A DNA stretch of 64,000 nt from NCBI GenBank assembly GCA_902531765.1, contig CACAFC010000003.1:1-64000 (forward strand), in the 5' to 3' direction. How positions within the stretch are numbered: position 1 is the first letter of the stretch; every line of letters begins with the position of its first letter. Below the pieces are notes generated by a model. The model worked only from the letters and a program-made list of their open reading frames with translations. It was not told the DNA's origin and ran no database searches. Below, piece after piece: positions 1 through 64,000 of the stretch. The position numbers and the translations under genes were made by a program. The DNA is from an uncultured Pelagibacteraceae bacterium (GTDB lineage Bacteria > Pseudomonadota > Alphaproteobacteria > Pelagibacterales > Pelagibacteraceae).

Positions 1-31
1 AATAAAAAAGATAATCGCAATTTTAAGTATT

Positions 32-760
32 TCATTCATCTCTTATTAAAAAACAATTAGTATGATTATTTACAATGCTAAAATTTTCTAAAATAAATTT
101 ATTTTTTGCAAGTATTTTAACTTCAGAAATATATTCATTATTTAGATTGTGTATTTTGAAAACAATGTTGCTATTTTTAGGGTAGAGATCATTTATGCTT
201 AAATTAATTTTAAACTCAATTTCATTTTTATTAATTTTTTTAGGTTGATTGAAGTTCTTTATGAGATTTCTTTTTCCAAAATTTATCTCTGACAATAAAT
301 CAATCTCAACATTATCTAAATTTATTGATTTATTTAATGAAATTAGAATACTGTTTATTTTTTCAATCTTATTTACAAAAAAACTTAAATTGCTTATTTC
401 AAATATATTGCCATCTTTTCTTTGATAATTAAGATTTATAATTTCTCCAGGATAATTTAACAATATAATATCATTTGAATATTTATTTAATTTTGATGGT
501 TCAAAAATAGACCATTCAACAGGAGGAGTATGAACATAATTTATAATTGTTGGATTATTATCAAGCCAAAATTCTTTTTTTAAATATTTGAGATAACCCA
601 CACTCTCATTTCCACAAAAACCATAAGCAAAACTCACTCTTTTGTTAAGATCATTTGAATAAATATTTAAAAAATTTTTGAGAAAATTGGTTGAAAATAA
701 TAATACCAGCACTAAAAAAGATAGTATTAACCTCTTATAATTAAAATAGCGCTTTATCAT
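32..760 (-). CDS. hypothetical membrane-anchored protein
   Basis: I do not recognise this 242-residue protein. Residues about 8-29 are strongly hydrophobic after a basic start, so it looks like a signal anchor or uncleaved signal peptide with the rest outside the cytoplasm. The remaining ~210 residues are rich in Asn, Ile and Lys with no motif I can name. It sits at the left edge of a surface-glycan region and is divergent from the sugar epimerase that starts at 830. Its stop TGA overlaps a possible ATGA start of a further minus-strand gene running off the window, so it is probably an upstream member of an operon. A role in surface glycan assembly is only suggested by position. Confidence 0.75.
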   Translation of the reverse strand: MIKRYFNYKRLILSFLVLVLLFSTNFLKNFLNIYSNDLNKRVSFAYGFCGNESVGYLKYLKKEFWLDNNPTIINYVHTPPVEWSIFEPSKLNKYSNDIILLNYPGEIINLNYQRKDGNIFEISNLSFFVNKIEKINSILISLNKSINLDNVEIDLLSEINFGKRNLIKNFNQPKKINKNEIEFKINLSINDLYPKNSNIVFKIHNLNNEYISEVKILAKNKFILENFSIVNNHTNCFLIRDE

Positions 761-829
761 TAATCTTTTTTTTTAAGTAATCTTTGATAGATATGAATAT
801 GACAGTATTTATATTACAATTTTTTGTAA

Positions 830-1858
830 ATGAAAAAAAAAATCTTGATTACAGGTGGGTGTGGTTTTATTGGTACAAATCTTTGTATCTATCTAAAAAA
901 AAAACATTATTTAGTATATTCTCTTGATAACTTGTCTAGAAAAGGATCAATATATAATTTAAAGTTACTTAGTGATTTAAAAATAAAAAATTTCAAATTT
1001 GATATATCTAATTCAAAAAAAATAAATTCACTTCCTAAATTTGACATAATAATTGATTGTTGTGCTGAGGCTGCAGTTGAGGTTTCCAGAAAAGATATCG
1101 ATAGAGTTATAAATACTAATTTGATCGGCACTATTAATATTCTGAAAAAAGTGAAGAAAGATAATTCAAAAATAATTTTTTTATCCTCAAGCAGAGTTAA
1201 TTCGATTAGAACTATTAATAAAATGTTCCTACGTCATGACTTTAAAAATCAAATTAAAATCAAAGAAACAATTAATGAAAATTTTGATACAAGTAGTCCA
1301 AAATCATTATATGGTCTAACAAAGCATGCATCAGAAATGTTTATAGAGGAATTTTCATTTGCATTTAACTTAAAGTATATAATAAATAGATTGGGAGTTG
1401 TTTCTGGCCCTCTTCAGTTTGGAAAACAAGATCAAGGTTTCGTAAGTCTTTGGATATGGAGACATATTACTAAAAAAAAACATAAATATATTGGGTTTGG
1501 CGGATTTGGGAACCAAGTCAGAGATGTTCTACATATTAAGGATTTGTGCGAAATAATTGAGATACAAATTAAAAGATTTAATATAATCAATAATAAAATA
1601 TTCACAATTGGTGGATCATTAAAGAATTCAATTTCTTTGAAAAAACTTACTTTAATTTGTCAAAAAATTACTAATAACAAAATAAAATTTTCAAAATTAA
1701 GAAAAACGTCAATATACGACCTTCCTTACTTTGTTAGTAGCAATAAAGCTGTTAGTAGAACCTATAAATGGAAACCAAAAAGGAATATATATAGTATTGT
1801 TAATGATACTCACAGTTGGTTAGTAAGTCAGAAAAAGGTAATTAAAAAATTTATGTAA
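830..1858 (+). CDS. NAD-dependent epimerase/dehydratase (extended SDR), CDP-tyvelose epimerase-like
   Basis: Extended short-chain dehydrogenase of 342 residues, expected to epimerise or dehydrate a nucleotide sugar in the cytoplasm for surface glycan synthesis. The Rossmann motif TGGCGFIG is at residues 8-15, the NAD ribose-binding Asp follows in SLDNLSRKGS (about 31-40), the Ser region is near 119-121 and the catalytic pair Tyr161/Lys165 (YGLTK) is present. DNLSRKG and QVRDVLH are the features that recall CDP-paratose 2-epimerase (RfbE), but the substrate cannot be set from sequence. It shares one base with the next SDR (TAATG), so the two are translationally coupled. Confidence 0.85.
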   Translation: MKKKILITGGCGFIGTNLCIYLKKKHYLVYSLDNLSRKGSIYNLKLLSDLKIKNFKFDISNSKKINSLPKFDIIIDCCAEAAVEVSRKDIDRVINTNLIGTINILKKVKKDNSKIIFLSSSRVNSIRTINKMFLRHDFKNQIKIKETINENFDTSSPKSLYGLTKHASEMFIEEFSFAFNLKYIINRLGVVSGPLQFGKQDQGFVSLWIWRHITKKKHKYIGFGGFGNQVRDVLHIKDLCEIIEIQIKRFNIINNKIFTIGGSLKNSISLKKLTLICQKITNNKIKFSKLRKTSIYDLPYFVSSNKAVSRTYKWKPKRNIYSIVNDTHSWLVSQKKVIKKFM

Positions 1859-2904
1859 TGTCAGTTGTATTAATTACAGGATCGTCAGGTTTAGTTGGAT
1901 CGGAGTCAGTAAACTTTTTTTGCAAAAAAGGTTTTGAAGTTATTGGAATTGATAACAATTTAAGGAAATTTTTCTTTGGCACCGAAGGTTCTACTTTATG
2001 GGTAAGAAATTCATTGCTAAAAAAAAATAAAGAATTTAAAAGTTTAAATGTTGATATAAGAAATTATGAAAAATTATCAAAAATATTTAAAAAATATCAA
2101 AAAAAAATTTCCTTAATAATTCATTGTGCAGCTCAACCATCTCATGATTATGGGAAAAATTATCCTATTATTGATTTTAATGTAAATGCAACTGGAACTT
2201 TAAACCTTTTAGAATTAACCAAGAGGTATTGTTATGATGCAAAATTTGTGTTTATGTCGACAAATAAAGTTTATGGAGATAATCCAAACAAGTTAAAGCT
2301 TTATGAAAAAAATAGTAGGTGGGAATTAAAAAAAGACGATTTTTATTTTAAAGGTATAAATGAGAAATTTTCAATAGATGATTGTACACATAGTTTTTTT
2401 GGTGTTTCAAAAACATATGCTGACTTAATAGTTCAGGAATATGGTAAAAATGTTGGATTAAAAACTGTATGTTTTAGAGGCGGGTGTATTACTGGACCAA
2501 ATCATAGTGGCGCAAAGTTACATGGATTTTTATCATATTTAGTGAAATTAAGTTTAAAAAATAGAGAATATAATATTATTGGATATAAAGGAAAACAGGT
2601 TAGAGATAATCTTCATAGCTTTGATTTAGTAAATTGTTTTTGGGAATTTTATAAGCGTCCAAAAAGTGGCGAGGTATATAATATTGGTGGCGGAAGATAC
2701 TCTAATTGTTCAATAATTGAGGCTATAGATTTGGTTGAAAGAATAAAAAATATCAAAATTAAAAAAAAATTTACTAATAACCCAAGAGTAGGGGATCATA
2801 TATGGTATATTTCAGATTTAAGTAAATTTAAAAAGCATTATCCAAATTGGAAACAAAAATACGATACAATGAAAATAATTGAGGAATTAGTTGATAATAA
2901 TTGA
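1858..2904 (+). CDS. NAD-dependent epimerase family (extended SDR) with Phe at the catalytic Tyr position
   Basis: Second extended SDR of 348 residues, coupled to the upstream one by a TAATG overlap. The nucleotide-binding motif TGSSGLVG is at residues 7-14, an asparagine ladder STNKVYGD at about 134-141 and KQVRDNLHS near 255 follow the CDP-paratose 2-epimerase pattern. The YxxxK motif reads FFGVSK, giving Phe181 where the family has Tyr, with Lys185 kept. I recall close relatives in other bacteria that also carry Phe here, so it is more likely a subfamily trait than a broken gene. Probable role: nucleotide-sugar modification, possibly acting with the protein at 830. Its stop abuts the convergent GT2 at 2905. 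Confidence 0.83.
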   Translation: MSVVLITGSSGLVGSESVNFFCKKGFEVIGIDNNLRKFFFGTEGSTLWVRNSLLKKNKEFKSLNVDIRNYEKLSKIFKKYQKKISLIIHCAAQPSHDYGKNYPIIDFNVNATGTLNLLELTKRYCYDAKFVFMSTNKVYGDNPNKLKLYEKNSRWELKKDDFYFKGINEKFSIDDCTHSFFGVSKTYADLIVQEYGKNVGLKTVCFRGGCITGPNHSGAKLHGFLSYLVKLSLKNREYNIIGYKGKQVRDNLHSFDLVNCFWEFYKRPKSGEVYNIGGGRYSNCSIIEAIDLVERIKNIKIKKKFTNNPRVGDHIWYISDLSKFKKHYPNWKQKYDTMKIIEELVDNN

Positions 2905-3621
2905 TTATTTTTTTAAAAGTATCTTTTCTAAAAGGCAATAAAGCATCGTAAAAATATATTTTGACCCTATTTCTTTAATTCTAAATTTAGACTTACCTAA
3001 AGTTCTACCTTTCCAACTTATAGGAATAATCTTATATTTTAATCTTCTACATTCAATCTTAAGCGGAATTTCTAAAAAAACATTAAAGTTCTCAGAAACT
3101 AGAGGGTATAGTTTTAATAAAGTCGATTTCTTATAAATCTTAAAAGCATTTGTAAAATCATTGTATTTGGAAAAAAAAATTATCTTAATCAAATTATTTG
3201 AAAACCTATTCAAAAAAAATTTGATTTTTGGATAATTTGTAACCTCTGATCCTTTTATAAAACGAGAGCCGAAAACAGCATCCAAAGTGTCATCATTTTT
3301 TATTTTGTTATAATAAGAATTTAAATCGTCTAAACTGTCAGACATATCTGCCATATAGATAGAAAGATATTTTTTTGATGAATTATCTATCCCTGTGATA
3401 ATTGCCGAACCTAAATCTTTTTTATAATTATCTTTAAGTATAACATTGATTTTTTTAAACTTATTATTTTTTATTAATTTTGTTGTTTCATCAGAACTAT
3501 TATCGTTAATGATGATTATTTCGTGATCTATTTGAGTTAACCATGAGTTATTAAATTTTTCCAATGTTTTTAAAATTATTTCTTCTTCATTTCTTACTGG
3601 CATGACAATTGAAAGTGACAT
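2905..3621 (-). CDS. glycosyltransferase family 2 (polyprenyl-phosphate sugar synthase-like)
   Basis: GT2 enzyme of 238 residues, likely transferring a sugar from a nucleotide donor to polyprenyl phosphate or a glycan acceptor at the inner face of the membrane. The N-terminal SIVMPVRNEE and INDNSSDET elements are the classic GT-A nucleotide-binding start. The acidic stretch ADMSDSLDD (about residues 92-100) takes the place of the DxD region, and GSRF (around 118) is typical of the dolichyl-phosphate mannose synthase subgroup. No multi-pass C-terminal domain is present, only a hydrophobic tail. It is the last gene of a four-gene minus-strand operon with the GMC oxidoreductase, the mini-ORF and the O-antigen ligase-like gene. 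Confidence 0.85.
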   Translation of the reverse strand: MSLSIVMPVRNEEEIILKTLEKFNNSWLTQIDHEIIIINDNSSDETTKLIKNNKFKKINVILKDNYKKDLGSAIITGIDNSSKKYLSIYMADMSDSLDDLNSYYNKIKNDDTLDAVFGSRFIKGSEVTNYPKIKFFLNRFSNNLIKIIFFSKYNDFTNAFKIYKKSTLLKLYPLVSENFNVFLEIPLKIECRRLKYKIIPISWKGRTLGKSKFRIKEIGSKYIFTMLYCLLEKILLKK

Positions 3622-3628
3622 AATTAAT

Positions 3629-5032
3629 CTATAATATTTTAGAAATATGATCTCCTAATCTAAGACTAAGTTGAACAATTGTAAAAGTGGGGTTGGTGTA
3701 TCCAGATGTTGGGAAAACAGAACTTCCTGACACGTATAAATTTTTATTATTATGAACTTTTAAATTATAATCAACTACTGAATTTTTGAGATCAACTCCT
3801 ATTCTCGTACCCCCAATGTGATGGTAAACTCCTAAAGAGTCGTAATTGTTTAAATCATCTATACTCTTTTGAAGTGCCACTCTCCCTATATCTAAATTTC
3901 TACAAATATTTGCAAATTCTTTTAAAATAGTTTTAGCAGAGATCAATGTATCGATAGATTTTTTATAATAAAGATTTGAAATAGGAATGCCATTACCATC
4001 CTTAATTTTATCATCCAATGTTATTCTATTATTTTTATTTGGAGCTTCCTCTAAATGCATGAATATATTTCCACATTTTAAATCTTTTTTGAAAATACTT
4101 CTTGTAACTTTTTTACCAAAATTTGGAGCAACACATAAAAGGTCTTTAACAATTTCTTTTACAATATTCTTATTTTCTTTTGCATCCATGTAGATGGATC
4201 CGCTCATTATTTTTTTTTCTTTTTTTAAAATTTCTGATGAAGCTATATGTAGTGGTCCATCCCTATCTATAAAATTTATTCCGAGGTACTCAGATAATTT
4301 TTTTTTTTTTAATACACCATACCCTCCTAAAAACCACGGATGTGTCATCCAATACATTCCAATGGATGAATTATTCTTAAGTAAATTATTTTGTTGTTTT
4401 GTATATAATAATATTCTTGAATTTTCTATTCCTCCTGATGCTAAAACAAAAAAAGCAGATGAAATTTTAAATCTTTGGCCATGGAATAAAAATTCTACTT
4501 TTTTTGTTACGCTCTCTTCACCTGAAAACTTTAAAACTTGAGCGTTCATAAGTAAATCAATGTAATTTGATTTACTAATATGGTCTCTAAATTTTTCATT
4601 AAATCTGACTTTCGAATATTGAAATTCAATTTGATTAAAGTATTTATTAATATTACTTTTTTTAAATGTATTATTTATGTCTAAAATTTTTGAAGTTTGA
4701 TCTGAATAATTATCAAGTTCATGATGTTGAATTCCCCACTCAGACAGATTATAATTTTCCATTGGTTTAGACCATCCGCCCCATAACCCACTTGTTCCAC
4801 CAAATTGTCTTAATCTGCTGGATCTCAAATCAGTAATTTCATCGCCAAATATTTTAGACTTATAAAATTCTTGAGATTTTTCACTATAATCATCAGAGCC
4901 AGCTTCCAGGATTAGAGTTTTAATTTTTTTTTCCTCAAGTTTAAGAGCTAAAGATATTCCCGCTGGGCCACTTCCCACAATTACTACTGGGTAATTTTTT
5001 CCAATAATTGCATTTGTATTTTTATATATCAT
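3629..5032 (-). CDS. GMC-family FAD-dependent oxidoreductase
   Basis: Flavoprotein of 467 residues in the glucose-methanol-choline family, oxidising an alcohol or sugar hydroxyl. The FAD dinucleotide motif GSGPAG is at residues 20-25 and ends in LILEAG. The family segment FGGTSGLWGGW follows near residue 78. The C-terminal domain has HHIGGTRIG, with the presumed catalytic His, and SGSSVFPTSGYTNPT, typical of GMC_oxred_C. The substrate is unknown; its place among glycan genes suggests oxidation of a surface sugar or its precursor. The protein lacks its own signal peptide, but its ATG overlaps the stop of a 53-codon ORF with a twin-arginine-like leader (5032-5193), so it may be co-exported. Confidence 0.9.
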   Translation of the reverse strand: MIYKNTNAIIGKNYPVVIVGSGPAGISLALKLEEKKIKTLILEAGSDDYSEKSQEFYKSKIFGDEITDLRSSRLRQFGGTSGLWGGWSKPMENYNLSEWGIQHHELDNYSDQTSKILDINNTFKKSNINKYFNQIEFQYSKVRFNEKFRDHISKSNYIDLLMNAQVLKFSGEESVTKKVEFLFHGQRFKISSAFFVLASGGIENSRILLYTKQQNNLLKNNSSIGMYWMTHPWFLGGYGVLKKKKLSEYLGINFIDRDGPLHIASSEILKKEKKIMSGSIYMDAKENKNIVKEIVKDLLCVAPNFGKKVTRSIFKKDLKCGNIFMHLEEAPNKNNRITLDDKIKDGNGIPISNLYYKKSIDTLISAKTILKEFANICRNLDIGRVALQKSIDDLNNYDSLGVYHHIGGTRIGVDLKNSVVDYNLKVHNNKNLYVSGSSVFPTSGYTNPTFTIVQLSLRLGDHISKIL

Positions 5033-5193
5033 TAGTCATTTTTATCTAAGTACCAAACAAACTTTTTGAAATTTCTTTTGTCTAATATTTTTTTAGAGTG
5101 GAATTTATGATCAGAATACGATCGTGTAAAACCAAATAAAAATATTGTTTTTAAGATTAGGATTTTTATAAAATTTCTTCTTTTTTTTATCAT
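5032..5193 (-). CDS. 53-residue twin-arginine-leader-like protein coupled to the GMC oxidoreductase
   Basis: A small ORF that sits in what would otherwise be a gap between two operon genes. It starts at ATG 5193 and its TAA shares one base with the ATG of the GMC gene. The N-terminus reads MIKKRRNFIKILILKTIFLF: KRRNFIK resembles the Tat consensus (S/T-R-R-x-F-L-K), followed by a hydrophobic stretch and a short basic tail with Trp47. Known GMC-type membrane dehydrogenases (gluconate and sorbitol dehydrogenases) use a small Tat-signal subunit that carries the flavoprotein across the membrane; this could be a reduced form of that partner. That role is inference. The protein is short, so coding status rests on the coupling, spacing and signal. 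Confidence 0.6.
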   Translation of the reverse strand: MIKKRRNFIKILILKTIFLFGFTRSYSDHKFHSKKILDKRNFKKFVWYLDKND

Positions 5194-5203
5194 ACTATTT
5201 TAG

Positions 5204-6460
5204 TTAGGATAATTTTTTTAGATTGGCAAGACCTAAAAAAAACCAAAATAAAAATCCATTAAATGTTGAAAATAAACTCCCACTTGGCAAAATTGGAATT
5301 AAAAAGATGATCAAATAAAAGTTTATTGTAATTTTAAAAATATTTCTTTCCTTTAAATCATTAAAAAATTTTCCTTTAAAAAAACTGAATAAAAATAAAA
5401 TAAAGATAAAGTATCCTACTAATCCTTGCTCTGACAATAATTCAAAATGAATTTGATGGGGATGTGTTGAGCATCGTAGGTTTGTAAACTTAAGATTTTC
5501 TTTAAAATATTTTTTATGATGACATTGAAATCTAAAATTTTTATTTCCAATGCCATTCAATTTTTTATCTTTAAAGATCTCAATCGCAGTGTCATAGTGG
5601 GCGAAATATCTGATATTTTCTAATCTTTGGGAAAAAGATTTTGGGTTTTCTACATTAAGAACTCTGTTTAAAAATTCTGTTTGTTTAGAAAGAACAGTTG
5701 GAAAAATAAAAAATGAAGATACTGTTAAGAAAATTGTAAGTAAAAGTAAATAAAATTTTTTTATAAATAACTTTTTTTCATCTATAAAATAAAACACTAT
5801 TAAAAAAAGTAAAGTTGATTTTAAAAAAGCTGATCTTTCACCAGTGACAAGAATACTTAACAATATAAGAACTAATATTAAATTTAGGATAAATTTATAT
5901 TTTTTATTAACCTTATTTTGTAAGAAAAAAATAGTAGTTATAAATCCAAAACTGAAAAGAAAAGTACCAACTACATTTTCATCGTAAAAAAAACTAGTTA
6001 TTCTTGTTTCATCTAGACTTTTAAAACCAAAAATATTCGACCCATTATATTTTTCAAAAAAAATATCTATCATTATTATAAAAATTATCAATAACCAGAA
6101 TTTGAAAATTTTTTCTAATATTTCTTTTTTATCTATTAGTAAGGGTACAGCCGGAAGTAAAATCAAAAATTTTAAAAATAACAACGAGCGTATAAGTCCA
6201 TCATAACCAAATTCTGGATTGATATAATAATTAATTAATGAATTTGCACAAATATATAAATAAAATGTGAAAAGTATTAAAAAATTATTTTCTTTAAACT
6301 GATTAAAATTTTTAGTTTTAAAGATACTGATGATGAATACTAAAAAAATGCAAAGAAGATAAAAATTTATAAAAAAATTTCCAATAATTGTTGCCACAGG
6401 TAGTGTAGCAAATAAAAAAATAATAAAGTAATGCTTTATATCTAATTTTTTTGATATCAT
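5204..6460 (-). CDS. O-antigen ligase/polymerase-like membrane protein (Wzy_C family)
   Basis: Integral membrane protein of 418 residues with roughly ten to twelve hydrophobic segments. The periplasmic loop between about residues 300 and 340 holds the Wzy_C/O-antigen ligase pattern: GIGNKNF, then CSTHPHQIHFELLSEQGLVG, with the His-rich HPHQIHFE core and an upstream RLEN-type Arg region. Such proteins join lipid-linked glycans to lipid A core or to each other on the periplasmic face. It is the first gene of the minus operon 6460-2905, with an 11-base gap to the mini-ORF. Whether it is a ligase (WaaL) or a polymerase (Wzy) cannot be told from sequence. Confidence 0.85.
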   Translation of the reverse strand: MISKKLDIKHYFIIFLFATLPVATIIGNFFINFYLLCIFLVFIISIFKTKNFNQFKENNFLILFTFYLYICANSLINYYINPEFGYDGLIRSLLFLKFLILLPAVPLLIDKKEILEKIFKFWLLIIFIIMIDIFFEKYNGSNIFGFKSLDETRITSFFYDENVVGTFLFSFGFITTIFFLQNKVNKKYKFILNLILVLILLSILVTGERSAFLKSTLLFLIVFYFIDEKKLFIKKFYLLLLTIFLTVSSFFIFPTVLSKQTEFLNRVLNVENPKSFSQRLENIRYFAHYDTAIEIFKDKKLNGIGNKNFRFQCHHKKYFKENLKFTNLRCSTHPHQIHFELLSEQGLVGYFIFILFLFSFFKGKFFNDLKERNIFKITINFYLIIFLIPILPSGSLFSTFNGFLFWFFLGLANLKKLS

Positions 6461-6636
6461 TATCAGAAATTAATGATTATTTTTATATTGATTTTTAATT
6501 TTTACAACAAAGTTTATTTGGGGTAAAAGTCAATGATAATTATTTATTAATTACGAGACTTAAAAAAATTTGTTAAAAAAATAAAAGTTAATTCAAAATA
6601 CTTTTTTTAAGTAAGTACAAATTTGTTAAATTTTAA

Positions 6637-8295
6637 ATGATAAATATACCTATACTTTATTTTGGATATTTGGTTATTTTATTCTCGATTATTGGTTTTG
6701 GATTTTTATCTTCTAAACTTTTATCAATTAGACTTTCTCTTGGAGAATTAGGTTTAAGTGGAATTCTACTTATGACAATTCTGTCATATATAACCAATTT
6801 ATTTGTTTCACATGGCTTTATTCACAATTCAATATTTTTGACAATAGGCTTATTTTCTTTTTTTTTAATATCAAAAAAAAAATTATTCAGGAAAAAAATT
6901 AAACTCATTTTATTAGTTGCGTCTGTTTTATTCATAGGAATTCTAATGTATAAAACTCATGACGATTTTTTTTATTATCATTTCCAATATACAATTTCAT
7001 TAATTGAGTTTAAAAAAATATTTGGTGTAGGCAATTTGGAGCATGGATGGCGAACACCATCCTCTATATTTTACTTTAACTCTTTATTTTATTTACCAAT
7101 TTTGGAAAAATCACTTATTAATAGTGGTGCAATATATTTTTTGATTTTTTCGAATATATTTTTCATTCAAAAAGTTTTTAATCTATTAAAAAATAAAAAA
7201 ATTGATTTTATATTAATATTATCGCTATTTTCATTATTGTTTATAAATACAATTTTTTACAGATTAGCTGAACATGGGACTGATAGATCAGCGTTAATTC
7301 TTATTTTTATTTTAGCTATTTACTATCTTGAGGGAACAAATAAAAAATTAAGTAAAATAAATTTCAAACACTATTATCAAAAAATATTAGTTATAGCTCT
7401 TTTAATAGTTTCACTAAAAAGTTTTTATTTAATTTATACAACCTTCATTTTCATCTTATTATTTGAGTTTAGGAAAATTTTATTTACAGAAAACTTTTAC
7501 AAGAAAATCTTTTTTGAACGGGTGAGTTATTATTTTTTAATTGGGACCTTGATTATTGTATTTACAATTTTCTCAAATACTGGATGTTTGATTTATCCTG
7601 CCAGTTTTAGCTGTATAGAGTCATTTTCTTGGTCAATACCAAAAAAAGAGGTAATAGAAATGAAAACTTGGTATGAACTTTGGTCAAAAGCGGGGGCAAG
7701 CCCTACTTATCGAATAGATGATGTTGAGTTTTACTTAACTGGTCTTAATTGGTTTCCCAATTGGGTACAAAATCATTTTTTTAACAAAATTTCAGACTTT
7801 TTATTATCTTTAATTTTGATTGTAATAATTACTTCAATTTTTCTGATTAAATTTAAAAAAGTAAAATTACCAAAAAAAAATTTTTATCTATTATATACTT
7901 TGGTCTTACTTTTACTTCTTGAATGGTTTTTAAATCATCCAGCTTTAAGATATGGTGGTTTTACACTTATTGCATTATCCATTTTTATACCTTTAAGTAT
8001 ATTTATTGAAAGCAGGCTGAATTTAAATATTAAATTAAAAAAAAAAATTATCTCTCTAATTTTAATATCTTTCTTTGTTTTCTCATTAAAAAATATTAAT
8101 AGAATTTTAAAAGAGATTGACAAATATAACTACAACCCACTGGTTAATGCTCATTTCTATATAAATGAAGATGCATATAGTTCCAGTGAATTACTGTTAA
8201 AAGCAGAGAAGAAAAGAAATATTGATAAAAAAAAATTTTATATTGTTTTAGATAGAAATTTAATTAATAACCTTCATTTAATAAATGATGAATAA
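6637..8295 (+). CDS. large polytopic membrane protein, LIC_10190-like
   Basis: Protein of 552 residues with many transmembrane segments along its length. An acidic-aromatic motif DDFFYYHF follows the third or fourth segment (about residues 109-116), and there are further conserved-looking loops EHGWRTPSS, FYRLAEHGTDRSA and SNTGCLIYPASFSC. These loops resemble the LIC_10190 family of surface-polysaccharide-locus membrane proteins, as I recall it, and the acidic motif in an early loop is reminiscent of GT-C lipid-linked glycosyltransferases. The catalytic role is unproven. It is followed by an SDR gene that overlaps its 3' end by 11 bases, so the two form an operon reading toward the 5S gene. 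Confidence 0.7.
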   Translation: MINIPILYFGYLVILFSIIGFGFLSSKLLSIRLSLGELGLSGILLMTILSYITNLFVSHGFIHNSIFLTIGLFSFFLISKKKLFRKKIKLILLVASVLFIGILMYKTHDDFFYYHFQYTISLIEFKKIFGVGNLEHGWRTPSSIFYFNSLFYLPILEKSLINSGAIYFLIFSNIFFIQKVFNLLKNKKIDFILILSLFSLLFINTIFYRLAEHGTDRSALILIFILAIYYLEGTNKKLSKINFKHYYQKILVIALLIVSLKSFYLIYTTFIFILLFEFRKILFTENFYKKIFFERVSYYFLIGTLIIVFTIFSNTGCLIYPASFSCIESFSWSIPKKEVIEMKTWYELWSKAGASPTYRIDDVEFYLTGLNWFPNWVQNHFFNKISDFLLSLILIVIITSIFLIKFKKVKLPKKNFYLLYTLVLLLLLEWFLNHPALRYGGFTLIALSIFIPLSIFIESRLNLNIKLKKKIISLILISFFVFSLKNINRILKEIDKYNYNPLVNAHFYINEDAYSSSELLLKAEKKRNIDKKKFYIVLDRNLINNLHLINDE

Positions 8296-9181
8296 AATTA
8301 TTGTAGTAACGGGTGGAGCAGGTTTTGTTGGTGGAAATCTAATAGAAAAACTTTTAAGAGAAACAAAATATAAAATTGTAAGTATTGATAATTATAGCTC
8401 TGGTTCAATAAAAAATCATATCAAAGATCCAAGAGTAAGATATATAAAGGACTCAACTTCGAATATTTCAAAAGCACTAAATAAATATAAATCTAAGATT
8501 CATACAATTTTTCACTTTGGTGAATTCTCAAGAATATATCAAAGTTTTTTAAAAATGGATGAATGTATCATGTCAAATTCAATAGGTACTCATGCAGTCT
8601 TTAATTTTTGTTTATCAAATAAGATTAAATTAGTTTATTCAGCCACTTCTGCAACTATAGGAAATAAAGGAAAAGATAAAAATTTATCACCATATGCTTT
8701 TACAAAATCTAAAAATTTAGAAATGCTAGAAAACCTCAAGAATTGGTTCAATTTTAAGTATGAGATTTTGTATTTTTATAATGTATATGGACCGAAACAA
8801 ATAGCTGTTGGACCTATGGCAACAGTAATTGGTATTTTTGAAAATCAATATAAAACTAATAGGACTTTAACAGTTGTAAAACCTGGTAATCAATCTCGAA
8901 GATTTACACATATTAATGATACAGTCGATGCATGTTTTTACGCATGGAAAAAAAACAAATGTCGACACTATAGTATTTCAACAAAAAAAAGTTACACAAT
9001 TTTAGAGGTAGCTAAGATGTTTGGTACAAAAATAAAATTTTTAGCTCCAAGAAAAGGTGAACGATATGCCTCTGCTTTGACTAATATGAATTTATCAAAT
9101 AAGGTTTATAAAATATTTGGTAAAATTAGCCTTAAAAATTACATTAAAATCATTATAAATAGTAAAAAAAGAGAGTCTTAA
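8285..9181 (+). CDS. NAD-dependent epimerase/dehydratase (UDP-glucose 4-epimerase-like SDR)
   Basis: Extended SDR of 298 residues. The TGGAGFVGG Rossmann motif is at residues 9-17, the ribose-binding Asp in SIDNYSSGS (33-41), and Tyr137/Lys141 (YAFTK) form the active-site pair; FYNVYGP and RRFTHI are family blocks that bind the nucleotide sugar. It is shorter than typical GalE (about 335) through compact loops near residues 120-135. Two ATG codons in tandem open the frame (8285 and 8288). It is the last gene of the surface-glycan region and ends about 36 bases before the 5S rRNA. Substrate unknown. Confidence 0.83.
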   Translation: MMNKIIVVTGGAGFVGGNLIEKLLRETKYKIVSIDNYSSGSIKNHIKDPRVRYIKDSTSNISKALNKYKSKIHTIFHFGEFSRIYQSFLKMDECIMSNSIGTHAVFNFCLSNKIKLVYSATSATIGNKGKDKNLSPYAFTKSKNLEMLENLKNWFNFKYEILYFYNVYGPKQIAVGPMATVIGIFENQYKTNRTLTVVKPGNQSRRFTHINDTVDACFYAWKKNKCRHYSISTKKSYTILEVAKMFGTKIKFLAPRKGERYASALTNMNLSNKVYKIFGKISLKNYIKIIINSKKRES

Positions 9182-9185
9182 ATAG

Positions 9186-9213
9186 TTTACATTAAACTAA
9201 TTTTATGTATAAA
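9186..9213 (+). promoter_or_regulatory. probable sigma-70 promoter of the 5S rRNA gene
   Basis: A -35-like TTTACA (9186-9191) is separated by 16 bases from a -10-like TATAAA (9208-9213). The predicted start lies at about 9219-9221, which coincides with the first bases of the 5S rRNA helix. The site falls in the only spacer between the last glycan gene and the 5S gene. This supports independent transcription of 5S, and probably of rpmJ and downstream genes, since no terminator follows the 5S. Confidence 0.55.
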
Positions 9214-9217
9214 CCCC

Positions 9218-9335
9218 TTGCCGGTAATTATTGCGAAAGAGTTATACCCGATACCATTCCGAACTCGGAAGTCAAGCCTTTCTGCGCCGATGATACTTTG
9301 TCTTAAGACATGGGAGAGTAGGACATTGCCGGCAT
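9218..9335 (+). rRNA. rrf: 5S ribosomal RNA, not linked to 16S/23S
   Basis: The sequence has the 5S hallmarks: CCGAACTCGGAAGT in the loop B/C region, GCGCCGATGATA, and GGGAGAGTAGGACATTGCC near the 3' end. Terminal helix I forms between TGCCGG at about 9219-9224 and CCGGCA at 9329-9334. Length is about 118 bases; the ends are placed by this pairing and may be off by one or two. No 23S or 16S is adjacent: sugar epimerase genes lie upstream and rpmJ starts 14 bases downstream. A 5S separated from the 16S-23S unit is a known trait of SAR11 genomes. Confidence 0.95.
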
Positions 9336-9349
9336 TGAAATAAGAGGTT

Positions 9350-9475
9350 ATGAAAATTAAAAGTTCACTAAAGTCTTTAAAAAAAAGAGATTTAAATTCT
9401 AAACTTGTTAGAAGAAGAGGTCGAATTTATATAATAAACAAAACTAATCCAAAATTTAAAGCAAGACAAAAATAG
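9350..9475 (+). CDS. rpmJ: 50S ribosomal protein L36 (cysteine-free type)
   Basis: A 41-residue basic protein that aligns end to end with alphaproteobacterial L36: it opens [14 protein letters not shown], has [16 protein letters not shown] in the middle and ends FKARQK. It belongs to the large ribosomal subunit. The zinc-binding Cys/His set of classical L36 is missing, as in the C-minus form. It lies 14 bases after the 5S rRNA with AAGAGG close upstream, and 5 bases before the next small gene, so it is probably co-transcribed with the 5S. Confidence 0.9.
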
Positions 9476-9480
9476 TCCTT

Positions 9481-9591
9481 ATGGATAATGAAAGTCACAA
9501 AAATACTTGGAATAATTTTACCAAATTGGTTCTATGGGGAACTGTCGCAGTTATAGTTGTATTAGTACTAATGGCAATTTTCTTATTGTAA
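9481..9591 (+). CDS. aa3-type cytochrome c oxidase subunit IV-like small membrane protein
   Basis: A 36-residue protein: polar N-terminus with NTWNNFTKLVLWGT, then a single transmembrane helix (about residues 17-36) ending FLL. The pattern fits the alphaproteobacterial aa3-oxidase subunit IV family (COX4_pro_2), which is a one-helix protein of 40-60 residues often found beside pntA. It lies between rpmJ and pntAA with 5- and 9-base gaps. Its role in the oxidase is known for Paracoccus and related bacteria; here it rests on short similarity and neighbourhood. Confidence 0.7.
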   Translation: MDNESHKNTWNNFTKLVLWGTVAVIVVLVLMAIFLL

Positions 9592-9600
9592 GGTTCTTCT

Positions 9601-10689
9601 ATGAGAATCGGATCTGTTTTAGAAAATCAAGAGATTGAAAAAAGAATATCTATTACTCCTGATATAATAAAAAAATACACTTCTTTAGGATTTGAAGTTT
9701 TTTTAAGTGAAAATTATGGTCGTCATATTGGAATTAGTGATGATGTATATTTAAAATTGGGTGTAAAGATTTCTAAAGATGATAAAGAAATTTTAAGCTC
9801 TTCAGACATTATCGTTCAGTTAGGAATGCTTCCGGATGATAAAGCTTCAGTAATAAAAGAAAATCAAATATTAATCGGAGTTTTAAATCCTTATGAAAAT
9901 AAAGATAAGTTAGAAAATTTATCTAAAAATAAAATTAACCTTTTTTCCCTAGAGTTACTTCCAAGAATAACAAGAGCCCAATCTATGGATATACTGTCAT
10001 CGCAAGCAAACTTAGCTGGATATAAAGCTGTAATTGAGTCTTTTGCTAACTTTGAAAAAGCGATACCAATGATGATGACTGCAGCAGGAACAATTCCAGC
10101 TGCTAAAGTTTTAGTTGTTGGAGCTGGAGTTGCTGGACTTCAAGCAATTGCTACAGCTAAAAGAATGGGTGCAATAGTATTTGCTACAGATGTTCGGATG
10201 GCCTCTAAAGAGCAAGTTGAAAGCTTGGGTGGAAAATTTTTAACGGTTGAAGGATCTGAAAATCTTGAAACTGAAGGTGGATATGCAAAAGAAGCTTCAG
10301 AGGATTTTAAAAATAAGCAAGAACAACTACTATCTGAAACCTTAAAAAAGATTGATATTGTAATTTGTACTGCTTTAATTCCTGGAAAAAAAGCTCCATT
10401 GATAATCAAAGACAGCATGATTAATAATATGCAACCTGGTTCTGTAATTTATGATTTAGCAGCAATCCAGGGTGGAAATACTGCTTTTACAGAAGTTAAT
10501 AAAATTGTTGAAAAAAATGGCATTAAAATAATGGGAGAAAGTAATATTTTAAATAAATTACCAATTTCATCATCTAGTTTATATGCAAAAAATGTGTTTA
10601 ATTTTGTCGATAATTTATTTGATAAAAAGAATAAAAAGATAAACATAAACCTAGAAGATGAAATAATTGAAAAAACACTAATTAAATAA
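9601..10689 (+). CDS. pntAA: NAD(P) transhydrogenase subunit alpha part 1 (NAD-binding domain I)
   Basis: Soluble NAD(H)-binding domain I of the proton-translocating transhydrogenase, 362 residues. It interconverts NADH + NADP+ and NAD+ + NADPH together with the membrane and NADP domains. The alanine-dehydrogenase/PNT fold is shown by RITRAQSMD (122-130), GYKAV, and the NAD motif GAGVAG (174-179) followed by FATDVR. The length is that of the three-gene Rhodospirillum-type enzyme, where domain I is a separate polypeptide, so the split is natural. pntAB begins two bases after its stop. Confidence 0.97.
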   Translation: MRIGSVLENQEIEKRISITPDIIKKYTSLGFEVFLSENYGRHIGISDDVYLKLGVKISKDDKEILSSSDIIVQLGMLPDDKASVIKENQILIGVLNPYENKDKLENLSKNKINLFSLELLPRITRAQSMDILSSQANLAGYKAVIESFANFEKAIPMMMTAAGTIPAAKVLVVGAGVAGLQAIATAKRMGAIVFATDVRMASKEQVESLGGKFLTVEGSENLETEGGYAKEASEDFKNKQEQLLSETLKKIDIVICTALIPGKKAPLIIKDSMINNMQPGSVIYDLAAIQGGNTAFTEVNKIVEKNGIKIMGESNILNKLPISSSSLYAKNVFNFVDNLFDKKNKKININLEDEIIEKTLIK

Positions 10690-10690
10690 A

Positions 10691-10999
10691 ATGGAAATAG
10701 ATCCTTTAATTTTTAGATTGAGCATATTTATTCTTTCAATATTTGTTGGATATTATGTAGTGTGGAGTGTAACCCCATCTTTACACACACCGTTGATGTC
10801 AGTCACGAACGCAATTTCATCAGTTATTATTGTAGGTGCCATAATTGCAGGATTATCTGGAAATTCTAATAGTATATTTAATACCTCAAGTATTTTTGGA
10901 TTTTTAGCTATTGCATTAGCCGCGATAAATATTTTTGGAGGGTTTCTTGTGACTCAAAGAATGTTAGCAATGTATAAGAAAAAAAAAAAAGATAAATAA
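10691..10999 (+). CDS. pntAB: NAD(P) transhydrogenase subunit alpha part 2 (membrane part)
   Basis: A 102-residue membrane protein with three to four hydrophobic helices and a short basic cytoplasmic tail. VVWSVTPSLHTPLMSVTNAI is the signature of the PntA C-terminal membrane domain, here an independent subunit. It forms part of the proton channel in the inner membrane with PntB. The last base of its stop is the first base of the pntB ATG. Confidence 0.96.
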   Translation: MEIDPLIFRLSIFILSIFVGYYVVWSVTPSLHTPLMSVTNAISSVIIVGAIIAGLSGNSNSIFNTSSIFGFLAIALAAINIFGGFLVTQRMLAMYKKKKKDK

Positions 11000-12396
11000 T
11001 GATATCAGCAAATTTATCAGCGATCTTTTATCTAATTTCTGGTGTGCTTTTTATCTTGGCATTAAGAGGTTTATCTTCACCTGAAACTTCAAGGCAAGGT
11101 AATTTATTTGGAATATTAGGAATGATTATTGCAATTACAGTAACATTTCTATCAATAGGAAATTTTTCAACAGGGTTTATTTTTGTTTTGTTGTTTATTT
11201 TGTTAGGAGGTTCAATTGGAGCATTTATAGCCTACAGAATACCAATGACAGCAATGCCAGAACTAGTTGCTGGATTTCACAGTTTAGTTGGTTTGGCTGC
11301 AGTTTTTGTTGCAATTTCTGCTTTTCTAAATCCTGAAGCATTTAATCTTGGAACAAAAGGAAATATTAAACTTGGTAGTTTGATCGAAATGTCAATTGGA
11401 GCAGCAGTTGGTGCAATAACTTTTTCTGGATCTATAATCGCTTTTTTAAAACTTCAGGGAATTATGTCTGGCTCACCTATAGTTTTTAAAGGTCAGCATC
11501 CTTTGAATGCAATAATTCTAATTTCCATAGTTGTTTTAATTTATTTATTATGTGCGTCACAATCATCTAATTTATTTTGGATTTTATTGGCTGTTTCCTT
11601 TTTAATTGGGTTTCTTTTAATCATTCCAATCGGTGGAGCAGATATGCCAGTGGTAATCTCAATGTTAAATTCATATTCAGGATGGGCGGCTGCAGGAATT
11701 GGATTTACTCTTGAGAATACTGCATTGATAATCACTGGAGCACTTGTAGGTTCATCTGGAGCTATATTATCTTACATAATGTGTAAAGGCATGAATCGTT
11801 CATTCTTTAATGTTATTTTAGGTGGATTTGGAGCAACAGATAGCAATTCCGGCTCTGCAAATAAAGAGCAAAGACCAGTCAAAAGTGGTAATGCTGATGA
11901 CGCTGCATTCCTAATGAAAAATGCATCATCAGTTATAATTGTTCCAGGATATGGAATGGCAGTAGCTCAAGCTCAACATGCTTTAAGAGAAATGGTTGAT
12001 ACATTAAAAAAAAATGACATAAAAGTTTCTTACGCAATCCATCCTGTTGCAGGACGAATGCCTGGACATATGAACGTTTTATTAGCCGAAGCAAATGTTC
12101 CATATGATGAAGTTTTTGAATTAGAAGAAATCAATAACGATTTTGCTAATGCAGATGTAGCTTTTGTAATTGGTGCAAATGATGTTACAAACCCAGTTGC
12201 TAAAACAGACCCTCAAAGTCCAATTTATGGAATGCCTGTTTTAGATGTGGAGAAATGTAAATCAGTCTTATTTGTAAAAAGAAGTTTATCTCCAGGATAT
12301 GCAGGAATAGATAACGATTTGTTCTATAAAGAAAATACTCTTATGTTATTTGCTGATGCTAAAAAAATGACAGAAGATATAACTAAAAACCTTTAA
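10999..12396 (+). CDS. pntB: NAD(P) transhydrogenase subunit beta
   Basis: 465 residues: an N-terminal membrane domain of about eight to nine helices (residues 1-270) and a C-terminal NADP(H)-binding domain III (about 285-465). Diagnostic blocks in domain III are GYGMAVAQAQHALREM, HPVAGRMPGHMNVLLAEA, GANDVTNP and PIYGMPVL. In the membrane domain, FHSLVGLAA is conserved. The enzyme uses the proton gradient to make NADPH, which fits an organism with few other NADPH sources. It is the last clear member of the 5S-rpmJ-pnt run; the transaldolase starts 10 bases later. Confidence 0.97.
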   Translation: MISANLSAIFYLISGVLFILALRGLSSPETSRQGNLFGILGMIIAITVTFLSIGNFSTGFIFVLLFILLGGSIGAFIAYRIPMTAMPELVAGFHSLVGLAAVFVAISAFLNPEAFNLGTKGNIKLGSLIEMSIGAAVGAITFSGSIIAFLKLQGIMSGSPIVFKGQHPLNAIILISIVVLIYLLCASQSSNLFWILLAVSFLIGFLLIIPIGGADMPVVISMLNSYSGWAAAGIGFTLENTALIITGALVGSSGAILSYIMCKGMNRSFFNVILGGFGATDSNSGSANKEQRPVKSGNADDAAFLMKNASSVIIVPGYGMAVAQAQHALREMVDTLKKNDIKVSYAIHPVAGRMPGHMNVLLAEANVPYDEVFELEEINNDFANADVAFVIGANDVTNPVAKTDPQSPIYGMPVLDVEKCKSVLFVKRSLSPGYAGIDNDLFYKENTLMLFADAKKMTEDITKNL

Positions 12397-12406
12397 TCTA
12401 TCTTTG

Positions 12407-13102
12407 ATGAGCACAAAAATATTTTGTGATATTGCAGATGTAAATCAAATTAGGAAGTTTAGTAAAAAAAAAATTGTTAAAGGATTTACAACTAACCCCA
12501 GTCTTATGAGATTAGCTGGGGCCAAAGATTACCAAAAATATTCAAAAGAAATATTAAAAGTTTGTAAAAAACCTATTTCATTTGAAGTTTTTGGTGATGA
12601 CTATAATTCCATGAAAAGTCAAGCATTAATAATTAATTCATGGGGCAAAAACGTTTATGTAAAAATACCAGTTATAAATTCAAAAGGTATTTTTATGGGA
12701 AAAATTATTAAAGAATTAAATAGAAAGAATATAAAATTAAACATTACAGCTGTATATAATGCTCATCAAACTCAAAAAATTATAAAATGCTTAAATAAAA
12801 AATCTAAGGTAATAATTTCAATTTTCGCAGGAAGGGCAGCAGATACAGGAAAAGATCCTATACCAGAGTTTAAAAAAAGCATTAAAATGTCCAAGGGTTA
12901 TAAAAATATTGAAATTTTATGGGCAAGTGTAAGAGAGCCATATAATTATTTACAGGCTAAACAATTAGGTTGTCATATTATTACCGTTCCACCAAAAATA
13001 ATCGAAAAAATTGAAAAATTCGGTAAGTCATTCTCTGATCTTTCAATTGAAACAGTTAAAGGCTTTCTCAAAGATAGCAAAAGATCAAAATTTAAAATTT
13101 AA
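12407..13102 (+). CDS. transaldolase family protein
   Basis: A 231-residue TIM-barrel protein of the short transaldolase/fructose-6-phosphate aldolase type. FTTNPSL (27-33) is the family signature, KIPV (Lys86) supplies the Schiff-base Lys, and NITAVYNAHQ and FAGRAADTGKDP are conserved barrel elements. The ATG at 12407 is chosen over a TTG three bases earlier. It likely serves the non-oxidative pentose phosphate pathway with the transketolase at 23639. Proteins of this length may act as fructose-6-phosphate aldolase, so the exact activity is uncertain. Its stop is two bases from the convergent methyltransferase. Confidence 0.88.
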   Translation: MSTKIFCDIADVNQIRKFSKKKIVKGFTTNPSLMRLAGAKDYQKYSKEILKVCKKPISFEVFGDDYNSMKSQALIINSWGKNVYVKIPVINSKGIFMGKIIKELNRKNIKLNITAVYNAHQTQKIIKCLNKKSKVIISIFAGRAADTGKDPIPEFKKSIKMSKGYKNIEILWASVREPYNYLQAKQLGCHIITVPPKIIEKIEKFGKSFSDLSIETVKGFLKDSKRSKFKI

Positions 13103-13104
13103 AT

Positions 13105-13770
13105 TTATTTCGTAATATGAACATTATAAAATAAATTAATATCTATAAGATGAATTTTGAAAGGTAAATAAAATTCTTTAATCTTATTTTTATAATGAAA
13201 TTTGATAATTGATTTTAATGCAAAAATCGAATTTATGTGTTCAGTTGCATTCATGTAATCAAACTCTTCTTTGGTAATTTGGTAATTTTTTTTTATTGAA
13301 AAGAACTTCAAATAAAGTCTACCCAATCTAAAAAGAAGACCAGGATCTGTCGGTAATGAAATAGATAAGATACCACCTTGTTTAAGCTTGCTCATCATTT
13401 CAAATAAAAATTTTTCTGGAAAAGGAATGTGTTCCAAACAGTGTGATATAATAATCCTATCAAAAGTCTCATTTGGATAGGGGATTTTCTTTCCATCATA
13501 TTTTGAAATTTTTATTTTTGAATTATCAAAATTCTGACCTACCGCATAATCAGAAGTTTCAAGTATATGGTATTCATCGAAACTGTGTTTAATGTATTCT
13601 ATGTGAGGTGCATCACCAGCGCCAATCTCTAAAACTTTCGATATATTTTTTGGAAAATTATATTTTTCAAGATTTTTATGACAAATTTTCATAAAAAAAC
13701 CCATCAGTCCTTCATAAGCATGGCTTTTGTACTTATTGTCTAGTTTTTTAAAATTTTCTTTTTTAAACAT
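13105..13770 (-). CDS. class I SAM-dependent methyltransferase
   Basis: A 221-residue methyltransferase. The SAM-binding motif I is VLEIGAGDAP (about 46-55); ILETSDYA supplies the acidic end of strand 2 and SHCLEHIPFPEKFL (about 108-121) is motif post-I/III of the Methyltransf_11 type. The acceptor is unknown. It opens a four-gene islet of glycan-type genes between the transaldolase and the initiator tRNA, divergent from the DUF6311 gene (66-base spacer), so a sugar or lipid acceptor is a reasonable guess. Confidence 0.82.
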   Translation of the reverse strand: MFKKENFKKLDNKYKSHAYEGLMGFFMKICHKNLEKYNFPKNISKVLEIGAGDAPHIEYIKHSFDEYHILETSDYAVGQNFDNSKIKISKYDGKKIPYPNETFDRIIISHCLEHIPFPEKFLFEMMSKLKQGGILSISLPTDPGLLFRLGRLYLKFFSIKKNYQITKEEFDYMNATEHINSIFALKSIIKFHYKNKIKEFYLPFKIHLIDINLFYNVHITK

Positions 13771-13836
13771 AATTTTTTATAAACTAAAAATTTAGTATCA
13801 CAATGAGAATAAATTAATTAAAAATGTACTAATCAA

Positions 13837-15927
13837 GTGAAAAAATTATATTTATCAACTTACCATTTTTTATTTTTAATAATTTCAATTATATCTTGGG
13901 TATATTTATTAGGGTTTGATTACATCAAACCTACGAATTTAGACTGGTTAAATTCTGGTGACCTCTCTACTTATCAATTAGGTTGGGAATATTTTAGAGA
14001 TGATAAATGGAGATTTCCAATTGGCTTAAATCCAAATTATGGAATTTACTCAGATTCTAATATCATTTATTCGGATTCTATACCAATTTTTGCAATTTTT
14101 TTTAAATTATTTAATTTTTTACTGCCAGAAAAATTTCAATATTTTTCTATTTGGATACTTTTATGTATTTATCTTCAAATATTATTTTCATATAAAATAA
14201 TTTATATTGGAACTGGTAATAGATTATTTTCATTATTAGGTAGTTTATTTTTTCTTACTGCATCTATTTTTATTAACAGATCAGGAATTCATCTTAGTTT
14301 ACTCGGGCAGTGGTTGATACTCTGTGGTATCTACATAGAGATTTCAGAAAATGGTAAAAAAGATTTTTTAAGATTAATAACTTTATTACTTTCATTACTT
14401 GTCCATTTTTATTTTTTTTTAATGTTAATAATACTAATTTTTTTTCAAGATTTTTATAAATTATTATTTTTAAGAAAATCCTTTTCGAAAATATTAAAAA
14501 AATTAATTTTTATGATTATTTTTTCCATAGTTTTAATGTATTCGGTTGGATATTTTTCTATAAATCTAGATGATGGTTTAGGGTGGGGCTATGGCTATTA
14601 TAATTTTAATTTGAATAGTTTTATAAATCCGAGTGGTCAAAATAATGTTGGATCTTTTTCATGGTCAAATTTTTTAACAAAACAAAATTATCAAAATAAA
14701 GAAATTGAGGGATTTTCTTATTTAGGATTATCTGGAATTATTTTTTTTATAGTATTTTTATTTAATATTTTTAAGGGAAAATTTAACATTTTTTTTCAAA
14801 ATTTTAATTGGTTAATTATTATTCTACCATTCTTAATAATTTCTATATCAACCAATATTAATTTTGGAGATATGAATATAGTTTCAATTGATTTAAATAA
14901 ATTTGTATATGCTTTTTTCAGCATTTTTCGAGCAAGTGGAAGAATGATTTGGCCCGTATATTATATTATATTTATTATCGGAATCATTTTTATATATAAA
15001 AACTTTAAATCTAAATCAATTTTAGTCTTATTGACACTATTTGTACTTCAGATAAGTGACATCCATAGTGGTATTAAAAATTATAGATTTGGTTCTCAAT
15101 ACTCAGTATTTCAAGAGGATAAAAAAAGTCCATTTTGGTTGGGTCTTTCAAAACAATTCAATGAAATACGATTAATTGAGAGTAAAAACCAATCAAGTAT
15201 TTTCTTTCAACTTTCTAGATATTTAATAGAAGAAAATTTTATAAAAACTGATTTAGTAAATTTAGCAAGAGTAAATAGACAAGAAACAACTTTTGCTAAA
15301 TACAATCTCATTGAAGAATTTAATAAAAAAAATTTGAGTATATTTGACAAAAAAATATTTTTGACAGAAAATAAAAATATTGCATTGTATCTTAAAAATT
15401 TATTTAAAGACAAAATTTATATCTATTTTCAAGACAATATCTGGATTATAACAAATGATAGAATAAGAGGATATTCACAGTATGATTTCAGTTTGGATAT
15501 CATTGCCGAATTAAATGTTAAAGATGATTCTAAAATTGATCTATCAAATAATTTTTTAATACCCTCAATTGGATGGGAAAATCAAAATAAAGATCAGGGT
15601 TTAGTATCTTATGGTTATAATTCATCGTTACTTTTGAAAATAGAAGGTATTACTTGTGAAAATAAAAATAGAATTAAATTTCATATTGAAAAATATTATA
15701 AAGATCTTAAAAAAAATATTAAATTTTCATTAAACGACGGGAATCATAAGATCATTAACTTTGACACAAATAATCTTGGCAGTTTGATTTTAGATTTGGA
15801 CTGTAAAACAAGCAATATTTATAATTTTACATTTAAGATCGATAATCCAATTTCTTTGTATGATCTAAAAAAAGGTTTAAATAGAGAAAAGAAATCAATA
15901 ATACTAAAATCTATTAGTATTATTTAG
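13837..15927 (+). CDS. DUF6311 polytopic membrane protein (GT-C-like)
   Basis: A 696-residue protein with a start at GTG 13837. The first ~400 residues are membrane-embedded with about ten hydrophobic segments, and the last ~270 form a soluble region rich in beta-prone sequence, presumably periplasmic. The first loop contains NSGDLSTYQLGWEYFR and later SDSIPIFAIFFK, plus FRASGRMIWP near residue 365; these are the blocks I associate with DUF6311 proteins. Their architecture (acidic first loop, many helices, soluble C-terminus) resembles GT-C lipid-linked glycosyltransferases, but activity is not established. It converges on the GT2 gene with an 8-base overlap. Confidence 0.78.
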   Translation: MKKLYLSTYHFLFLIISIISWVYLLGFDYIKPTNLDWLNSGDLSTYQLGWEYFRDDKWRFPIGLNPNYGIYSDSNIIYSDSIPIFAIFFKLFNFLLPEKFQYFSIWILLCIYLQILFSYKIIYIGTGNRLFSLLGSLFFLTASIFINRSGIHLSLLGQWLILCGIYIEISENGKKDFLRLITLLLSLLVHFYFFLMLIILIFFQDFYKLLFLRKSFSKILKKLIFMIIFSIVLMYSVGYFSINLDDGLGWGYGYYNFNLNSFINPSGQNNVGSFSWSNFLTKQNYQNKEIEGFSYLGLSGIIFFIVFLFNIFKGKFNIFFQNFNWLIIILPFLIISISTNINFGDMNIVSIDLNKFVYAFFSIFRASGRMIWPVYYIIFIIGIIFIYKNFKSKSILVLLTLFVLQISDIHSGIKNYRFGSQYSVFQEDKKSPFWLGLSKQFNEIRLIESKNQSSIFFQLSRYLIEENFIKTDLVNLARVNRQETTFAKYNLIEEFNKKNLSIFDKKIFLTENKNIALYLKNLFKDKIYIYFQDNIWIITNDRIRGYSQYDFSLDIIAELNVKDDSKIDLSNNFLIPSIGWENQNKDQGLVSYGYNSSLLLKIEGITCENKNRIKFHIEKYYKDLKKNIKFSLNDGNHKIINFDTNNLGSLILDLDCKTSNIYNFTFKIDNPISLYDLKKGLNREKKSIILKSISII

Positions 15928-16648
15928 GAAATATAAACTTCATTTTTAATAAAGAAATAAACATTTTAAGACTATCTTTAAAAACGGAGATTTTACTGCC
16001 TTTTTTGTGTATCCAATTTACTGGTAGTTCTTTAATTCTATATCCTTTTTTTTTTGATATTAAAACAATTTCTATATCATGTGTAAAATCTAACATTTTT
16101 AAATTTGAGAATAGTTTTCTAGCAATATCTTTTCTATAAAGCTTAAATCCACATTGAGTATCTGATAAATTAATATTAAAAAAAATTTTTATAATTGTAA
16201 TAAATATTAAACCCATTAATTTTCTGTACATTTTAAATTTAATTTTAGAGTCTATAAGATTTCTAGATCCAAAATATATAAACTTTTCTTTATTAATCTG
16301 CTTATGTTTTATCCACTCACTTAATTGTGTAATTGAAACAGAAATATCTGTATCTAAAGTTAATATCCAATCATATTTGGCAATCATTATACCTTTTTTT
16401 AAGGCATATCCTTTACCTTTATTATTTTGATAACTTATGATTTTAATTTTTTTATTAAGTTTTGCATTTTCATTTTTATACTTTTTCAAAATCTGAAACG
16501 TATTGTCAGAGCTTCCATCATTTACAAAAATAATTTCAAAATCATTAGTAATTTTTTTTTCTTGAAATTTTTTAATATCGTTAAAAGTATATTTTAATCT
16601 ACTAGCTTCGTTATAACATGGAAATACAATAGATATTGATCTAATCAT
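15920..16648 (-). CDS. glycosyltransferase family 2 (dolichyl-phosphate beta-glucosyltransferase-like)
   Basis: A 242-residue GT2. SIVFPCYNEASRL opens the GT-A fold, FVNDGSSDNT is the nucleotide site, NNKGKGYALKKG (about 75-86) and TLDTDISV (the DxD, about 97-104) are followed by DTQCGFKLYRKD, all typical of the Alg5/DPG-synthase subgroup that loads glucose on a polyprenyl phosphate. This could supply a lipid-linked donor for the DUF6311 protein encoded opposite. Its ATG overlaps the stop of the upstream methyltransferase by ATGA, so they are coupled. Confidence 0.87.
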   Translation of the reverse strand: MIRSISIVFPCYNEASRLKYTFNDIKKFQEKKITNDFEIIFVNDGSSDNTFQILKKYKNENAKLNKKIKIISYQNNKGKGYALKKGIMIAKYDWILTLDTDISVSITQLSEWIKHKQINKEKFIYFGSRNLIDSKIKFKMYRKLMGLIFITIIKIFFNINLSDTQCGFKLYRKDIARKLFSNLKMLDFTHDIEIVLISKKKGYRIKELPVNWIHKKGSKISVFKDSLKMFISLLKMKFIFPK

Positions 16649-17358
16649 CTCTTTTGAAACAATCCTAGCATAGATATTCCAAATGGTAAATTACAGTGAT
16701 TAATTAGTCTTTTCTCAATAGTGAAAATTTTAAAGAGAATAAAATTAACAATTTTATTTGGGGATTTTTCTACTTCATCTATAAAGTCTATCTTTAAAAA
16801 TTTAAAAAATAATATGATGAATGAGATTGGAAAAAATAAAATAGAGTTAAAAAAAGTTAATCTTACTGTTTTAAAGTTTCTAAAAAGATTTAAAATTTCT
16901 ATTTTTGAATACCTTCTATAATGACCTAAAATTAAGTCTTTTTTTGAAAACAATATTTTATATGCTGGAACGGTAATTAAAATAAGTCCGTTGTTTTTAA
17001 GATTTTTACTTAAACTTTGGATAATTTTTTTATCATTTTTAATGTGCTCTAAAACATCTGCTAACAATATTAAATCAAATTTTTTTTTAGTATATTCTTT
17101 TATTACAGAATATTTTTTTGAATTAAATTTTTTTCTTAAATAATTTCGTGTAACTAAATGTGGTTCATAAATGTTTACATGACCATATTTTGACAACATA
17201 TTGACATTTACACCAGATCCTGAACCAAAATCTAATATACTGATGTTTTTTTTTAAAATATTTTTTTTTATAATTGCTTCTATTATTTTTTTTCTAGCCT
17301 GAAACCACCAGTGATTAGAGTAATTGTTAATATGTCTTTTATAAACTTCTTTTTGCAT
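16645..17358 (-). CDS. class I SAM-dependent methyltransferase
   Basis: A 237-residue methyltransferase. HWWFQARKKI near residues 17-26 is typical of a subfamily often next to GT2 genes; motif I is ILDFGSGSGVN (about 41-51) and LLADVLEHIKND (about 93-104) is motif III. GHYRRYS further on is another family block. A hydrophobic stretch near residues 165-185 may bind the membrane. Acceptor unknown, possibly a lipid-linked saccharide. Translational coupling to the GT2 at 16648 points to one pathway. Confidence 0.83.
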   Translation of the reverse strand: MQKEVYKRHINNYSNHWWFQARKKIIEAIIKKNILKKNISILDFGSGSGVNVNMLSKYGHVNIYEPHLVTRNYLRKKFNSKKYSVIKEYTKKKFDLILLADVLEHIKNDKKIIQSLSKNLKNNGLILITVPAYKILFSKKDLILGHYRRYSKIEILNLFRNFKTVRLTFFNSILFFPISFIILFFKFLKIDFIDEVEKSPNKIVNFILFKIFTIEKRLINHCNLPFGISMLGLFQKR

Positions 17359-17369
17359 TAATTAAAATT

Positions 17370-17446
<77 letters not shown>

Positions 17447-17452
17447 ATATAC

Positions 17453-17647
17453 TTAAATTCTATTTCTTAGCTTGTTGAGTTTTTTTACTCTTTTAATATT
17501 TTCTTGCAAAATTCTTTTCTTTTTTTCTGAGGGCTTTTCGTATGTGTTTTTTAATTTTATAATTTTAAAAAAACCGTCTCTCTGGAGTTTTCTTTTTAAA
17601 ACTCTAAGAGCTTGTTCTACATTGTTATCTTTTACTTCTATTTTAAT
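17453..17647 (-). CDS. rpsU: 30S ribosomal protein S21, probable AUU start
   Basis: Small basic ribosomal protein of about 64 residues. DNNVEQALRVLKRKLQRDGF and YEKPSEKKKR are S21 hallmarks; the tail is Lys/Arg-rich. No ATG, or well-placed GTG/TTG, exists at the expected start. A strong Shine-Dalgarno TGGAGG (17658-17653) lies 5 bases before an ATT codon at 17647-17645, which would give a protein starting (M)KIEVKDNN, one residue short of typical S21. A TTG at 17659 is in frame but overlaps the Shine-Dalgarno and lacks one of its own. I therefore favour AUU. The gene precedes the initiator tRNA. Confidence 0.85.
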   Translation of the reverse strand: MKIEVKDNNVEQALRVLKRKLQRDGFFKIIKLKNTYEKPSEKKKRILQENIKRVKKLNKLRNRI

Positions 17648-17652
17648 AACTA

Positions 17653-17658
17653 CCTCCA
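17653..17658 (-). promoter_or_regulatory. strong ribosome binding site deciding the rpsU start
   Basis: On the minus strand TGGAGG, close to a full match to the anti-Shine-Dalgarno, is followed by TAGTT and then the ATT codon at 17647. The spacing of 5 bases is right for initiation at ATT, whereas GTT (17650) would be only 2 bases away and TTG (17659) overlaps the site. Confidence 0.6.
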
Positions 17659-17716
17659 AAAAGATGGTTAGTTAGCATTTTTAAAATTTTATGTCTATAT
17701 GTTTTATCTGATAGGC

Positions 17717-18286
17717 TCATTGATTCTTTAAGGCTTTTTCTTTCTCTTTTTTCTCTCTCTTTATTCTTCTTTGAGCTTTTTCATCTGCTTCGATTAAATC
17801 TTTTTGTGAAAAAAGACCTAAGGCTACAGGATCCTTAGAATTCAAATTATTAAAATTCCAGTAACTTTTATTTCTAATTGATGTAACAGAATTTTTTGTC
17901 ATACCTATTAATTTTGCTATTTGTGAGTCTTTTAATTGTGAGTAATGTTTAATTAACCATAAAGCAGAGTCTGGTTTATCTTGTCTTTTAGATAGAGGAA
18001 TGTATTTTTTGTTTTTTTTTTCAGAAAAAGATATTTCGACATCAGTATTTTGAATTTGTAAAGGTCTGGTCTCATCTTCCGCAGATAAATTTATTTCATC
18101 TCTTGTGAGCTGACCAGCAATTATTGGATTATATCCCTTAATGCCTTTTGCAACTTCTCCATCAGCTATGCCTTGAACTTCAACAACATGAAGTTTACAA
18201 AATTCAGCAATTTGTTTGAATGTTAAAGTGGTGTTTTCTACAAGCCAAACAGCTGTTGCCATTGGCATTAATGGTGCGTTAGACAT
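17717..18286 (-). CDS. trcR: cell cycle transcriptional regulator TrcR (DUF1013)
   Basis: A 189-residue protein matching the alphaproteobacterial DUF1013 family, named TrcR in Caulobacter-related cell-cycle work. MPMATAVWLVENTTLTFKQI at the start and EVQGIADGEVAKGIKGYNP are family blocks; a second helix-turn-helix-like stretch, KLIGMTKNSVTSIRN, lies around residues 123-137. The C-terminus is a charged coil. It is thought to act as a DNA-binding regulator. It lies 3 bases after rpmE, and rpsU starts about 70 bases downstream. Confidence 0.88.
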   Translation of the reverse strand: MSNAPLMPMATAVWLVENTTLTFKQIAEFCKLHVVEVQGIADGEVAKGIKGYNPIIAGQLTRDEINLSAEDETRPLQIQNTDVEISFSEKKNKKYIPLSKRQDKPDSALWLIKHYSQLKDSQIAKLIGMTKNSVTSIRNKSYWNFNNLNSKDPVALGLFSQKDLIEADEKAQRRIKREKKEKEKALKNQ

Positions 18287-18289
18287 TAA

Positions 18290-18514
18290 TTACTTTTCAC
18301 TCTTAAAGTTTTGAAATTTTTTATTGAATTTGCTTATTCTTCCTTTATCCATTAATTTTTGTTTTCCACCAGTCCATGCAGAATGAGACTTTGGATCAAT
18401 CTCTAATTTTAGTAAATCGCCTTCTTTTCCCCAAGTTGATTTAGTTTCAAATTGAGTCCCATCGGTCATCTCAACTTTTATTGAGTGATAATTTGGATGA
18501 ATTTTTTTTTTCAT
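18290..18514 (-). CDS. rpmE: 50S ribosomal protein L31 (cysteine-free type)
   Basis: A 74-residue protein. [20 protein letters not shown], then [16 protein letters not shown] and [21 protein letters not shown] follow the alphaproteobacterial L31. The zinc-binding cysteines of the classical form are absent: no Cys occurs at all. It belongs to the central protuberance of the large subunit. It lies between suhB (36 bases upstream) and trcR. Confidence 0.95.
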
Positions 18515-18549
18515 TTGGAGACTTATAGCAAAAGTTTTTTTTAAAACAA

Positions 18550-19293
18550 TTAAAAGTTACTTATTTTTTTAATAAATTTATCATTAATATTAGGACTTGA
18601 TGCTATCACATTTAAATTTTTATGATTTTTAAGGTCAATATCATTAATTACTCCACCTGCCTCTTTAATAATAATTAATCCAGCTGCTATATCCCAAAGA
18701 TTAAGATTAGATTGACAATAACCATCATATCTTCCTGAAGCAACATAAGCTAAATCTAACGCTGCACAACCTGACTTCCTAGTAGAAATTTCATTTATAG
18801 AGTTATATTTCTTCCCCCCTGTAGCAAATAAACATTCTGATAATTCATTTTTTTTAGAAACTCTAATTCTTTCATTGTTAAAAAAAGCACCATTATTTTT
18901 TTCTGCATAAAACATTTCATTTTTTATAGGATCAAAAATTAAACCAGATTTAATCTCATTATTTGACATCAAACCAATGGAAATAGCAAAATGAGGTATA
19001 CCATGTAAAAAATTTATAGTCCCATCTATGGGATCGATAATCCAAGTATTCTCTGTGTCTTTGTTTTTTTTAAATCCAGCTTCCTCACTTAAAATTGAAA
19101 AATTTGGTTTTGCTTTTTTTAATTCATCAATGATTATTTTTTCAACTCTCAAATCTGCATTAGTAACAAAATCTGAAGGTCCCTTTTTTTTTACTTGCAA
19201 TTTTTCAATTTCGCCAAAATCTCTAATTAGTACCTTTGATGCTTTTTCAGAAGCTTTAATCATAATATTTAAATTAGCAGAAATTGAGTTCAT
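18550..19293 (-). CDS. suhB: inositol monophosphatase family protein
   Basis: A 247-residue Mg-dependent phosphatase. The metal-binding motif DPIDGT is at residues 87-92 inside [15 protein letters not shown], with ILSEEAG (67-73) contributing Glu ligands and LWDIAAG near 200 giving the third Asp. The family hydrolyses inositol or glycerol phosphates and in many bacteria SuhB also works in rRNA transcription. It sits 2 bases after efp, in a run of translation genes, which favours the SuhB identity. Confidence 0.9.
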
Positions 19294-19295
19294 AA

Positions 19296-19856
19296 TTAAT
19301 TTTTTTTAATATACTCAAGATTTCTTGTGTCTATAACTACTTCATCACCAGCTTCAATAAATGGAGGCACTTGAATATTTAAACCATTATTTAATGTTGC
19401 TGGTTTATAAGATGAGGAGACAGTTTGGCCTTTTAATGCAACATCAGTGGTTTCTATTTTACACACCACCTGTTTTGGTAAATCTATTGAAATAGGTTGT
19501 CCGTTGTGAAAACTAACAGATACTTCTAGATTTTCAGTTAATAATTTTCCCTTATCACCAATTGTACTTTTTTTTATTTCAATTTGTTCAAATGATTTTG
19601 GCTCCATAAAAAAATAATTATTTTCATCCTCATATAAATAATTGTAATCTATTTCCTCTAATAAGGCTTTTTCAACAGTTTCACTGGATCTAAATCTCTC
19701 GTTTAATTTAGTATTCTTATTCAAACTTTTCATTTCCACCTGTGCAAATGCACCTCCTTTTCCAGGCTTCACATGTTGGGTTTTTAGTACTTCCCATAAA
19801 TCATTTTTATGCTCTAGCAACATTCCAACTCTTATTTCTCCAGCATTTATTTTCAT
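19296..19856 (-). CDS. efp: elongation factor P
   Basis: A 186-residue three-domain factor that relieves ribosome stalling at polyproline. The N-terminal KOW-like domain has HVKPGKGGAF (29-38) with the tip Lys33 where E. coli EF-P is modified. Domain II has the YLYEDENNYFFME block and domain III ends with VPPFIEAGDEVVIDTR. It overlaps thiE by four bases (ATGA). No modification enzyme gene is in the window. Confidence 0.97.
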   Translation of the reverse strand: MKINAGEIRVGMLLEHKNDLWEVLKTQHVKPGKGGAFAQVEMKSLNKNTKLNERFRSSETVEKALLEEIDYNYLYEDENNYFFMEPKSFEQIEIKKSTIGDKGKLLTENLEVSVSFHNGQPISIDLPKQVVCKIETTDVALKGQTVSSSYKPATLNNGLNIQVPPFIEAGDEVVIDTRNLEYIKKN

Positions 19857-20467
19857 TTTAAAATTTTAATTGCTTCGTTAGGTTTTAATTTATCGTTATT
19901 CCAAATGTAGCCTGAAATAGCCAAAAAGTTTGCTTTATTCAATAAAAGATTTTTATAATTACTAGAATTGATACCACCAATGGCAACAACAGGAGTTTTT
20001 GTGATTTTTTTGACTTTTCTGAGTAATTTAATTGAGGCTCTGTATTTTATTTTTTTGGTTTTTGAATTATTAAAAGCTCCTAGGGCTATGTAGTCAGCTT
20101 TATTTTTTACAGCAATTTTTGATAATTTTACAGAGTTATGACAGGTAATACCTATTATCTTTTTACCAATTAATTTCCTTGCTTTAATAATATTCATATC
20201 TTTTTGACCCAAATGACAACCATCAGCATTTAATTTCTTGGCAATAAAAACGTCATCATTAATTAGAAATTTAACATTAAACCTTTTACAAATTTTCTTA
20301 ATTTTTTCACCGATGATTAATTTTTTTTTAAGAGATCCTTTTTTAAGCCTCAACTGGAAAAAACCAACTTTTTTTTGTTGAAGGACCTTGGTTAAATCTT
20401 GATAGAATGACTTATAAATTTTTGTTGGTGAAATGACATAAATGAATTTTTTTTTATTAATTCTCAA
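19853..20467 (-). CDS. thiE: thiamine phosphate synthase
   Basis: A 204-residue TIM-barrel enzyme that joins HMP pyrophosphate and thiazole phosphate. FFQLRLK (substrate lysine), FLINDDVFIAKKLNADGCHLGQ (the NDD and DGxHLGQ metal/pyrophosphate site), GITCHN and VAIGGIN are ThiE blocks. It overlaps the aldolase gene by 11 bases. Together with thiD at 39251 it covers late thiamine synthesis; transketolase and Dxs in this window use the product. Confidence 0.9.
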   Translation of the reverse strand: MRINKKKFIYVISPTKIYKSFYQDLTKVLQQKKVGFFQLRLKKGSLKKKLIIGEKIKKICKRFNVKFLINDDVFIAKKLNADGCHLGQKDMNIIKARKLIGKKIIGITCHNSVKLSKIAVKNKADYIALGAFNNSKTKKIKYRASIKLLRKVKKITKTPVVAIGGINSSNYKNLLLNKANFLAISGYIWNNDKLKPNEAIKILK

Positions 20468-21464
20468 GCTCTTTAGACCATTTACCCTGAGCAGCTAATG
20501 TATTCATTTTTGCTCTATGGTTAAAAATTTTTTGGGTGCCTTCAATATTTTTTGTGTCTTGGGACCAAAATTTTAATGCACTCTGTTGAAGAGCTCGTCC
20601 ATAAGAGAAACTCATTATAAAGCTGGTATCATTGTATTTATTTATCAAATTTAAATTTTCTGTTGCCTCTATTTCTGATTGACCTCCAGATAAAAATGCT
20701 ATCCCTGGTACCTCTGGCGGAACAGAGTCTTTTAAACATTTAAGAGTTAACTTTGCAACCTCTTCGTTTGATATTTTGTTTTTACATTTATTACCAGCTA
20801 AAATCATATTTGGCTTTAATATAATTCCTTTCAAATCAACTTTATGTAAGATTAATTCTTCAAAACATTTTTTTATTACCTCAGAAGTCTTTTCATAGCA
20901 TTCTTTTGCTGAATGCTCACCATCCATTAAGACCTCAGGTTCAACAATCGGAACCATATCGCATTCTTGAACTAATGCAGAATATCTTGCTAACGCGTGT
21001 GCATTTGATTGAATTGATAGTCTGCTTGGATGTTCTTTTGATATGTTGTAAACACCTCTCCATTTTGTAAACTTGGCTCCAAGTTTATAATATTCTTTTA
21101 ATCTTTCTCTTAATCCATCCAAACCCTCAGTAATTTTTTCATTTGGTGAACCAGCTAAAACTTTTGCACCAGTATCAACTTTAATACCTGAAGCACTGCC
21201 CATAGCAGAAATTAATTCTGGGATTTTATTTTTTTTTGAAGTTTTTTGTTTTATTGTTTCATCGTATAAGATTACTCCTCCAATATATTCACTCATACCA
21301 GATGCACTAAACAATGTTTCTCTAAATAATAAACGGTTTTCAGCTGTTGATTTAACTTTAACTGACTCTAATCTCTTAGTCATAGTTGCAGTGCTCTCAT
21401 CAGCTGCAAGAATACCTTTTCCGTTATTAAGTATTTTTAGTACTATATTATTTAATTCAGACAT
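20457..21464 (-). CDS. class I fructose-bisphosphate aldolase
   Basis: A 335-residue Schiff-base aldolase. GKGILAADESTATM near the start, WRGVYN, VPIVEPEVLMDGEHS and GIILKPNMI (Schiff-base Lys) followed by FLSGGQSE are the class I signature. It splits or forms fructose 1,6-bisphosphate in glycolysis/gluconeogenesis. It is part of a minus-strand run tkt-gap-pgk-fba with 1-base spacings or overlaps, so these carbon genes are likely one transcript. Confidence 0.96.
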   Translation of the reverse strand: MSELNNIVLKILNNGKGILAADESTATMTKRLESVKVKSTAENRLLFRETLFSASGMSEYIGGVILYDETIKQKTSKKNKIPELISAMGSASGIKVDTGAKVLAGSPNEKITEGLDGLRERLKEYYKLGAKFTKWRGVYNISKEHPSRLSIQSNAHALARYSALVQECDMVPIVEPEVLMDGEHSAKECYEKTSEVIKKCFEELILHKVDLKGIILKPNMILAGNKCKNKISNEEVAKLTLKCLKDSVPPEVPGIAFLSGGQSEIEATENLNLINKYNDTSFIMSFSYGRALQQSALKFWSQDTKNIEGTQKIFNHRAKMNTLAAQGKWSKELEN

Positions 21465-21465
21465 A

Positions 21466-22644
21466 TTAGTTTAAGGCTTTTATACCAGGTAACTCTTTTC
21501 CTTCAAGATATTCTAAAAATGCTCCACCGGCAGTTGAAACAAAGTTAAAATTTTCTATTAATTTAATCTTATTGATAAGAGCAATTGTATCTCCACCTCC
21601 TACAACTGAGTAAAGAGAGTTATTTTTATTTTTTTTTGTAATAGCTTTAGCGATTTCGTAACTCCCATTGGCAAAATTTGGATTTTCAAAATAACCCGCC
21701 GGTCCATTCCAAAGAACTGTTTCACTATTTTCAATAATACTTTTTATCTTATTTAATGTTTTAGGACCAATATCCAAAATTATATCATTATCTTGAATAT
21801 TATTAAGTTCTTTGATTTGAGGTTCGTCATCTAAATTTTTTCCAATTAATACGTCATCTGGAAAAATAATTTTACAAGAATGACTTTTTAAAGTTTCAAA
21901 AATCTCTTTGATCATTAGATCACAATTTTCCTCTCTAATTGACTTACCTATTTGGTTTCCTTTGTATTTAATAATGTTATTAGCCATACCACCAACAATG
22001 ATAAGATTATCAAACTTAGATATTAAATTTTTGATTATTCCAATTTTTGTTGAAATTTTTGACCCTCCAATAATACAAGTGATTGGTTTTTTGATTTCTG
22101 TTGTAACTTTTTTTAATGCACTAATTTCTGTTTCAAACTGTAATCCAGCAAAAGAGGGAAGAAATTCAGTTATTTTACTTACAGAGGCGTGCGCTCTATG
22201 AGAGCAAGAAAAAGCATCGTTTACATACAAATCAGCAAGTTTAGCTAAATGTTGTGCGAAATTAGTGTCATTCTTTTCCTCTTCCTCATAAAATCTAATA
22301 TTCTCTAAAAAAACTATTTGGACGTTAGGATCTTCAAACAAATTTTCTTTTTTTAATTTAAAAATATTTTCTTTTACTAGTATGATTTTTTTATTTATCT
22401 TTTTTTCTAAATTTTCACAGATTGGTTTAAGTGAAAGATCCGTATTAACTTTACCCTTTGGTCTTCCTACATGAGAAATTATTATAATCTTTGATTGCTC
22501 TTTAATTAAAAAATTTACAATTGGAATAATCTTATTTATTCTTGTTTCATCTGTAATTGTTCCATTCTTCAATGGAACATTTAAATCCAATCTTAACAAA
22601 ACTTTTTTTTTATCAAGATTTTCTTGGTCTTTTATACTATTCAT
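21466..22644 (-). CDS. pgk: phosphoglycerate kinase
   Basis: A 392-residue two-domain kinase interconverting 1,3-bisphosphoglycerate and 3-phosphoglycerate. VLLRLDLNVPL (15-25), ISHVGRPKG, LENIRFYEEEEKND, and the C-terminal ATP site GGGDTIALI are all present, with GSKISTKI and WNGPAGYFE in between. The stop of gap and the ATG of pgk share a base at 22644. Length is standard. Confidence 0.98.
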   Translation of the reverse strand: MNSIKDQENLDKKKVLLRLDLNVPLKNGTITDETRINKIIPIVNFLIKEQSKIIIISHVGRPKGKVNTDLSLKPICENLEKKINKKIILVKENIFKLKKENLFEDPNVQIVFLENIRFYEEEEKNDTNFAQHLAKLADLYVNDAFSCSHRAHASVSKITEFLPSFAGLQFETEISALKKVTTEIKKPITCIIGGSKISTKIGIIKNLISKFDNLIIVGGMANNIIKYKGNQIGKSIREENCDLMIKEIFETLKSHSCKIIFPDDVLIGKNLDDEPQIKELNNIQDNDIILDIGPKTLNKIKSIIENSETVLWNGPAGYFENPNFANGSYEIAKAITKKNKNNSLYSVVGGGDTIALINKIKLIENFNFVSTAGGAFLEYLEGKELPGIKALN

Positions 22645-23642
22645 TAGGAGATTTTATGAAGATATTCAGCTATATCACACATCCTATTTGAAAAACCCCA
22701 TTCATTGTCATACCACGCTGAGATTTTTCCCATATTCCCGCCAACCACATTTGTTAAACTCGCGTCAATAATTGATGAAGCAGGATTATGATTGAAGTCA
22801 ATAGAAACAAGTTTTTCATTTGTAATTTCAATAATTTTATTTTTTTTACTAAAATTCTCAAATGCTGAATTTATTTTTCCAATACTTAAATCTTCTTTTG
22901 TACAAAATATAAGTTCAACTAATGAAACATTTGGTGTTGGTACCCTCATTGCTACACCTTCTAATTTCCCTTTAAGAGAAGGAATAATTTCACCTATAGC
23001 TTTTGATGCACCTGTAGAAGTTGGTACAATTGATTGACTAGCAGATCTAGCTCTTCTAGGATCTTTATGGGAATTATCTAAAATTCTTTGATCGCTTGTA
23101 AATGCATGTATTGTTGTCATAAACCCTTTTTCAATTCCAAAATTTTCATTTAAAACATGTGCGACTGGTGCTAAGCAATTTGTTGTACAGGATGCAGCAG
23201 AAATAATTTTATCTTCTTTCTTTAATTCAAATTCATTTACTCCATAAACAATAGTTTTATCTGCATTTTTACATGGAGCCGAAACAATTACTTTTTGCGC
23301 TCCATTATATAGGTGTGGCTGTAATTTATCCATAGAATTAAATTTTCCAGTACACTCAAAAACATAATCAACGTCATATTTTTTCCAATTAATTTTATTT
23401 AAATCTGTTTCTTGACCAAAAGAAATTTTGTTGTTATTTACGATAAGGTTTTTTTCATCAAAACTTATATCTGCTTTAAATCTCCCATGAACTGAGTCAT
23501 ATTTTAAAAGATTTGAGCAAGTTTCAGAATCTGTTCTATTGTTAATATGTTTGATTTCTATTTTTTTGTTCCCTTCAAAAATTGAACGAAGAATCATTCT
23601 TCCTATTCTTCCCATACCATTGATCCCAATTTTAATTTTCAT
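22644..23642 (-). CDS. gap: glyceraldehyde-3-phosphate dehydrogenase
   Basis: A 332-residue type [14 protein letters not shown] (8-15) binds the cofactor, SCTTNCLAP holds catalytic Cys152, and His179 lies in [22 protein letters not shown] ends the catalytic domain. The loop that selects NAD reads INNRTD (33-38): Asn35 replaces the usual Asp of NAD-specific enzymes (INDLTD type) and Arg36 follows, which suggests NADPH can be accepted. Placed between tkt (4-base overlap) and pgk (1-base overlap). Confidence 0.97.
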
Positions 23643-25570
23643 AATTTTTTTTTAATTTCTTTCACTATGCTCTCAGAATTTAATTTAAAGTGGTCATAAA
23701 TTTTTTTATAAGGAGCGCTTTTCCCAAAATCGTTAATTCCAAAATTTAAACCATTTTTACCAGTATATTTTTTCCAATAACTTGTCTCAGAGGCTTCTAT
23801 AGATACAATAAGCTCTGTTTCACCTAATATTTTGTCTTTATATTCTTCACTTTGATTATCAAATATTTTTTGACAAGGCATTGATATGATTTTGGAATAA
23901 ATACCATCTGTGGCTAATTTATGACCTACATCATTTGCTAAACTGGTTTCAGATCCAGTTGCTAAAATTGTAACACTTATATTGCTTCCGGTTCTCAAAA
24001 CTTCATAAGCGCCAAAAGATGACTCATTTTTGAGAGAGTCTTTAAGTCTAATAGGACTGACTCCTTGTCTCGTTAGTGAAATTACGCTTGGAGTATTTTT
24101 ATTTTCAAGAGCTAACTGCCAACATTCAAAAGTTTCAATCGTATCTGAGGGTCTAAAAACATTTAAATTTGGAATGGATCTCAAACTTGTTAATTGCTCA
24201 ATAGGCTGATGAGTTGGGCCGTCTTCGCCTAAGCCAATAGAGTCGTGTGTAAAAACATAAATAACTCTTTGTTTCATCATTGCGGCTAATCTGATAGATG
24301 GCTTACAGTAGTCACTAAATATTAAAAATGTTCCACCATAAGGAATCAGGGTACTGTGTAAGGCTATTCCATTCATTATTCCACACATAGCGTGCTCTCT
24401 AACTCCATAATGAATATAATTTCCAGAAAAATTACCAGGCTTGATTATTTTGTGATCTTTAGTTTTAGTATTATTTGATCCAGCCAAATCCGCTGAGCCA
24501 CCAATCAAATTAGGAAATTTCGCTATGATATTTAAAAATATTTCGGATGATTTCCTTGTAGCGATTGGTTTCATATTTCCAAAATATTGAACTTTTGCTT
24601 TTTCAATTAATTTTTTTAGTGATTTTAAATTTTTAGAATTTGAAAAAATTGTTTTATTTTTCTGAGCTTTTTGTGAGGCTCTTTCCCCAATTTTTCTCCA
24701 TTCACTTAATAATTCAGCTGGAATCTTGAAGGGTTCATATTTCCATTTAAGTTTTTTTCTTACAAGTTTTATTTCCTCATCACCTAGTGGACTTCCATGT
24801 GATGAAGCCTTACCCCCCTTGTTAGGAGATCCATAACCGATTGTTGTTTTACATGAAATTGCTATAGGTTTTTTTGAATTTTGTGCTTTTTTTAAAGCTT
24901 TAGATATTTCTTTGAAATCATGTCCATTAATTTTTAAGTAGTTCCATCCGTAGCTTTTAAATCTTTTTTCGTAATTATCTGAAACAGCTAAGTTAGTAGG
25001 ACCATCAATTGAGACAGAATTATTGTCAAATAATAAAATAAGATTTTTTAGTTTCAAATGTCCAGCTAAACTTAATGCCTCGTGACTAATACCTTCCATT
25101 AAGCATCCATCGCCAGCGAGCACATAAGTTTTATGGTCAATTTTTTTTTTTCCTAATTGTTTTTTTAAAATTTCTTCTGATATTGCAAAGCCAACTGCAT
25201 TTGAAATTCCTTGCCCTAATGGACCTGTAGTAGTTTCAATACCAGTATTAGGATGATATTCGGGATGTCCAGCACATATAGATTCTAATTGTCTAAAATT
25301 TTTAATATCATTTAAAGAGACACTTTTGTAACCAGTTAGATATAGAATTGAGTAAAGCAACATTGATCCATGGCCAGCAGAGAGAACAAATCTATCTCTA
25401 TTAATCCAGCTAGGATTTTTTGGATTAAATTTTAAAAAATCTTTAAAAAGAACTGTAGCAACATCAGCCATTCCCATTGGCATTCCAGGGTGCCCTGAGT
25501 TTGCTTTTTGGACAGCATCAATTGAGAGAAATCTTATACAATTAGCTAATTCTTTATAAAGTTTTTTCAA
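23639..25570 (-). CDS. tkt: transketolase
   Basis: A 643-residue thiamine-diphosphate enzyme moving two-carbon units in the pentose phosphate path. The ThDP motif [14 protein letters not shown] leads to NNSVSIDG; the N-terminal [11 protein letters not shown], the middle domain [14 protein letters not shown] and [18 protein letters not shown] are conserved. The start is TTG at 25570 with AGGA about eight bases upstream. It is the first gene of the tkt-gap-pgk-fba-thiE-efp run and is divergent from the coiled-coil gene at 25624 with a 53-base spacer. Confidence 0.97.
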
Positions 25571-25623
25571 AATTATCCTGTCTAGACTTAGAAGATTCTA
25601 TTTAATAATATAAACATATATAT

Positions 25624-25947
25624 ATGAATTCTATTCTTGAAAAAGAAAAAAAGCTAAATTTAGCTTTGACTAAACTAAAAAGTTTGAATTTAGAAAATCC
25701 AGATATAAAAAAAAATATTGAAATTCTTGGTGAACAAAAAAATCAATTAGAAATTGAAAAATCTGAAATAGAGAAAAAATATAAAAATTTGGTAAATGAA
25801 CATGATAATTTAACAAGAAAATTGCAGGAATTGGAAAACAAAGAAAAAATTGAGGAAAAAAAAAGATTAGAATTTTCAGAAAAAATAGATGAATTAAATC
25901 AAGAAACTAATACTTTAATGGACGAGATTGATAAATGGCAAACGTAA
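25624..25947 (+). CDS. coiled-coil protein (DUF4164-like), upstream of zapA
   Basis: A 107-residue, Lys/Glu-rich protein that is almost entirely heptad coiled coil, ending in DEIDKWQT. There is no signal peptide or enzymatic motif. Alphaproteobacteria often have a small coiled-coil protein of the DUF4164 type just before zapA, and this fits in size and position. It overlaps zapA by 13 bases, so the two are probably co-translated and may act together at the division ring; that role is inferred from context. Confidence 0.75.
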   Translation: MNSILEKEKKLNLALTKLKSLNLENPDIKKNIEILGEQKNQLEIEKSEIEKKYKNLVNEHDNLTRKLQELENKEKIEEKKRLEFSEKIDELNQETNTLMDEIDKWQT

Positions 25948-26378
25948 CTATAAAATTCAATGGTAAAGAGTTTTTGTTATCATGTGATGATGGTCAAGAA
26001 GAACATCTTGAGGAGTTGTTAATTCAAATCAATCAAAAATTTAATGATTTAAAAAATGATTTAGGAAATATCGGTGAAAATAAACTCTTATTGATTACTG
26101 CAGTAAAAGTAATGGATGAATACTACGAAACAAAAAAAAAAGTTGAACAAAAAAAAACAGAATTAAAAGAACTTTCAAATAAATTTAGAGAGTTAAAATC
26201 ACTAGTTTATGAATACAAAGACAGAAAAGAAGAAGAAATTAAAAATTTAAATAAAAATCATGTAGAATTAAAAGACGAAATTGAACTAAATCAAAAACAT
26301 TATGAAAAGCTAATTGATGCTGCTGCTGATGAGATTTCAAATTTTGTTGAAAAAGCAAATATAGATAAAATATCTTAA
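25935..26378 (+). CDS. zapA: cell division protein ZapA
   Basis: A 147-residue protein. The N-terminal ~65 residues have the ZapA fold pattern: VTIKFNGKEFLLSCDDGQEE, then a helix and LLITAVKVMDEYYE. The remaining part is a long coiled coil. ZapA cross-links FtsZ filaments. The coil is longer than in E. coli ZapA (109 residues). fthC follows after 9 bases, leaving no room for the 6S RNA that many bacteria carry in this zapA-fthC position. Confidence 0.88.
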   Translation: MANVTIKFNGKEFLLSCDDGQEEHLEELLIQINQKFNDLKNDLGNIGENKLLLITAVKVMDEYYETKKKVEQKKTELKELSNKFRELKSLVYEYKDRKEEEIKNLNKNHVELKDEIELNQKHYEKLIDAAADEISNFVEKANIDKIS

Positions 26379-26387
26379 TAGAATTTT

Positions 26388-26921
26388 GTGAACAAATCTC
26401 AAATCAGGAAAAAAATACTAAAGATAAGAAAACAAAAGACGATTAAAAAATTTATTTTTAATTTTGATTTAATTTTAGATATTTTAAAAAAAAAGAAAGT
26501 TTCAGGCAGAATACTTGGTGGTTATTATCCTTATAACTATGAAATAGATATTTTACAAATCTTAGAAAAGTTTGAGCAAAAAAAATTCATAATAACATTA
26601 CCAAAAATTAAGAAAAACTCACAAATGGACTTCTTTCGATGGTCAAAAAATGATCCTTTATCAATTAATAAATTTGGGATACCAGAACCAATTTCCAAAG
26701 TGGTAAAATACCCAGATGTTTTATTAGTACCTCTTTTAGCTTTTGACAAAAATTTCAATAGGATTGGTTACGGTGGAGGCTTCTACGATCGTTATATTAA
26801 GAAAATTAGAAAACAAAAAAAGGTTTTAACAATTGGATTTGCTTACTCTTTTCAAAAAGTAAAAAAAATACCAACTAATAATTATGATATTAAGTTAGAT
26901 TTTATTATAACAAATAAATAG
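26388..26921 (+). CDS. fthC: 5-formyltetrahydrofolate cyclo-ligase family protein
   Basis: A 177-residue protein starting at GTG 26388. It converts 5-formyl-THF to 5,10-methenyl-THF with ATP. The basic N-terminus SQIRKKILKIRK, GGYYPYNYEIDI and DVLLVPLLAFDKNFNRIGYGGGFYDRYI (the GYGGGFYDR ATP site) are diagnostic. It follows zapA, the widely conserved arrangement. Confidence 0.92.
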   Translation: MNKSQIRKKILKIRKQKTIKKFIFNFDLILDILKKKKVSGRILGGYYPYNYEIDILQILEKFEQKKFIITLPKIKKNSQMDFFRWSKNDPLSINKFGIPEPISKVVKYPDVLLVPLLAFDKNFNRIGYGGGFYDRYIKKIRKQKKVLTIGFAYSFQKVKKIPTNNYDIKLDFIITNK

Positions 26922-26925
26922 TTTT

Positions 26926-27729
26926 ATGAAAATTTTATTTTTAGGCGATGTTGTTGGATCATCTGGATGTAGAAAGATAACTAATGATTTATCAAGTCAG
27001 ATTAAAAAAAATAATATCGATTTTGTAATTATAAATGGTGAGAACGCTGATGATACTGGTGTTGGTTTGACCGAAGAAATTTGTAAAGATTTCTTTGAAA
27101 ATGGAGTTGATGTTATTACAACTGGAAACCATGTTTGGGATCAAAAAGACATAATGAATTTTATTGATAATGAAAACAGACTATTAAGACCAAAAAATTT
27201 ATTTGAACCTGCTCCTGGTAAAGGATTTGAGATTTATAAAACAAAAAAAAATTACAAGATAGGAGTTTTAAATTTGATGGGAAATGTTTTTATGAAAAAG
27301 TGTGATGATGTTTTTAAAATATCAAAAGAATTTTTAGAAAAATATGATCTGAAAAAAGATTATGATTTTCTAATTGTTGATTTCCATGGAGAAATAACAA
27401 GCGAAAAAAATGCAATTGGTCATTATTTTGATGGAAAAGCAACACTCGTTATTGGAACCCACACTCACATACCCACTAATGATGCAAGAGTTTTAAAAAA
27501 TGGCACTGCTTATCAGACAGATGCAGGTATGTGCGGAGATTACGATTCAGTTATAGGAATGAATAAAGATAATTCTATTAATAGATTTATGAAAAAAGAT
27601 TCTATTAAACATTTTCCAGCTCTTGGAGAAGCCTCTTTAAGTGGAGTTATAGTAAATTGTAATTTAGAAACAGGCTTGGCAGATAGTGTAGAAAGTTACA
27701 TATTTGGAGGTCTTTTAAAAAATACTTAA
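26926..27729 (+). CDS. YmdB-like metallophosphoesterase (TIGR00282)
   Basis: A 267-residue phosphoesterase. GDVVGSSGCR (7-16), INGENADDTGVGLT, TGNHVWDQKD, FHGEITSEK and GTHTHIPTNDARVL carry the metal ligands of the YmdB family, which hydrolyses 2',3'-cyclic nucleotides in studied members. It is a cytoplasmic protein of normal length. It lies between fthC and yebC with 4- and 7-base spacers. Confidence 0.9.
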   Translation: MKILFLGDVVGSSGCRKITNDLSSQIKKNNIDFVIINGENADDTGVGLTEEICKDFFENGVDVITTGNHVWDQKDIMNFIDNENRLLRPKNLFEPAPGKGFEIYKTKKNYKIGVLNLMGNVFMKKCDDVFKISKEFLEKYDLKKDYDFLIVDFHGEITSEKNAIGHYFDGKATLVIGTHTHIPTNDARVLKNGTAYQTDAGMCGDYDSVIGMNKDNSINRFMKKDSIKHFPALGEASLSGVIVNCNLETGLADSVESYIFGGLLKNT

Positions 27730-27736
27730 TTTTTTT

Positions 27737-28459
27737 ATGGCAGGACATTCTCATTGGGCAGGTATAAAACATAAAAAAGGTAAAGCTGATAAAGAAAGAT
27801 CAAAAATTTTTTCCAAACTATCTAAAGAGATTACAGTTGCGGCTAAGTTAGGAGATAAAGATCCAGCTATGAACCCAAGATTACGTTCCGCTGTTCAAGC
27901 TGCAAGGTCAGCAAATATGCCAAAAGATAACATAACTAGAGCTATTGATAAGTCCTCAATGAGTAATCAATCAAATTTTGAAAATTTGAGATACGAAGGC
28001 TTTGGACCTGAAAAAGTTGCTGTCATAATTGAAACTTTAACTGATAACAAAAACCGAACCGCTTCCAATATAAGAACAATTTTTCAAAAATCAGGGGGAA
28101 GCCTCGGAACTCAAGGCTCAGCATCACACAATTTCAGTCAATTAGGTGTAATTAAAATCGATAAAAATGAAATTTCAGATGAAGACATATTAGAACTTGC
28201 TATTGATGCAGGTGCAAATGAGTGTAAATCAGATAAAGAATTTCATGAAATTCAATGTTCAATAAATGATATCTATAATGTTAAAAAAGAGTTAGAGAAG
28301 AAAATAAGTAATTTTATTTCAACGGGAATAGAGTGGGTGCCTTTAAATGCTGTTGAAATTCCAAATGAGAGAAAAGATGAATTAATTAATTTTTTTGAGA
28401 CATTAGAAGAGGATGATGATGTACAAAATATTTATTCAAATGTTAAATTTTCAAACTAG
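27737..28459 (+). CDS. YebC/PmpR family protein
   Basis: A 240-residue protein starting MAGHSHWAGIKHKKGKADK, the invariant YebC N-terminus. RSANMPKDNITRAI, YEGFGPEKVAVIIETLTDN and GSLGTQGSASHNF are further blocks. Family members have been described as transcription regulators and, more recently, as helpers for translation of proline-rich stretches. The yebC-ruvC pairing is conserved in many bacteria. Confidence 0.95.
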   Translation: MAGHSHWAGIKHKKGKADKERSKIFSKLSKEITVAAKLGDKDPAMNPRLRSAVQAARSANMPKDNITRAIDKSSMSNQSNFENLRYEGFGPEKVAVIIETLTDNKNRTASNIRTIFQKSGGSLGTQGSASHNFSQLGVIKIDKNEISDEDILELAIDAGANECKSDKEFHEIQCSINDIYNVKKELEKKISNFISTGIEWVPLNAVEIPNERKDELINFFETLEEDDDVQNIYSNVKFSN

Positions 28460-28468
28460 ATATAAAAT

Positions 28469-28963
28469 ATGCTTATAATTGGTATAGATCCAGGTATTTC
28501 AGGCTCGATTTGTTTTTTTGAAGATGGGAAAATTCTTGAAGTAATTGAAATGCCAGTCATGACTGAGGGTAAAAAAAATAAAAAACAAGTTAATGGTGCT
28601 CAAATTTATAACGAATTTTCAAATAGAATTAATAAAAAAAAAGATGATGAAGTGAGAGTGGTGATAGAACAAGTTTCTGCTATGCCAGGGCAAGGTGTAA
28701 CAAGTATGTTTAATTTTGGTCAATCTTTTGGGATTTTAAAAGGAATATGTTCCGCAATGCAATTACCAATGTTTTTTGTTAGACCAGCAAAATGGAAAAA
28801 ATATTTTAATTTAATTAATTCTCAAAAAGATGCTAGTAGAACAAGAGCGATCGAAATATTTCCATATTTTTCAACACAACTTTCAAAGAAAAAAGATTCT
28901 AACAAAGCTGATGCTATTTTAATTGCGAGTTTTTACCATGAAACTCACCAAAAAGATGATTAA
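28469..28963 (+). CDS. RuvC-fold Holliday junction resolvase, MOC1/phage-like type
   Basis: A 164-residue RNase H-fold nuclease, placed where ruvC is expected after yebC. Asp7 in GIDPGISG, Glu67 in VIEQV, and Asp143/Asp148 in KKDSNKADAILIA give a four-acid active site. The last pair is five residues apart, as in the plant organelle resolvase MOC1 and phage relatives (KKDxGRAxALLIA), whereas classical RuvC has three (DAADALAIA). GQGVTSMFNFGQSFGILKG and KDASRTRAIEIFP also follow the MOC1-like pattern. It should cut four-way junctions; it has no ruvA/ruvB downstream, where tolQ begins 52 bases on. Confidence 0.82.
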   Translation: MLIIGIDPGISGSICFFEDGKILEVIEMPVMTEGKKNKKQVNGAQIYNEFSNRINKKKDDEVRVVIEQVSAMPGQGVTSMFNFGQSFGILKGICSAMQLPMFFVRPAKWKKYFNLINSQKDASRTRAIEIFPYFSTQLSKKKDSNKADAILIASFYHETHQKDD

Positions 28964-29015
28964 TCCTAGATTTTTAAAGTCAAATTCATGACACATTTAA
29001 GTGTGAGAAGACCTT

Positions 29016-29690
29016 ATGGAAGCTGATATTTCATCACAAGCAGTCGGACTTGCATCAAGTGCTGACTTTTCACTTGTGAACTTATTTATAAGAGCTGATA
29101 TAATTGTTAAATCAGTCATTATTATTCTTATTGCGTGTTCAGTTTATTCATGGGCGGTAATCATTGAAAAATTTAAATTATTTAAAAAAATAAATCAAAG
29201 TTCAGAAGAATTTGAAACTAAGTTTTGGAACTCGAAATCTGCGGAGTCTTTTTATAATAATCTTCCAGGAAATATTAATGATCCTATGACTCTTATTTTT
29301 AAAGATGCTATGCAAAATCTTCTTAAAAGGAGATCCAAGACAGATTTGAATGCTAGAATGACTTCAATGTTAGAGACCGGGATAGAGAAACAAATGTCTA
29401 AAATTACAAAAGGATTTACTTTTTTAGCAACTGTTGGATCAACGGCACCTTTTATAGGTTTATTTGGAACTGTTTGGGGTATAATGAATTCTTTTCAATC
29501 TATTGCAATTTCAAGAAATACTAGTTTAGCGATTGTAGCTCCTGGAATTGCAGAAGCTCTTTTCGCTACAGCATTAGGTTTGTTGGCAGCTATTCCTGCA
29601 GTAATTGCTTACAACAAATTTAACAATGACTCTTTGAAATATTCACAAAAGTTAGAAAACTTTTCTAAAAGATTTTTAACAATTATTTAG
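29016..29690 (+). CDS. tolQ: Tol-Pal system proton channel protein TolQ
   Basis: A 224-residue inner-membrane protein with three helices (about residues 25-47, 128-150 and 163-190). FLATVGSTAPFIGLFGTVWGIM and APGIAEALFATALGLLAAIPAV are the MotA/TolQ/ExbB channel signature. With TolR it turns the proton gradient into force on TolA. It begins the tolQRAB-pal-cpoB cluster; the ybgC gene usually ahead of it is absent. Confidence 0.97.
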   Translation: MEADISSQAVGLASSADFSLVNLFIRADIIVKSVIIILIACSVYSWAVIIEKFKLFKKINQSSEEFETKFWNSKSAESFYNNLPGNINDPMTLIFKDAMQNLLKRRSKTDLNARMTSMLETGIEKQMSKITKGFTFLATVGSTAPFIGLFGTVWGIMNSFQSIAISRNTSLAIVAPGIAEALFATALGLLAAIPAVIAYNKFNNDSLKYSQKLENFSKRFLTII

Positions 29691-29691
29691 T

Positions 29692-30108
29692 ATGGCATTC
29701 AAGTTTAATCGTTCATCTAAGGAACCAATGAGTGAAATCAATGTGACACCATTTGTAGATGTGATGTTAGTCTTATTAATTATCTTTATGGTGACAGCAC
29801 CTTTGTTAACTGTAGGAGTTCAAGTAGACTTACCGGAAAGTTCAGCTGACTCACTTCCAGAGGAGCAAGAACCTTTAACATTAACTATAAATTCAAAAGG
29901 TGAAATTTTTATACAAGAGTCAAAAGTTGAGTATGAAAAAATTATTGCAAAAGTTTTAGCAGTCTCAAAAAATCGGACTGATACAAGAATTTATGTGAGG
30001 GGGGATAAAACTATAAATTACGGTAGAGTTCTTGAAATTATGGGTTTACTTTCAGGTTCAGGATTTACAAAAGTAGCTTTAATTTCGGAACCGTACAAAG
30101 AAAGGTAA
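29692..30108 (+). CDS. tolR: Tol-Pal system protein TolR
   Basis: A 138-residue protein: short cytoplasmic N-terminus, one helix (about 22-42) and a periplasmic domain. SEINVTPFVDVMLVLLIIFMV carries the channel Asp24, and the periplasmic part has YGRVLEIMGLL. It partners TolQ. Only one base separates it from the tolQ stop, and tolA starts 7 bases after it. Confidence 0.96.
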   Translation: MAFKFNRSSKEPMSEINVTPFVDVMLVLLIIFMVTAPLLTVGVQVDLPESSADSLPEEQEPLTLTINSKGEIFIQESKVEYEKIIAKVLAVSKNRTDTRIYVRGDKTINYGRVLEIMGLLSGSGFTKVALISEPYKER

Positions 30109-30115
30109 TTTTTTT

Positions 30116-30925
30116 GTGAATAGGAGTATTGTAATTTCTTCTTTTTTACACCTATTTGTTATTTTTTTAACAGCAATGAGCCTTCCTTTTTTAGCAAAAA
30201 AACCAATTGATCTTCCGCCGATTGTATCAGTAGAATTAATTCAAATAACTGAAAAAACAAATATTCCCTTTGCGCCTAAGGCAAAAAAAATAATTGAAAA
30301 AGTAAAAGAAAAAGAGAAAAAGCTTGTATCAGAACAAGCCCCTCCAAAAAAAGTTAAGAAAATCAAACCTGATGCTGTTCCAATGCCAGAGGATAAAGTA
30401 AAAAAAGTGGAAAAAATAAAAGAAGATAAACAAAATCCTGAAAAAATTGATAATGAAGTTAAGCAAGTATCAGAATTTGAAAAAGAGGAGTTATTTGATC
30501 CAAATAATATTGCGGCTTTAATCGACAAATCTAAAGAAAGTAAAGCAGAAACCTTAAAGAAAAATCCAGATTTAAGCCAAGATCAAAATAAAAATTTTGA
30601 GAATACAGGGTTATCCTTAAGTGAGGAAGATGCTCTTAAAGCACAAATTTTTGGTTGTTGGAGTATCCCACTTGGATTACCATATAATGAGAACTTACTT
30701 GTTAGAATAAAACTTGAATTAAAGCCTGATGGATCAGTAATTAAGTCAGAAATTTTAGATCATGCAAGAATGAATAAACCAGGACAAGGCTTTTATAAAG
30801 TATTAGCCGAAAGTGCTTTAAGAGCTATTAAATTGTGTCAGCCTTTAAGAGTTCCTAGCACTGGTTACGAAAGATGGAAGGAATTACAGTTAAATTTTGA
30901 TGCAAGAGAAATGCTAGAAGGCTAA
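30116..30925 (+). CDS. tolA: Tol-Pal system protein TolA
   Basis: A 269-residue protein with a GTG start. A single N-terminal helix (about 4-24) anchors it; residues ~55-165 are a Lys/Glu/Pro-rich low-complexity arm that spans the periplasm; residues ~175-269 form the TonB/TolA C-terminal domain with [20 protein letters not shown] and the paired Cys near CQPL. It links TolQR to Pal/TolB. The arm is shorter than in E. coli (421 residues in total), as is common in small alphaproteobacterial TolA. Confidence 0.92.
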
Positions 30926-30941
30926 TATATCTTATAAAAAA

Positions 30942-32282
30942 ATGAAAAATTTTTTAATAACTTTAATTATAATCTTAATACCAATTAAATCTTTTGGTTT
31001 GATAGAGGTTGATATAACTAGAGGTAATTTAAACCCATTACCAGTAGCAGTTTCTCCACTATCTATTGACGAGAAATCAAGAAAAAATTTTGAGAGTATA
31101 CTTAAAAAGAAAAATATCGGTTCGGAAATATCTTTAATTGTAGAAAATAATTTAAAAGTTTCAGGATTATTTAGTCCATTAAATAAAGATGCATTTTTGC
31201 AAGAACCAGACATTGCAAATTTAAAGCCTAGATTTGAAGATTGGAATTTAATTAAAGCACAGGCTTTGATTACTGGAAAGGTTAGTTATGTCGAAGAAAA
31301 ACTAAGAGTAGAGTTTAGATTGTGGGACGTGCTTGCAGGCAAAGAAATGATGGCGCTAGCTTTTACAACTGTTCCAAATAATTGGAGACGTGTTGGTCAT
31401 ATCATCACTGACAAAGTTTATGAGAGATTAACGGGTGAAAGAGGTTATTTTGATACTAGAATAATTTATGTTGCAGAGGAAGGACCTAAAACTCAAAGAG
31501 TAAAAAAATTAGCTATCATGGATCAAGATGGTGCCAACAATAAATTTCTGACGTTAGGAAACGAACTTGTTTTAACCCCAAGATTTAATCCAACAAGTCA
31601 AATGGTAACCTATCTTTCATATTTTAGAAATTTACCAAGAGTTTATTTGTTAGATATTGAAACAGGAACTCAAGAAGTTGTAGGAGATTTTCCTGGTATG
31701 ACTTTTGCACCAAGATTCTCACCAGATGGAAAAAAAATAATTATGAGTTTTGCTAAAGATGGAAATTCTGAAATTTACACGATGGATTTAGAAAATAGAA
31801 TAGTGGAAAAAATTACAAATCATCCATCCATAGATACATCACCTTCTTATTCTCCAGATGGAAAATTTATTTCTTTTAACTCTGACAGAAGTGGTTATCA
31901 ACAAATTTACGTAATGAAGAGTGATGGAAGTAATGTTAAAAGAATATCTTTTGGTAAAGGAATTTATGGTACTCCAGTTTGGTCTCCAAGAGGAGATCTA
32001 ATTGCATTTACAAAATTACATAAAGGAAAATTTTATATTGGTGTAATGAGAACTGATGGAAGTGGAGAAAGATTATTAACAGAAAACTTTTATCAAGAAG
32101 CTCCATCCTGGTCTCCTAATGGGAGAGTATTGATTTTTTATAGGGAGACGAAAACAGACTCTAAAGGAAAGGGTTTTTCTGCAAAATTATGGTCTATAGA
32201 TTTAACTGGCTATAATGAGAGACAGGTTCCTACTCCAACTGACGGATCAGACCCATCATGGTCATCTTTATTAAGTAATTAA
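30942..32282 (+). CDS. tolB: Tol-Pal system beta-propeller protein TolB
   Basis: A 446-residue periplasmic protein. A hydrophobic signal peptide (about 1-20, ending near KSFG) precedes an N-terminal alpha/beta domain with [13 protein letters not shown], and a six-blade WD40-like propeller in which [35 protein letters not shown] and [10 protein letters not shown] repeat. It binds Pal and the TolA domain. Standard length. Confidence 0.97.
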
Positions 32283-32368
32283 TAATTAATTCGCTTGATT
32301 TTTAGCCTTGAAAGATCTAATTAGTTGTGAAAAACTAAGACTAAAGAAATATTGATCAAGGAGTAATA

Positions 32369-32848
32369 ATGAAATTAAGCAAAATTCTAAAAAATGGATT
32401 TTTAATAGTAGTTGCTTGTTTAGCACTTTCTGCATGTGCTACATCAAAAAAATCTACGGGACAAATGCAAGGCGATGTTTATACTGGAACAGATACAGTT
32501 GAATACTTAGCCTCAGGTGTTCCTGATAGAGTATTTTTTGCAACTAACGAGTCAGTATTAACTACTGCTTCTAGAGAAACTCTAAGAAAACAAGCTGCAT
32601 GGTTAAGAAAAAATTCTAAAATTACAATTGTTTTAGAAGGACACGCTGACGAAAGAGGAACAAGAGAATACAATTTAGCATTAGGTGAAAGAAGAGCTAA
32701 TGCAGCAAAAGATTATTTAATGACTTACGGAATATCTTCAGACAGAATTTCAGTTTTAAGTTATGGTAAAGAAAGACCAGTGGACTCAGGGTCTAATCCA
32801 TTAGCTTGGTCAAAAAATAGAAGATCTGTAACAGTTAAAGCAAATTAA
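32369..32848 (+). CDS. pal: peptidoglycan-associated lipoprotein Pal
   Basis: A 159-residue outer-membrane lipoprotein. The signal peptide ends in the lipobox LSAC, with Cys23 as the lipid site. The OmpA-like domain has VFFATNESVLT, EGHADERGTREYNLALGERRA (GHADERGTREYN) and KNRRSV. It ties the outer membrane to peptidoglycan. A strong AAGGAG (32358-32363) lies 5 bases before the ATG and an 86-base spacer precedes the gene, so it probably has its own promoter as well. A clear terminator follows. Confidence 0.97.
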   Translation: MKLSKILKNGFLIVVACLALSACATSKKSTGQMQGDVYTGTDTVEYLASGVPDRVFFATNESVLTTASRETLRKQAAWLRKNSKITIVLEGHADERGTREYNLALGERRANAAKDYLMTYGISSDRISVLSYGKERPVDSGSNPLAWSKNRRSVTVKAN

Positions 32849-32868
32849 AATATTTAATTAATATTTAA

Positions 32869-32909
32869 GACCTCTTAAATTATAATGATTTAAGAGGTCT
32901 TTTTTTTGC
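32869..32909 (+). terminator. intrinsic terminator after pal
   Basis: A perfect 14-base inverted repeat, arms 32869-32882 and 32890-32903 (core GACCTCTTAAAT / ATTTAAGAGGTC), with a 7-base loop, runs straight into a T tract at 32902-32909. This is the strongest rho-independent terminator I found in the window. It would end the tol-pal transcript before cpoB, which starts 27 bases later. Confidence 0.88.
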
Positions 32910-32935
32910 CATTATTTTAGACATAACCTAATTAC

Positions 32936-33925
32936 ATGAAATACTTTAAAGTATTAATTAAATATAAAATTTTTTTGTTTTTTAATTTTTTAGTTAGTTT
33001 TTCCTCTCTCGCTGATAATCATAATATTTACGACACACTGGAGTTGATCAAAAAGGATTTAAAAACTTTAGAAAAAGCTGTTTACTCAAATTCAAGTGAA
33101 TTCAATAATACAAATTCAGCATCATCAAACGTTGATAGCAACTCTGAAGATGTTCTTACAAGACACTTATTGAAGTTATCTGAAATTGAAAATCAATTTC
33201 AGGAACTTACTAATAAATTTGAAGAAATAAATTTTAAACTAGATAAGTTATCAAATAGACTTTCAAAAGTTCAATCAGATAATCAATTAAGATTTCAAGA
33301 TTTAGAAACTGCTTTATCAAATGGTGAAAGTATCAATTTGACTTCAAAAAAAACTTCAGAATCCGATACAGAAATTTTACCAGGTTCATCTCAACCACAA
33401 GACTTAGGGTCAATATCTTACAGAGATAATTCTACAAGCGATACAACTCAAAAAATACAATCAGTCGAAACAACCGCAACAATTGTTACCGAGACATTTC
33501 AAGCAGAAGAAAAAATTTTACCAGATGTTTCAGCTTCTGAGCAATATGAGTTTGCAACGAGTTTTTTAAAAGTTGGAGATTACCCTACTGCTGAAAGAGC
33601 ATTTAGAGAATTTGTAATTTCAAATCCTGATCATAAATTGGCTGGTAACGCACAATATTGGTACGCTGAAACTTTTAGAATAAGACAATTATACACTGAT
33701 GCTGCTTCAGCTTATTTAGAGGGTTATCAAAAATATCCAAAAGGAGAAAAAGCACCTATTAATTTGTTAAAGCTAGGTGTATCAATGATACAGATTGGAG
33801 AAAAAGATCAAGGCTGTAAAATGATAAGTGGTGTTGAACAACAATATCCAAACGCAAAACAGTCTGTTATTCAAAAAGCAAAGTATGAGTCTCAAAAATT
33901 TGAGTGTAAGAAACAAAATTCCTAA
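32936..33925 (+). CDS. cpoB: cell division coordinator CpoB / YbgF-type TPR protein
   Basis: A 329-residue periplasmic protein. A signal peptide (about 1-26, ending SSLA) is followed by a trimerising coiled coil (about 75-120), a Ser/Thr-rich linker, and C-terminal TPR repeats: EQYEFATSFLKVGDYPTAERAFREF, NAQYWYAETFRIR and APINLLKLG. CpoB links outer-membrane constriction with septal peptidoglycan synthesis via Tol. Its 3' end overlaps tilS by 41 bases when tilS starts at 33885. Confidence 0.9.
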   Translation: MKYFKVLIKYKIFLFFNFLVSFSSLADNHNIYDTLELIKKDLKTLEKAVYSNSSEFNNTNSASSNVDSNSEDVLTRHLLKLSEIENQFQELTNKFEEINFKLDKLSNRLSKVQSDNQLRFQDLETALSNGESINLTSKKTSESDTEILPGSSQPQDLGSISYRDNSTSDTTQKIQSVETTATIVTETFQAEEKILPDVSASEQYEFATSFLKVGDYPTAERAFREFVISNPDHKLAGNAQYWYAETFRIRQLYTDAASAYLEGYQKYPKGEKAPINLLKLGVSMIQIGEKDQGCKMISGVEQQYPNAKQSVIQKAKYESQKFECKKQNS

Positions 33926-34913
33926 CATTTATAAATCAAGACTTTTAAATCAAAGAGTAAATAAAATTTTTAAAAAATTTGAAAAGTCATTCAAAATAAA
34001 TACTAATTTTATTGTTGGAGTTTCAGGGGGGCCAGATAGTTTGGCTTTGGCTTTTTTGACAAAAGTATATGCTTTAAAAAAAAACTTAAATCCAAGGTAT
34101 TTTATTGTAGATCATAAGCTCAGAAAAGAATCTACTAATGAGGCTGATAAAGTAAAAAGAGTTCTTAAATCTTTAAAAATTAACGCACATGTTCTCACTT
34201 GGAAAGGTAAAAAACCAGTTAATAATATTCAATCTTTAGCAAGAAATAAAAGATATGAGTTATTATTTTCCAAATGTAAAAAACTTAAAATTAGCAACTT
34301 AGTTTTAGGTCATCATTTAGATGATTTAATTGAAAATTTTTTTCTTAGAATGGCCAGGGGAAGTGGCCTAAAAGGACTTGTATCGCTTGGTATGAACACA
34401 CAAATCAAAGATATAAATTTAATTAGACCTTTGATAAAATTTGAAAAAAAAGATTTACTATTTATATCTAAATTTATATTTAATTTTCACGTAGATGATC
34501 CCTCTAATCATGATGTTAAATTCAATAGAATTAAAATAAGAAATTTAATTAAGGGATTTAATGATTTTGGCCTTGATAAGAAAAAATTTCAATTAACTAT
34601 AGAAAATTTAAGAGGGTCGGATCAATCAATAAAATTTTATGTTGAAAAGAATAAGAGGAAGAATTCAACTTTTAATAATAGAAAAGTTGAACTAATTTTA
34701 AAAGAAAATTTTTTTGATAATTCACATGAGGTCATTTTTAGGTCTTTATCAGATTTAATTCATTTGGTGGGAAAAAAGGCAAATTTTGTGAGGGGCAAGA
34801 AAATTGAGAATATTTTGAATAAAATTAAAGAAAGGAAACTTAGAAAAGAAACATTGGGTGGATGCGTCATTAAGATGGTAAATCACACTGTGATTTTGAC
34901 AAAAGAACAGTAA
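33885..34913 (+). CDS. tilS: tRNA(Ile)-lysidine synthase
   Basis: About 342 residues. The PP-loop VGVSGGPDSLALAF (ATP pyrophosphatase) is near residues 42-55, and LGHHLDDLIENFFLRMARG is the other catalytic block. It modifies C34 of tRNA-Ile(CAU) to lysidine. The frame is open from 33828, but the ATG at 33885 gives a sensible N-terminus and the shorter overlap with cpoB. tilS-ftsH is a conserved pair. Confidence 0.93.
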   Translation: MSLKNLSVRNKIPNIYKSRLLNQRVNKIFKKFEKSFKINTNFIVGVSGGPDSLALAFLTKVYALKKNLNPRYFIVDHKLRKESTNEADKVKRVLKSLKINAHVLTWKGKKPVNNIQSLARNKRYELLFSKCKKLKISNLVLGHHLDDLIENFFLRMARGSGLKGLVSLGMNTQIKDINLIRPLIKFEKKDLLFISKFIFNFHVDDPSNHDVKFNRIKIRNLIKGFNDFGLDKKKFQLTIENLRGSDQSIKFYVEKNKRKNSTFNNRKVELILKENFFDNSHEVIFRSLSDLIHLVGKKANFVRGKKIENILNKIKERKLRKETLGGCVIKMVNHTVILTKEQ

Positions 34914-34955
34914 AAATAGACTTGTTTAATTAATAATAATTCTTATCTTATAGGC

Positions 34956-36857
34956 ATGAATTTCAAAAACTTAGCAATGTGGGCAATAATCGTTTTTTTA
35001 ACGATTGGTCTATATAATATGTTCAAGAACCCTCAATCAAACATCAGAAGTTCCAATGAAGTAATTTTTTCAGAATTTTTGGAGTCTGTGGAACAAGGTG
35101 AGGTATTAAAAGTCGAAATTCAAGGAAATAATATAAATGGTGTATATGCAAATGGAAAAAGTTTTAAAACATATTCACCAAATGATCCTAATTTAATAGA
35201 AAAACTTTCAGAAAAGGGTGTAAGTATTTCTGCAGCACCTATAGAAGAAAAGATGCCTTCTTTGTTTGGAGTTCTACTTTCATGGTTTCCGATGTTATTA
35301 TTAATAGCAGTTTGGATTTTCTTTATGAGACAAATGCAAGGTGGAAAAGGTGGAGCAATGGGCTTTGGAAGATCTAAAGCAAAAATGATGAATGAAATGA
35401 AAGGTAAAGTAACCTTTAACGATGTTGCAGGTGTAGAAGAAGCTAAAGAGGAAGTCGAAGAGATTGTTGAGTTCTTAAAAGATCCAAAAAAATTTAGTAG
35501 GCTAGGTGGAAAAATACCTAGAGGTGCACTTCTTGTAGGTCCTCCAGGAACAGGAAAAACTTTATTAGCTAGGGCAATTGCTGGGGAAGCAGGTGTTCCT
35601 TTCTTCACTATCTCTGGATCAGATTTTGTAGAGATGTTTGTTGGCGTGGGAGCATCAAGAGTGAGAGACATGTTTGAGCAAGGAAAAAAAAATTCGCCTT
35701 GTATAATATTTATTGATGAAATTGATGCTGTAGGAAGAAGTCGAGGCGCAGGTTTAGGAGGTGGAAATGACGAAAGGGAACAAACTCTTAATCAGCTTCT
35801 TGTTGAGATGGACGGTTTTGATACAAACGAAGGGGTTATTATAATCGCAGCAACAAACAGACCCGATGTTCTTGACCCCGCATTATTAAGACCAGGTAGA
35901 TTTGATAGACAAGTTGTAGTTTCTAATCCAGATATAATTGGAAGAGAAAAAATTTTAAAAGTTCATGTTAAAAAAATTAAAATGGCTCCTGATGTAAATT
36001 TGAGAACTATAGCAAGAGGAACTCCGGGATTCTCAGGCGCTGATCTAGCTAATTTAGTAAATGAGTCTGCATTATTAGCTGCTAGAAAAAATAAAAGAAT
36101 TGTTACTTTAAATGAATTTGAAGAAGCGAAGGATAAAGTGATGATGGGAGCTGAGAGACGCTCAATGGTTATGACTGAAGATGAAAAGAAATTAACGGCG
36201 TACCATGAAGGTGGACATGCTTTAGTTTCTTTTAATATGCCTAGTTACGATCCAATTCATAAAGCAACAATTATACCAAGAGGTAGGGCTTTAGGTATGG
36301 TTATGAATTTACCTGAAAGAGACAAACATGGTCATTCAATTAAATACTTAAAAGCAAGATTAGCAGTCTGTTTTGGCGGCAGAGTTGCAGAGGAAGTAAT
36401 TTTTGGAAAAGATAATATTTCAACAGGAGCAGGTGGGGGAAGTGGTTCAGATATAAATCAAGCAACTCAACTTGCAAGAGCTATGGTAACAAAATATGGA
36501 ATGAGCGAAGAAATGGGCCCAGTCGAGTATGGTGAAAATCAAGAGGAAGTTTTTTTAGGAAGATCTGTAACTCAAACACAATCAGTATCTGAAGAAGTTG
36601 CTCAAAAAATAGACAAAGAAATCAGAAAATTAGTTGATGAAGGGTATAATAAAGCTAAAGAAATCCTAACTGAAAAAATTGATGATTTACATAAAATTGC
36701 AAAAGCTCTTATAACTTATGAGACTTTAACAGGCGAAGAAATAGAAAATATTATTACAAAAAACATATATCCTGCTGATAAACAAGACTTAAAAGTTGAT
36801 GATGACAAGAGTTCTGCTTTAGGTGCTATGGGACTCAAACCTAAGATTGTTCATTAA
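34956..36857 (+). CDS. ftsH: ATP-dependent zinc metalloprotease FtsH
   Basis: A 633-residue membrane AAA+ protease. Two N-terminal helices (about 4-22 and 100-121) flank a small periplasmic domain. Walker A is GPPGTGKT (about 194-201), Walker [10 protein letters not shown], the second region of homology RPGRFDRQV, and the zinc site HEGGH (about 415-419). It degrades membrane proteins and short-lived factors such as sigma-32, whose gene rpoH is also in this window. Standard length. Confidence 0.98.
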
Positions 36858-36862
36858 TTTTA

Positions 36863-37918
36863 ATGCTTAGATATTACACAAGAGTGTGTAATTTCTATTA
36901 TGGTAATCATTCAAAAAAACTAGTTAACCAAAAGAAAGCAATATCACTTAATGGGATTAAGGAAATCTCATTTGATAAAATAGAAATAATAACAAGAAAT
37001 TCAAAAAAAAAAATTTTTATTAATCAGATAAAATATCTACCTAAATTGATAAGGAAAAAAATTAATTTTGATTTAAAAAAAATTAAATCGAAAAAAAAAA
37101 ATTTCTCAAATTTAGATTTCAAAAAAATACCAAATATTTTAGGAGTATTAAACTTAACACCTGATAGTTTTTCAGATGGTGGAAAATTTAATTCAAAAAA
37201 AAAAGGAATTAATCACGCGGTACATTTACTAAACAGTGGTGCAAATTTAATTGATGTTGGTGGTGAGTCGACTCGTCCAGGATCAAAAATGATTAGAGAA
37301 AATTTAGAGTGGCAAAGAATTAATAAAATTTTGAAATTATTACTTAAGAAAAAAATACCAATATCTTTAGATACTAGAAAGTCAAAAATTATGATTAAAG
37401 GAATAAATTTAGGGGTAAAATTAATTAATGATGTTTCAGGATTAGATTTTGACCCTGAAACGTTGAATGTACTAAAAAAATACAAAATTCCATTTGTAAT
37501 TCAGCACTCACGAGGAGTTCCAGAAAATATGCAAAAAAATCCCAAATATAAAAATGAATTATTGGATATATACGATTTTTTTGAAAAAAAAATAAAACTA
37601 TTAAGATCGAAAGGTATTAAACATGATAAAATTATCCTAGATCCCGGTATAGGTTTTGGAAAAAATTTGAAACATAATATGAGTTTGATACGCAATATTT
37701 CCATTTTCCACTCTTTTGGTTTTCCAATACTTGTAGGCAATTCAAGAAAAAGATTTATTATGGAGTTATCTGGAAAAAATGACAGTAAATTTAGAAATGG
37801 TGGAACGATAGCATCATCAATATATCTTATGATGCAAGGCGTTCAAATTTTAAGAATTCATGATGTTAATGAAACAATACAAGGCATTAAGATCTTTAAG
37901 AATATAATAAATAATTAA
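36863..37918 (+). CDS. folP: dihydropteroate synthase with long N-terminal extension
   Basis: 351 residues. The DHPS core begins near residue 90: ILGVLNLTPDSFSDGG (92-107), IDVGGESTRPGS, LINDVSGLDFDP, HSRGVPENMQ and DPGIGFGK. It joins pABA and pterin pyrophosphate to make dihydropteroate. About 85 residues, very rich in Lys and Asn, precede the core; alphaproteobacterial FolP proteins often have such an extension, of unknown use. The stop shares a base with the glmM ATG. Confidence 0.93.
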   Translation: MLRYYTRVCNFYYGNHSKKLVNQKKAISLNGIKEISFDKIEIITRNSKKKIFINQIKYLPKLIRKKINFDLKKIKSKKKNFSNLDFKKIPNILGVLNLTPDSFSDGGKFNSKKKGINHAVHLLNSGANLIDVGGESTRPGSKMIRENLEWQRINKILKLLLKKKIPISLDTRKSKIMIKGINLGVKLINDVSGLDFDPETLNVLKKYKIPFVIQHSRGVPENMQKNPKYKNELLDIYDFFEKKIKLLRSKGIKHDKIILDPGIGFGKNLKHNMSLIRNISIFHSFGFPILVGNSRKRFIMELSGKNDSKFRNGGTIASSIYLMMQGVQILRIHDVNETIQGIKIFKNIINN

Positions 37919-39249
37919 TGACAAAAAAATATTTTGGTACTGATGGTATTAGGGGAGCTATTAATAGTGAAAATATTAATGGAGATATGTTTTTTAAATT
38001 TGGCTTAGCAAGTGGAACATATTTTAAATCTCAAAAAAAAAGAAAACAAACGGCAATAATTGCAAAAGATACTAGATTATCTGGATACACTTTAGAACCA
38101 GCACTCGTATCAGGATTGGCATCAGCAGGTATGCATGTATATACCTTAGGACCTTTACCCACTAATGGTTTAGCGATGCTCACAAAAGCTATGAAGGCAA
38201 ATATGGGAATTATGATTACAGCTTCTCATAATCCTCACAATGATAATGGATTAAAACTATTTGGACCTGATGGCATGAAATTATCAGACAAAATAGAAAA
38301 AAAAATCGAAAATTTAATTGATAAAAAAATCATCAAAAATCTCTCTAAGCCAGAAAAATTAGGTAGAGTAAAAAGATTAGAGACAGGTACAAATGATTAT
38401 ATCAAAATATTAAAAAAAAATTTCAGCAAAGAATTCAATTTAAGAGGTCTTAGAATTGTAATTGATTGTGCAAATGGAGCAGGGTACAAAGCTGGACCAG
38501 AATTATTAAAATCTTTGGGAGCTAAAGTGATTGCAATAGGAGTTAATCCTAATGGATTAAATATTAACAAAAACTGTGGTTCTACATTTCCTGAAAAAAT
38601 AAAATCTGCAGTTAAAAAGTATAAGGCCCATATAGGTATTTCGCTAGATGGTGATGCAGATAGGATTATTATGTGTGACGAAAAAAGTAATATCATAGAT
38701 GGTGACCAAATTATTGCTGCACTAGCAACAAGATGGCAAAATAAAAAAATGTTAAAAGGCGGGGTTGTCGGCACATTAATGTCCAATTATGGCCTTGAAA
38801 AATATTTCAAAAAAAAAGGTATTAAATTTATACGTGCTAATGTTGGTGACAGATATGTAAAAGAGGTAATGCAAAAAAATAAGTTTAATTTAGGTGGAGA
38901 GCAATCAGGACATATTATTCTAGGTAAATTTGCAACTACAGGAGATGGCTTACTTGTTGCTTTGGAGTCTTTATTTGCTCTAAGAAAGGGAAAAAGGGCC
39001 AGTGAATTTTTTGAAAATTTTAAAAAAACTCCACAATTACTTAAAAATATTGAAACAAAAAATAAAAATATAATCAACAAACCTGAAATTAAAAAATCTA
39101 TTAGACTAGCTTCAAAATTAATAAAAGGTAGTGGCAGAATTCTTGTAAGAAAATCGGGAACAGAATCAAAAATAAGAATTATGGGAGAAAGTGAAAATAA
39201 AAGACTTCTTGTAAAATGTGTTAATATAATTTTGAAAAAAATTAGATAA
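37918..39249 (+). CDS. glmM: phosphoglucosamine mutase
   Basis: A 443-residue phosphohexomutase converting glucosamine 6-phosphate to 1-phosphate for cell-wall precursors. YFGTDGIRG at the start, the phosphoserine loop TASHNPHNDNGLK (Ser near residue 102), metal site SLDGDADRI, GGEQSGHI and the C-terminal RKSGTESKIR phosphate loop are all intact. The folP-glmM-thiD-purA chain has 0-1 base spacings. Confidence 0.97.
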   Translation: MTKKYFGTDGIRGAINSENINGDMFFKFGLASGTYFKSQKKRKQTAIIAKDTRLSGYTLEPALVSGLASAGMHVYTLGPLPTNGLAMLTKAMKANMGIMITASHNPHNDNGLKLFGPDGMKLSDKIEKKIENLIDKKIIKNLSKPEKLGRVKRLETGTNDYIKILKKNFSKEFNLRGLRIVIDCANGAGYKAGPELLKSLGAKVIAIGVNPNGLNINKNCGSTFPEKIKSAVKKYKAHIGISLDGDADRIIMCDEKSNIIDGDQIIAALATRWQNKKMLKGGVVGTLMSNYGLEKYFKKKGIKFIRANVGDRYVKEVMQKNKFNLGGEQSGHIILGKFATTGDGLLVALESLFALRKGKRASEFFENFKKTPQLLKNIETKNKNIINKPEIKKSIRLASKLIKGSGRILVRKSGTESKIRIMGESENKRLLVKCVNIILKKIR

Positions 39250-39250
39250 T

Positions 39251-42245
<2,995 letters not shown>

Positions 42246-42285
42246 AAACAGTTTATCTAATTAATAATAAAAATTTTTCAATGTT

Positions 42286-43266
42286 TTATTTACCCATATT
42301 TCTGAGTGTTTTTAGTATTATTTCAAGTTCATTTGGTAAAATTGAGTTAAAAATCATTTGTTTATTTTTTTTTGGATGAATAAAGCCCAAGGTTTTGGCA
42401 TGTAAAAATTGCCTATTTAATTTAATTAGAATTTTTTCTAATGATTGTTCTATATCTTTAAACTTTTTAAATCTTTTCTTATATTTATCATCACCAACTA
42501 TACTGTTTCCCAAATAATTCATATGAACTCTTATTTGGTGAGTTCGACCTGTTTCTAATTTACACTCTAACAAACTAAAAGTTGGTATATTTTTATTTTC
42601 AAAAATTTCTAAAGTTTTGTAGTTTGTAATTGCTTTTTTTCCTTTGCTGTTACTAACCTCCATCATTTGTCTATTTTTTGAGCTTCTTGTAATAAAAGTT
42701 TCTATTTTACCTTTAGATGGTCTAACCTTGCCCCAGATAAGTAATTGGTAAACTCTTTGGATTGTGTGTTTATTAAATTGATTAGAGAGGTGTTCATGAG
42801 TTTGATTATTTTTTGCAATTACAATCAATCCAGATGTATTTTTATCAATTCTATGTACTATTCCAGGTCTTAGTTCACCCCCAATATTAGAGAAAGAATT
42901 ATTGCTATAATTCATAAGTGCATTTACGATTGTATTATCAAAATTACCTGCACCAGGATGCATTACTATTCCAGAAGGTTTGTTTAAAACAATTAAATCT
43001 TTATCCTCAAATACTATATCTAAATTAAACTTGTAAGGTTTTAAGGAAGCTTTTTTTGGTTCAGGTATGACTAATTTTATTTCATCATTAAAAAAAATTT
43101 TTTTTGATGGATCAGTTATTACCTTGTTATTTATTCTTAACTTATTATCTTGAATAAGATTTTTTATTCTTGTTCGACTAATAATATTCTCTCTCTTTTT
43201 AATGAAAATATCAACACGGAGTTCATTTTCGGTCTTATCAACTGTCAAATTTATTTTTTTTTCCAT
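42286..43266 (-). CDS. rluD: ribosomal large subunit pseudouridine synthase RluD/RluC family
   Basis: A 326-residue enzyme with an N-terminal S4 domain (about 15-75: RVDIFIKK and LIQDNKLRINNKVI) and the RluA-type catalytic domain. The active-site Asp is in GIVHRIDKNTSGL (about residues 133-145). LNKPSGIVMHPGAG and TGRTHQIRVHM are further family blocks. It modifies helix 69 of 23S rRNA if RluD. The rluD-rpoH neighbourhood is conserved in alphaproteobacteria. Confidence 0.92.
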   Translation of the reverse strand: MEKKINLTVDKTENELRVDIFIKKRENIISRTRIKNLIQDNKLRINNKVITDPSKKIFFNDEIKLVIPEPKKASLKPYKFNLDIVFEDKDLIVLNKPSGIVMHPGAGNFDNTIVNALMNYSNNSFSNIGGELRPGIVHRIDKNTSGLIVIAKNNQTHEHLSNQFNKHTIQRVYQLLIWGKVRPSKGKIETFITRSSKNRQMMEVSNSKGKKAITNYKTLEIFENKNIPTFSLLECKLETGRTHQIRVHMNYLGNSIVGDDKYKKRFKKFKDIEQSLEKILIKLNRQFLHAKTLGFIHPKKNKQMIFNSILPNELEIILKTLRNMGK

Positions 43267-43289
43267 AAAATGATATATTAATATGATAT

Positions 43290-43366
43290 GCGCTTGTAGC
43301 TCAACTGGATAGAGCGCCTGACTTCGGATCAGGAGGTTCTGGGTTCGACTCCTAGCAGGCGCACCA
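43290..43366 (+). tRNA. tRNA-Arg (TCG)
   Basis: A 77-base cloverleaf starting GCGCTTGTAGCTCAACTGGA and ending with an encoded CCA. The anticodon stem CCTGA/TCAGG encloses loop CTTCGGA, giving anticodon TCG. Acceptor GCGCTTG does not pair perfectly with the 3' AGGCGC strand at its inner end, but the T arm GGTTC-GACTC and D arm are regular. It lies between the start of rluD (divergent) and the end of the ABC permease (convergent). Confidence 0.94.
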
Positions 43367-43367
43367 A

Positions 43368-44159
43368 TTATTCACCCATATTTATTAAAGTCCCTTTTAT
43401 TCTTGCCCTTAAAAAAGATAGATAAAACAGCCCTATTCCAAAAATTAAATAAACTAAATTTAATAAATAAGCTTGTTTTATATTTTCGTAATCTACAAGA
43501 CCATTTATTAAAATATTTCTGGTTTCATCAAAAATGTAAACTAATGGCAGTCCCTTTGCAATTACTTGGAAAAATTCAGGAAGGATTTCTATTGGATAGT
43601 AGATACAGCCTAATGGAGCAAGTAAAAATAATGATGACCAAGCTATATTTTCAAAGGATGGTCCGTATCTCATTAAACCTGAGCTCACAAATAAACCTAG
43701 TGTAATCCCAAATATGTATAAACTTAAAAATAATATAAAGAGTGGAAAACCTAATTTTAAAATTGAAACTCCAAACAATGGAGAAGTTAAAATAATTGCG
43801 GGTACTAGACCGATTAATGTCCTTATCAAAGCAGTAAATATTAAAGATATAATTATTTCTTTCAGCTTCAATGGAGCAATAAATAAATTCGTAAAATTTC
43901 TACTCCAGATTTCCTCTAAAAAAAGCATATTAAAACTTATACTAGATCTAAAAAGAATGTCGTAAAGAATTGCGCATGTAAGAATTATTCCAAGCGTATT
44001 ATTGTAATAATCACTATAAATTGAAAAAAATTTAGAAATAAATCCCCAAAGAATAATTTGTATTGTTGGCCAATAAATTAAATCCAAAACTCTTGGTAAA
44101 GAACTTTTGATGAGATAAAAATGTCTCAAAAAAAGTCCATACATTTTGTTTAGATTCAT
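43368..44159 (-). CDS. ABC-2 type transporter permease
   Basis: A 263-residue membrane protein with six hydrophobic segments and a cytoplasmic N-terminus. LPRVLDLIYWPTIQIILWGF and the later APLGCIYYPIEILPEFFQVIAKGLPLVYIFD match the ABC-2 permease pattern (the latter is the typical membrane-re-entrant loop with Pro residues). It pairs with the ATPase gene that overlaps it by four bases (ATGA). The exported compound is unknown; related pairs export drugs or glycolipids. Confidence 0.87.
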   Translation of the reverse strand: MNLNKMYGLFLRHFYLIKSSLPRVLDLIYWPTIQIILWGFISKFFSIYSDYYNNTLGIILTCAILYDILFRSSISFNMLFLEEIWSRNFTNLFIAPLKLKEIIISLIFTALIRTLIGLVPAIILTSPLFGVSILKLGFPLFILFLSLYIFGITLGLFVSSGLMRYGPSFENIAWSSLFLLAPLGCIYYPIEILPEFFQVIAKGLPLVYIFDETRNILINGLVDYENIKQAYLLNLVYLIFGIGLFYLSFLRARIKGTLINMGE

Positions 44160-44884
44160 ATTAAATCTCTTGTAAGTTTTAAAAAAACTTCCTCCATGTT
44201 TCTCCTTCCATGTTTTTTAATTAATTCGCCAGGAGTTCCTTGATCAATAATAGATCCTTTATTCATCATTAGAACTGAAGAACATAATCTCTCAACTTCT
44301 GCCATGTTATGCGAAGCAAGCAGAATAGAAGTTTTTTTTTCTTTTTGGTATTCCTCTAAAAAACTTCTAACAAAATCTCCTGTTTCAGGATCTAGAGATG
44401 CAGTTGGTTCATCAAGAAGAAGAACTGATGGATCATTAATTATAGATTTAGCTAGACTGACTCTATTTTTTTGACCAGAGGAAAGTTCTCCTGTTATTTT
44501 ATTAATAAATTCATTAAGTCTTAATTTTTCACAAAGATAATCAATTTTAATTCTAAGTTTTTTTACATCATAAAGTCTTCCATAAACTTCAAGATTTTGC
44601 TTTACAGTTAATTTTTTTGGTAACTCAATATATGGTGAAATAAAATTTAATTCGTTTAATAATTCAACTCTTTGTTTTTCAATTTCAATACCATTTATAA
44701 GAACTTTCCCTTTAGTAGGCTTTAGTAAACCAAGAATCATACCTATTGTTGTAGTTTTACCACATCCGTTAGGTCCAAGAATTCCAATGATTTCATTTTC
44801 ATTTACTTTAAAAGAAATATTTCGAACAGCTTCTTTTGAGTCATAAGTTTTTGATAAATCAATTATTTCAAGAGGAATAGTCAT
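44156..44884 (-). CDS. ABC transporter ATP-binding protein
   Basis: A 242-residue ATPase. Walker A GPNGCGKTTT (about 37-46), Q-loop near FISPYIELP, signature LSSGQKNRVSLA, Walker B VLLLDEPTASLDP and switch His in LLASHNMAE are all intact. The short form without a C-terminal extension is of the drug/ABC-2 export type. Overlaps the permease (4 bases) and shares a base with the tsaC stop. Confidence 0.93.
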   Translation of the reverse strand: MTIPLEIIDLSKTYDSKEAVRNISFKVNENEIIGILGPNGCGKTTTIGMILGLLKPTKGKVLINGIEIEKQRVELLNELNFISPYIELPKKLTVKQNLEVYGRLYDVKKLRIKIDYLCEKLRLNEFINKITGELSSGQKNRVSLAKSIINDPSVLLLDEPTASLDPETGDFVRSFLEEYQKEKKTSILLASHNMAEVERLCSSVLMMNKGSIIDQGTPGELIKKHGRRNMEEVFLKLTRDLI

Positions 44885-45816
44885 TAAAATTTTGAAGCTC
44901 TTAATAATCTATCGTTAATAGTTTTGCCGATTCCTATATTTGGGATTTTGTCTACAGCTATAGATTTGTAATTATCTTTTTTTATCTTTCTTAAAATTGT
45001 GTAGAGGTTTTTTGCAGCTTCTTTTAAATTGCCCTTTTTTGATAAAAAATAATAGTTTGTTTTGTTAATCTTATTTTTCTTAATTAGTAAAAAAGCCTCA
45101 TCTTTTTTTATTTTTTTAAAATTAAGTCTGATTGGGATTCCAGGTGAATAATGAATTCTTAATTGTCCAGGAGCTGAAATCTTGGAAGGATTTATATTTA
45201 TTAAAATTTTTTTCTTTAATATTTTTTGGAGAGTTTCAACTTCTAAACCACCTAATCTTAAAATTTTTGGTTTTTTTCTTAGATCAATAATTGTAGACTC
45301 AATCCCAACCGAAGATCTTCCTCCTTCAAGTATATACTTAATTTTTTTTCCAAAATCGTCCTTTACATCTGAAGAAGTTACCGCACTAACTCTTGAAGAA
45401 ATATTAGCACTAGGTGCTGCAATAGGAAATTTCAAATGTTTTAACAGAATTCTTGCTACTGGATGTTTTGGAAATCTCACAGCAAGAGTGTTCTTTTTAT
45501 TATTTGCAATTTTCGAAATTTTTGATTTTTTTTTTTGATTTAAGATGAATGTTATTGGCCCAGGACAAAATTTTTTATATAATCTTAAAAAATCAACATT
45601 TAGATCGCAATCATCTTTTAATTTTTTTAAATCATAATAATGAATAATCAAAGGGTTATTCATTGGTCTTTTTTTTAATCTAAATATTTTTTTACACGCT
45701 GTATCAGAATATGCATTCCCAGCTATTCCATAAACAGTTTCGGTTGGTATAGCAACACACTCTCTTTTATTTAAGAGATTCCTCGCTTTTTTAATATTTG
45801 CAAGATTAATTTTCAT
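44884..45816 (-). CDS. threonylcarbamoyl-AMP synthase (Sua5/TsaC family)
   Basis: A 310-residue protein. The N-terminal ~200 residues are the YrdC-like domain: AIPTETVYGIAGNA, KRPMNNPLIIHY, PGPITFIL, AVRFPKHPVAR and APSANISSRVS; the C-terminal ~100 residues include the Sua5 linker APGQLRIHYSPGIP and the Sua5 domain. It makes the activated carbonyl for t6A37 of tRNAs. The two-domain length marks it as Sua5-type rather than the short TsaC. Confidence 0.93.
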   Translation of the reverse strand: MKINLANIKKARNLLNKRECVAIPTETVYGIAGNAYSDTACKKIFRLKKRPMNNPLIIHYYDLKKLKDDCDLNVDFLRLYKKFCPGPITFILNQKKKSKISKIANNKKNTLAVRFPKHPVARILLKHLKFPIAAPSANISSRVSAVTSSDVKDDFGKKIKYILEGGRSSVGIESTIIDLRKKPKILRLGGLEVETLQKILKKKILININPSKISAPGQLRIHYSPGIPIRLNFKKIKKDEAFLLIKKNKINKTNYYFLSKKGNLKEAAKNLYTILRKIKKDNYKSIAVDKIPNIGIGKTINDRLLRASKF

Positions 45817-45836
45817 GTATTATTTGAGAGTATTAT

Positions 45837-46073
45837 ATGAAAGATAAAAATTTACCAAATGATTATAATTCATTATCTCTTGAAGAATTAACCACTGAGG
45901 CAAATAAGATGATTGAAGAATTGGAAAATCAAAAGGATTTAGGAAACTCTTTAGACAAGTATCAAGATTTAATTAAACTCAATAATATAATTGAGAAAAA
46001 ATTTCAAAAGAATATCAAAGAAATAAATGAGAAAACAAAAGAAAACATATCCAAGATTAATCAAAAAAAATAA
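45837..46073 (+). CDS. xseB: exodeoxyribonuclease VII small subunit
   Basis: A 78-residue, helical, highly charged protein. SLEELTTEANKMIEELENQ and the middle SLDKYQDLIKLNNIIEKKF follow the XseB pattern (two long helices). It is the small subunit of the single-strand exonuclease VII. The stop and the ispA ATG share one base, which matches the conserved xseB-ispA-dxs order. xseA is not in the window. Confidence 0.85.
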   Translation: MKDKNLPNDYNSLSLEELTTEANKMIEELENQKDLGNSLDKYQDLIKLNNIIEKKFQKNIKEINEKTKENISKINQKK

Positions 46074-46945
46074 TGCAAAGAAAATTAAATAAAATTGCAA
46101 AAGATACAAATTTGTTTTTAAGAAGATTTATTGCTAAACAAAAAAAATCAAATTTAATAGTTGCAATGAAATATGGTCTTTTTTCTGGAGGAAAAAAAAT
46201 AAGATCAAAAATTTTAATTGATGTTGGGTTTCTATTTAAGTTAGATTATAAAACTCTGATCGCTATTGGTGCTGCAGTTGAATGTATTCATGCGTATTCA
46301 TTAATACATGACGATTTACCATGTATGGATGATGACTCTATAAGAAGAGGTAAACCATCAGCGCATATTAAATTTGGAGAGGCTACAGCAGTTTTAGCTG
46401 GAAATTCACTTTTAACAATGGCATTTGAAATTTTAAGTCATAAGGACTTAAAAATTAGTGAAAAAATTAAGATTGATTTAATTAATAAAATTTCTGAAAG
46501 CTCGGGTCATCTTGGAATAGCAGGAGGACAGTATTTAGATTTGAATTATGAACGTAAGAAAATTTCTCAAAATAAGATTGAAGAAATGGAAATTAAAAAA
46601 ACTGGAAAACTTTTTAGTTTTTGTTGTACAGCACCCTTGATAATTAAGAAAAAAAGCAAAAATGATATTAAGAAATTTGAAAATATTGGTGCTGACATAG
46701 GTTTGTTGTTTCAAGTTGCTGATGATTTGATTGATTATAAAGGAAGTTTGCTTGTTGCAGGAAAAAAAACTGGTAAGGATAAAAAAAAAGGAAAAGCAAC
46801 TCTAATTAGTTTACTAGGATACAAAAATACTATTAAATATGCTGATAATTTGATTTTAAAAATTAATGGTAAATTAAAAAGATATGGATCTAAATCAAGA
46901 AATTTATTTGAAACATTAAATTATATTTTGAATAGAAACAAATGA
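46073..46945 (+). CDS. ispA: geranyl/farnesyl diphosphate synthase
   Basis: A 290-residue all-helical prenyltransferase. The first aspartate-rich motif is [19 protein letters not shown] (DDxxxxD, near residue 80) and the second is [18 protein letters not shown] and AGGQYLD are also conserved. It condenses IPP with DMAPP/GPP to farnesyl diphosphate. It overlaps dxs by four bases. Confidence 0.94.
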
Positions 46946-48855
46946 AAAAGAAATATGAACTGTTAGATAAGATTAATTTTCCATCGGATTTAAAAAAAAT
47001 ACCTGAGTCAAAATTACAAAAAGTTGCTGATGAATTAAGAGATGAAATGATTGATGCCGTGTCAGTAACTGGTGGACATCTTGGGGCAAGTCTCGGAGTG
47101 GTAGAATTAACTGTTGCTTTACATTATGTCTTTAATACACCAAATGATAAATTAATCTGGGATGTGAGTCATCAGTGTTATCCACATAAAATTTTAACTG
47201 GCAGAAAAGATAGAATAAGAACTTTAAGACAAGGAAATGGTCTTTCTGGTTTTACAAAAAGATCTGAAAGTGAATACGATCCATTTGGTGCTGCGCACAG
47301 TTCAACATCAATCTCATCAGCACTAGGTATAGCAGAAGCAAATAAACTGTCTAATAAATCAGACAATGTAATTGCAGTAATTGGTGACGGCGCAATTAGC
47401 GCAGGAATGGCTTATGAAGCTATGAATAATGCTGGTGCCTCAAAAACTAAGATGATCGTAATTCTAAATGATAATGATATGTCGATTGCTCGACCAGTAG
47501 GAGCAATGAGTACTTATTTAGCAAAAATTTTTTCGGGAAAAATTTATTTTAGTTTAAGAGAGACTATTAAATTAATAATGTCAGCCTTTTCAAAAAGGTT
47601 TAGTGCAAAGGCTGGTAAAGCAGAAGATTTACTTAGATCTGCTGTTACAGGTGGAACTTTGTTCAGTTCACTTGGATTTTATTACATTGGTCCAATAGAT
47701 GGCCATGATTTAAATTCATTAATTCCAATTTTAAAAAATGCGAGAGATTCTAAGCATAAAGGACCAATTTTAATTCACATTAAATCGAAAAAAGGAAAAG
47801 GTTATACTTTTGCTGAGGAGGCAAAGGACAATTATCATGGAGTATCAAAGTTTAATGTCAAAACTGGTGAGCAACTAAAGGGTACAAGTAAATTACCATC
47901 ATATACAAAGGTTTTTGCAAACACCTTAATTCAACATGCCAAAAAGGACAGTAAAATTGTAGCTATTACTGCTGCTATGCCTGATGGCACTGGTCTAGAT
48001 ATTTTTCGCAAAGAATTTCCAGATAGGACTTTTGATGTTGGGATTGCAGAGCAACATGCAGTTACATTTGCTGCAGGTTTAGCTACTGAAAACTTTAAAC
48101 CCTACGCAGCTATTTATTCCACATTTCTTCAAAGAGCTTATGATCAAGTAGTTCACGATGTAGCAATTCAAAGTTTACCTGTTAGATTTGCAATAGATAG
48201 AGCAGGACTTGTTGGAGCTGACGGACCAACACATGCTGGTAGTTTTGATACAACATATTTAACCACTTTACCAAATTTTATTGTCATGGCAGCAAGTGAT
48301 GAAGCTGAGCTAGTAAGAATGGTAAATACTTCAACCGAAATCAATGATAGACCTTGTGCATTCAGGTACCCAAGAGGAACAGGATTAGGTTCAACTCTTC
48401 CATCAATAACTGAAAAAATTGAGATAGGAAAATCAAAAATTATCAAAGAAGGAAAAAAATTAGCGATCTTAAATTTTGGAGCAAGATTGAGTGAGACTTT
48501 GAAGGCTGCAGAAAATTTATTAAAAAAAGGTGTGCCAATAACAGTTGTTGATGCTAGATTTGCAAAACCTCTAGATGAAAATCTCATTTGGCAATTAGCT
48601 ACAACTCATGAAGCAATTATGACAATTGAAGAGGGTTCAATTGGTGGTTTCGGATCTCATGTGGTGAATTTTTTGACAAAAAAAGGTTTAATGGACTCTA
48701 ATTTAAAATTTAGATCATTAACATTACCAGATATTTTTATTGATCAAGATACTCCAGACAAAATGTATAAAGTGGCAAATCTTGATTCAGTTTCAATTGA
48801 GGAAAAAGTTTTAGATTTATTAAATTCCAATATAGTTTTGAAAAAACAAAATTAA
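46942..48855 (+). CDS. dxs: 1-deoxy-D-xylulose-5-phosphate synthase
   Basis: A 637-residue thiamine-diphosphate enzyme, first step of the MEP isoprenoid path. [21 protein letters not shown], the ThDP motif [41 protein letters not shown] and [18 protein letters not shown] are full and intact. Its stop overlaps the convergent aroC stop by four bases. Confidence 0.98.
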
Positions 48856-49934
48856 CTACACTGAGCTTTGTGTAGAAGATAATGATCTAATAAAACGCAA
48901 GATAACATTGCTTCACCCACTGGCACAGCTCTAATACCCACACATGGATCATGTCTGCCTTTTACTGAAATACTAGTATTCTTTCCAAACTTATTAATTG
49001 TTTTTCTACTTTTTAAAATTGATGACGTTGGTTTTACAGCAAAAGAAACAATTATTTCTTGACCTGAAGAAATACCTCCTAGAATACCTCCAGCATTATT
49101 AGATTTAAATTTTGTTTTTTTTCTATTTTGAGAAATTTCATCTGAATTCTCCTCACCAGATAATTGCGCTGAGTTCATACCTGAGCCAATATTAACTCCT
49201 TTTACAGCATTTATACTCATCATTGCTGATGCTATGTCAGAATCTAATTTTGAGTATATAGGTGCGCCTAATCCAGCAGGAATACCGTTCGCTCTTACTT
49301 CAATTATTGCTCCACATGACGATCCAGCTTTTCTGATACTTAACAAGTATTTTTCCCAAATTTTTAACATTGATTTATCTGGGCAAAAAAATGGATTTTT
49401 AGAAATTATTTTATCATCCCATTTATTAGTATCACATCCTAATATTCCAAGTTGGGTAACAGCTCCAGTGATTTTAAATTTTTTTCCTAATTTATTTTCT
49501 AAAACTTTTTTTGCTACAGCACCTGCTGCAACTCTTGCAGCTGTTTCTCTTGCAGATGATCTACCACCACCTCTGTAGTCTCTTATTCCATACTTTTTAA
49601 AATATGTGAAATCAGCATGTCCTGGTCTAAATTTATCTTTGATATCATTATAATCCTTTGAACGCATATCTTCATTGTAAATTATCAATGATATTGGTGT
49701 CCCAGTCGTTTTTCCCTCAAAAACTCCTGAAAGAATTTGAACCTTGTCACTCTCCTTTCTTTGAGTAGTAAACTTTGATTGCCCAGGTTTCCGTTTGTTT
49801 AATTCTTTTTGAATATCGGCTTCTTTTAATGGTATTAATGGTGGACACCCATCGATAACACACCCTAAAGCTGGACCATGGGATTCTCCCCAAGTTGTAA
49901 AACGAAAAGACTTTCCAAAAGTATTAAATGACAT
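48852..49934 (-). CDS. aroC: chorismate synthase
   Basis: A 360-residue FMN-dependent enzyme, last step of the shikimate path. [23 protein letters not shown] (11-33), [29 protein letters not shown], and the C-terminal [18 protein letters not shown] are the family signatures. Standard length. It has a divergent 33-base spacer with pdxH. Confidence 0.98.
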
Positions 49935-49967
49935 TATTTATATTGTATAGATTATTTTGTTAAAATT

Positions 49968-50594
49968 ATGAATCAAAAAAACTCACTTGGGCTTAATAAA
50001 TGCTTTTTAGATCTTGATAATCCATTTCAACTATTTCAAAGATGGTTTGAGGAGGCTAAAAAAAAAGAAATTAATGATCCTAATGCTTTAGCACTTGGTA
50101 CAGCAAATAAAGAGGGTATTCCCTCAGTAAGAATGGTTCTGCTCAAAGGTCATAGTGAAAAAGGATTTGTTTTTTATACAAATTTAAACAGTCAGAAAGG
50201 TAATGAAATTAAAGAAAACCCGAATGCTACAATGTGCTTTCATTGGAAAAGTTTACTAAGACAAATAAGGATAGTTGGAACATTGAAACAAGTAGATGAT
50301 CAAACTGCTGATGAGTACTATAACTCAAGAGCATATGATAGCAGAATAGGTGCTTGGGCCTCAAAACAAAGTAGTATTCTCCATTCTAGAGATGAACTTT
50401 TAGATGCTTTAGAGAATTATAAAAAAAAATATAATGACAAAGATAATGTACCTAGACCAAGCCATTGGTCTGGTTGGAATTTAACACCTTCCACAATTGA
50501 ATTTTGGTTAGATGGAGATAACAGAATACATGAAAGATTAAAGTATTCTTTAGATAAAAATGGTAGTTGGACAAAAAGTCTTTTAAGTCCTTAA
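49968..50594 (+). CDS. pdxH: pyridoxine/pyridoxamine 5'-phosphate oxidase
   Basis: A 208-residue FMN enzyme making pyridoxal phosphate. ALGTANKEGIPSVRMVLLKG (44-63), FYTNLNSQKGNEIKENP, FHWKSLLRQIRIVG and the C-terminal FWLDGDNRIHERLKY (with RIHDR-type site as RIHER) are diagnostic. Normal length. It converges with ispB, overlapping by four bases. Confidence 0.96.
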   Translation: MNQKNSLGLNKCFLDLDNPFQLFQRWFEEAKKKEINDPNALALGTANKEGIPSVRMVLLKGHSEKGFVFYTNLNSQKGNEIKENPNATMCFHWKSLLRQIRIVGTLKQVDDQTADEYYNSRAYDSRIGAWASKQSSILHSRDELLDALENYKKKYNDKDNVPRPSHWSGWNLTPSTIEFWLDGDNRIHERLKYSLDKNGSWTKSLLSP

Positions 50595-51604
50595 AAATCT
50601 CTAGACAAACTAAATGAAGTTAAATTTTCAAGTATATTTTTTTCATTACAATCTTTAAATATCAATAATGAGTTTGAAGCTAAATTTATGTAATGGTTTG
50701 CTTTTTTATAACATTCTTTAATAACTTCATATTGTTTGATTAAAGATAATGTATAATCAAAATCACTTTCATTTCTATTGTCTTTTAAAAAAATATCTTT
50801 AAGAGTTTCTTTTTCTTTCAAATTTGCTTTTTGAAATAATAAGATTATTGGAAGAGTAATTTTCCCTTCATAAAAATCTTTTCCAATTTTTTTTCCGAAT
50901 AATTTTAATTCAGAGTTATAATCTAAAGTATCATCAGCTATTTGAAAAGTTAAACCCAAATTCCTTCCATAAAATTCTAAAGCCTCTTTTTCTTTTGATG
51001 TCACATCTGACAAAATTGCACCAACTTTAGTAGCTGCTGCAAATAATTCAGCAGTTTTTGCAGAAATTATTCTTAAATAAGTTTCCTCCAACATATCCAC
51101 CTCACCTCTATGCTGTAACTGAAGAACCTCACCTTGAGCAATCTTAGATGAAGTTGAAGATAATAATTTTAAGACTTCAATATTTCCATCATCTACCATC
51201 ATTTCGAAACATCTACTAAGCAAATAATCTCCAACTAAAACAGAAGAATGGTTATCCCAAACTTTGTTTAAAGTTTTTCTACCCCTTCTAATAGATCCAT
51301 TATCTATTACATCATCATGCATTAAAGTTGCTGAGTGAATAAGTTCTACACAAGCAGCCAAATTAATATCTCTAGTTCCTTTTGCATATCCACATAATTT
51401 TGCAGAACCTAAAGTTAGTAAGGCTCTTAATCTCTTTCCGCCTGTATCGAGGTGATAGTTTGTCATTTTATGAACTAAGTCTACTTTACTCTCTAATTTA
51501 GACTTTATTTTTTCTTCAACTAACATCAATCTATCTTCAACTGAATTTTTTAGTTGAAAATATGAATTATTAATTTTGTTTTTTAATTGTATGACACTTC
51601 CCAT
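50591..51604 (-). CDS. ispB: polyprenyl diphosphate synthase (octaprenyl/solanesyl type)
   Basis: A 337-residue trans-prenyltransferase that makes the long ubiquinone side chain. First Asp-rich motif LMHDDVIDNGSIRRGRKT, then VLVGDYLLSRCFEM and second motif FQIADDTLDYN. The chain length cannot be read from sequence. The start region has GKRLRALLTLG as expected. A promoter with boxes at 51644-51649 and 51622-51627 lies just upstream. Confidence 0.92.
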   Translation of the reverse strand: MGSVIQLKNKINNSYFQLKNSVEDRLMLVEEKIKSKLESKVDLVHKMTNYHLDTGGKRLRALLTLGSAKLCGYAKGTRDINLAACVELIHSATLMHDDVIDNGSIRRGRKTLNKVWDNHSSVLVGDYLLSRCFEMMVDDGNIEVLKLLSSTSSKIAQGEVLQLQHRGEVDMLEETYLRIISAKTAELFAAATKVGAILSDVTSKEKEALEFYGRNLGLTFQIADDTLDYNSELKLFGKKIGKDFYEGKITLPIILLFQKANLKEKETLKDIFLKDNRNESDFDYTLSLIKQYEVIKECYKKANHYINLASNSLLIFKDCNEKNILENLTSFSLSRDF

Positions 51605-51621
51605 TAATTGAGCAAATTAGT

Positions 51622-51649
51622 ATAATAGGTTGCTTTTTATACTTATCAA
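51622..51649 (-). promoter_or_regulatory. probable sigma-70 promoter of ispB
   Basis: Reading the minus strand, TTGATA (51649-51644) and TATTAT (51627-51622) are separated by 16 bases. The predicted start near 51615 leaves only about 10 bases before the ispB ATG at 51604. The -35 box directly abuts that of the divergent promoter. Confidence 0.5.
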
Positions 51650-51677
51650 TTGACGCACCTGAATCTTCAATTATAAG
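51650..51677 (+). promoter_or_regulatory. probable sigma-70 promoter of the S49 peptidase gene
   Basis: TTGACG (51650-51655), 16-base spacer, TATAAG (51672-51677). The predicted start near 51684 leaves about 34 bases of leader before the ATG at 51718. It stands back to back with the ispB promoter, the two -35 boxes touching within a TCAATTGA palindrome. Confidence 0.5.
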
Positions 51678-51717
51678 GTGTCTTTATATTCATAAAAAAA
51701 TTCTATAAATATTAAAA

Positions 51718-52524
51718 ATGTTCTCTTTTTTTAAAAAGAAAAAAATTATTCCACATATTAAGCTAAGTGGAGTTATTGGGAATGTGGGGAAATTTAAACA
51801 AGGTATAGATTTTTCTGGCCAAGAAGACATTATTACAAAAGCATTTTCTCTAAAAAAAGCACCATGTGTTGCTATAACAATAAACTCTCCTGGAGGTTCT
51901 CCTGTTCAATCACATTTAATTTACAGCTTAATTAGACAACAGGCAAAAAAAAATAAAAAAAAAGTAATTGTTTTTGCCGAAGATGTAGCAGCTTCAGGCG
52001 GATATCTAATAGCTTGTGCTGGAGATGAAATTTATGCGAACTCAAGTTCAATAATAGGCTCAATAGGAGTAATCTACTCTTCTTTTGGTTTTACAGAATT
52101 GATAAAAAAGATAGGTGTTGAGAGAAGAGTGCATACTGCCGGGAAAAATAAAAGTACATTAGATCCATTTCAAGATGAAAAAAAGGAAGACATCGAAAGA
52201 TTAAAAAATATACAATTAGATCTACATAAAGATTTCATAGAGGTGGTCGAAAAAAGCAGGTCATCAAAACTTAAAAAATCTGAAGTAGAATTATTTTCAG
52301 GTGAATTTTGGTCAGGTAGAAAAGCCAAAGATCTTGGTTTGATAGATGATATAGGAAATGCAAATCAGATATTAAGAAAAAAATTTGGAGAAGATGTTGT
52401 TATTAAAAAATTTGAAAAATCAAAAAGCTGGCTTAGTAAAAAATTGTCGTCTTCAAATGATCATGTAGATCAATTAGCAAACATATTAGAGGAAAAATCA
52501 GTTTGGCAAAAATATGGCCTCTAA
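51718..52524 (+). CDS. S49 family signal peptide peptidase-like serine protease
   Basis: A 268-residue protein of the SppA/SohB fold. Catalytic Ser lies in [20 protein letters not shown] (about residues 93-112) and the general-base Lys in [10 protein letters not shown] (near 145). INSPGGSP forms the oxyanion loop. There is no obvious N-terminal membrane segment, so this may be a cytoplasmic or loosely bound form. It overlaps glyQ by 11 bases, and short S49 proteins before glyQS are common in alphaproteobacteria. Confidence 0.88.
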
Positions 52525-53395
52525 AAAAATTAAAAAAAAACCAAAATTTCAAACTTTCCAAGATACAATTATAAATCTTCAAAAATTTTGGAGTAAAAAT
52601 AGATGTGTAATTTTACAACCTTATGATATGGAAGTTGGAGCTGGAACATTTCATCCAGCTACTACTCTAAGATCTCTTGGACCTAAGCCATGGAAAGCAG
52701 CGTATGTTCAACCTTCACGAAGACCTACAGATGGAAGATATGGAGATAATCCAAATAGACTTCAGCATTATTATCAATTTCAAGTTATAATAAAACCCTC
52801 TCCAATTAATATTAAAAAACTTTATTTAAATAGTTTGTCGGTAATAGGAATTAATCATAAAGAGCACGATATTAGATTTGTTGAAGATGATTGGGAAAGC
52901 CCAACCTTAGGAGCTGCAGGTCTTGGATGGGAAGTTTGGTGTGATGGCATGGAAATATCTCAATTTACATATTTTCAACAAATGGCAGGTTTTGAATGTA
53001 AACCAGTGTCAGTGGAGATAACCTACGGCCTTGAAAGAATTTGTATGTTTACCCAGCAGAAAAAAAACGTTTATGATTTAGTTTGGAATGATGAGGGTAT
53101 TGATTACAGGGAAGTTTTTCATCAATCAGAAAAAGAATTTTCAGCTTATAACTTTGAGCATGCTAATACAGAAAACTTATTTAAAATATTTGATATGCAT
53201 GAGAGTGAAGCAAAATCATTAGTTGAAAAAAATATATCTTTACCTGCATACGATCAATGTTTGAAAGCAAGTCATATATTTAACGTATTAGATGCTCGCG
53301 GAGCAATTAGTGTTGCGCAAAGAGCAGAATATATTGGTCGAATAAGAGAAATTACAAAACAAGCTGCTACAATTTGGGTACAGTCGCAAACATAG
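52514..53395 (+). CDS. glyQ: glycyl-tRNA synthetase alpha subunit
   Basis: A 293-residue class II synthetase subunit. [57 protein letters not shown] and [14 protein letters not shown] are the diagnostic blocks (motifs 1-3). It forms the bacterial tetrameric alpha2-beta2 enzyme with glyS, whose ATG comes 1 base after its stop. Confidence 0.98.
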
Positions 53396-53396
53396 A

Positions 53397-55469
53397 ATGT
53401 CAGAATTTTTTTTAGAGCTATTTAGTGAAGAAATTCCTGCTGGGCTTCAAAAAAATTTAAGAGAAAAAATTTTTGAAGATTTTAAAAATTTATTTGAGGA
53501 AAAATCAATTAGATCAAAAAAAAATTTTTCTTTTTCAACTCCAAATAGATTAGTTTTAGTTTTTGAAGGCCTAGATAAACAAATTAAGATTAAATCTAAA
53601 GAGATTAGAGGCCCTAAAACTAGTGCTCCTGAACAAGCGTTGGAGGGTTTTTTGAGATCAAACAAAATTAACAAAAAGGATTTATTTAAAAAAAAAACCG
53701 AAAAGGATGAATTTTATTTTTACAAAACTGTAGCAACCTCATTAAAAACACATGATTTACTCACTGAATTCATTCCAAAAATTTTGAGTAACTATCAATG
53801 GAAAAAATCAATGAAATGGGGTGAATTTGATTTAAATTGGGGAAGACCATTAAAATCAATTTTATCAATATTTGATAAAAAAATTGTAAGCTTTAAATTT
53901 CATCATTTAACTTCCTCTAATTTGACTTTTTTAGATAAAGATTTTGAAGAAAAAAAAAGATCTTTTGAAAATTTTAAAAAATATGAAAAATTTTTTGAAG
54001 ATAATGGAGTGATCATTAATCAAAATAAAAGATTAAAAATAATCAATAAATCTTTTTTAAAGATATTAGGGAAAAAAGGGTTAAAAATTAATGAAAATCC
54101 CAAGTTGATAGATGAGGTTGTAAATTTAGTAGATAGCCCAAATGTTTTATTGTGCAAATTTGATAAAAAATTTTTATCGGTTCCTAAAGAGATTTTGACT
54201 CTAACAATGGAGTCTCACCAGAAATATTTTCCAACATTTAATGACAAAAATGAAATTACAAATGAATTTTTAATTGTAACAAATAAAAAAGATAAAAAAG
54301 GTCTCATTAAAATAGGTAATGAAAGAGTAGTTGATGCAAGATTAAGTGATGCAGAATTTTTTTGGAATAAAGATAAAACTCAAAATTTAGTTAAAAAGGT
54401 ATCAGAATTAAAATCAATGAATTTTTTTAAGGGTCTTGGATCTTATTTTGACAAAGTTCAGCGAATGAGAAAAATTGGTGGAATGATTTCAGATGAGTTG
54501 TTAATTAGTAAAGAAAAAGTAGAATTGTCTGCATCAATCTGTAAGACCGATCTTACCTCTGATCTTGTGGGTGAATTTCCTGAACTTCAAGGACTTATGG
54601 GAGGATATTTTTCTGAACATCAAGGATTTGATAAAGATATTTCTCTAGCTATTTCAGAACAATATTTACCAATTGGTCTCAATTCAATGGTCCCAAAAAA
54701 ACCATTCAGTGTTGCATTATCGATTACAGACAAGATTGATACCTTAGTGGGCTTTTTTGGTATAAACGAGAAACCTACAAGTTCAAAAGATCCATTAGCA
54801 TTAAGAAGAATTGCTCTAGGTATAATAAGAACCACTATAGAAAATAAAAAGAATTTAAAAATAAATGATCTTATGAATTACTCTTCACGCCTTTACGATG
54901 ACCAAGGATACAATCTTGATAATAAAGATTTACAAAAAGAATTATATAATTTCTTAAAAGATAGATTTAGATACTATCTTAAAGAAAAAGAAATACGTTA
55001 TGATATAATCGAAGCTACTTTATCATCATTTTCGTTAAATAAATTATTTTCGTCATTTGAAAAAGCAAAATGTCTAAACAAGGTAATTAGGAATCAAATT
55101 GGTATGGACATAAATTCAAGTTATAAAAGAGCTTCTAATATTTTAGAACATGAGATGAAAAATAATGAAATTGAAATAAATGACACAACTGATCCTGGTA
55201 TTTTTAAAAGTGAATTTGAAAAAAACTTATATAAAAAGATAAATGATATTAAAAAATATTATTCTACCTTAAATAATGATGAAAACTGTGAAAAATCACT
55301 ATCAATTTTAGCTGAAAGTAAAAAAGAAGTTTTTGAATTTTTTGATAACGTAAAAGTTAATGAAGATAACGAAACTTTAAGAAAAAACCGTTTGGAACTT
55401 ATTAATATGTTATGTAAAACGTTTCAAAATTATATAAATTTTCAATTTTTAAAAGCTAATAATGAATAA
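53397..55469 (+). CDS. glyS: glycyl-tRNA synthetase beta subunit
   Basis: A 690-residue subunit. The start FFLELFSEEIPAGLQ is invariant; TMESHQKYFP and VDARLSDAEFFWNKDK, LVGEFPELQGLMGGYF, and the C-terminal LRRIALGIIRTTIE and anticodon-binding part follow. It contributes tRNA binding. It overlaps ppdK by 8 bases. Length is normal. Confidence 0.97.
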   Translation: MSEFFLELFSEEIPAGLQKNLREKIFEDFKNLFEEKSIRSKKNFSFSTPNRLVLVFEGLDKQIKIKSKEIRGPKTSAPEQALEGFLRSNKINKKDLFKKKTEKDEFYFYKTVATSLKTHDLLTEFIPKILSNYQWKKSMKWGEFDLNWGRPLKSILSIFDKKIVSFKFHHLTSSNLTFLDKDFEEKKRSFENFKKYEKFFEDNGVIINQNKRLKIINKSFLKILGKKGLKINENPKLIDEVVNLVDSPNVLLCKFDKKFLSVPKEILTLTMESHQKYFPTFNDKNEITNEFLIVTNKKDKKGLIKIGNERVVDARLSDAEFFWNKDKTQNLVKKVSELKSMNFFKGLGSYFDKVQRMRKIGGMISDELLISKEKVELSASICKTDLTSDLVGEFPELQGLMGGYFSEHQGFDKDISLAISEQYLPIGLNSMVPKKPFSVALSITDKIDTLVGFFGINEKPTSSKDPLALRRIALGIIRTTIENKKNLKINDLMNYSSRLYDDQGYNLDNKDLQKELYNFLKDRFRYYLKEKEIRYDIIEATLSSFSLNKLFSSFEKAKCLNKVIRNQIGMDINSSYKRASNILEHEMKNNEIEINDTTDPGIFKSEFEKNLYKKINDIKKYYSTLNNDENCEKSLSILAESKKEVFEFFDNVKVNEDNETLRKNRLELINMLCKTFQNYINFQFLKANNE

Positions 55470-58128
55470 CCTGATTTTTAATTTTAAGTCTAAAGATTCA
55501 AAAAAAATAAAAAATCCAAAAAACTTATTAGGTGGCAAAGGAGCAAATTTGTCTGAAATGGGGAGAATGGGCTTGCCCGTACCTCCTGGTTTTACTATTT
55601 CAACGAAAGTTTGTGAAATTTTTTATAAAGACAAAAAAAAATTAAATTCCAAATTAACCAACCAAATAAAAAAAGAAATTAAAAAAATAGAAAAAGATGT
55701 ATCAAAAAAATTTGGAGATTTAAAAAATCCTCTTCTTTTATCAGTTCGATCTGGTGCAAGAGTTTCAATGCCAGGTATGATGGACACAATCTTGAATTTA
55801 GGGCTTAATGACAAAACGGTGGTTGCTTTAGCAAATAAAACTTCTAACGGAAGATTTGCGAAAGATAGTTATAGAAGATTCATCCAGATGTACGGAAATG
55901 TAGTCATGGGTGTCGAAAGTTATAATTTTGAGGAATTGATAGAAAATTATAAGTTAACAAAAGGTGTGTTGCTTGATACAGATCTCAATGAAGAAGATTG
56001 GGATGGGTTAATAAAAGATTTTAAGAATTTAGTTAAAGAAAAGACCAATAAAGATTTTCCTCAAGATGTTTATCATCAATTATTTGGGGCAATAAATGCT
56101 GTATTTTTATCTTGGGAGAGCAAAAGAGCAAAAGTTTACAGAAAGTTGAATCAAATTCCTTCTGAATGGGGGACAGCTGTTAATGTTCAATCTATGGTTT
56201 TTGGAAATATGGGCAATGATTGTGCAACAGGAGTTGTCTTCACTAGAAACCCTTCAGATGGGTCAAATGATATTTATGGAGAATATTTGATTAATGCTCA
56301 GGGAGAAGATGTTGTAGCTGGAACAAGAACTCCACAGTACATTACAAAGAAGGCAAGAAAAGAGGCAAAAGTTGATGATGCATCTATGGAAGAGTCGATG
56401 CCAGAAGTATATCACGAATTATATAAAATTTTAAAAAAACTAGAGAAACATTATAAGGATATGCAAGATGTAGAGTTTACTGTTGAAACTAACAAACTTT
56501 GGATATTACAAACTCGATCTGGAAAAAGAACATCAAAATCTGCAGTAAAAATTGCTGTTGATATGGTTAGAGAAAAGTTAATCAATAAAAATGATGCTGT
56601 TTTAAGAGTTGATCCCAACTCTTTAGATACACTTTTGCATCCTACTTTAGATGAAAGAAGTTCAATCAAAGTTATAGCAAACGGTCTTCCAGCGTCTCCT
56701 GGTGCAGTAAGTGGTAAAGTAGTTTTCAGCTCAGAGGAGGCTGAAAGATTAAATGATATGATGCAAGATACAATTTTAGTTAGAGTTGAAACTTCTCCAG
56801 AAGATATTCAAGGAATGCATGCTGCGAAGGGAATTTTAACTTCAAGAGGAGGTATGACTAGTCATGCTGCAGTTGTAGCTAGGGGGATGGGAAGACCTTG
56901 TGTTTCTGGTTCAAGTGAAATTGAAATTAATTACGATAAAAAAGTCTTTAAAACATCCTCGGCTGAGATCAAAGAAGGTGAAACAATTACTATTGACGGT
57001 TCTACGGGAAGAATAATTTTAGGTACAGTTCCAACTATAAAACCTGAGATATCAGGAGATTTTTCAAAATTGATGAGCTGGGCTGATAAAATTAGAAAAC
57101 TTAAAGTACGAACTAACTCTGAGACTCCTCTAGACACTAAAACAGCCAGAGATTTTGGTGCGGAGGGAATCGGACTTTGTAGGACCGAACACATGTTTTT
57201 TGATGAGGAAAGAATTTTATCAGTACGAGAAATGATTTTATCAAAAACGCTAGATGATAGATCTAATGCTTTAAAAAAGATTCTACCGCATCAAAAAAAA
57301 GATTTTATGGAGATATTTAAGATTATGCATGGTCTTCCAGTTACAGTAAGATTATTAGATCCACCATTACATGAATTTTTACCGAAATCTGATAAAGAAA
57401 TTTCTGAAGTAGCTAATGTTGTTGGATCAGACAAAAAAGATATTGAAAGCAGGATTGAAGAACTTCATGAACAAAATCCAATGTTAGGACATAGAGGTTG
57501 TAGACTTGGCATTTCATTTCCTGAAATTTATGAGATGCAATGTAGAGCGATATTCGAAGCTCTTGCAGACTTAAAAAAAAATAAACAAAAATTTGCTTTT
57601 CCCGAGATAATGATTCCTTTAGTTTCTACCGAAGCCGAGATTAAAATAATGAAAGATTTAGTAATCAATACTGCACGAAAAGTTCAAAAAGAAAATAAAA
57701 CAAAAATTGAATTTCTTGTGGGTACAATGATTGAGTTACCTAGAGCAGCAATTAAGGCTGATGATATTGCGAAACACGCTGAATTCTTTAGTTTTGGCAC
57801 TAATGATTTAACACAAACAACTTTTGGAATAAGTAGAGATGATAGTGGTAAATTTTTAAATGATTATATAGATAATAAGATTTTTACTATTGATCCGTTT
57901 GTATCCATTGATGACGGAGTGAAAGATTTAGTCGAAATAGCGGTTTCTAAAGGAAAAAAACAAAACAAAAAAATTAAATTAGGTATATGTGGTGAACATG
58001 GTGGTGATCCAAGGAGTATTAAATTTTGCTCAAAAGCTGGGCTTAATTATGTTTCCTGTTCACCTTACAGAGTTCCTATAGCTAGATTAGCAGCGGCACA
58101 GGCTGAGCTCACGAAAAATAAAAATTAA
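55462..58128 (+). CDS. ppdK: pyruvate, phosphate dikinase
   Basis: An 888-residue enzyme interconverting pyruvate + ATP + Pi and PEP + AMP + PPi. The ATP-grasp domain opens LLGGKGANLSEMGRMGLPVPPGF (22-44), the phosphorylated His468 is in GGMTSHAAVVARGMGRPC, and the C-terminal PEP-binding barrel has GICGEHGGDP and SCSPYRVPIARLAAAQA. It can run toward PEP for gluconeogenesis, which fits with the fba-pgk-gap set. It is coupled to glyS by the 8-base overlap, a position widely seen in alphaproteobacteria. Confidence 0.98.
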   Translation: MNNLIFNFKSKDSKKIKNPKNLLGGKGANLSEMGRMGLPVPPGFTISTKVCEIFYKDKKKLNSKLTNQIKKEIKKIEKDVSKKFGDLKNPLLLSVRSGARVSMPGMMDTILNLGLNDKTVVALANKTSNGRFAKDSYRRFIQMYGNVVMGVESYNFEELIENYKLTKGVLLDTDLNEEDWDGLIKDFKNLVKEKTNKDFPQDVYHQLFGAINAVFLSWESKRAKVYRKLNQIPSEWGTAVNVQSMVFGNMGNDCATGVVFTRNPSDGSNDIYGEYLINAQGEDVVAGTRTPQYITKKARKEAKVDDASMEESMPEVYHELYKILKKLEKHYKDMQDVEFTVETNKLWILQTRSGKRTSKSAVKIAVDMVREKLINKNDAVLRVDPNSLDTLLHPTLDERSSIKVIANGLPASPGAVSGKVVFSSEEAERLNDMMQDTILVRVETSPEDIQGMHAAKGILTSRGGMTSHAAVVARGMGRPCVSGSSEIEINYDKKVFKTSSAEIKEGETITIDGSTGRIILGTVPTIKPEISGDFSKLMSWADKIRKLKVRTNSETPLDTKTARDFGAEGIGLCRTEHMFFDEERILSVREMILSKTLDDRSNALKKILPHQKKDFMEIFKIMHGLPVTVRLLDPPLHEFLPKSDKEISEVANVVGSDKKDIESRIEELHEQNPMLGHRGCRLGISFPEIYEMQCRAIFEALADLKKNKQKFAFPEIMIPLVSTEAEIKIMKDLVINTARKVQKENKTKIEFLVGTMIELPRAAIKADDIAKHAEFFSFGTNDLTQTTFGISRDDSGKFLNDYIDNKIFTIDPFVSIDDGVKDLVEIAVSKGKKQNKKIKLGICGEHGGDPRSIKFCSKAGLNYVSCSPYRVPIARLAAAQAELTKNKN

Positions 58129-58141
58129 AAAATCAAATAAT

Positions 58142-58975
58142 CTAGATTTCTAGTTTGAAATCTATAGCTGGGGCGCTATGAGTGATGCTTCCAATTGAAA
58201 TTCTATCTACCCCAGTTGCAGCAACAGATTTTACAGTTTTAAGATTTATATTTCCTGAAGCTTCTGTCTCATAATATTTTTTAACTAGTTTTACACCTGC
58301 TCTAAGATTTTTAATACTCATATTATCAAACAAAATAGTATTAAATTTAAGACCAATAATCTTTTTCAGTTGCTTTAAATTATCCACTTCAACTGTAATT
58401 TTTTTTTCTCTTTTATTTTTTATCGCCAGTGAGACCAATTCTCTTAAATCGGAACTAGCGATATGATTATCTTTTATCAAAAATTCATCACTTAAATTAA
58501 ATCTATGATTTGTACCGCCTCCTAATTTAACTGCGTATTTTTGAATAATCCTATAATTCGGTAAAGTTTTTCTGGTGCAGCAAATTTTACATTTTTTTCC
58601 AGCTAGTTTTACAAATTGATTTGTTTTTGTAGCTATTCCTGAAATATGGGATAAAAAATTTAATGCAACTCTTTCTGCAATCATTATAGAATTAGCTTGA
58701 CCTTTTATTAGTGCTATTACAGAATTTTTTTTGACTGTGGACCCATCTTTTTTTTTTACTATAAACTTAGTTTTTTTATCAACTTGCTTAAAAGATTGCT
58801 TTACAAATAGCAAACCTGCAACAACTGCTTTTTGATTAGAAATTATTTTCGCCTCAATAATTTTATTATTGTTTATGAGGTTAGATGTTATATCTCCGTA
58901 AGGATACAAATCTTCGGTAAGTGCAAGTTTTACTCTATCTTTAATAAAATTTTCACTTAATTTAATTTTTGACAC
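58142..58975 (-). CDS. nadC: nicotinate-nucleotide pyrophosphorylase (carboxylating)
   Basis: A 277-residue quinolinate phosphoribosyltransferase. LTEDLYPYGDITSNLI, ERVALNFLSHISGIAT, CCTRKTLPNYR and KYAVKLGGGTNHRFNLSD with IKDNHI are the family blocks. It makes nicotinate mononucleotide. It lies 6 bases after nadA. nadB is not next to them. Confidence 0.96.
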   Translation of the reverse strand: MSKIKLSENFIKDRVKLALTEDLYPYGDITSNLINNNKIIEAKIISNQKAVVAGLLFVKQSFKQVDKKTKFIVKKKDGSTVKKNSVIALIKGQANSIMIAERVALNFLSHISGIATKTNQFVKLAGKKCKICCTRKTLPNYRIIQKYAVKLGGGTNHRFNLSDEFLIKDNHIASSDLRELVSLAIKNKREKKITVEVDNLKQLKKIIGLKFNTILFDNMSIKNLRAGVKLVKKYYETEASGNINLKTVKSVAATGVDRISIGSITHSAPAIDFKLEI

Positions 58976-58981
58976 GAATTG

Positions 58982-59977
58982 TTATCTACCGATAGCAACC
59001 ATTTTTTCTACTGACAATCTAGCTTTGTCAATCGTCTCTTGGTCCATGATAATTTCACCTGTTTCATTTTCTAAACAGTTTAAAATTTTAGGCAAAGTAA
59101 TTTTCTTCATATGCGGACACATATTACATGGCCTTATAAATTCTACGTTCGGATTTTCCACTTGAATGTTATCACTCATAGAACATTCGGTTACCATCAT
59201 TACTTTTTTTGGCTGATTATCTTTAACATAATTAATCATTCCCGATGTTGATCCTGCAAAATCACTCGCTTTAATAACTTCTGGAGGACATTCTGGGTGT
59301 GCAATTATTTTAATCCCAGGATTATTTTTCCTTATATTTTTAATCTCGTTTTCATTGAATTGATCATGAACAATGCAAATTCCTTTCCATGAGATAATTT
59401 CAACGTCAGTTTGTGAAGCAACGTATTTAGCTAAATAGTCGTCAGGTAAAAAAATAACTTTTTTCACACCTAAGGATTTTACAATTTTAACTGCATTAGC
59501 AGATGTACAACACACATCTGTTTCTGCCTTTACATCAGCAGATGTATTTACATATGAGACAACAGGAACTCCTGGATACTTTTCTTTTAACAATCTGACA
59601 TCTTTACCTGTAATTGAAGAGGATAATGAACAACCCGCTTTCATGTCTGGTAATAAAACCTTTTTATTTGGACTCATTAATTTTGCAGTCTCAGCCATGA
59701 AGTGAACTCCAGCCATAACAATTATATCTGCCGACGTTTTTGATGCTTCAACGGCAAGAGCTAAAGAGTCTGCAGAAAAATCCGCAATACCGTGATAAAT
59801 TTCTGGAGTTTGATAGTTATGAGCAAGTATTACAGCATTCTTCTCTTTTTTTAATTTATTAATTTTATGAATATAAGGAGCATGAACTGCCCACTCAATC
59901 TCAGGCATAACCTTTGAAATCTTCTTATAAATTGGATCAGTTGCCAATTTTACTTCTTGATTAAATTCCATATGCAA
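58982..59977 (-). CDS. nadA: quinolinate synthase NadA
   Basis: A 331-residue iron-sulfur enzyme that condenses iminoaspartate and dihydroxyacetone phosphate. The three [4Fe-4S] ligands are in AGCSLSS, HPECPPE and NMCPHMKK; AHNYQTPEIYHGIADFSADSLALA and GVHFMAETAKLM are the substrate blocks. The ATG at 59977 is followed by a second at 59971 and either could be used. Its promoter must lie in the 51 bases shared with the tRNA-Leu upstream region. Confidence 0.97.
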   Translation of the reverse strand: MHMEFNQEVKLATDPIYKKISKVMPEIEWAVHAPYIHKINKLKKEKNAVILAHNYQTPEIYHGIADFSADSLALAVEASKTSADIIVMAGVHFMAETAKLMSPNKKVLLPDMKAGCSLSSSITGKDVRLLKEKYPGVPVVSYVNTSADVKAETDVCCTSANAVKIVKSLGVKKVIFLPDDYLAKYVASQTDVEIISWKGICIVHDQFNENEIKNIRKNNPGIKIIAHPECPPEVIKASDFAGSTSGMINYVKDNQPKKVMMVTECSMSDNIQVENPNVEFIRPCNMCPHMKKITLPKILNCLENETGEIIMDQETIDKARLSVEKMVAIGR

Positions 59978-60028
59978 AATTTATCAATTTGAAACCTACT
60001 TGTCATTGATTTAATGTGGGTCATATTT

Positions 60029-60114
60029 GCGGCCATGCTGAAATTGGTAGACAGGCACGGTTGAGGGCCGTGTGGACCTAGTCCATGAGAGTTCGAGTCT
60101 CTCTGGCCGCACCA
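60029..60114 (+). tRNA. tRNA-Leu (GAG)
   Basis: An 86-base class II cloverleaf starting GCGGCCATGCTGAAATTGG and ending with an encoded CCA. The acceptor GCGGCCA pairs with TGGCCGC. The anticodon stem CACGG/CCGTG encloses TTGAGGG, anticodon GAG, and the long variable arm lies in GGACCTAGTCC. It is followed 5 bases later by the convergent ygfZ stop. Confidence 0.96.
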
Positions 60115-60119
60115 AAAAA

Positions 60120-61007
60120 TTAAATCTTTAGCCATTCAGGTATAAATATTTTAAATGATGCATTTTTACTTTTTAAAGTAAGGTCTTTATTGAAATTTTC
60201 ATTTGAAAATTTTATCAAAGCAAACGGATACTCCTCATTAATCAAAATTTTTCCAATTTCAATCTCATTACAATATACCGTCTCACCTTCATCAAGTTTT
60301 CCATCAATTATCTCAACTGGCAATAACCTCTTAGAAAGTTTATTTTTAAGTTTAATTCTAGCAGTATTTTCTTGTCCTACGTAACATCCTTTTTTAAAAT
60401 CAATACCATTTAGTTCTTCAAAATTACATTCAATACCGAATAATTTATTTTTAAGTTTATTTAAATTCTTTGGAACAATCCCAAGTTTATGACTTTGATG
60501 ATAATAGTCCTCAATTTTATCGTCTTTTAATTCGAGTTTTTTTAGAGATAAATAAAGTTTTTCTAAATTAATAATTAGTCTAGCACCTAAATTTTTATTT
60601 CTTGGATCTAGAACTATTGGATCTTCTCTATATTTCATAGTAAAACCAAGAATATCTTTTGAGTTATCTAATGATAAATATTTTTCATAACCAAAACTTG
60701 CAACAACAAATTCATTGCTAAGATTAAGGATTTCTACTTTTGATCTTATTTTATATAAATTTAATTGGTTCAATATTTCCTCAGATTGAGACTTTTCACA
60801 ATCAATAAAAAAACCTGACTTATGCTTTACAACAATAAATTCATAAAGAAACTTGCCCTGAGGAGTTAATAATGAGGCAAAACAACTTGAGCTATCTGTA
60901 ACTTTATTAATGTCATTGCTAATTAAATTTTGCAGGAAATCTCTAGCATCCTGACCATTTACATAAAGTATGGCTCTATCTTTTAATATATAAACACTAT
61001 TATTCAT
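60120..61007 (-). CDS. ygfZ: YgfZ/GcvT-domain folate-binding protein
   Basis: A 295-residue tetrahydrofolate-binding protein that helps repair or assembly of iron-sulfur proteins. KGCYVGQE, the YgfZ motif with conserved Cys, lies near residues 230-237, and the N-terminal DARDFLQNLISNDI is the GcvT-like start. The open frame reaches 61070, but the ATG at 61007 places the start as MNNSVYILKDR and avoids running into pyrC. The 43 bases between 61007 and 61051 would hold both promoters. Confidence 0.9.
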   Translation of the reverse strand: MNNSVYILKDRAILYVNGQDARDFLQNLISNDINKVTDSSSCFASLLTPQGKFLYEFIVVKHKSGFFIDCEKSQSEEILNQLNLYKIRSKVEILNLSNEFVVASFGYEKYLSLDNSKDILGFTMKYREDPIVLDPRNKNLGARLIINLEKLYLSLKKLELKDDKIEDYYHQSHKLGIVPKNLNKLKNKLFGIECNFEELNGIDFKKGCYVGQENTARIKLKNKLSKRLLPVEIIDGKLDEGETVYCNEIEIGKILINEEYPFALIKFSNENFNKDLTLKSKNASFKIFIPEWLKI

Positions 61008-61050
61008 ATTTGATTGATCATTAAATTTAATATAATAACTTTTTTCACAA

Positions 61051-62358
61051 ATGTTAGATCTAATAATCAAAAATGGGCAATGTTATATTGATGGAAAACT
61101 AGAGGATAAAGATATTGCTGTTAAAGACGGCAAAATATCTAACATTGGTCAAATATCAGAAGAGGCTAAAGAAGTCTATGATGCTAAAAATAAAATTACC
61201 TTACCTGGCTGTATAGATACTCAGACACATTTTAGAGAACCGGGTTCTACAGACACAGAAGATCTTCACTCAGGAAGTAGAGCAGCAGTAGCTGGAGGAA
61301 TTACAGCAGTATTTGAAATGCCAAACACCAATCCTCCAACCTCAAACTTAAAAGAATTTCAAAGAAAATTGGATCTTGCAAAAAATAGAATGTATTGCAA
61401 TTATGCTTTCTATTTTGGTGCAACTGCAGGAAATGTCAGTCAATTGGCTGAGTTAAAAAATTTAGAGGGCTGTTGTGGGATCAAATTGTTTGTAGGTTCC
61501 TCTACAGGGAATCTCTTAGTAGCACTTGAGGAAGATATTGACAAAGTTTTTCAAAATAGTTCAAAGGTAGTAGCAGTCCATTCTGAGGATGAAGAAATCT
61601 TGAATAAGAATAAAAGATTAATTAAAAATGGCGACGTGCACTCCCATCCTATTTGGAGAAGTGAGGAATGTGCAATTTCTTCGACTAGAAGAATAGTCAG
61701 ACTTGCAAAAAAATATAACAAGAAAGCGCATGTACTTCATATTACTACTAAACAAGAAGTAGATTTTTTATCTCAACATAAAGGCAATATTACTTTTGAA
61801 ATTACGCCACAACATTTAACAATTTATGCACCTGATTGTTATGATAAACTTGGAACTTATGCACAGATGAATCCACCAATAAGAGATAAGTCTCACTATG
61901 ATCGATTGTGGTATGCAGTAAGAAATAATTTAAATGATACAATTGGCTCGGATCATGCACCACATCTAAAAGTAAATAAAGATAAAGAATATCCCAATTC
62001 TCCATCAGGCATGCCAGGTGTCCAAACACTTATGCCAGTAATGTTAGATCATGTTAACCATGGAAAATTATCACTTAATCAATTAATAAATCTGGTGTGT
62101 GAAAATCCAATAAAGATATTTGGGATTAAAAACAAAGGATTCATTAAAGAAGGATATGATGCCGACTTTACTATTGTTGATATGAATAAAAAAATAACAA
62201 TTAAAAATGAGAATATAGAGAGTAAATGTGGATGGTCACCTTTTAATGATGTTGAATTTAAAGGAACCCCGGTAGCGACAATAATCTCTGGTGAAATAAA
62301 GATGAAGGATGGAAAGATTTTAGGTGACCCTGAGGGCACACCTTTAAAATTTAATTAA
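61051..62358 (+). CDS. pyrC: dihydroorotase family protein
   Basis: A 435-residue amidohydrolase of the class I dihydroorotase/allantoinase type. The metal region reads DTQTHFREPGSTD (56-68): the usual H-x-H is Gln58-x-His60. GIKLFVGSST carries the carboxylated Lys, VHSEDEE and HVLHITT give further His, and GSDHAPH the Asp. Other active-site residues are intact, and I recall alphaproteobacterial homologues with the same Gln, so it is probably active. Expected role: pyrimidine synthesis, but allantoinase or hydantoinase activity cannot be excluded. Confidence 0.82.
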   Translation: MLDLIIKNGQCYIDGKLEDKDIAVKDGKISNIGQISEEAKEVYDAKNKITLPGCIDTQTHFREPGSTDTEDLHSGSRAAVAGGITAVFEMPNTNPPTSNLKEFQRKLDLAKNRMYCNYAFYFGATAGNVSQLAELKNLEGCCGIKLFVGSSTGNLLVALEEDIDKVFQNSSKVVAVHSEDEEILNKNKRLIKNGDVHSHPIWRSEECAISSTRRIVRLAKKYNKKAHVLHITTKQEVDFLSQHKGNITFEITPQHLTIYAPDCYDKLGTYAQMNPPIRDKSHYDRLWYAVRNNLNDTIGSDHAPHLKVNKDKEYPNSPSGMPGVQTLMPVMLDHVNHGKLSLNQLINLVCENPIKIFGIKNKGFIKEGYDADFTIVDMNKKITIKNENIESKCGWSPFNDVEFKGTPVATIISGEIKMKDGKILGDPEGTPLKFN

Positions 62359-62683
62359 TTTTTACAGTAAAACTATTAACCAATATCACACCAACAACAA
62401 TAAGAAACAGACCTGCAATAGCTTGCCAGGCTAAAGTTTGTTTAAAAAAGAAATATCCAAGTAATGCTATTGTAAATACACCTAGCCCACTCCAAGTAGC
62501 ATAAACAATTGCTATTGGGAGTTTATCCATAACAAAAGTCATTAGATAGAAAGACACCAAATAAAATATTGTTAAACAAACTGTTGGAATAATTTTGGTA
62601 AAATTTTGTGAAACTGGCAATAACATTGTTCCAGCTACTTCACAAAATATGGCTATAAGTAGAAAAGAGTATGTTTTAACCAT
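62351..62683 (-). CDS. small multidrug resistance (SMR) family exporter
   Basis: A 110-residue protein with four transmembrane helices. Glu14-equivalent in FCEVAGTMLL, the YATWSGLG loop (about 62-69) and the fourth helix follow the EmrE/SugE pattern. It exports small cations with protons as a dual-topology dimer. It overlaps the prpE stop by 8 bases and pyrC's stop by 8 bases. The substrate is unknown; it could be a polyamine or quaternary compound transporter. Confidence 0.88.
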   Translation of the reverse strand: MVKTYSFLLIAIFCEVAGTMLLPVSQNFTKIIPTVCLTIFYLVSFYLMTFVMDKLPIAIVYATWSGLGVFTIALLGYFFFKQTLAWQAIAGLFLIVVGVILVNSFTVKIN

Positions 62684-64000
62684 TATTCAATATTTTATTG
62701 TCAATCAAGTCTTGTTTAATCTCATCAAGAATTGCAGGATCATCAATTGTTGGAGGCATTTTATACTCAACATTATCAGCAATTTTTCTAATTGTTCCTC
62801 TCAAGATTTTTCCAGACCTTGTTTTTGGAAGTCTTTTTATAACAATTGCAACTTTAAATGCAGCTACAGGACCAATTTTATCTCTAACCATTTGAATACA
62901 TTCTTTGGAAATTGTTCCATTATCTTTTTCAACACCAGCTTTTAATACAATTAATCCAATTGGTAATTGCCCTTTTAATTTATCAGCAATTCCAAGGACT
63001 GCACATTCAGCTACTGACTGATGCTCAGATAAAACTTCTTCAATCGCTCCAGTTGATAATCTATGGCCAGCAACGTTTATGATGTCATCAGTCCTAGACA
63101 TAATCCAGATATAGCCATCCTCATCAATATGACCTGCATCATATGTTTGATAGTAACCCTCATAGTTTGACATATAATTTTCTTTATATCTTCGATCTGC
63201 ATTCCAAAGAGTTGGAAATGTACCAGGAGGTAAAGGCAATTTTACTACAATATCTCCCATTTCATTTGGTTTAGCTAAAGTTTGATCTGACTTAATAATC
63301 TTTACATCATAACCTGGTACCGCTTTACAGGCTGAACCATATTTGGTTTTCATCATTTCAATTCCTGTACAATTTGAACTTATTGCCCAACTTGTTTCCG
63401 TTTGCCACCAATGGTCAATCACTGGAACTTTTAATAAATTTTCTGCCCATTTGATTGTATCTGGATCCGCTCTTTCTCCAGCAAGAAATAAACTTTCAAA
63501 ACTACTAAGATCATACTTAGAGAAGAACTTTCCCTCAGGATCTTCCTTTTTAATCGCTCTAAATGCAGTTGGAGCTGTAAATAAAGATTTTACTTTGTAA
63601 TCAGATATGATTTTCCAGAAAGCTCCTGCATCAGGTGTGCCTACTGGTTTACCTTCAAACAAAACAGTTGTGCATCCTTTAAACAATGGAGCATAAACTA
63701 TGTATGAGTGACCTACAATCCAACCTATATCACTTGCTGACCACCAGATATCTCCCTCATCAATGTTGTAGATATTTTTCATTGTCCATTTTAGAGCCAC
63801 TATGTGACCACCAATGTCTCTTACAATACCTTTGGGTGTTCCTGTTGTGCCTGAGGTATAAAGTATATAAGCAAACTCATTAGAATTCATTTCAACACAA
63901 TCAGTATTTTTTGCATCTACTAATACTTCATCCCAACTAATTTCATTTGGTGCATTCAATTTAACCTCATGACCCTTTCTTTGATATAAAACCATCTTAC
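62676..64000 (-). CDS. prpE: propionyl-CoA synthetase-like acyl-CoA ligase, partial
   Basis: The last ~441 residues of an ANL-superfamily ligase whose N-terminus lies beyond the right edge. YTSGTTGTPKGIVRD is the AMP-binding loop; DIWWSASDIGWIVGHSYI, LFLAGERADPDT, HWWQTETSW and the C-terminal SRTDDIINVAGHRLSTGAIEE and RSGKILRGTIRKI (catalytic Lys) follow the PrpE/ACSS3 type rather than acetyl-CoA synthetase. It would activate propionate, or acetate, to the CoA ester. The first ATG inside the window is not a start, as the frame stays open to the edge. Confidence 0.9.
   Translation of the reverse strand, partial: KMVLYQRKGHEVKLNAPNEISWDEVLVDAKNTDCVEMNSNEFAYILYTSGTTGTPKGIVRDIGGHIVALKWTMKNIYNIDEGDIWWSASDIGWIVGHSYIVYAPLFKGCTTVLFEGKPVGTPDAGAFWKIISDYKVKSLFTAPTAFRAIKKEDPEGKFFSKYDLSSFESLFLAGERADPDTIKWAENLLKVPVIDHWWQTETSWAISSNCTGIEMMKTKYGSACKAVPGYDVKIIKSDQTLAKPNEMGDIVVKLPLPPGTFPTLWNADRRYKENYMSNYEGYYQTYDAGHIDEDGYIWIMSRTDDIINVAGHRLSTGAIEEVLSEHQSVAECAVLGIADKLKGQLPIGLIVLKAGVEKDNGTISKECIQMVRDKIGPVAAFKVAIVIKRLPKTRSGKILRGTIRKIADNVEYKMPPTIDDPAILDEIKQDLIDNKILNNG

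Follow-up and report, generated by a model that had tools for sequence, protein, structure and literature searches.

Which enzyme resolves Holliday junctions in a bacterium that carries no ruvA, ruvB or ruvC, and what has become of the place that ruvC once held? The question is raised by the yebC–tolQ locus of an uncultured SAR11 bacterium of the family Pelagibacteraceae, within a stretch of 64,000 nucleotides that we refer to as the window. A RuvAB motor together with a resolvase has been held to be nearly universal in RecA+ bacteria, with little horizontal transfer (PMC1193525). A 2025 study noted that SAR11 lacks RecBCD, RecF and MutSL and proposed ‘a unique recombination apparatus’ without mentioning ruv (PMC12374537), and we found no description of ruv genes in SAR11 in the open literature. 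The first-pass annotation of this DNA had proposed that a non-canonical resolvase stands in place of RuvC; the family of the protein, its locus and the order-wide absence of RuvABC all agree with that proposal.

The gene in the ruvC slot

The ORF in question starts with an ATG 9 bp downstream of the yebC stop codon. The locus is arranged as follows:

27737..28459, + strand: yebC, the upstream anchor of the slot
28469..28963, + strand: ruvC slot, predicted Holliday-junction resolvase of the MOC1/phage type (phrog_1770), 164 aa
28487..28489, + strand: Asp7 codon (DPG motif; MOC1 D116 by residue alignment), invariant in 109 orthologs
28667..28696, + strand: Glu67 (MOC1 E175) and the base-recognition loop EQVSAMPGQG, in which Met72 corresponds to MOC1 Y180 and Gln75 to MOC1 D183
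28895..28912, + strand: Asp143 to Asp148 (D-x4-D, the MOC1 spacing; MOC1 D253 and E258)
28964..29015, + strand: gap of 52 bp before tolQ, the ancestral place of ruvA, ruvB and ybgC
29016..29690, + strand: tolQ, the downstream anchor of the slot

All the motifs named in the first-pass annotation (GQGVTSMFNFGQ, KDASRTRAIEIFP and KKDSNKADAILIA) are found in the ORF, with D143 and D148 five apart, and ruvA, ruvB and ybgC are indeed missing from the 52 bp that separate it from tolQ. The ancestral alphaproteobacterial order, yebC-ruvC-ruvA-ruvB-ybgC-tolQ, is seen in locus L097. Elsewhere in the window, a 5S rRNA gene lies at 9220-9334 and no 16S or 23S gene was found within the 64 kb, so that the 5S gene is unlinked.

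The window protein belongs to the MOC1/phage (phrog_1770) resolvase family. Pfam offers no family for it. In PHROGs, residues 1-158 match phrog_1770, ‘Holliday junction resolvase’ (E = 2.9e-37), and among solved structures the top match is plant MOC1 (6kvn, residues 3-155, E = 1.2e-12), with RuvC chains reaching only E ≥ 0.4; a control search by the same method, with RuvC from an alphaproteobacterium in which RuvAB persists, matched E. coli RuvC at E = 4e-29. The window protein scores 20 bits with the NCBIfam RuvC model, whose cut-off is 163. The AlphaFold model (pLDDT 92, pTM 0.89) shows an RNase H fold nearest to MOC1, its first 12 PDB matches all being MOC1 chains (TM ~0.85), followed by RuvC (0.54-0.67). 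In a phylogenetic tree, RuvC is split from the MOC1/phage proteins with 100/100 support, and the SAR11 proteins form a single clade (100/97) on the MOC1/phage side. The affinity to MOC1 and phage enzymes, proposed in the first-pass annotation, is thus borne out by sequence, fold and tree: profile searches match phrog_1770/MOC1 with the RuvC models below cut-off, and the protein stands on a non-RuvC branch. A plain bacterial RuvC was rejected as its identity on the RuvC model cut-offs, its position outside the RuvC clade of the class and the lack of RuvAB alongside.

The gene is also maintained. D7, E67, D143 and D148 are invariant among 109 orthologs, whereas the conservation count for M72 and Q75 is biased, the sequences having been extracted by a pattern that bears on these residues. 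The median dN/dS among SAR11 orthologs is ~0.08, indicating purifying selection. A chance ORF is ruled out by the same-slot orthologs described below, by this ratio and by the invariant active site.

Alignment with tobacco MOC1 (NtMOC1) pairs D7 with D116, E67 with E175, D143 with D253 and D148 with E258. The catalytic tetrad of NtMOC1 is D116, D118, E175 and E258, with D253 dispensable (PMC7078210). Two residues expected of a strict plant MOC1 are replaced: the position of D118 is Gly9, giving a DPG motif of the RuvC type, and D183, which reads the cytosine, is Gln75, with Met72 in place of Y180 in the same base-recognition loop. The earlier description of a non-classical active site therefore stands as regards the D-x4-D spacing, but the site is a hybrid rather than purely MOC1-like, and with a glycine in place of the D118 that MOC1 requires, catalysis here may fall short of that of MOC1. 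With D253 dispensable in MOC1 and the D118 position a glycine, D143 may do the work of D118, as in RuvC. Because the cytosine-reading Asp is Gln, the sequence preference should differ from that of MOC1.

Loss of RuvABC and the recombination genes that remain

Across the 147 genomes of the order, the window's own included, RuvA, RuvB and RuvC were each found in none (0/147) above the cut-off of the full-length model; the sample contains about ten single-contig genomes that are at least 99% complete. In contrast, RuvB scores above cut-off in 342/385 genomes of the class. Among all ORFs of a single-contig relative of 1.2 Mb (G003) there is no RuvA, RuvB, RuvC or other slot nuclease. The ruvAB genes are thus absent from the whole order, not merely relocated, and neither a canonical ruvC with ruvAB elsewhere nor a tree placing the window protein firmly in bacterial RuvC was found.

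Weaker candidates were rejected. RuvB-like matches in the window's genome score below 31 bits, and their ORF lengths fit DnaX, ClpX, DnaA, Lon and FtsH; two RuvB-like matches lie barely above the loose Pfam RuvB_N cut-off and none above the full-length RuvB model. Weak RuvA matches of ~30 residues in ORFs of 202-205 aa correspond to the helix-hairpin-helix of RecR (203 aa). Two loci of other genomes, L124 (G253) and L125 (G365), have a classical ruvC after yebC and no RuvB match at E ≤ 1e-10; these genomes apparently carry ruvC without ruvAB, or have an assembly gap.

RecG, the presence of which had been raised as a check, is kept, and is the only known branch-migration motor found. The window's genome encodes a full-length RecG (G000:C1:152958-154814), and all 106 of 106 high-quality genomes give a RecG-profile match, full length in nearly all, with a few weaker helicase matches. 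RecA and RecR are present in G003, as is a YqgF homologue, found with an approximate query sequence. A motif search, which is a weak test, found no RadA, and RecU was sought with a crude motif only.

The slot resolvase is spread through the family. A same-slot ortholog occurs in 87/94 Pelagibacteraceae genomes, and in all seven of the others yebC itself is missing or cut short, from which we conclude that the locus is unassembled there. The order YebC-X-TolQ or YebC-X-YbgC-TolQ is seen in 93 loci, with L083-L086 and L100 retaining ybgC after the resolvase and before tolQ. At least 566 genome matches were obtained, the best 80 named of which are Pelagibacteraceae, Pelagibacterales or Ca. Pelagibacter. 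One copy (L092, G137) has several stops; since the neighbouring TolQ and TolR ORFs are shortened too, an assembly error is a better explanation than decay of the gene.

Phage relatives and other occupants of the slot

Among isolated phages, relatives of up to 44% identity occur in, among others, Salmonella phage epsilon15, Microcystis phage Mwe-JY08 and Pseudomonas phages FBPa19 and FBPa42, and the phage family extends to cyanophages and to Bacteroides and enteric phages. At least 578 viral contigs carry relatives of the resolvase. Motif sharing at these viral loci is partly by construction, the loci having been scanned for AMPGQGV; the phages found by tblastn and the HMM-found L044-L047 are exempt. 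The highest viral identity to the SAR11 resolvase is 46%, and the transfer event must therefore be old. Inside the phage side of the tree, plant MOC1 and virus L243 cluster together (99/93), a hint that the chloroplast enzyme, too, may descend from a phage-type resolvase.

The sister family within the order (f2) has no MOC1-like gene; its MOC1-like matches at E ~7e-4 are due to chance and lie mostly inside one 691-aa protein. Its yebC–tolQ slot holds a protein of 123-127 aa that matches PF24608 (phage PD-(D/E)XK) above cut-off and phrog_244 at 1e-20, with D50, E60 and K62 invariant and a predicted fold that weakly resembles archaeal Hjc (TM ~0.47, E 0.01-0.1). It is found in 43/53 f2 genomes, the other ten being <80% complete, is absent from the Pelagibacteraceae genomes and recurs on viral contigs at 46-58% identity. 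The sister family's slot nuclease is thus a phage-type, Hjc-like PD-(D/E)XK protein unrelated to the MOC1-type resolvase.

Families outside the order that lack both RuvB and RuvC carry yet other phage-type genes directly after yebC. The slot of f51 holds a divergent PF24608/phrog_244 protein, and those of f25, f142 and f32 a phrog_2002 protein of 97-122 aa with an ExK motif and no Pfam family, whose phage copies (70-73% identity) lie beside a gene like that of the terminase large subunit (L388-L392). In f119, the slot protein is of the MOC1 type but separate from that of SAR11 (AU p = 0.019). Examples of the two PD-(D/E)XK slot genes are:

L080:1029-1406, - strand: slot nuclease of f2 (yebC–tolQ loci L103-L107)
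L126:2263-2568, L129:1157-1462, L128:2265-2555 and L130:1140-1505: phrog_2002 slot nuclease (f25, f142 and f32)

Different phage resolvase families have therefore filled the ruvC slot anew across the lineages without RuvABC. A YebC+YmdB+TolQ tree scatters the RuvABC-less families but does not reject their forming a single clade (p = 0.105), so that RuvABC may have been lost once or several times. We would put at even odds the broader proposition that, in streamlined Alphaproteobacteria, the ruvC slot is a standing vacancy repeatedly refilled from phages with motor-free, probably broad-specificity enzymes. On this view three or more phage resolvase families, unrelated or only deeply connected (phrog_1770/MOC1, the phrog_244 PD-(D/E)XK proteins and the phrog_2002 PD-(D/E)XK proteins), took the place directly after yebC once RuvABC was lost; if so, such enzymes may be part of the cause of SAR11's promiscuous recombination.

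Proposed role and relation to known systems

Our preferred reading, to which we assign a probability of roughly 85%, is that a SAR11 ancestor lost ruvC-ruvA-ruvB and that a phage-type resolvase of the phrog_1770/MOC1 family took the slot, serving now as the cell's Holliday-junction resolvase without RuvAB. The three genes would have been lost from between yebC and tolQ in an ancestor of the Pelagibacteraceae, and the newcomer in the vacated slot would have been a housekeeping enzyme since. By homology, the protein, presumably a homodimer with an RNase H fold, would have a basic cleft that receives the four-way junction; the loop EQVSAMPGQG would open the crossover, and opposite strands would be nicked with Mg2+ held by D7, E67, and D143 and/or D148. 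Cleavage of junctions by the window protein is thus a prediction from its sequence. Because RuvAB is absent, no E. coli-type resolvasome can form, and branch migration would proceed through RecG, RecA or spontaneous movement, the predicted resolvase probably acting independently of any motor. Motor-free resolution in a cell has precedent: an E. coli strain deleted for ruvABC regains UV resistance when given the RuvC of phage bIL67 and nothing else (PMC3864405). The earlier-known RecA+ bacteria without RuvAB likewise keep RecG (PMC1193525).

It is very unlikely that the gene is instead the original, vertically inherited ruvC, fast-diverged after RuvAB was lost, with its likeness to phage and MOC1 enzymes due to convergence or to transfer from SAR11 to phages. 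Such a history would suit the position in ruvC's own locus, the common superfamily and the traces of RuvC in the profile scores, where one relative reaches 20 bits with the Pfam RuvC model, as the window protein does with that of NCBIfam; on the unrooted tree, SAR11 adjoining all RuvC is also not rejected (p = 0.48). A clade of SAR11 with alphaproteobacterial RuvC, however, is rejected (AU p = 2.4e-38, dlnL 130), the fold is MOC1-like rather than RuvC-like, the phage enzymes show much greater diversity, spanning cyanophages, Bacteroides and enteric phages, and the unrelated fold in the sister family's slot means that the slot gene is replaceable. On that same p = 0.48 the long RuvC branch may join the MOC1/phage sequences at more than one point, so that the SAR11 clade is only putatively nested in phages; we infer passage from phage to cell from the breadth of the phage family and the repeated use of the slot by phage families, not from a rooted tree.

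Two further possibilities concern function. The protein could be a phage nuclease, now domesticated, that mainly serves another purpose (stalled-fork trimming, nucleoid segregation or phage exclusion), with YqgF or another enzyme resolving junctions. This we consider unlikely: although phage resolvases cut several branched DNAs (PMC3864405), MOC1 serves chloroplast nucleoid segregation (PMC7078210) and G003 has its YqgF homologue, the gene sits in the ruvC slot beside yebC in every family genome with an assembled locus, predicted resolvases of another fold fill that slot in the sister family and other RuvABC-less lineages, pointing to a common resolvase role, and YqgF, usually found alongside RuvC or RecU, is no simple substitute (PMC1193525). 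A RuvC-like resolvasome with a new, unrecognised motor in place of RuvAB is distinctly unlikely. The near-universality of RuvAB in RecA+ bacteria (PMC1193525) and the heavy recombination of SAR11 (PMC12374537) would favour one, but the locus contains no candidate gene, the AAA+ matches to RuvB are the weak ones described above, and RecG is kept order-wide, as in the few other bacteria without RuvAB (PMC1193525).

An entire order of marine bacteria, and an extremely abundant one, is thus without RuvABC, and its two families hold unrelated phage-type resolvases in one slot. For the resolution step missing in SAR11 there is now a named gene whose active-site residues are plain, and the order offers a natural test of whether resolvases depend on the RuvAB motor.

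Of known systems, plant MOC1 (PDB 6kvo, 6jrf) is the best whole-length match in sequence and fold, and the SAR11 protein has the D/E-x4 acidic spacing, equivalents of D116, E175 and E258, the W-K motif and the KD.SR segment in common with it. Unlike MOC1, it has Gly9 for D118, Asp143 for D253, Gln75 for D183 and Met72 for Y180, lacks a transit peptide and is encoded in a bacterial housekeeping locus. The PHROG 1770 phage resolvases are its family by HMM and tree, at ≤44% identity, and have the MPGQGV loop and the D-x4-D/E active site, whereas the SAR11 gene is a fixed, yebC/tolQ-flanked chromosomal core gene under strong purifying selection. With bacterial RuvC it shares the place after yebC, the superfamily fold and the IDPG first motif, yet its acidic pair is five rather than three residues apart, it falls outside the RuvC clade and its genome has no RuvAB. 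Phage enzymes had been suggested previously as stand-ins for cellular resolvases (PMC1193525), and RecU in Firmicutes is likewise an unrelated resolvase in RuvC's stead (PMC1193525); there, however, RuvAB is kept and recU generally lies away from the ruvC place, while in SAR11 RuvAB is gone and the newcomer occupies the slot itself.
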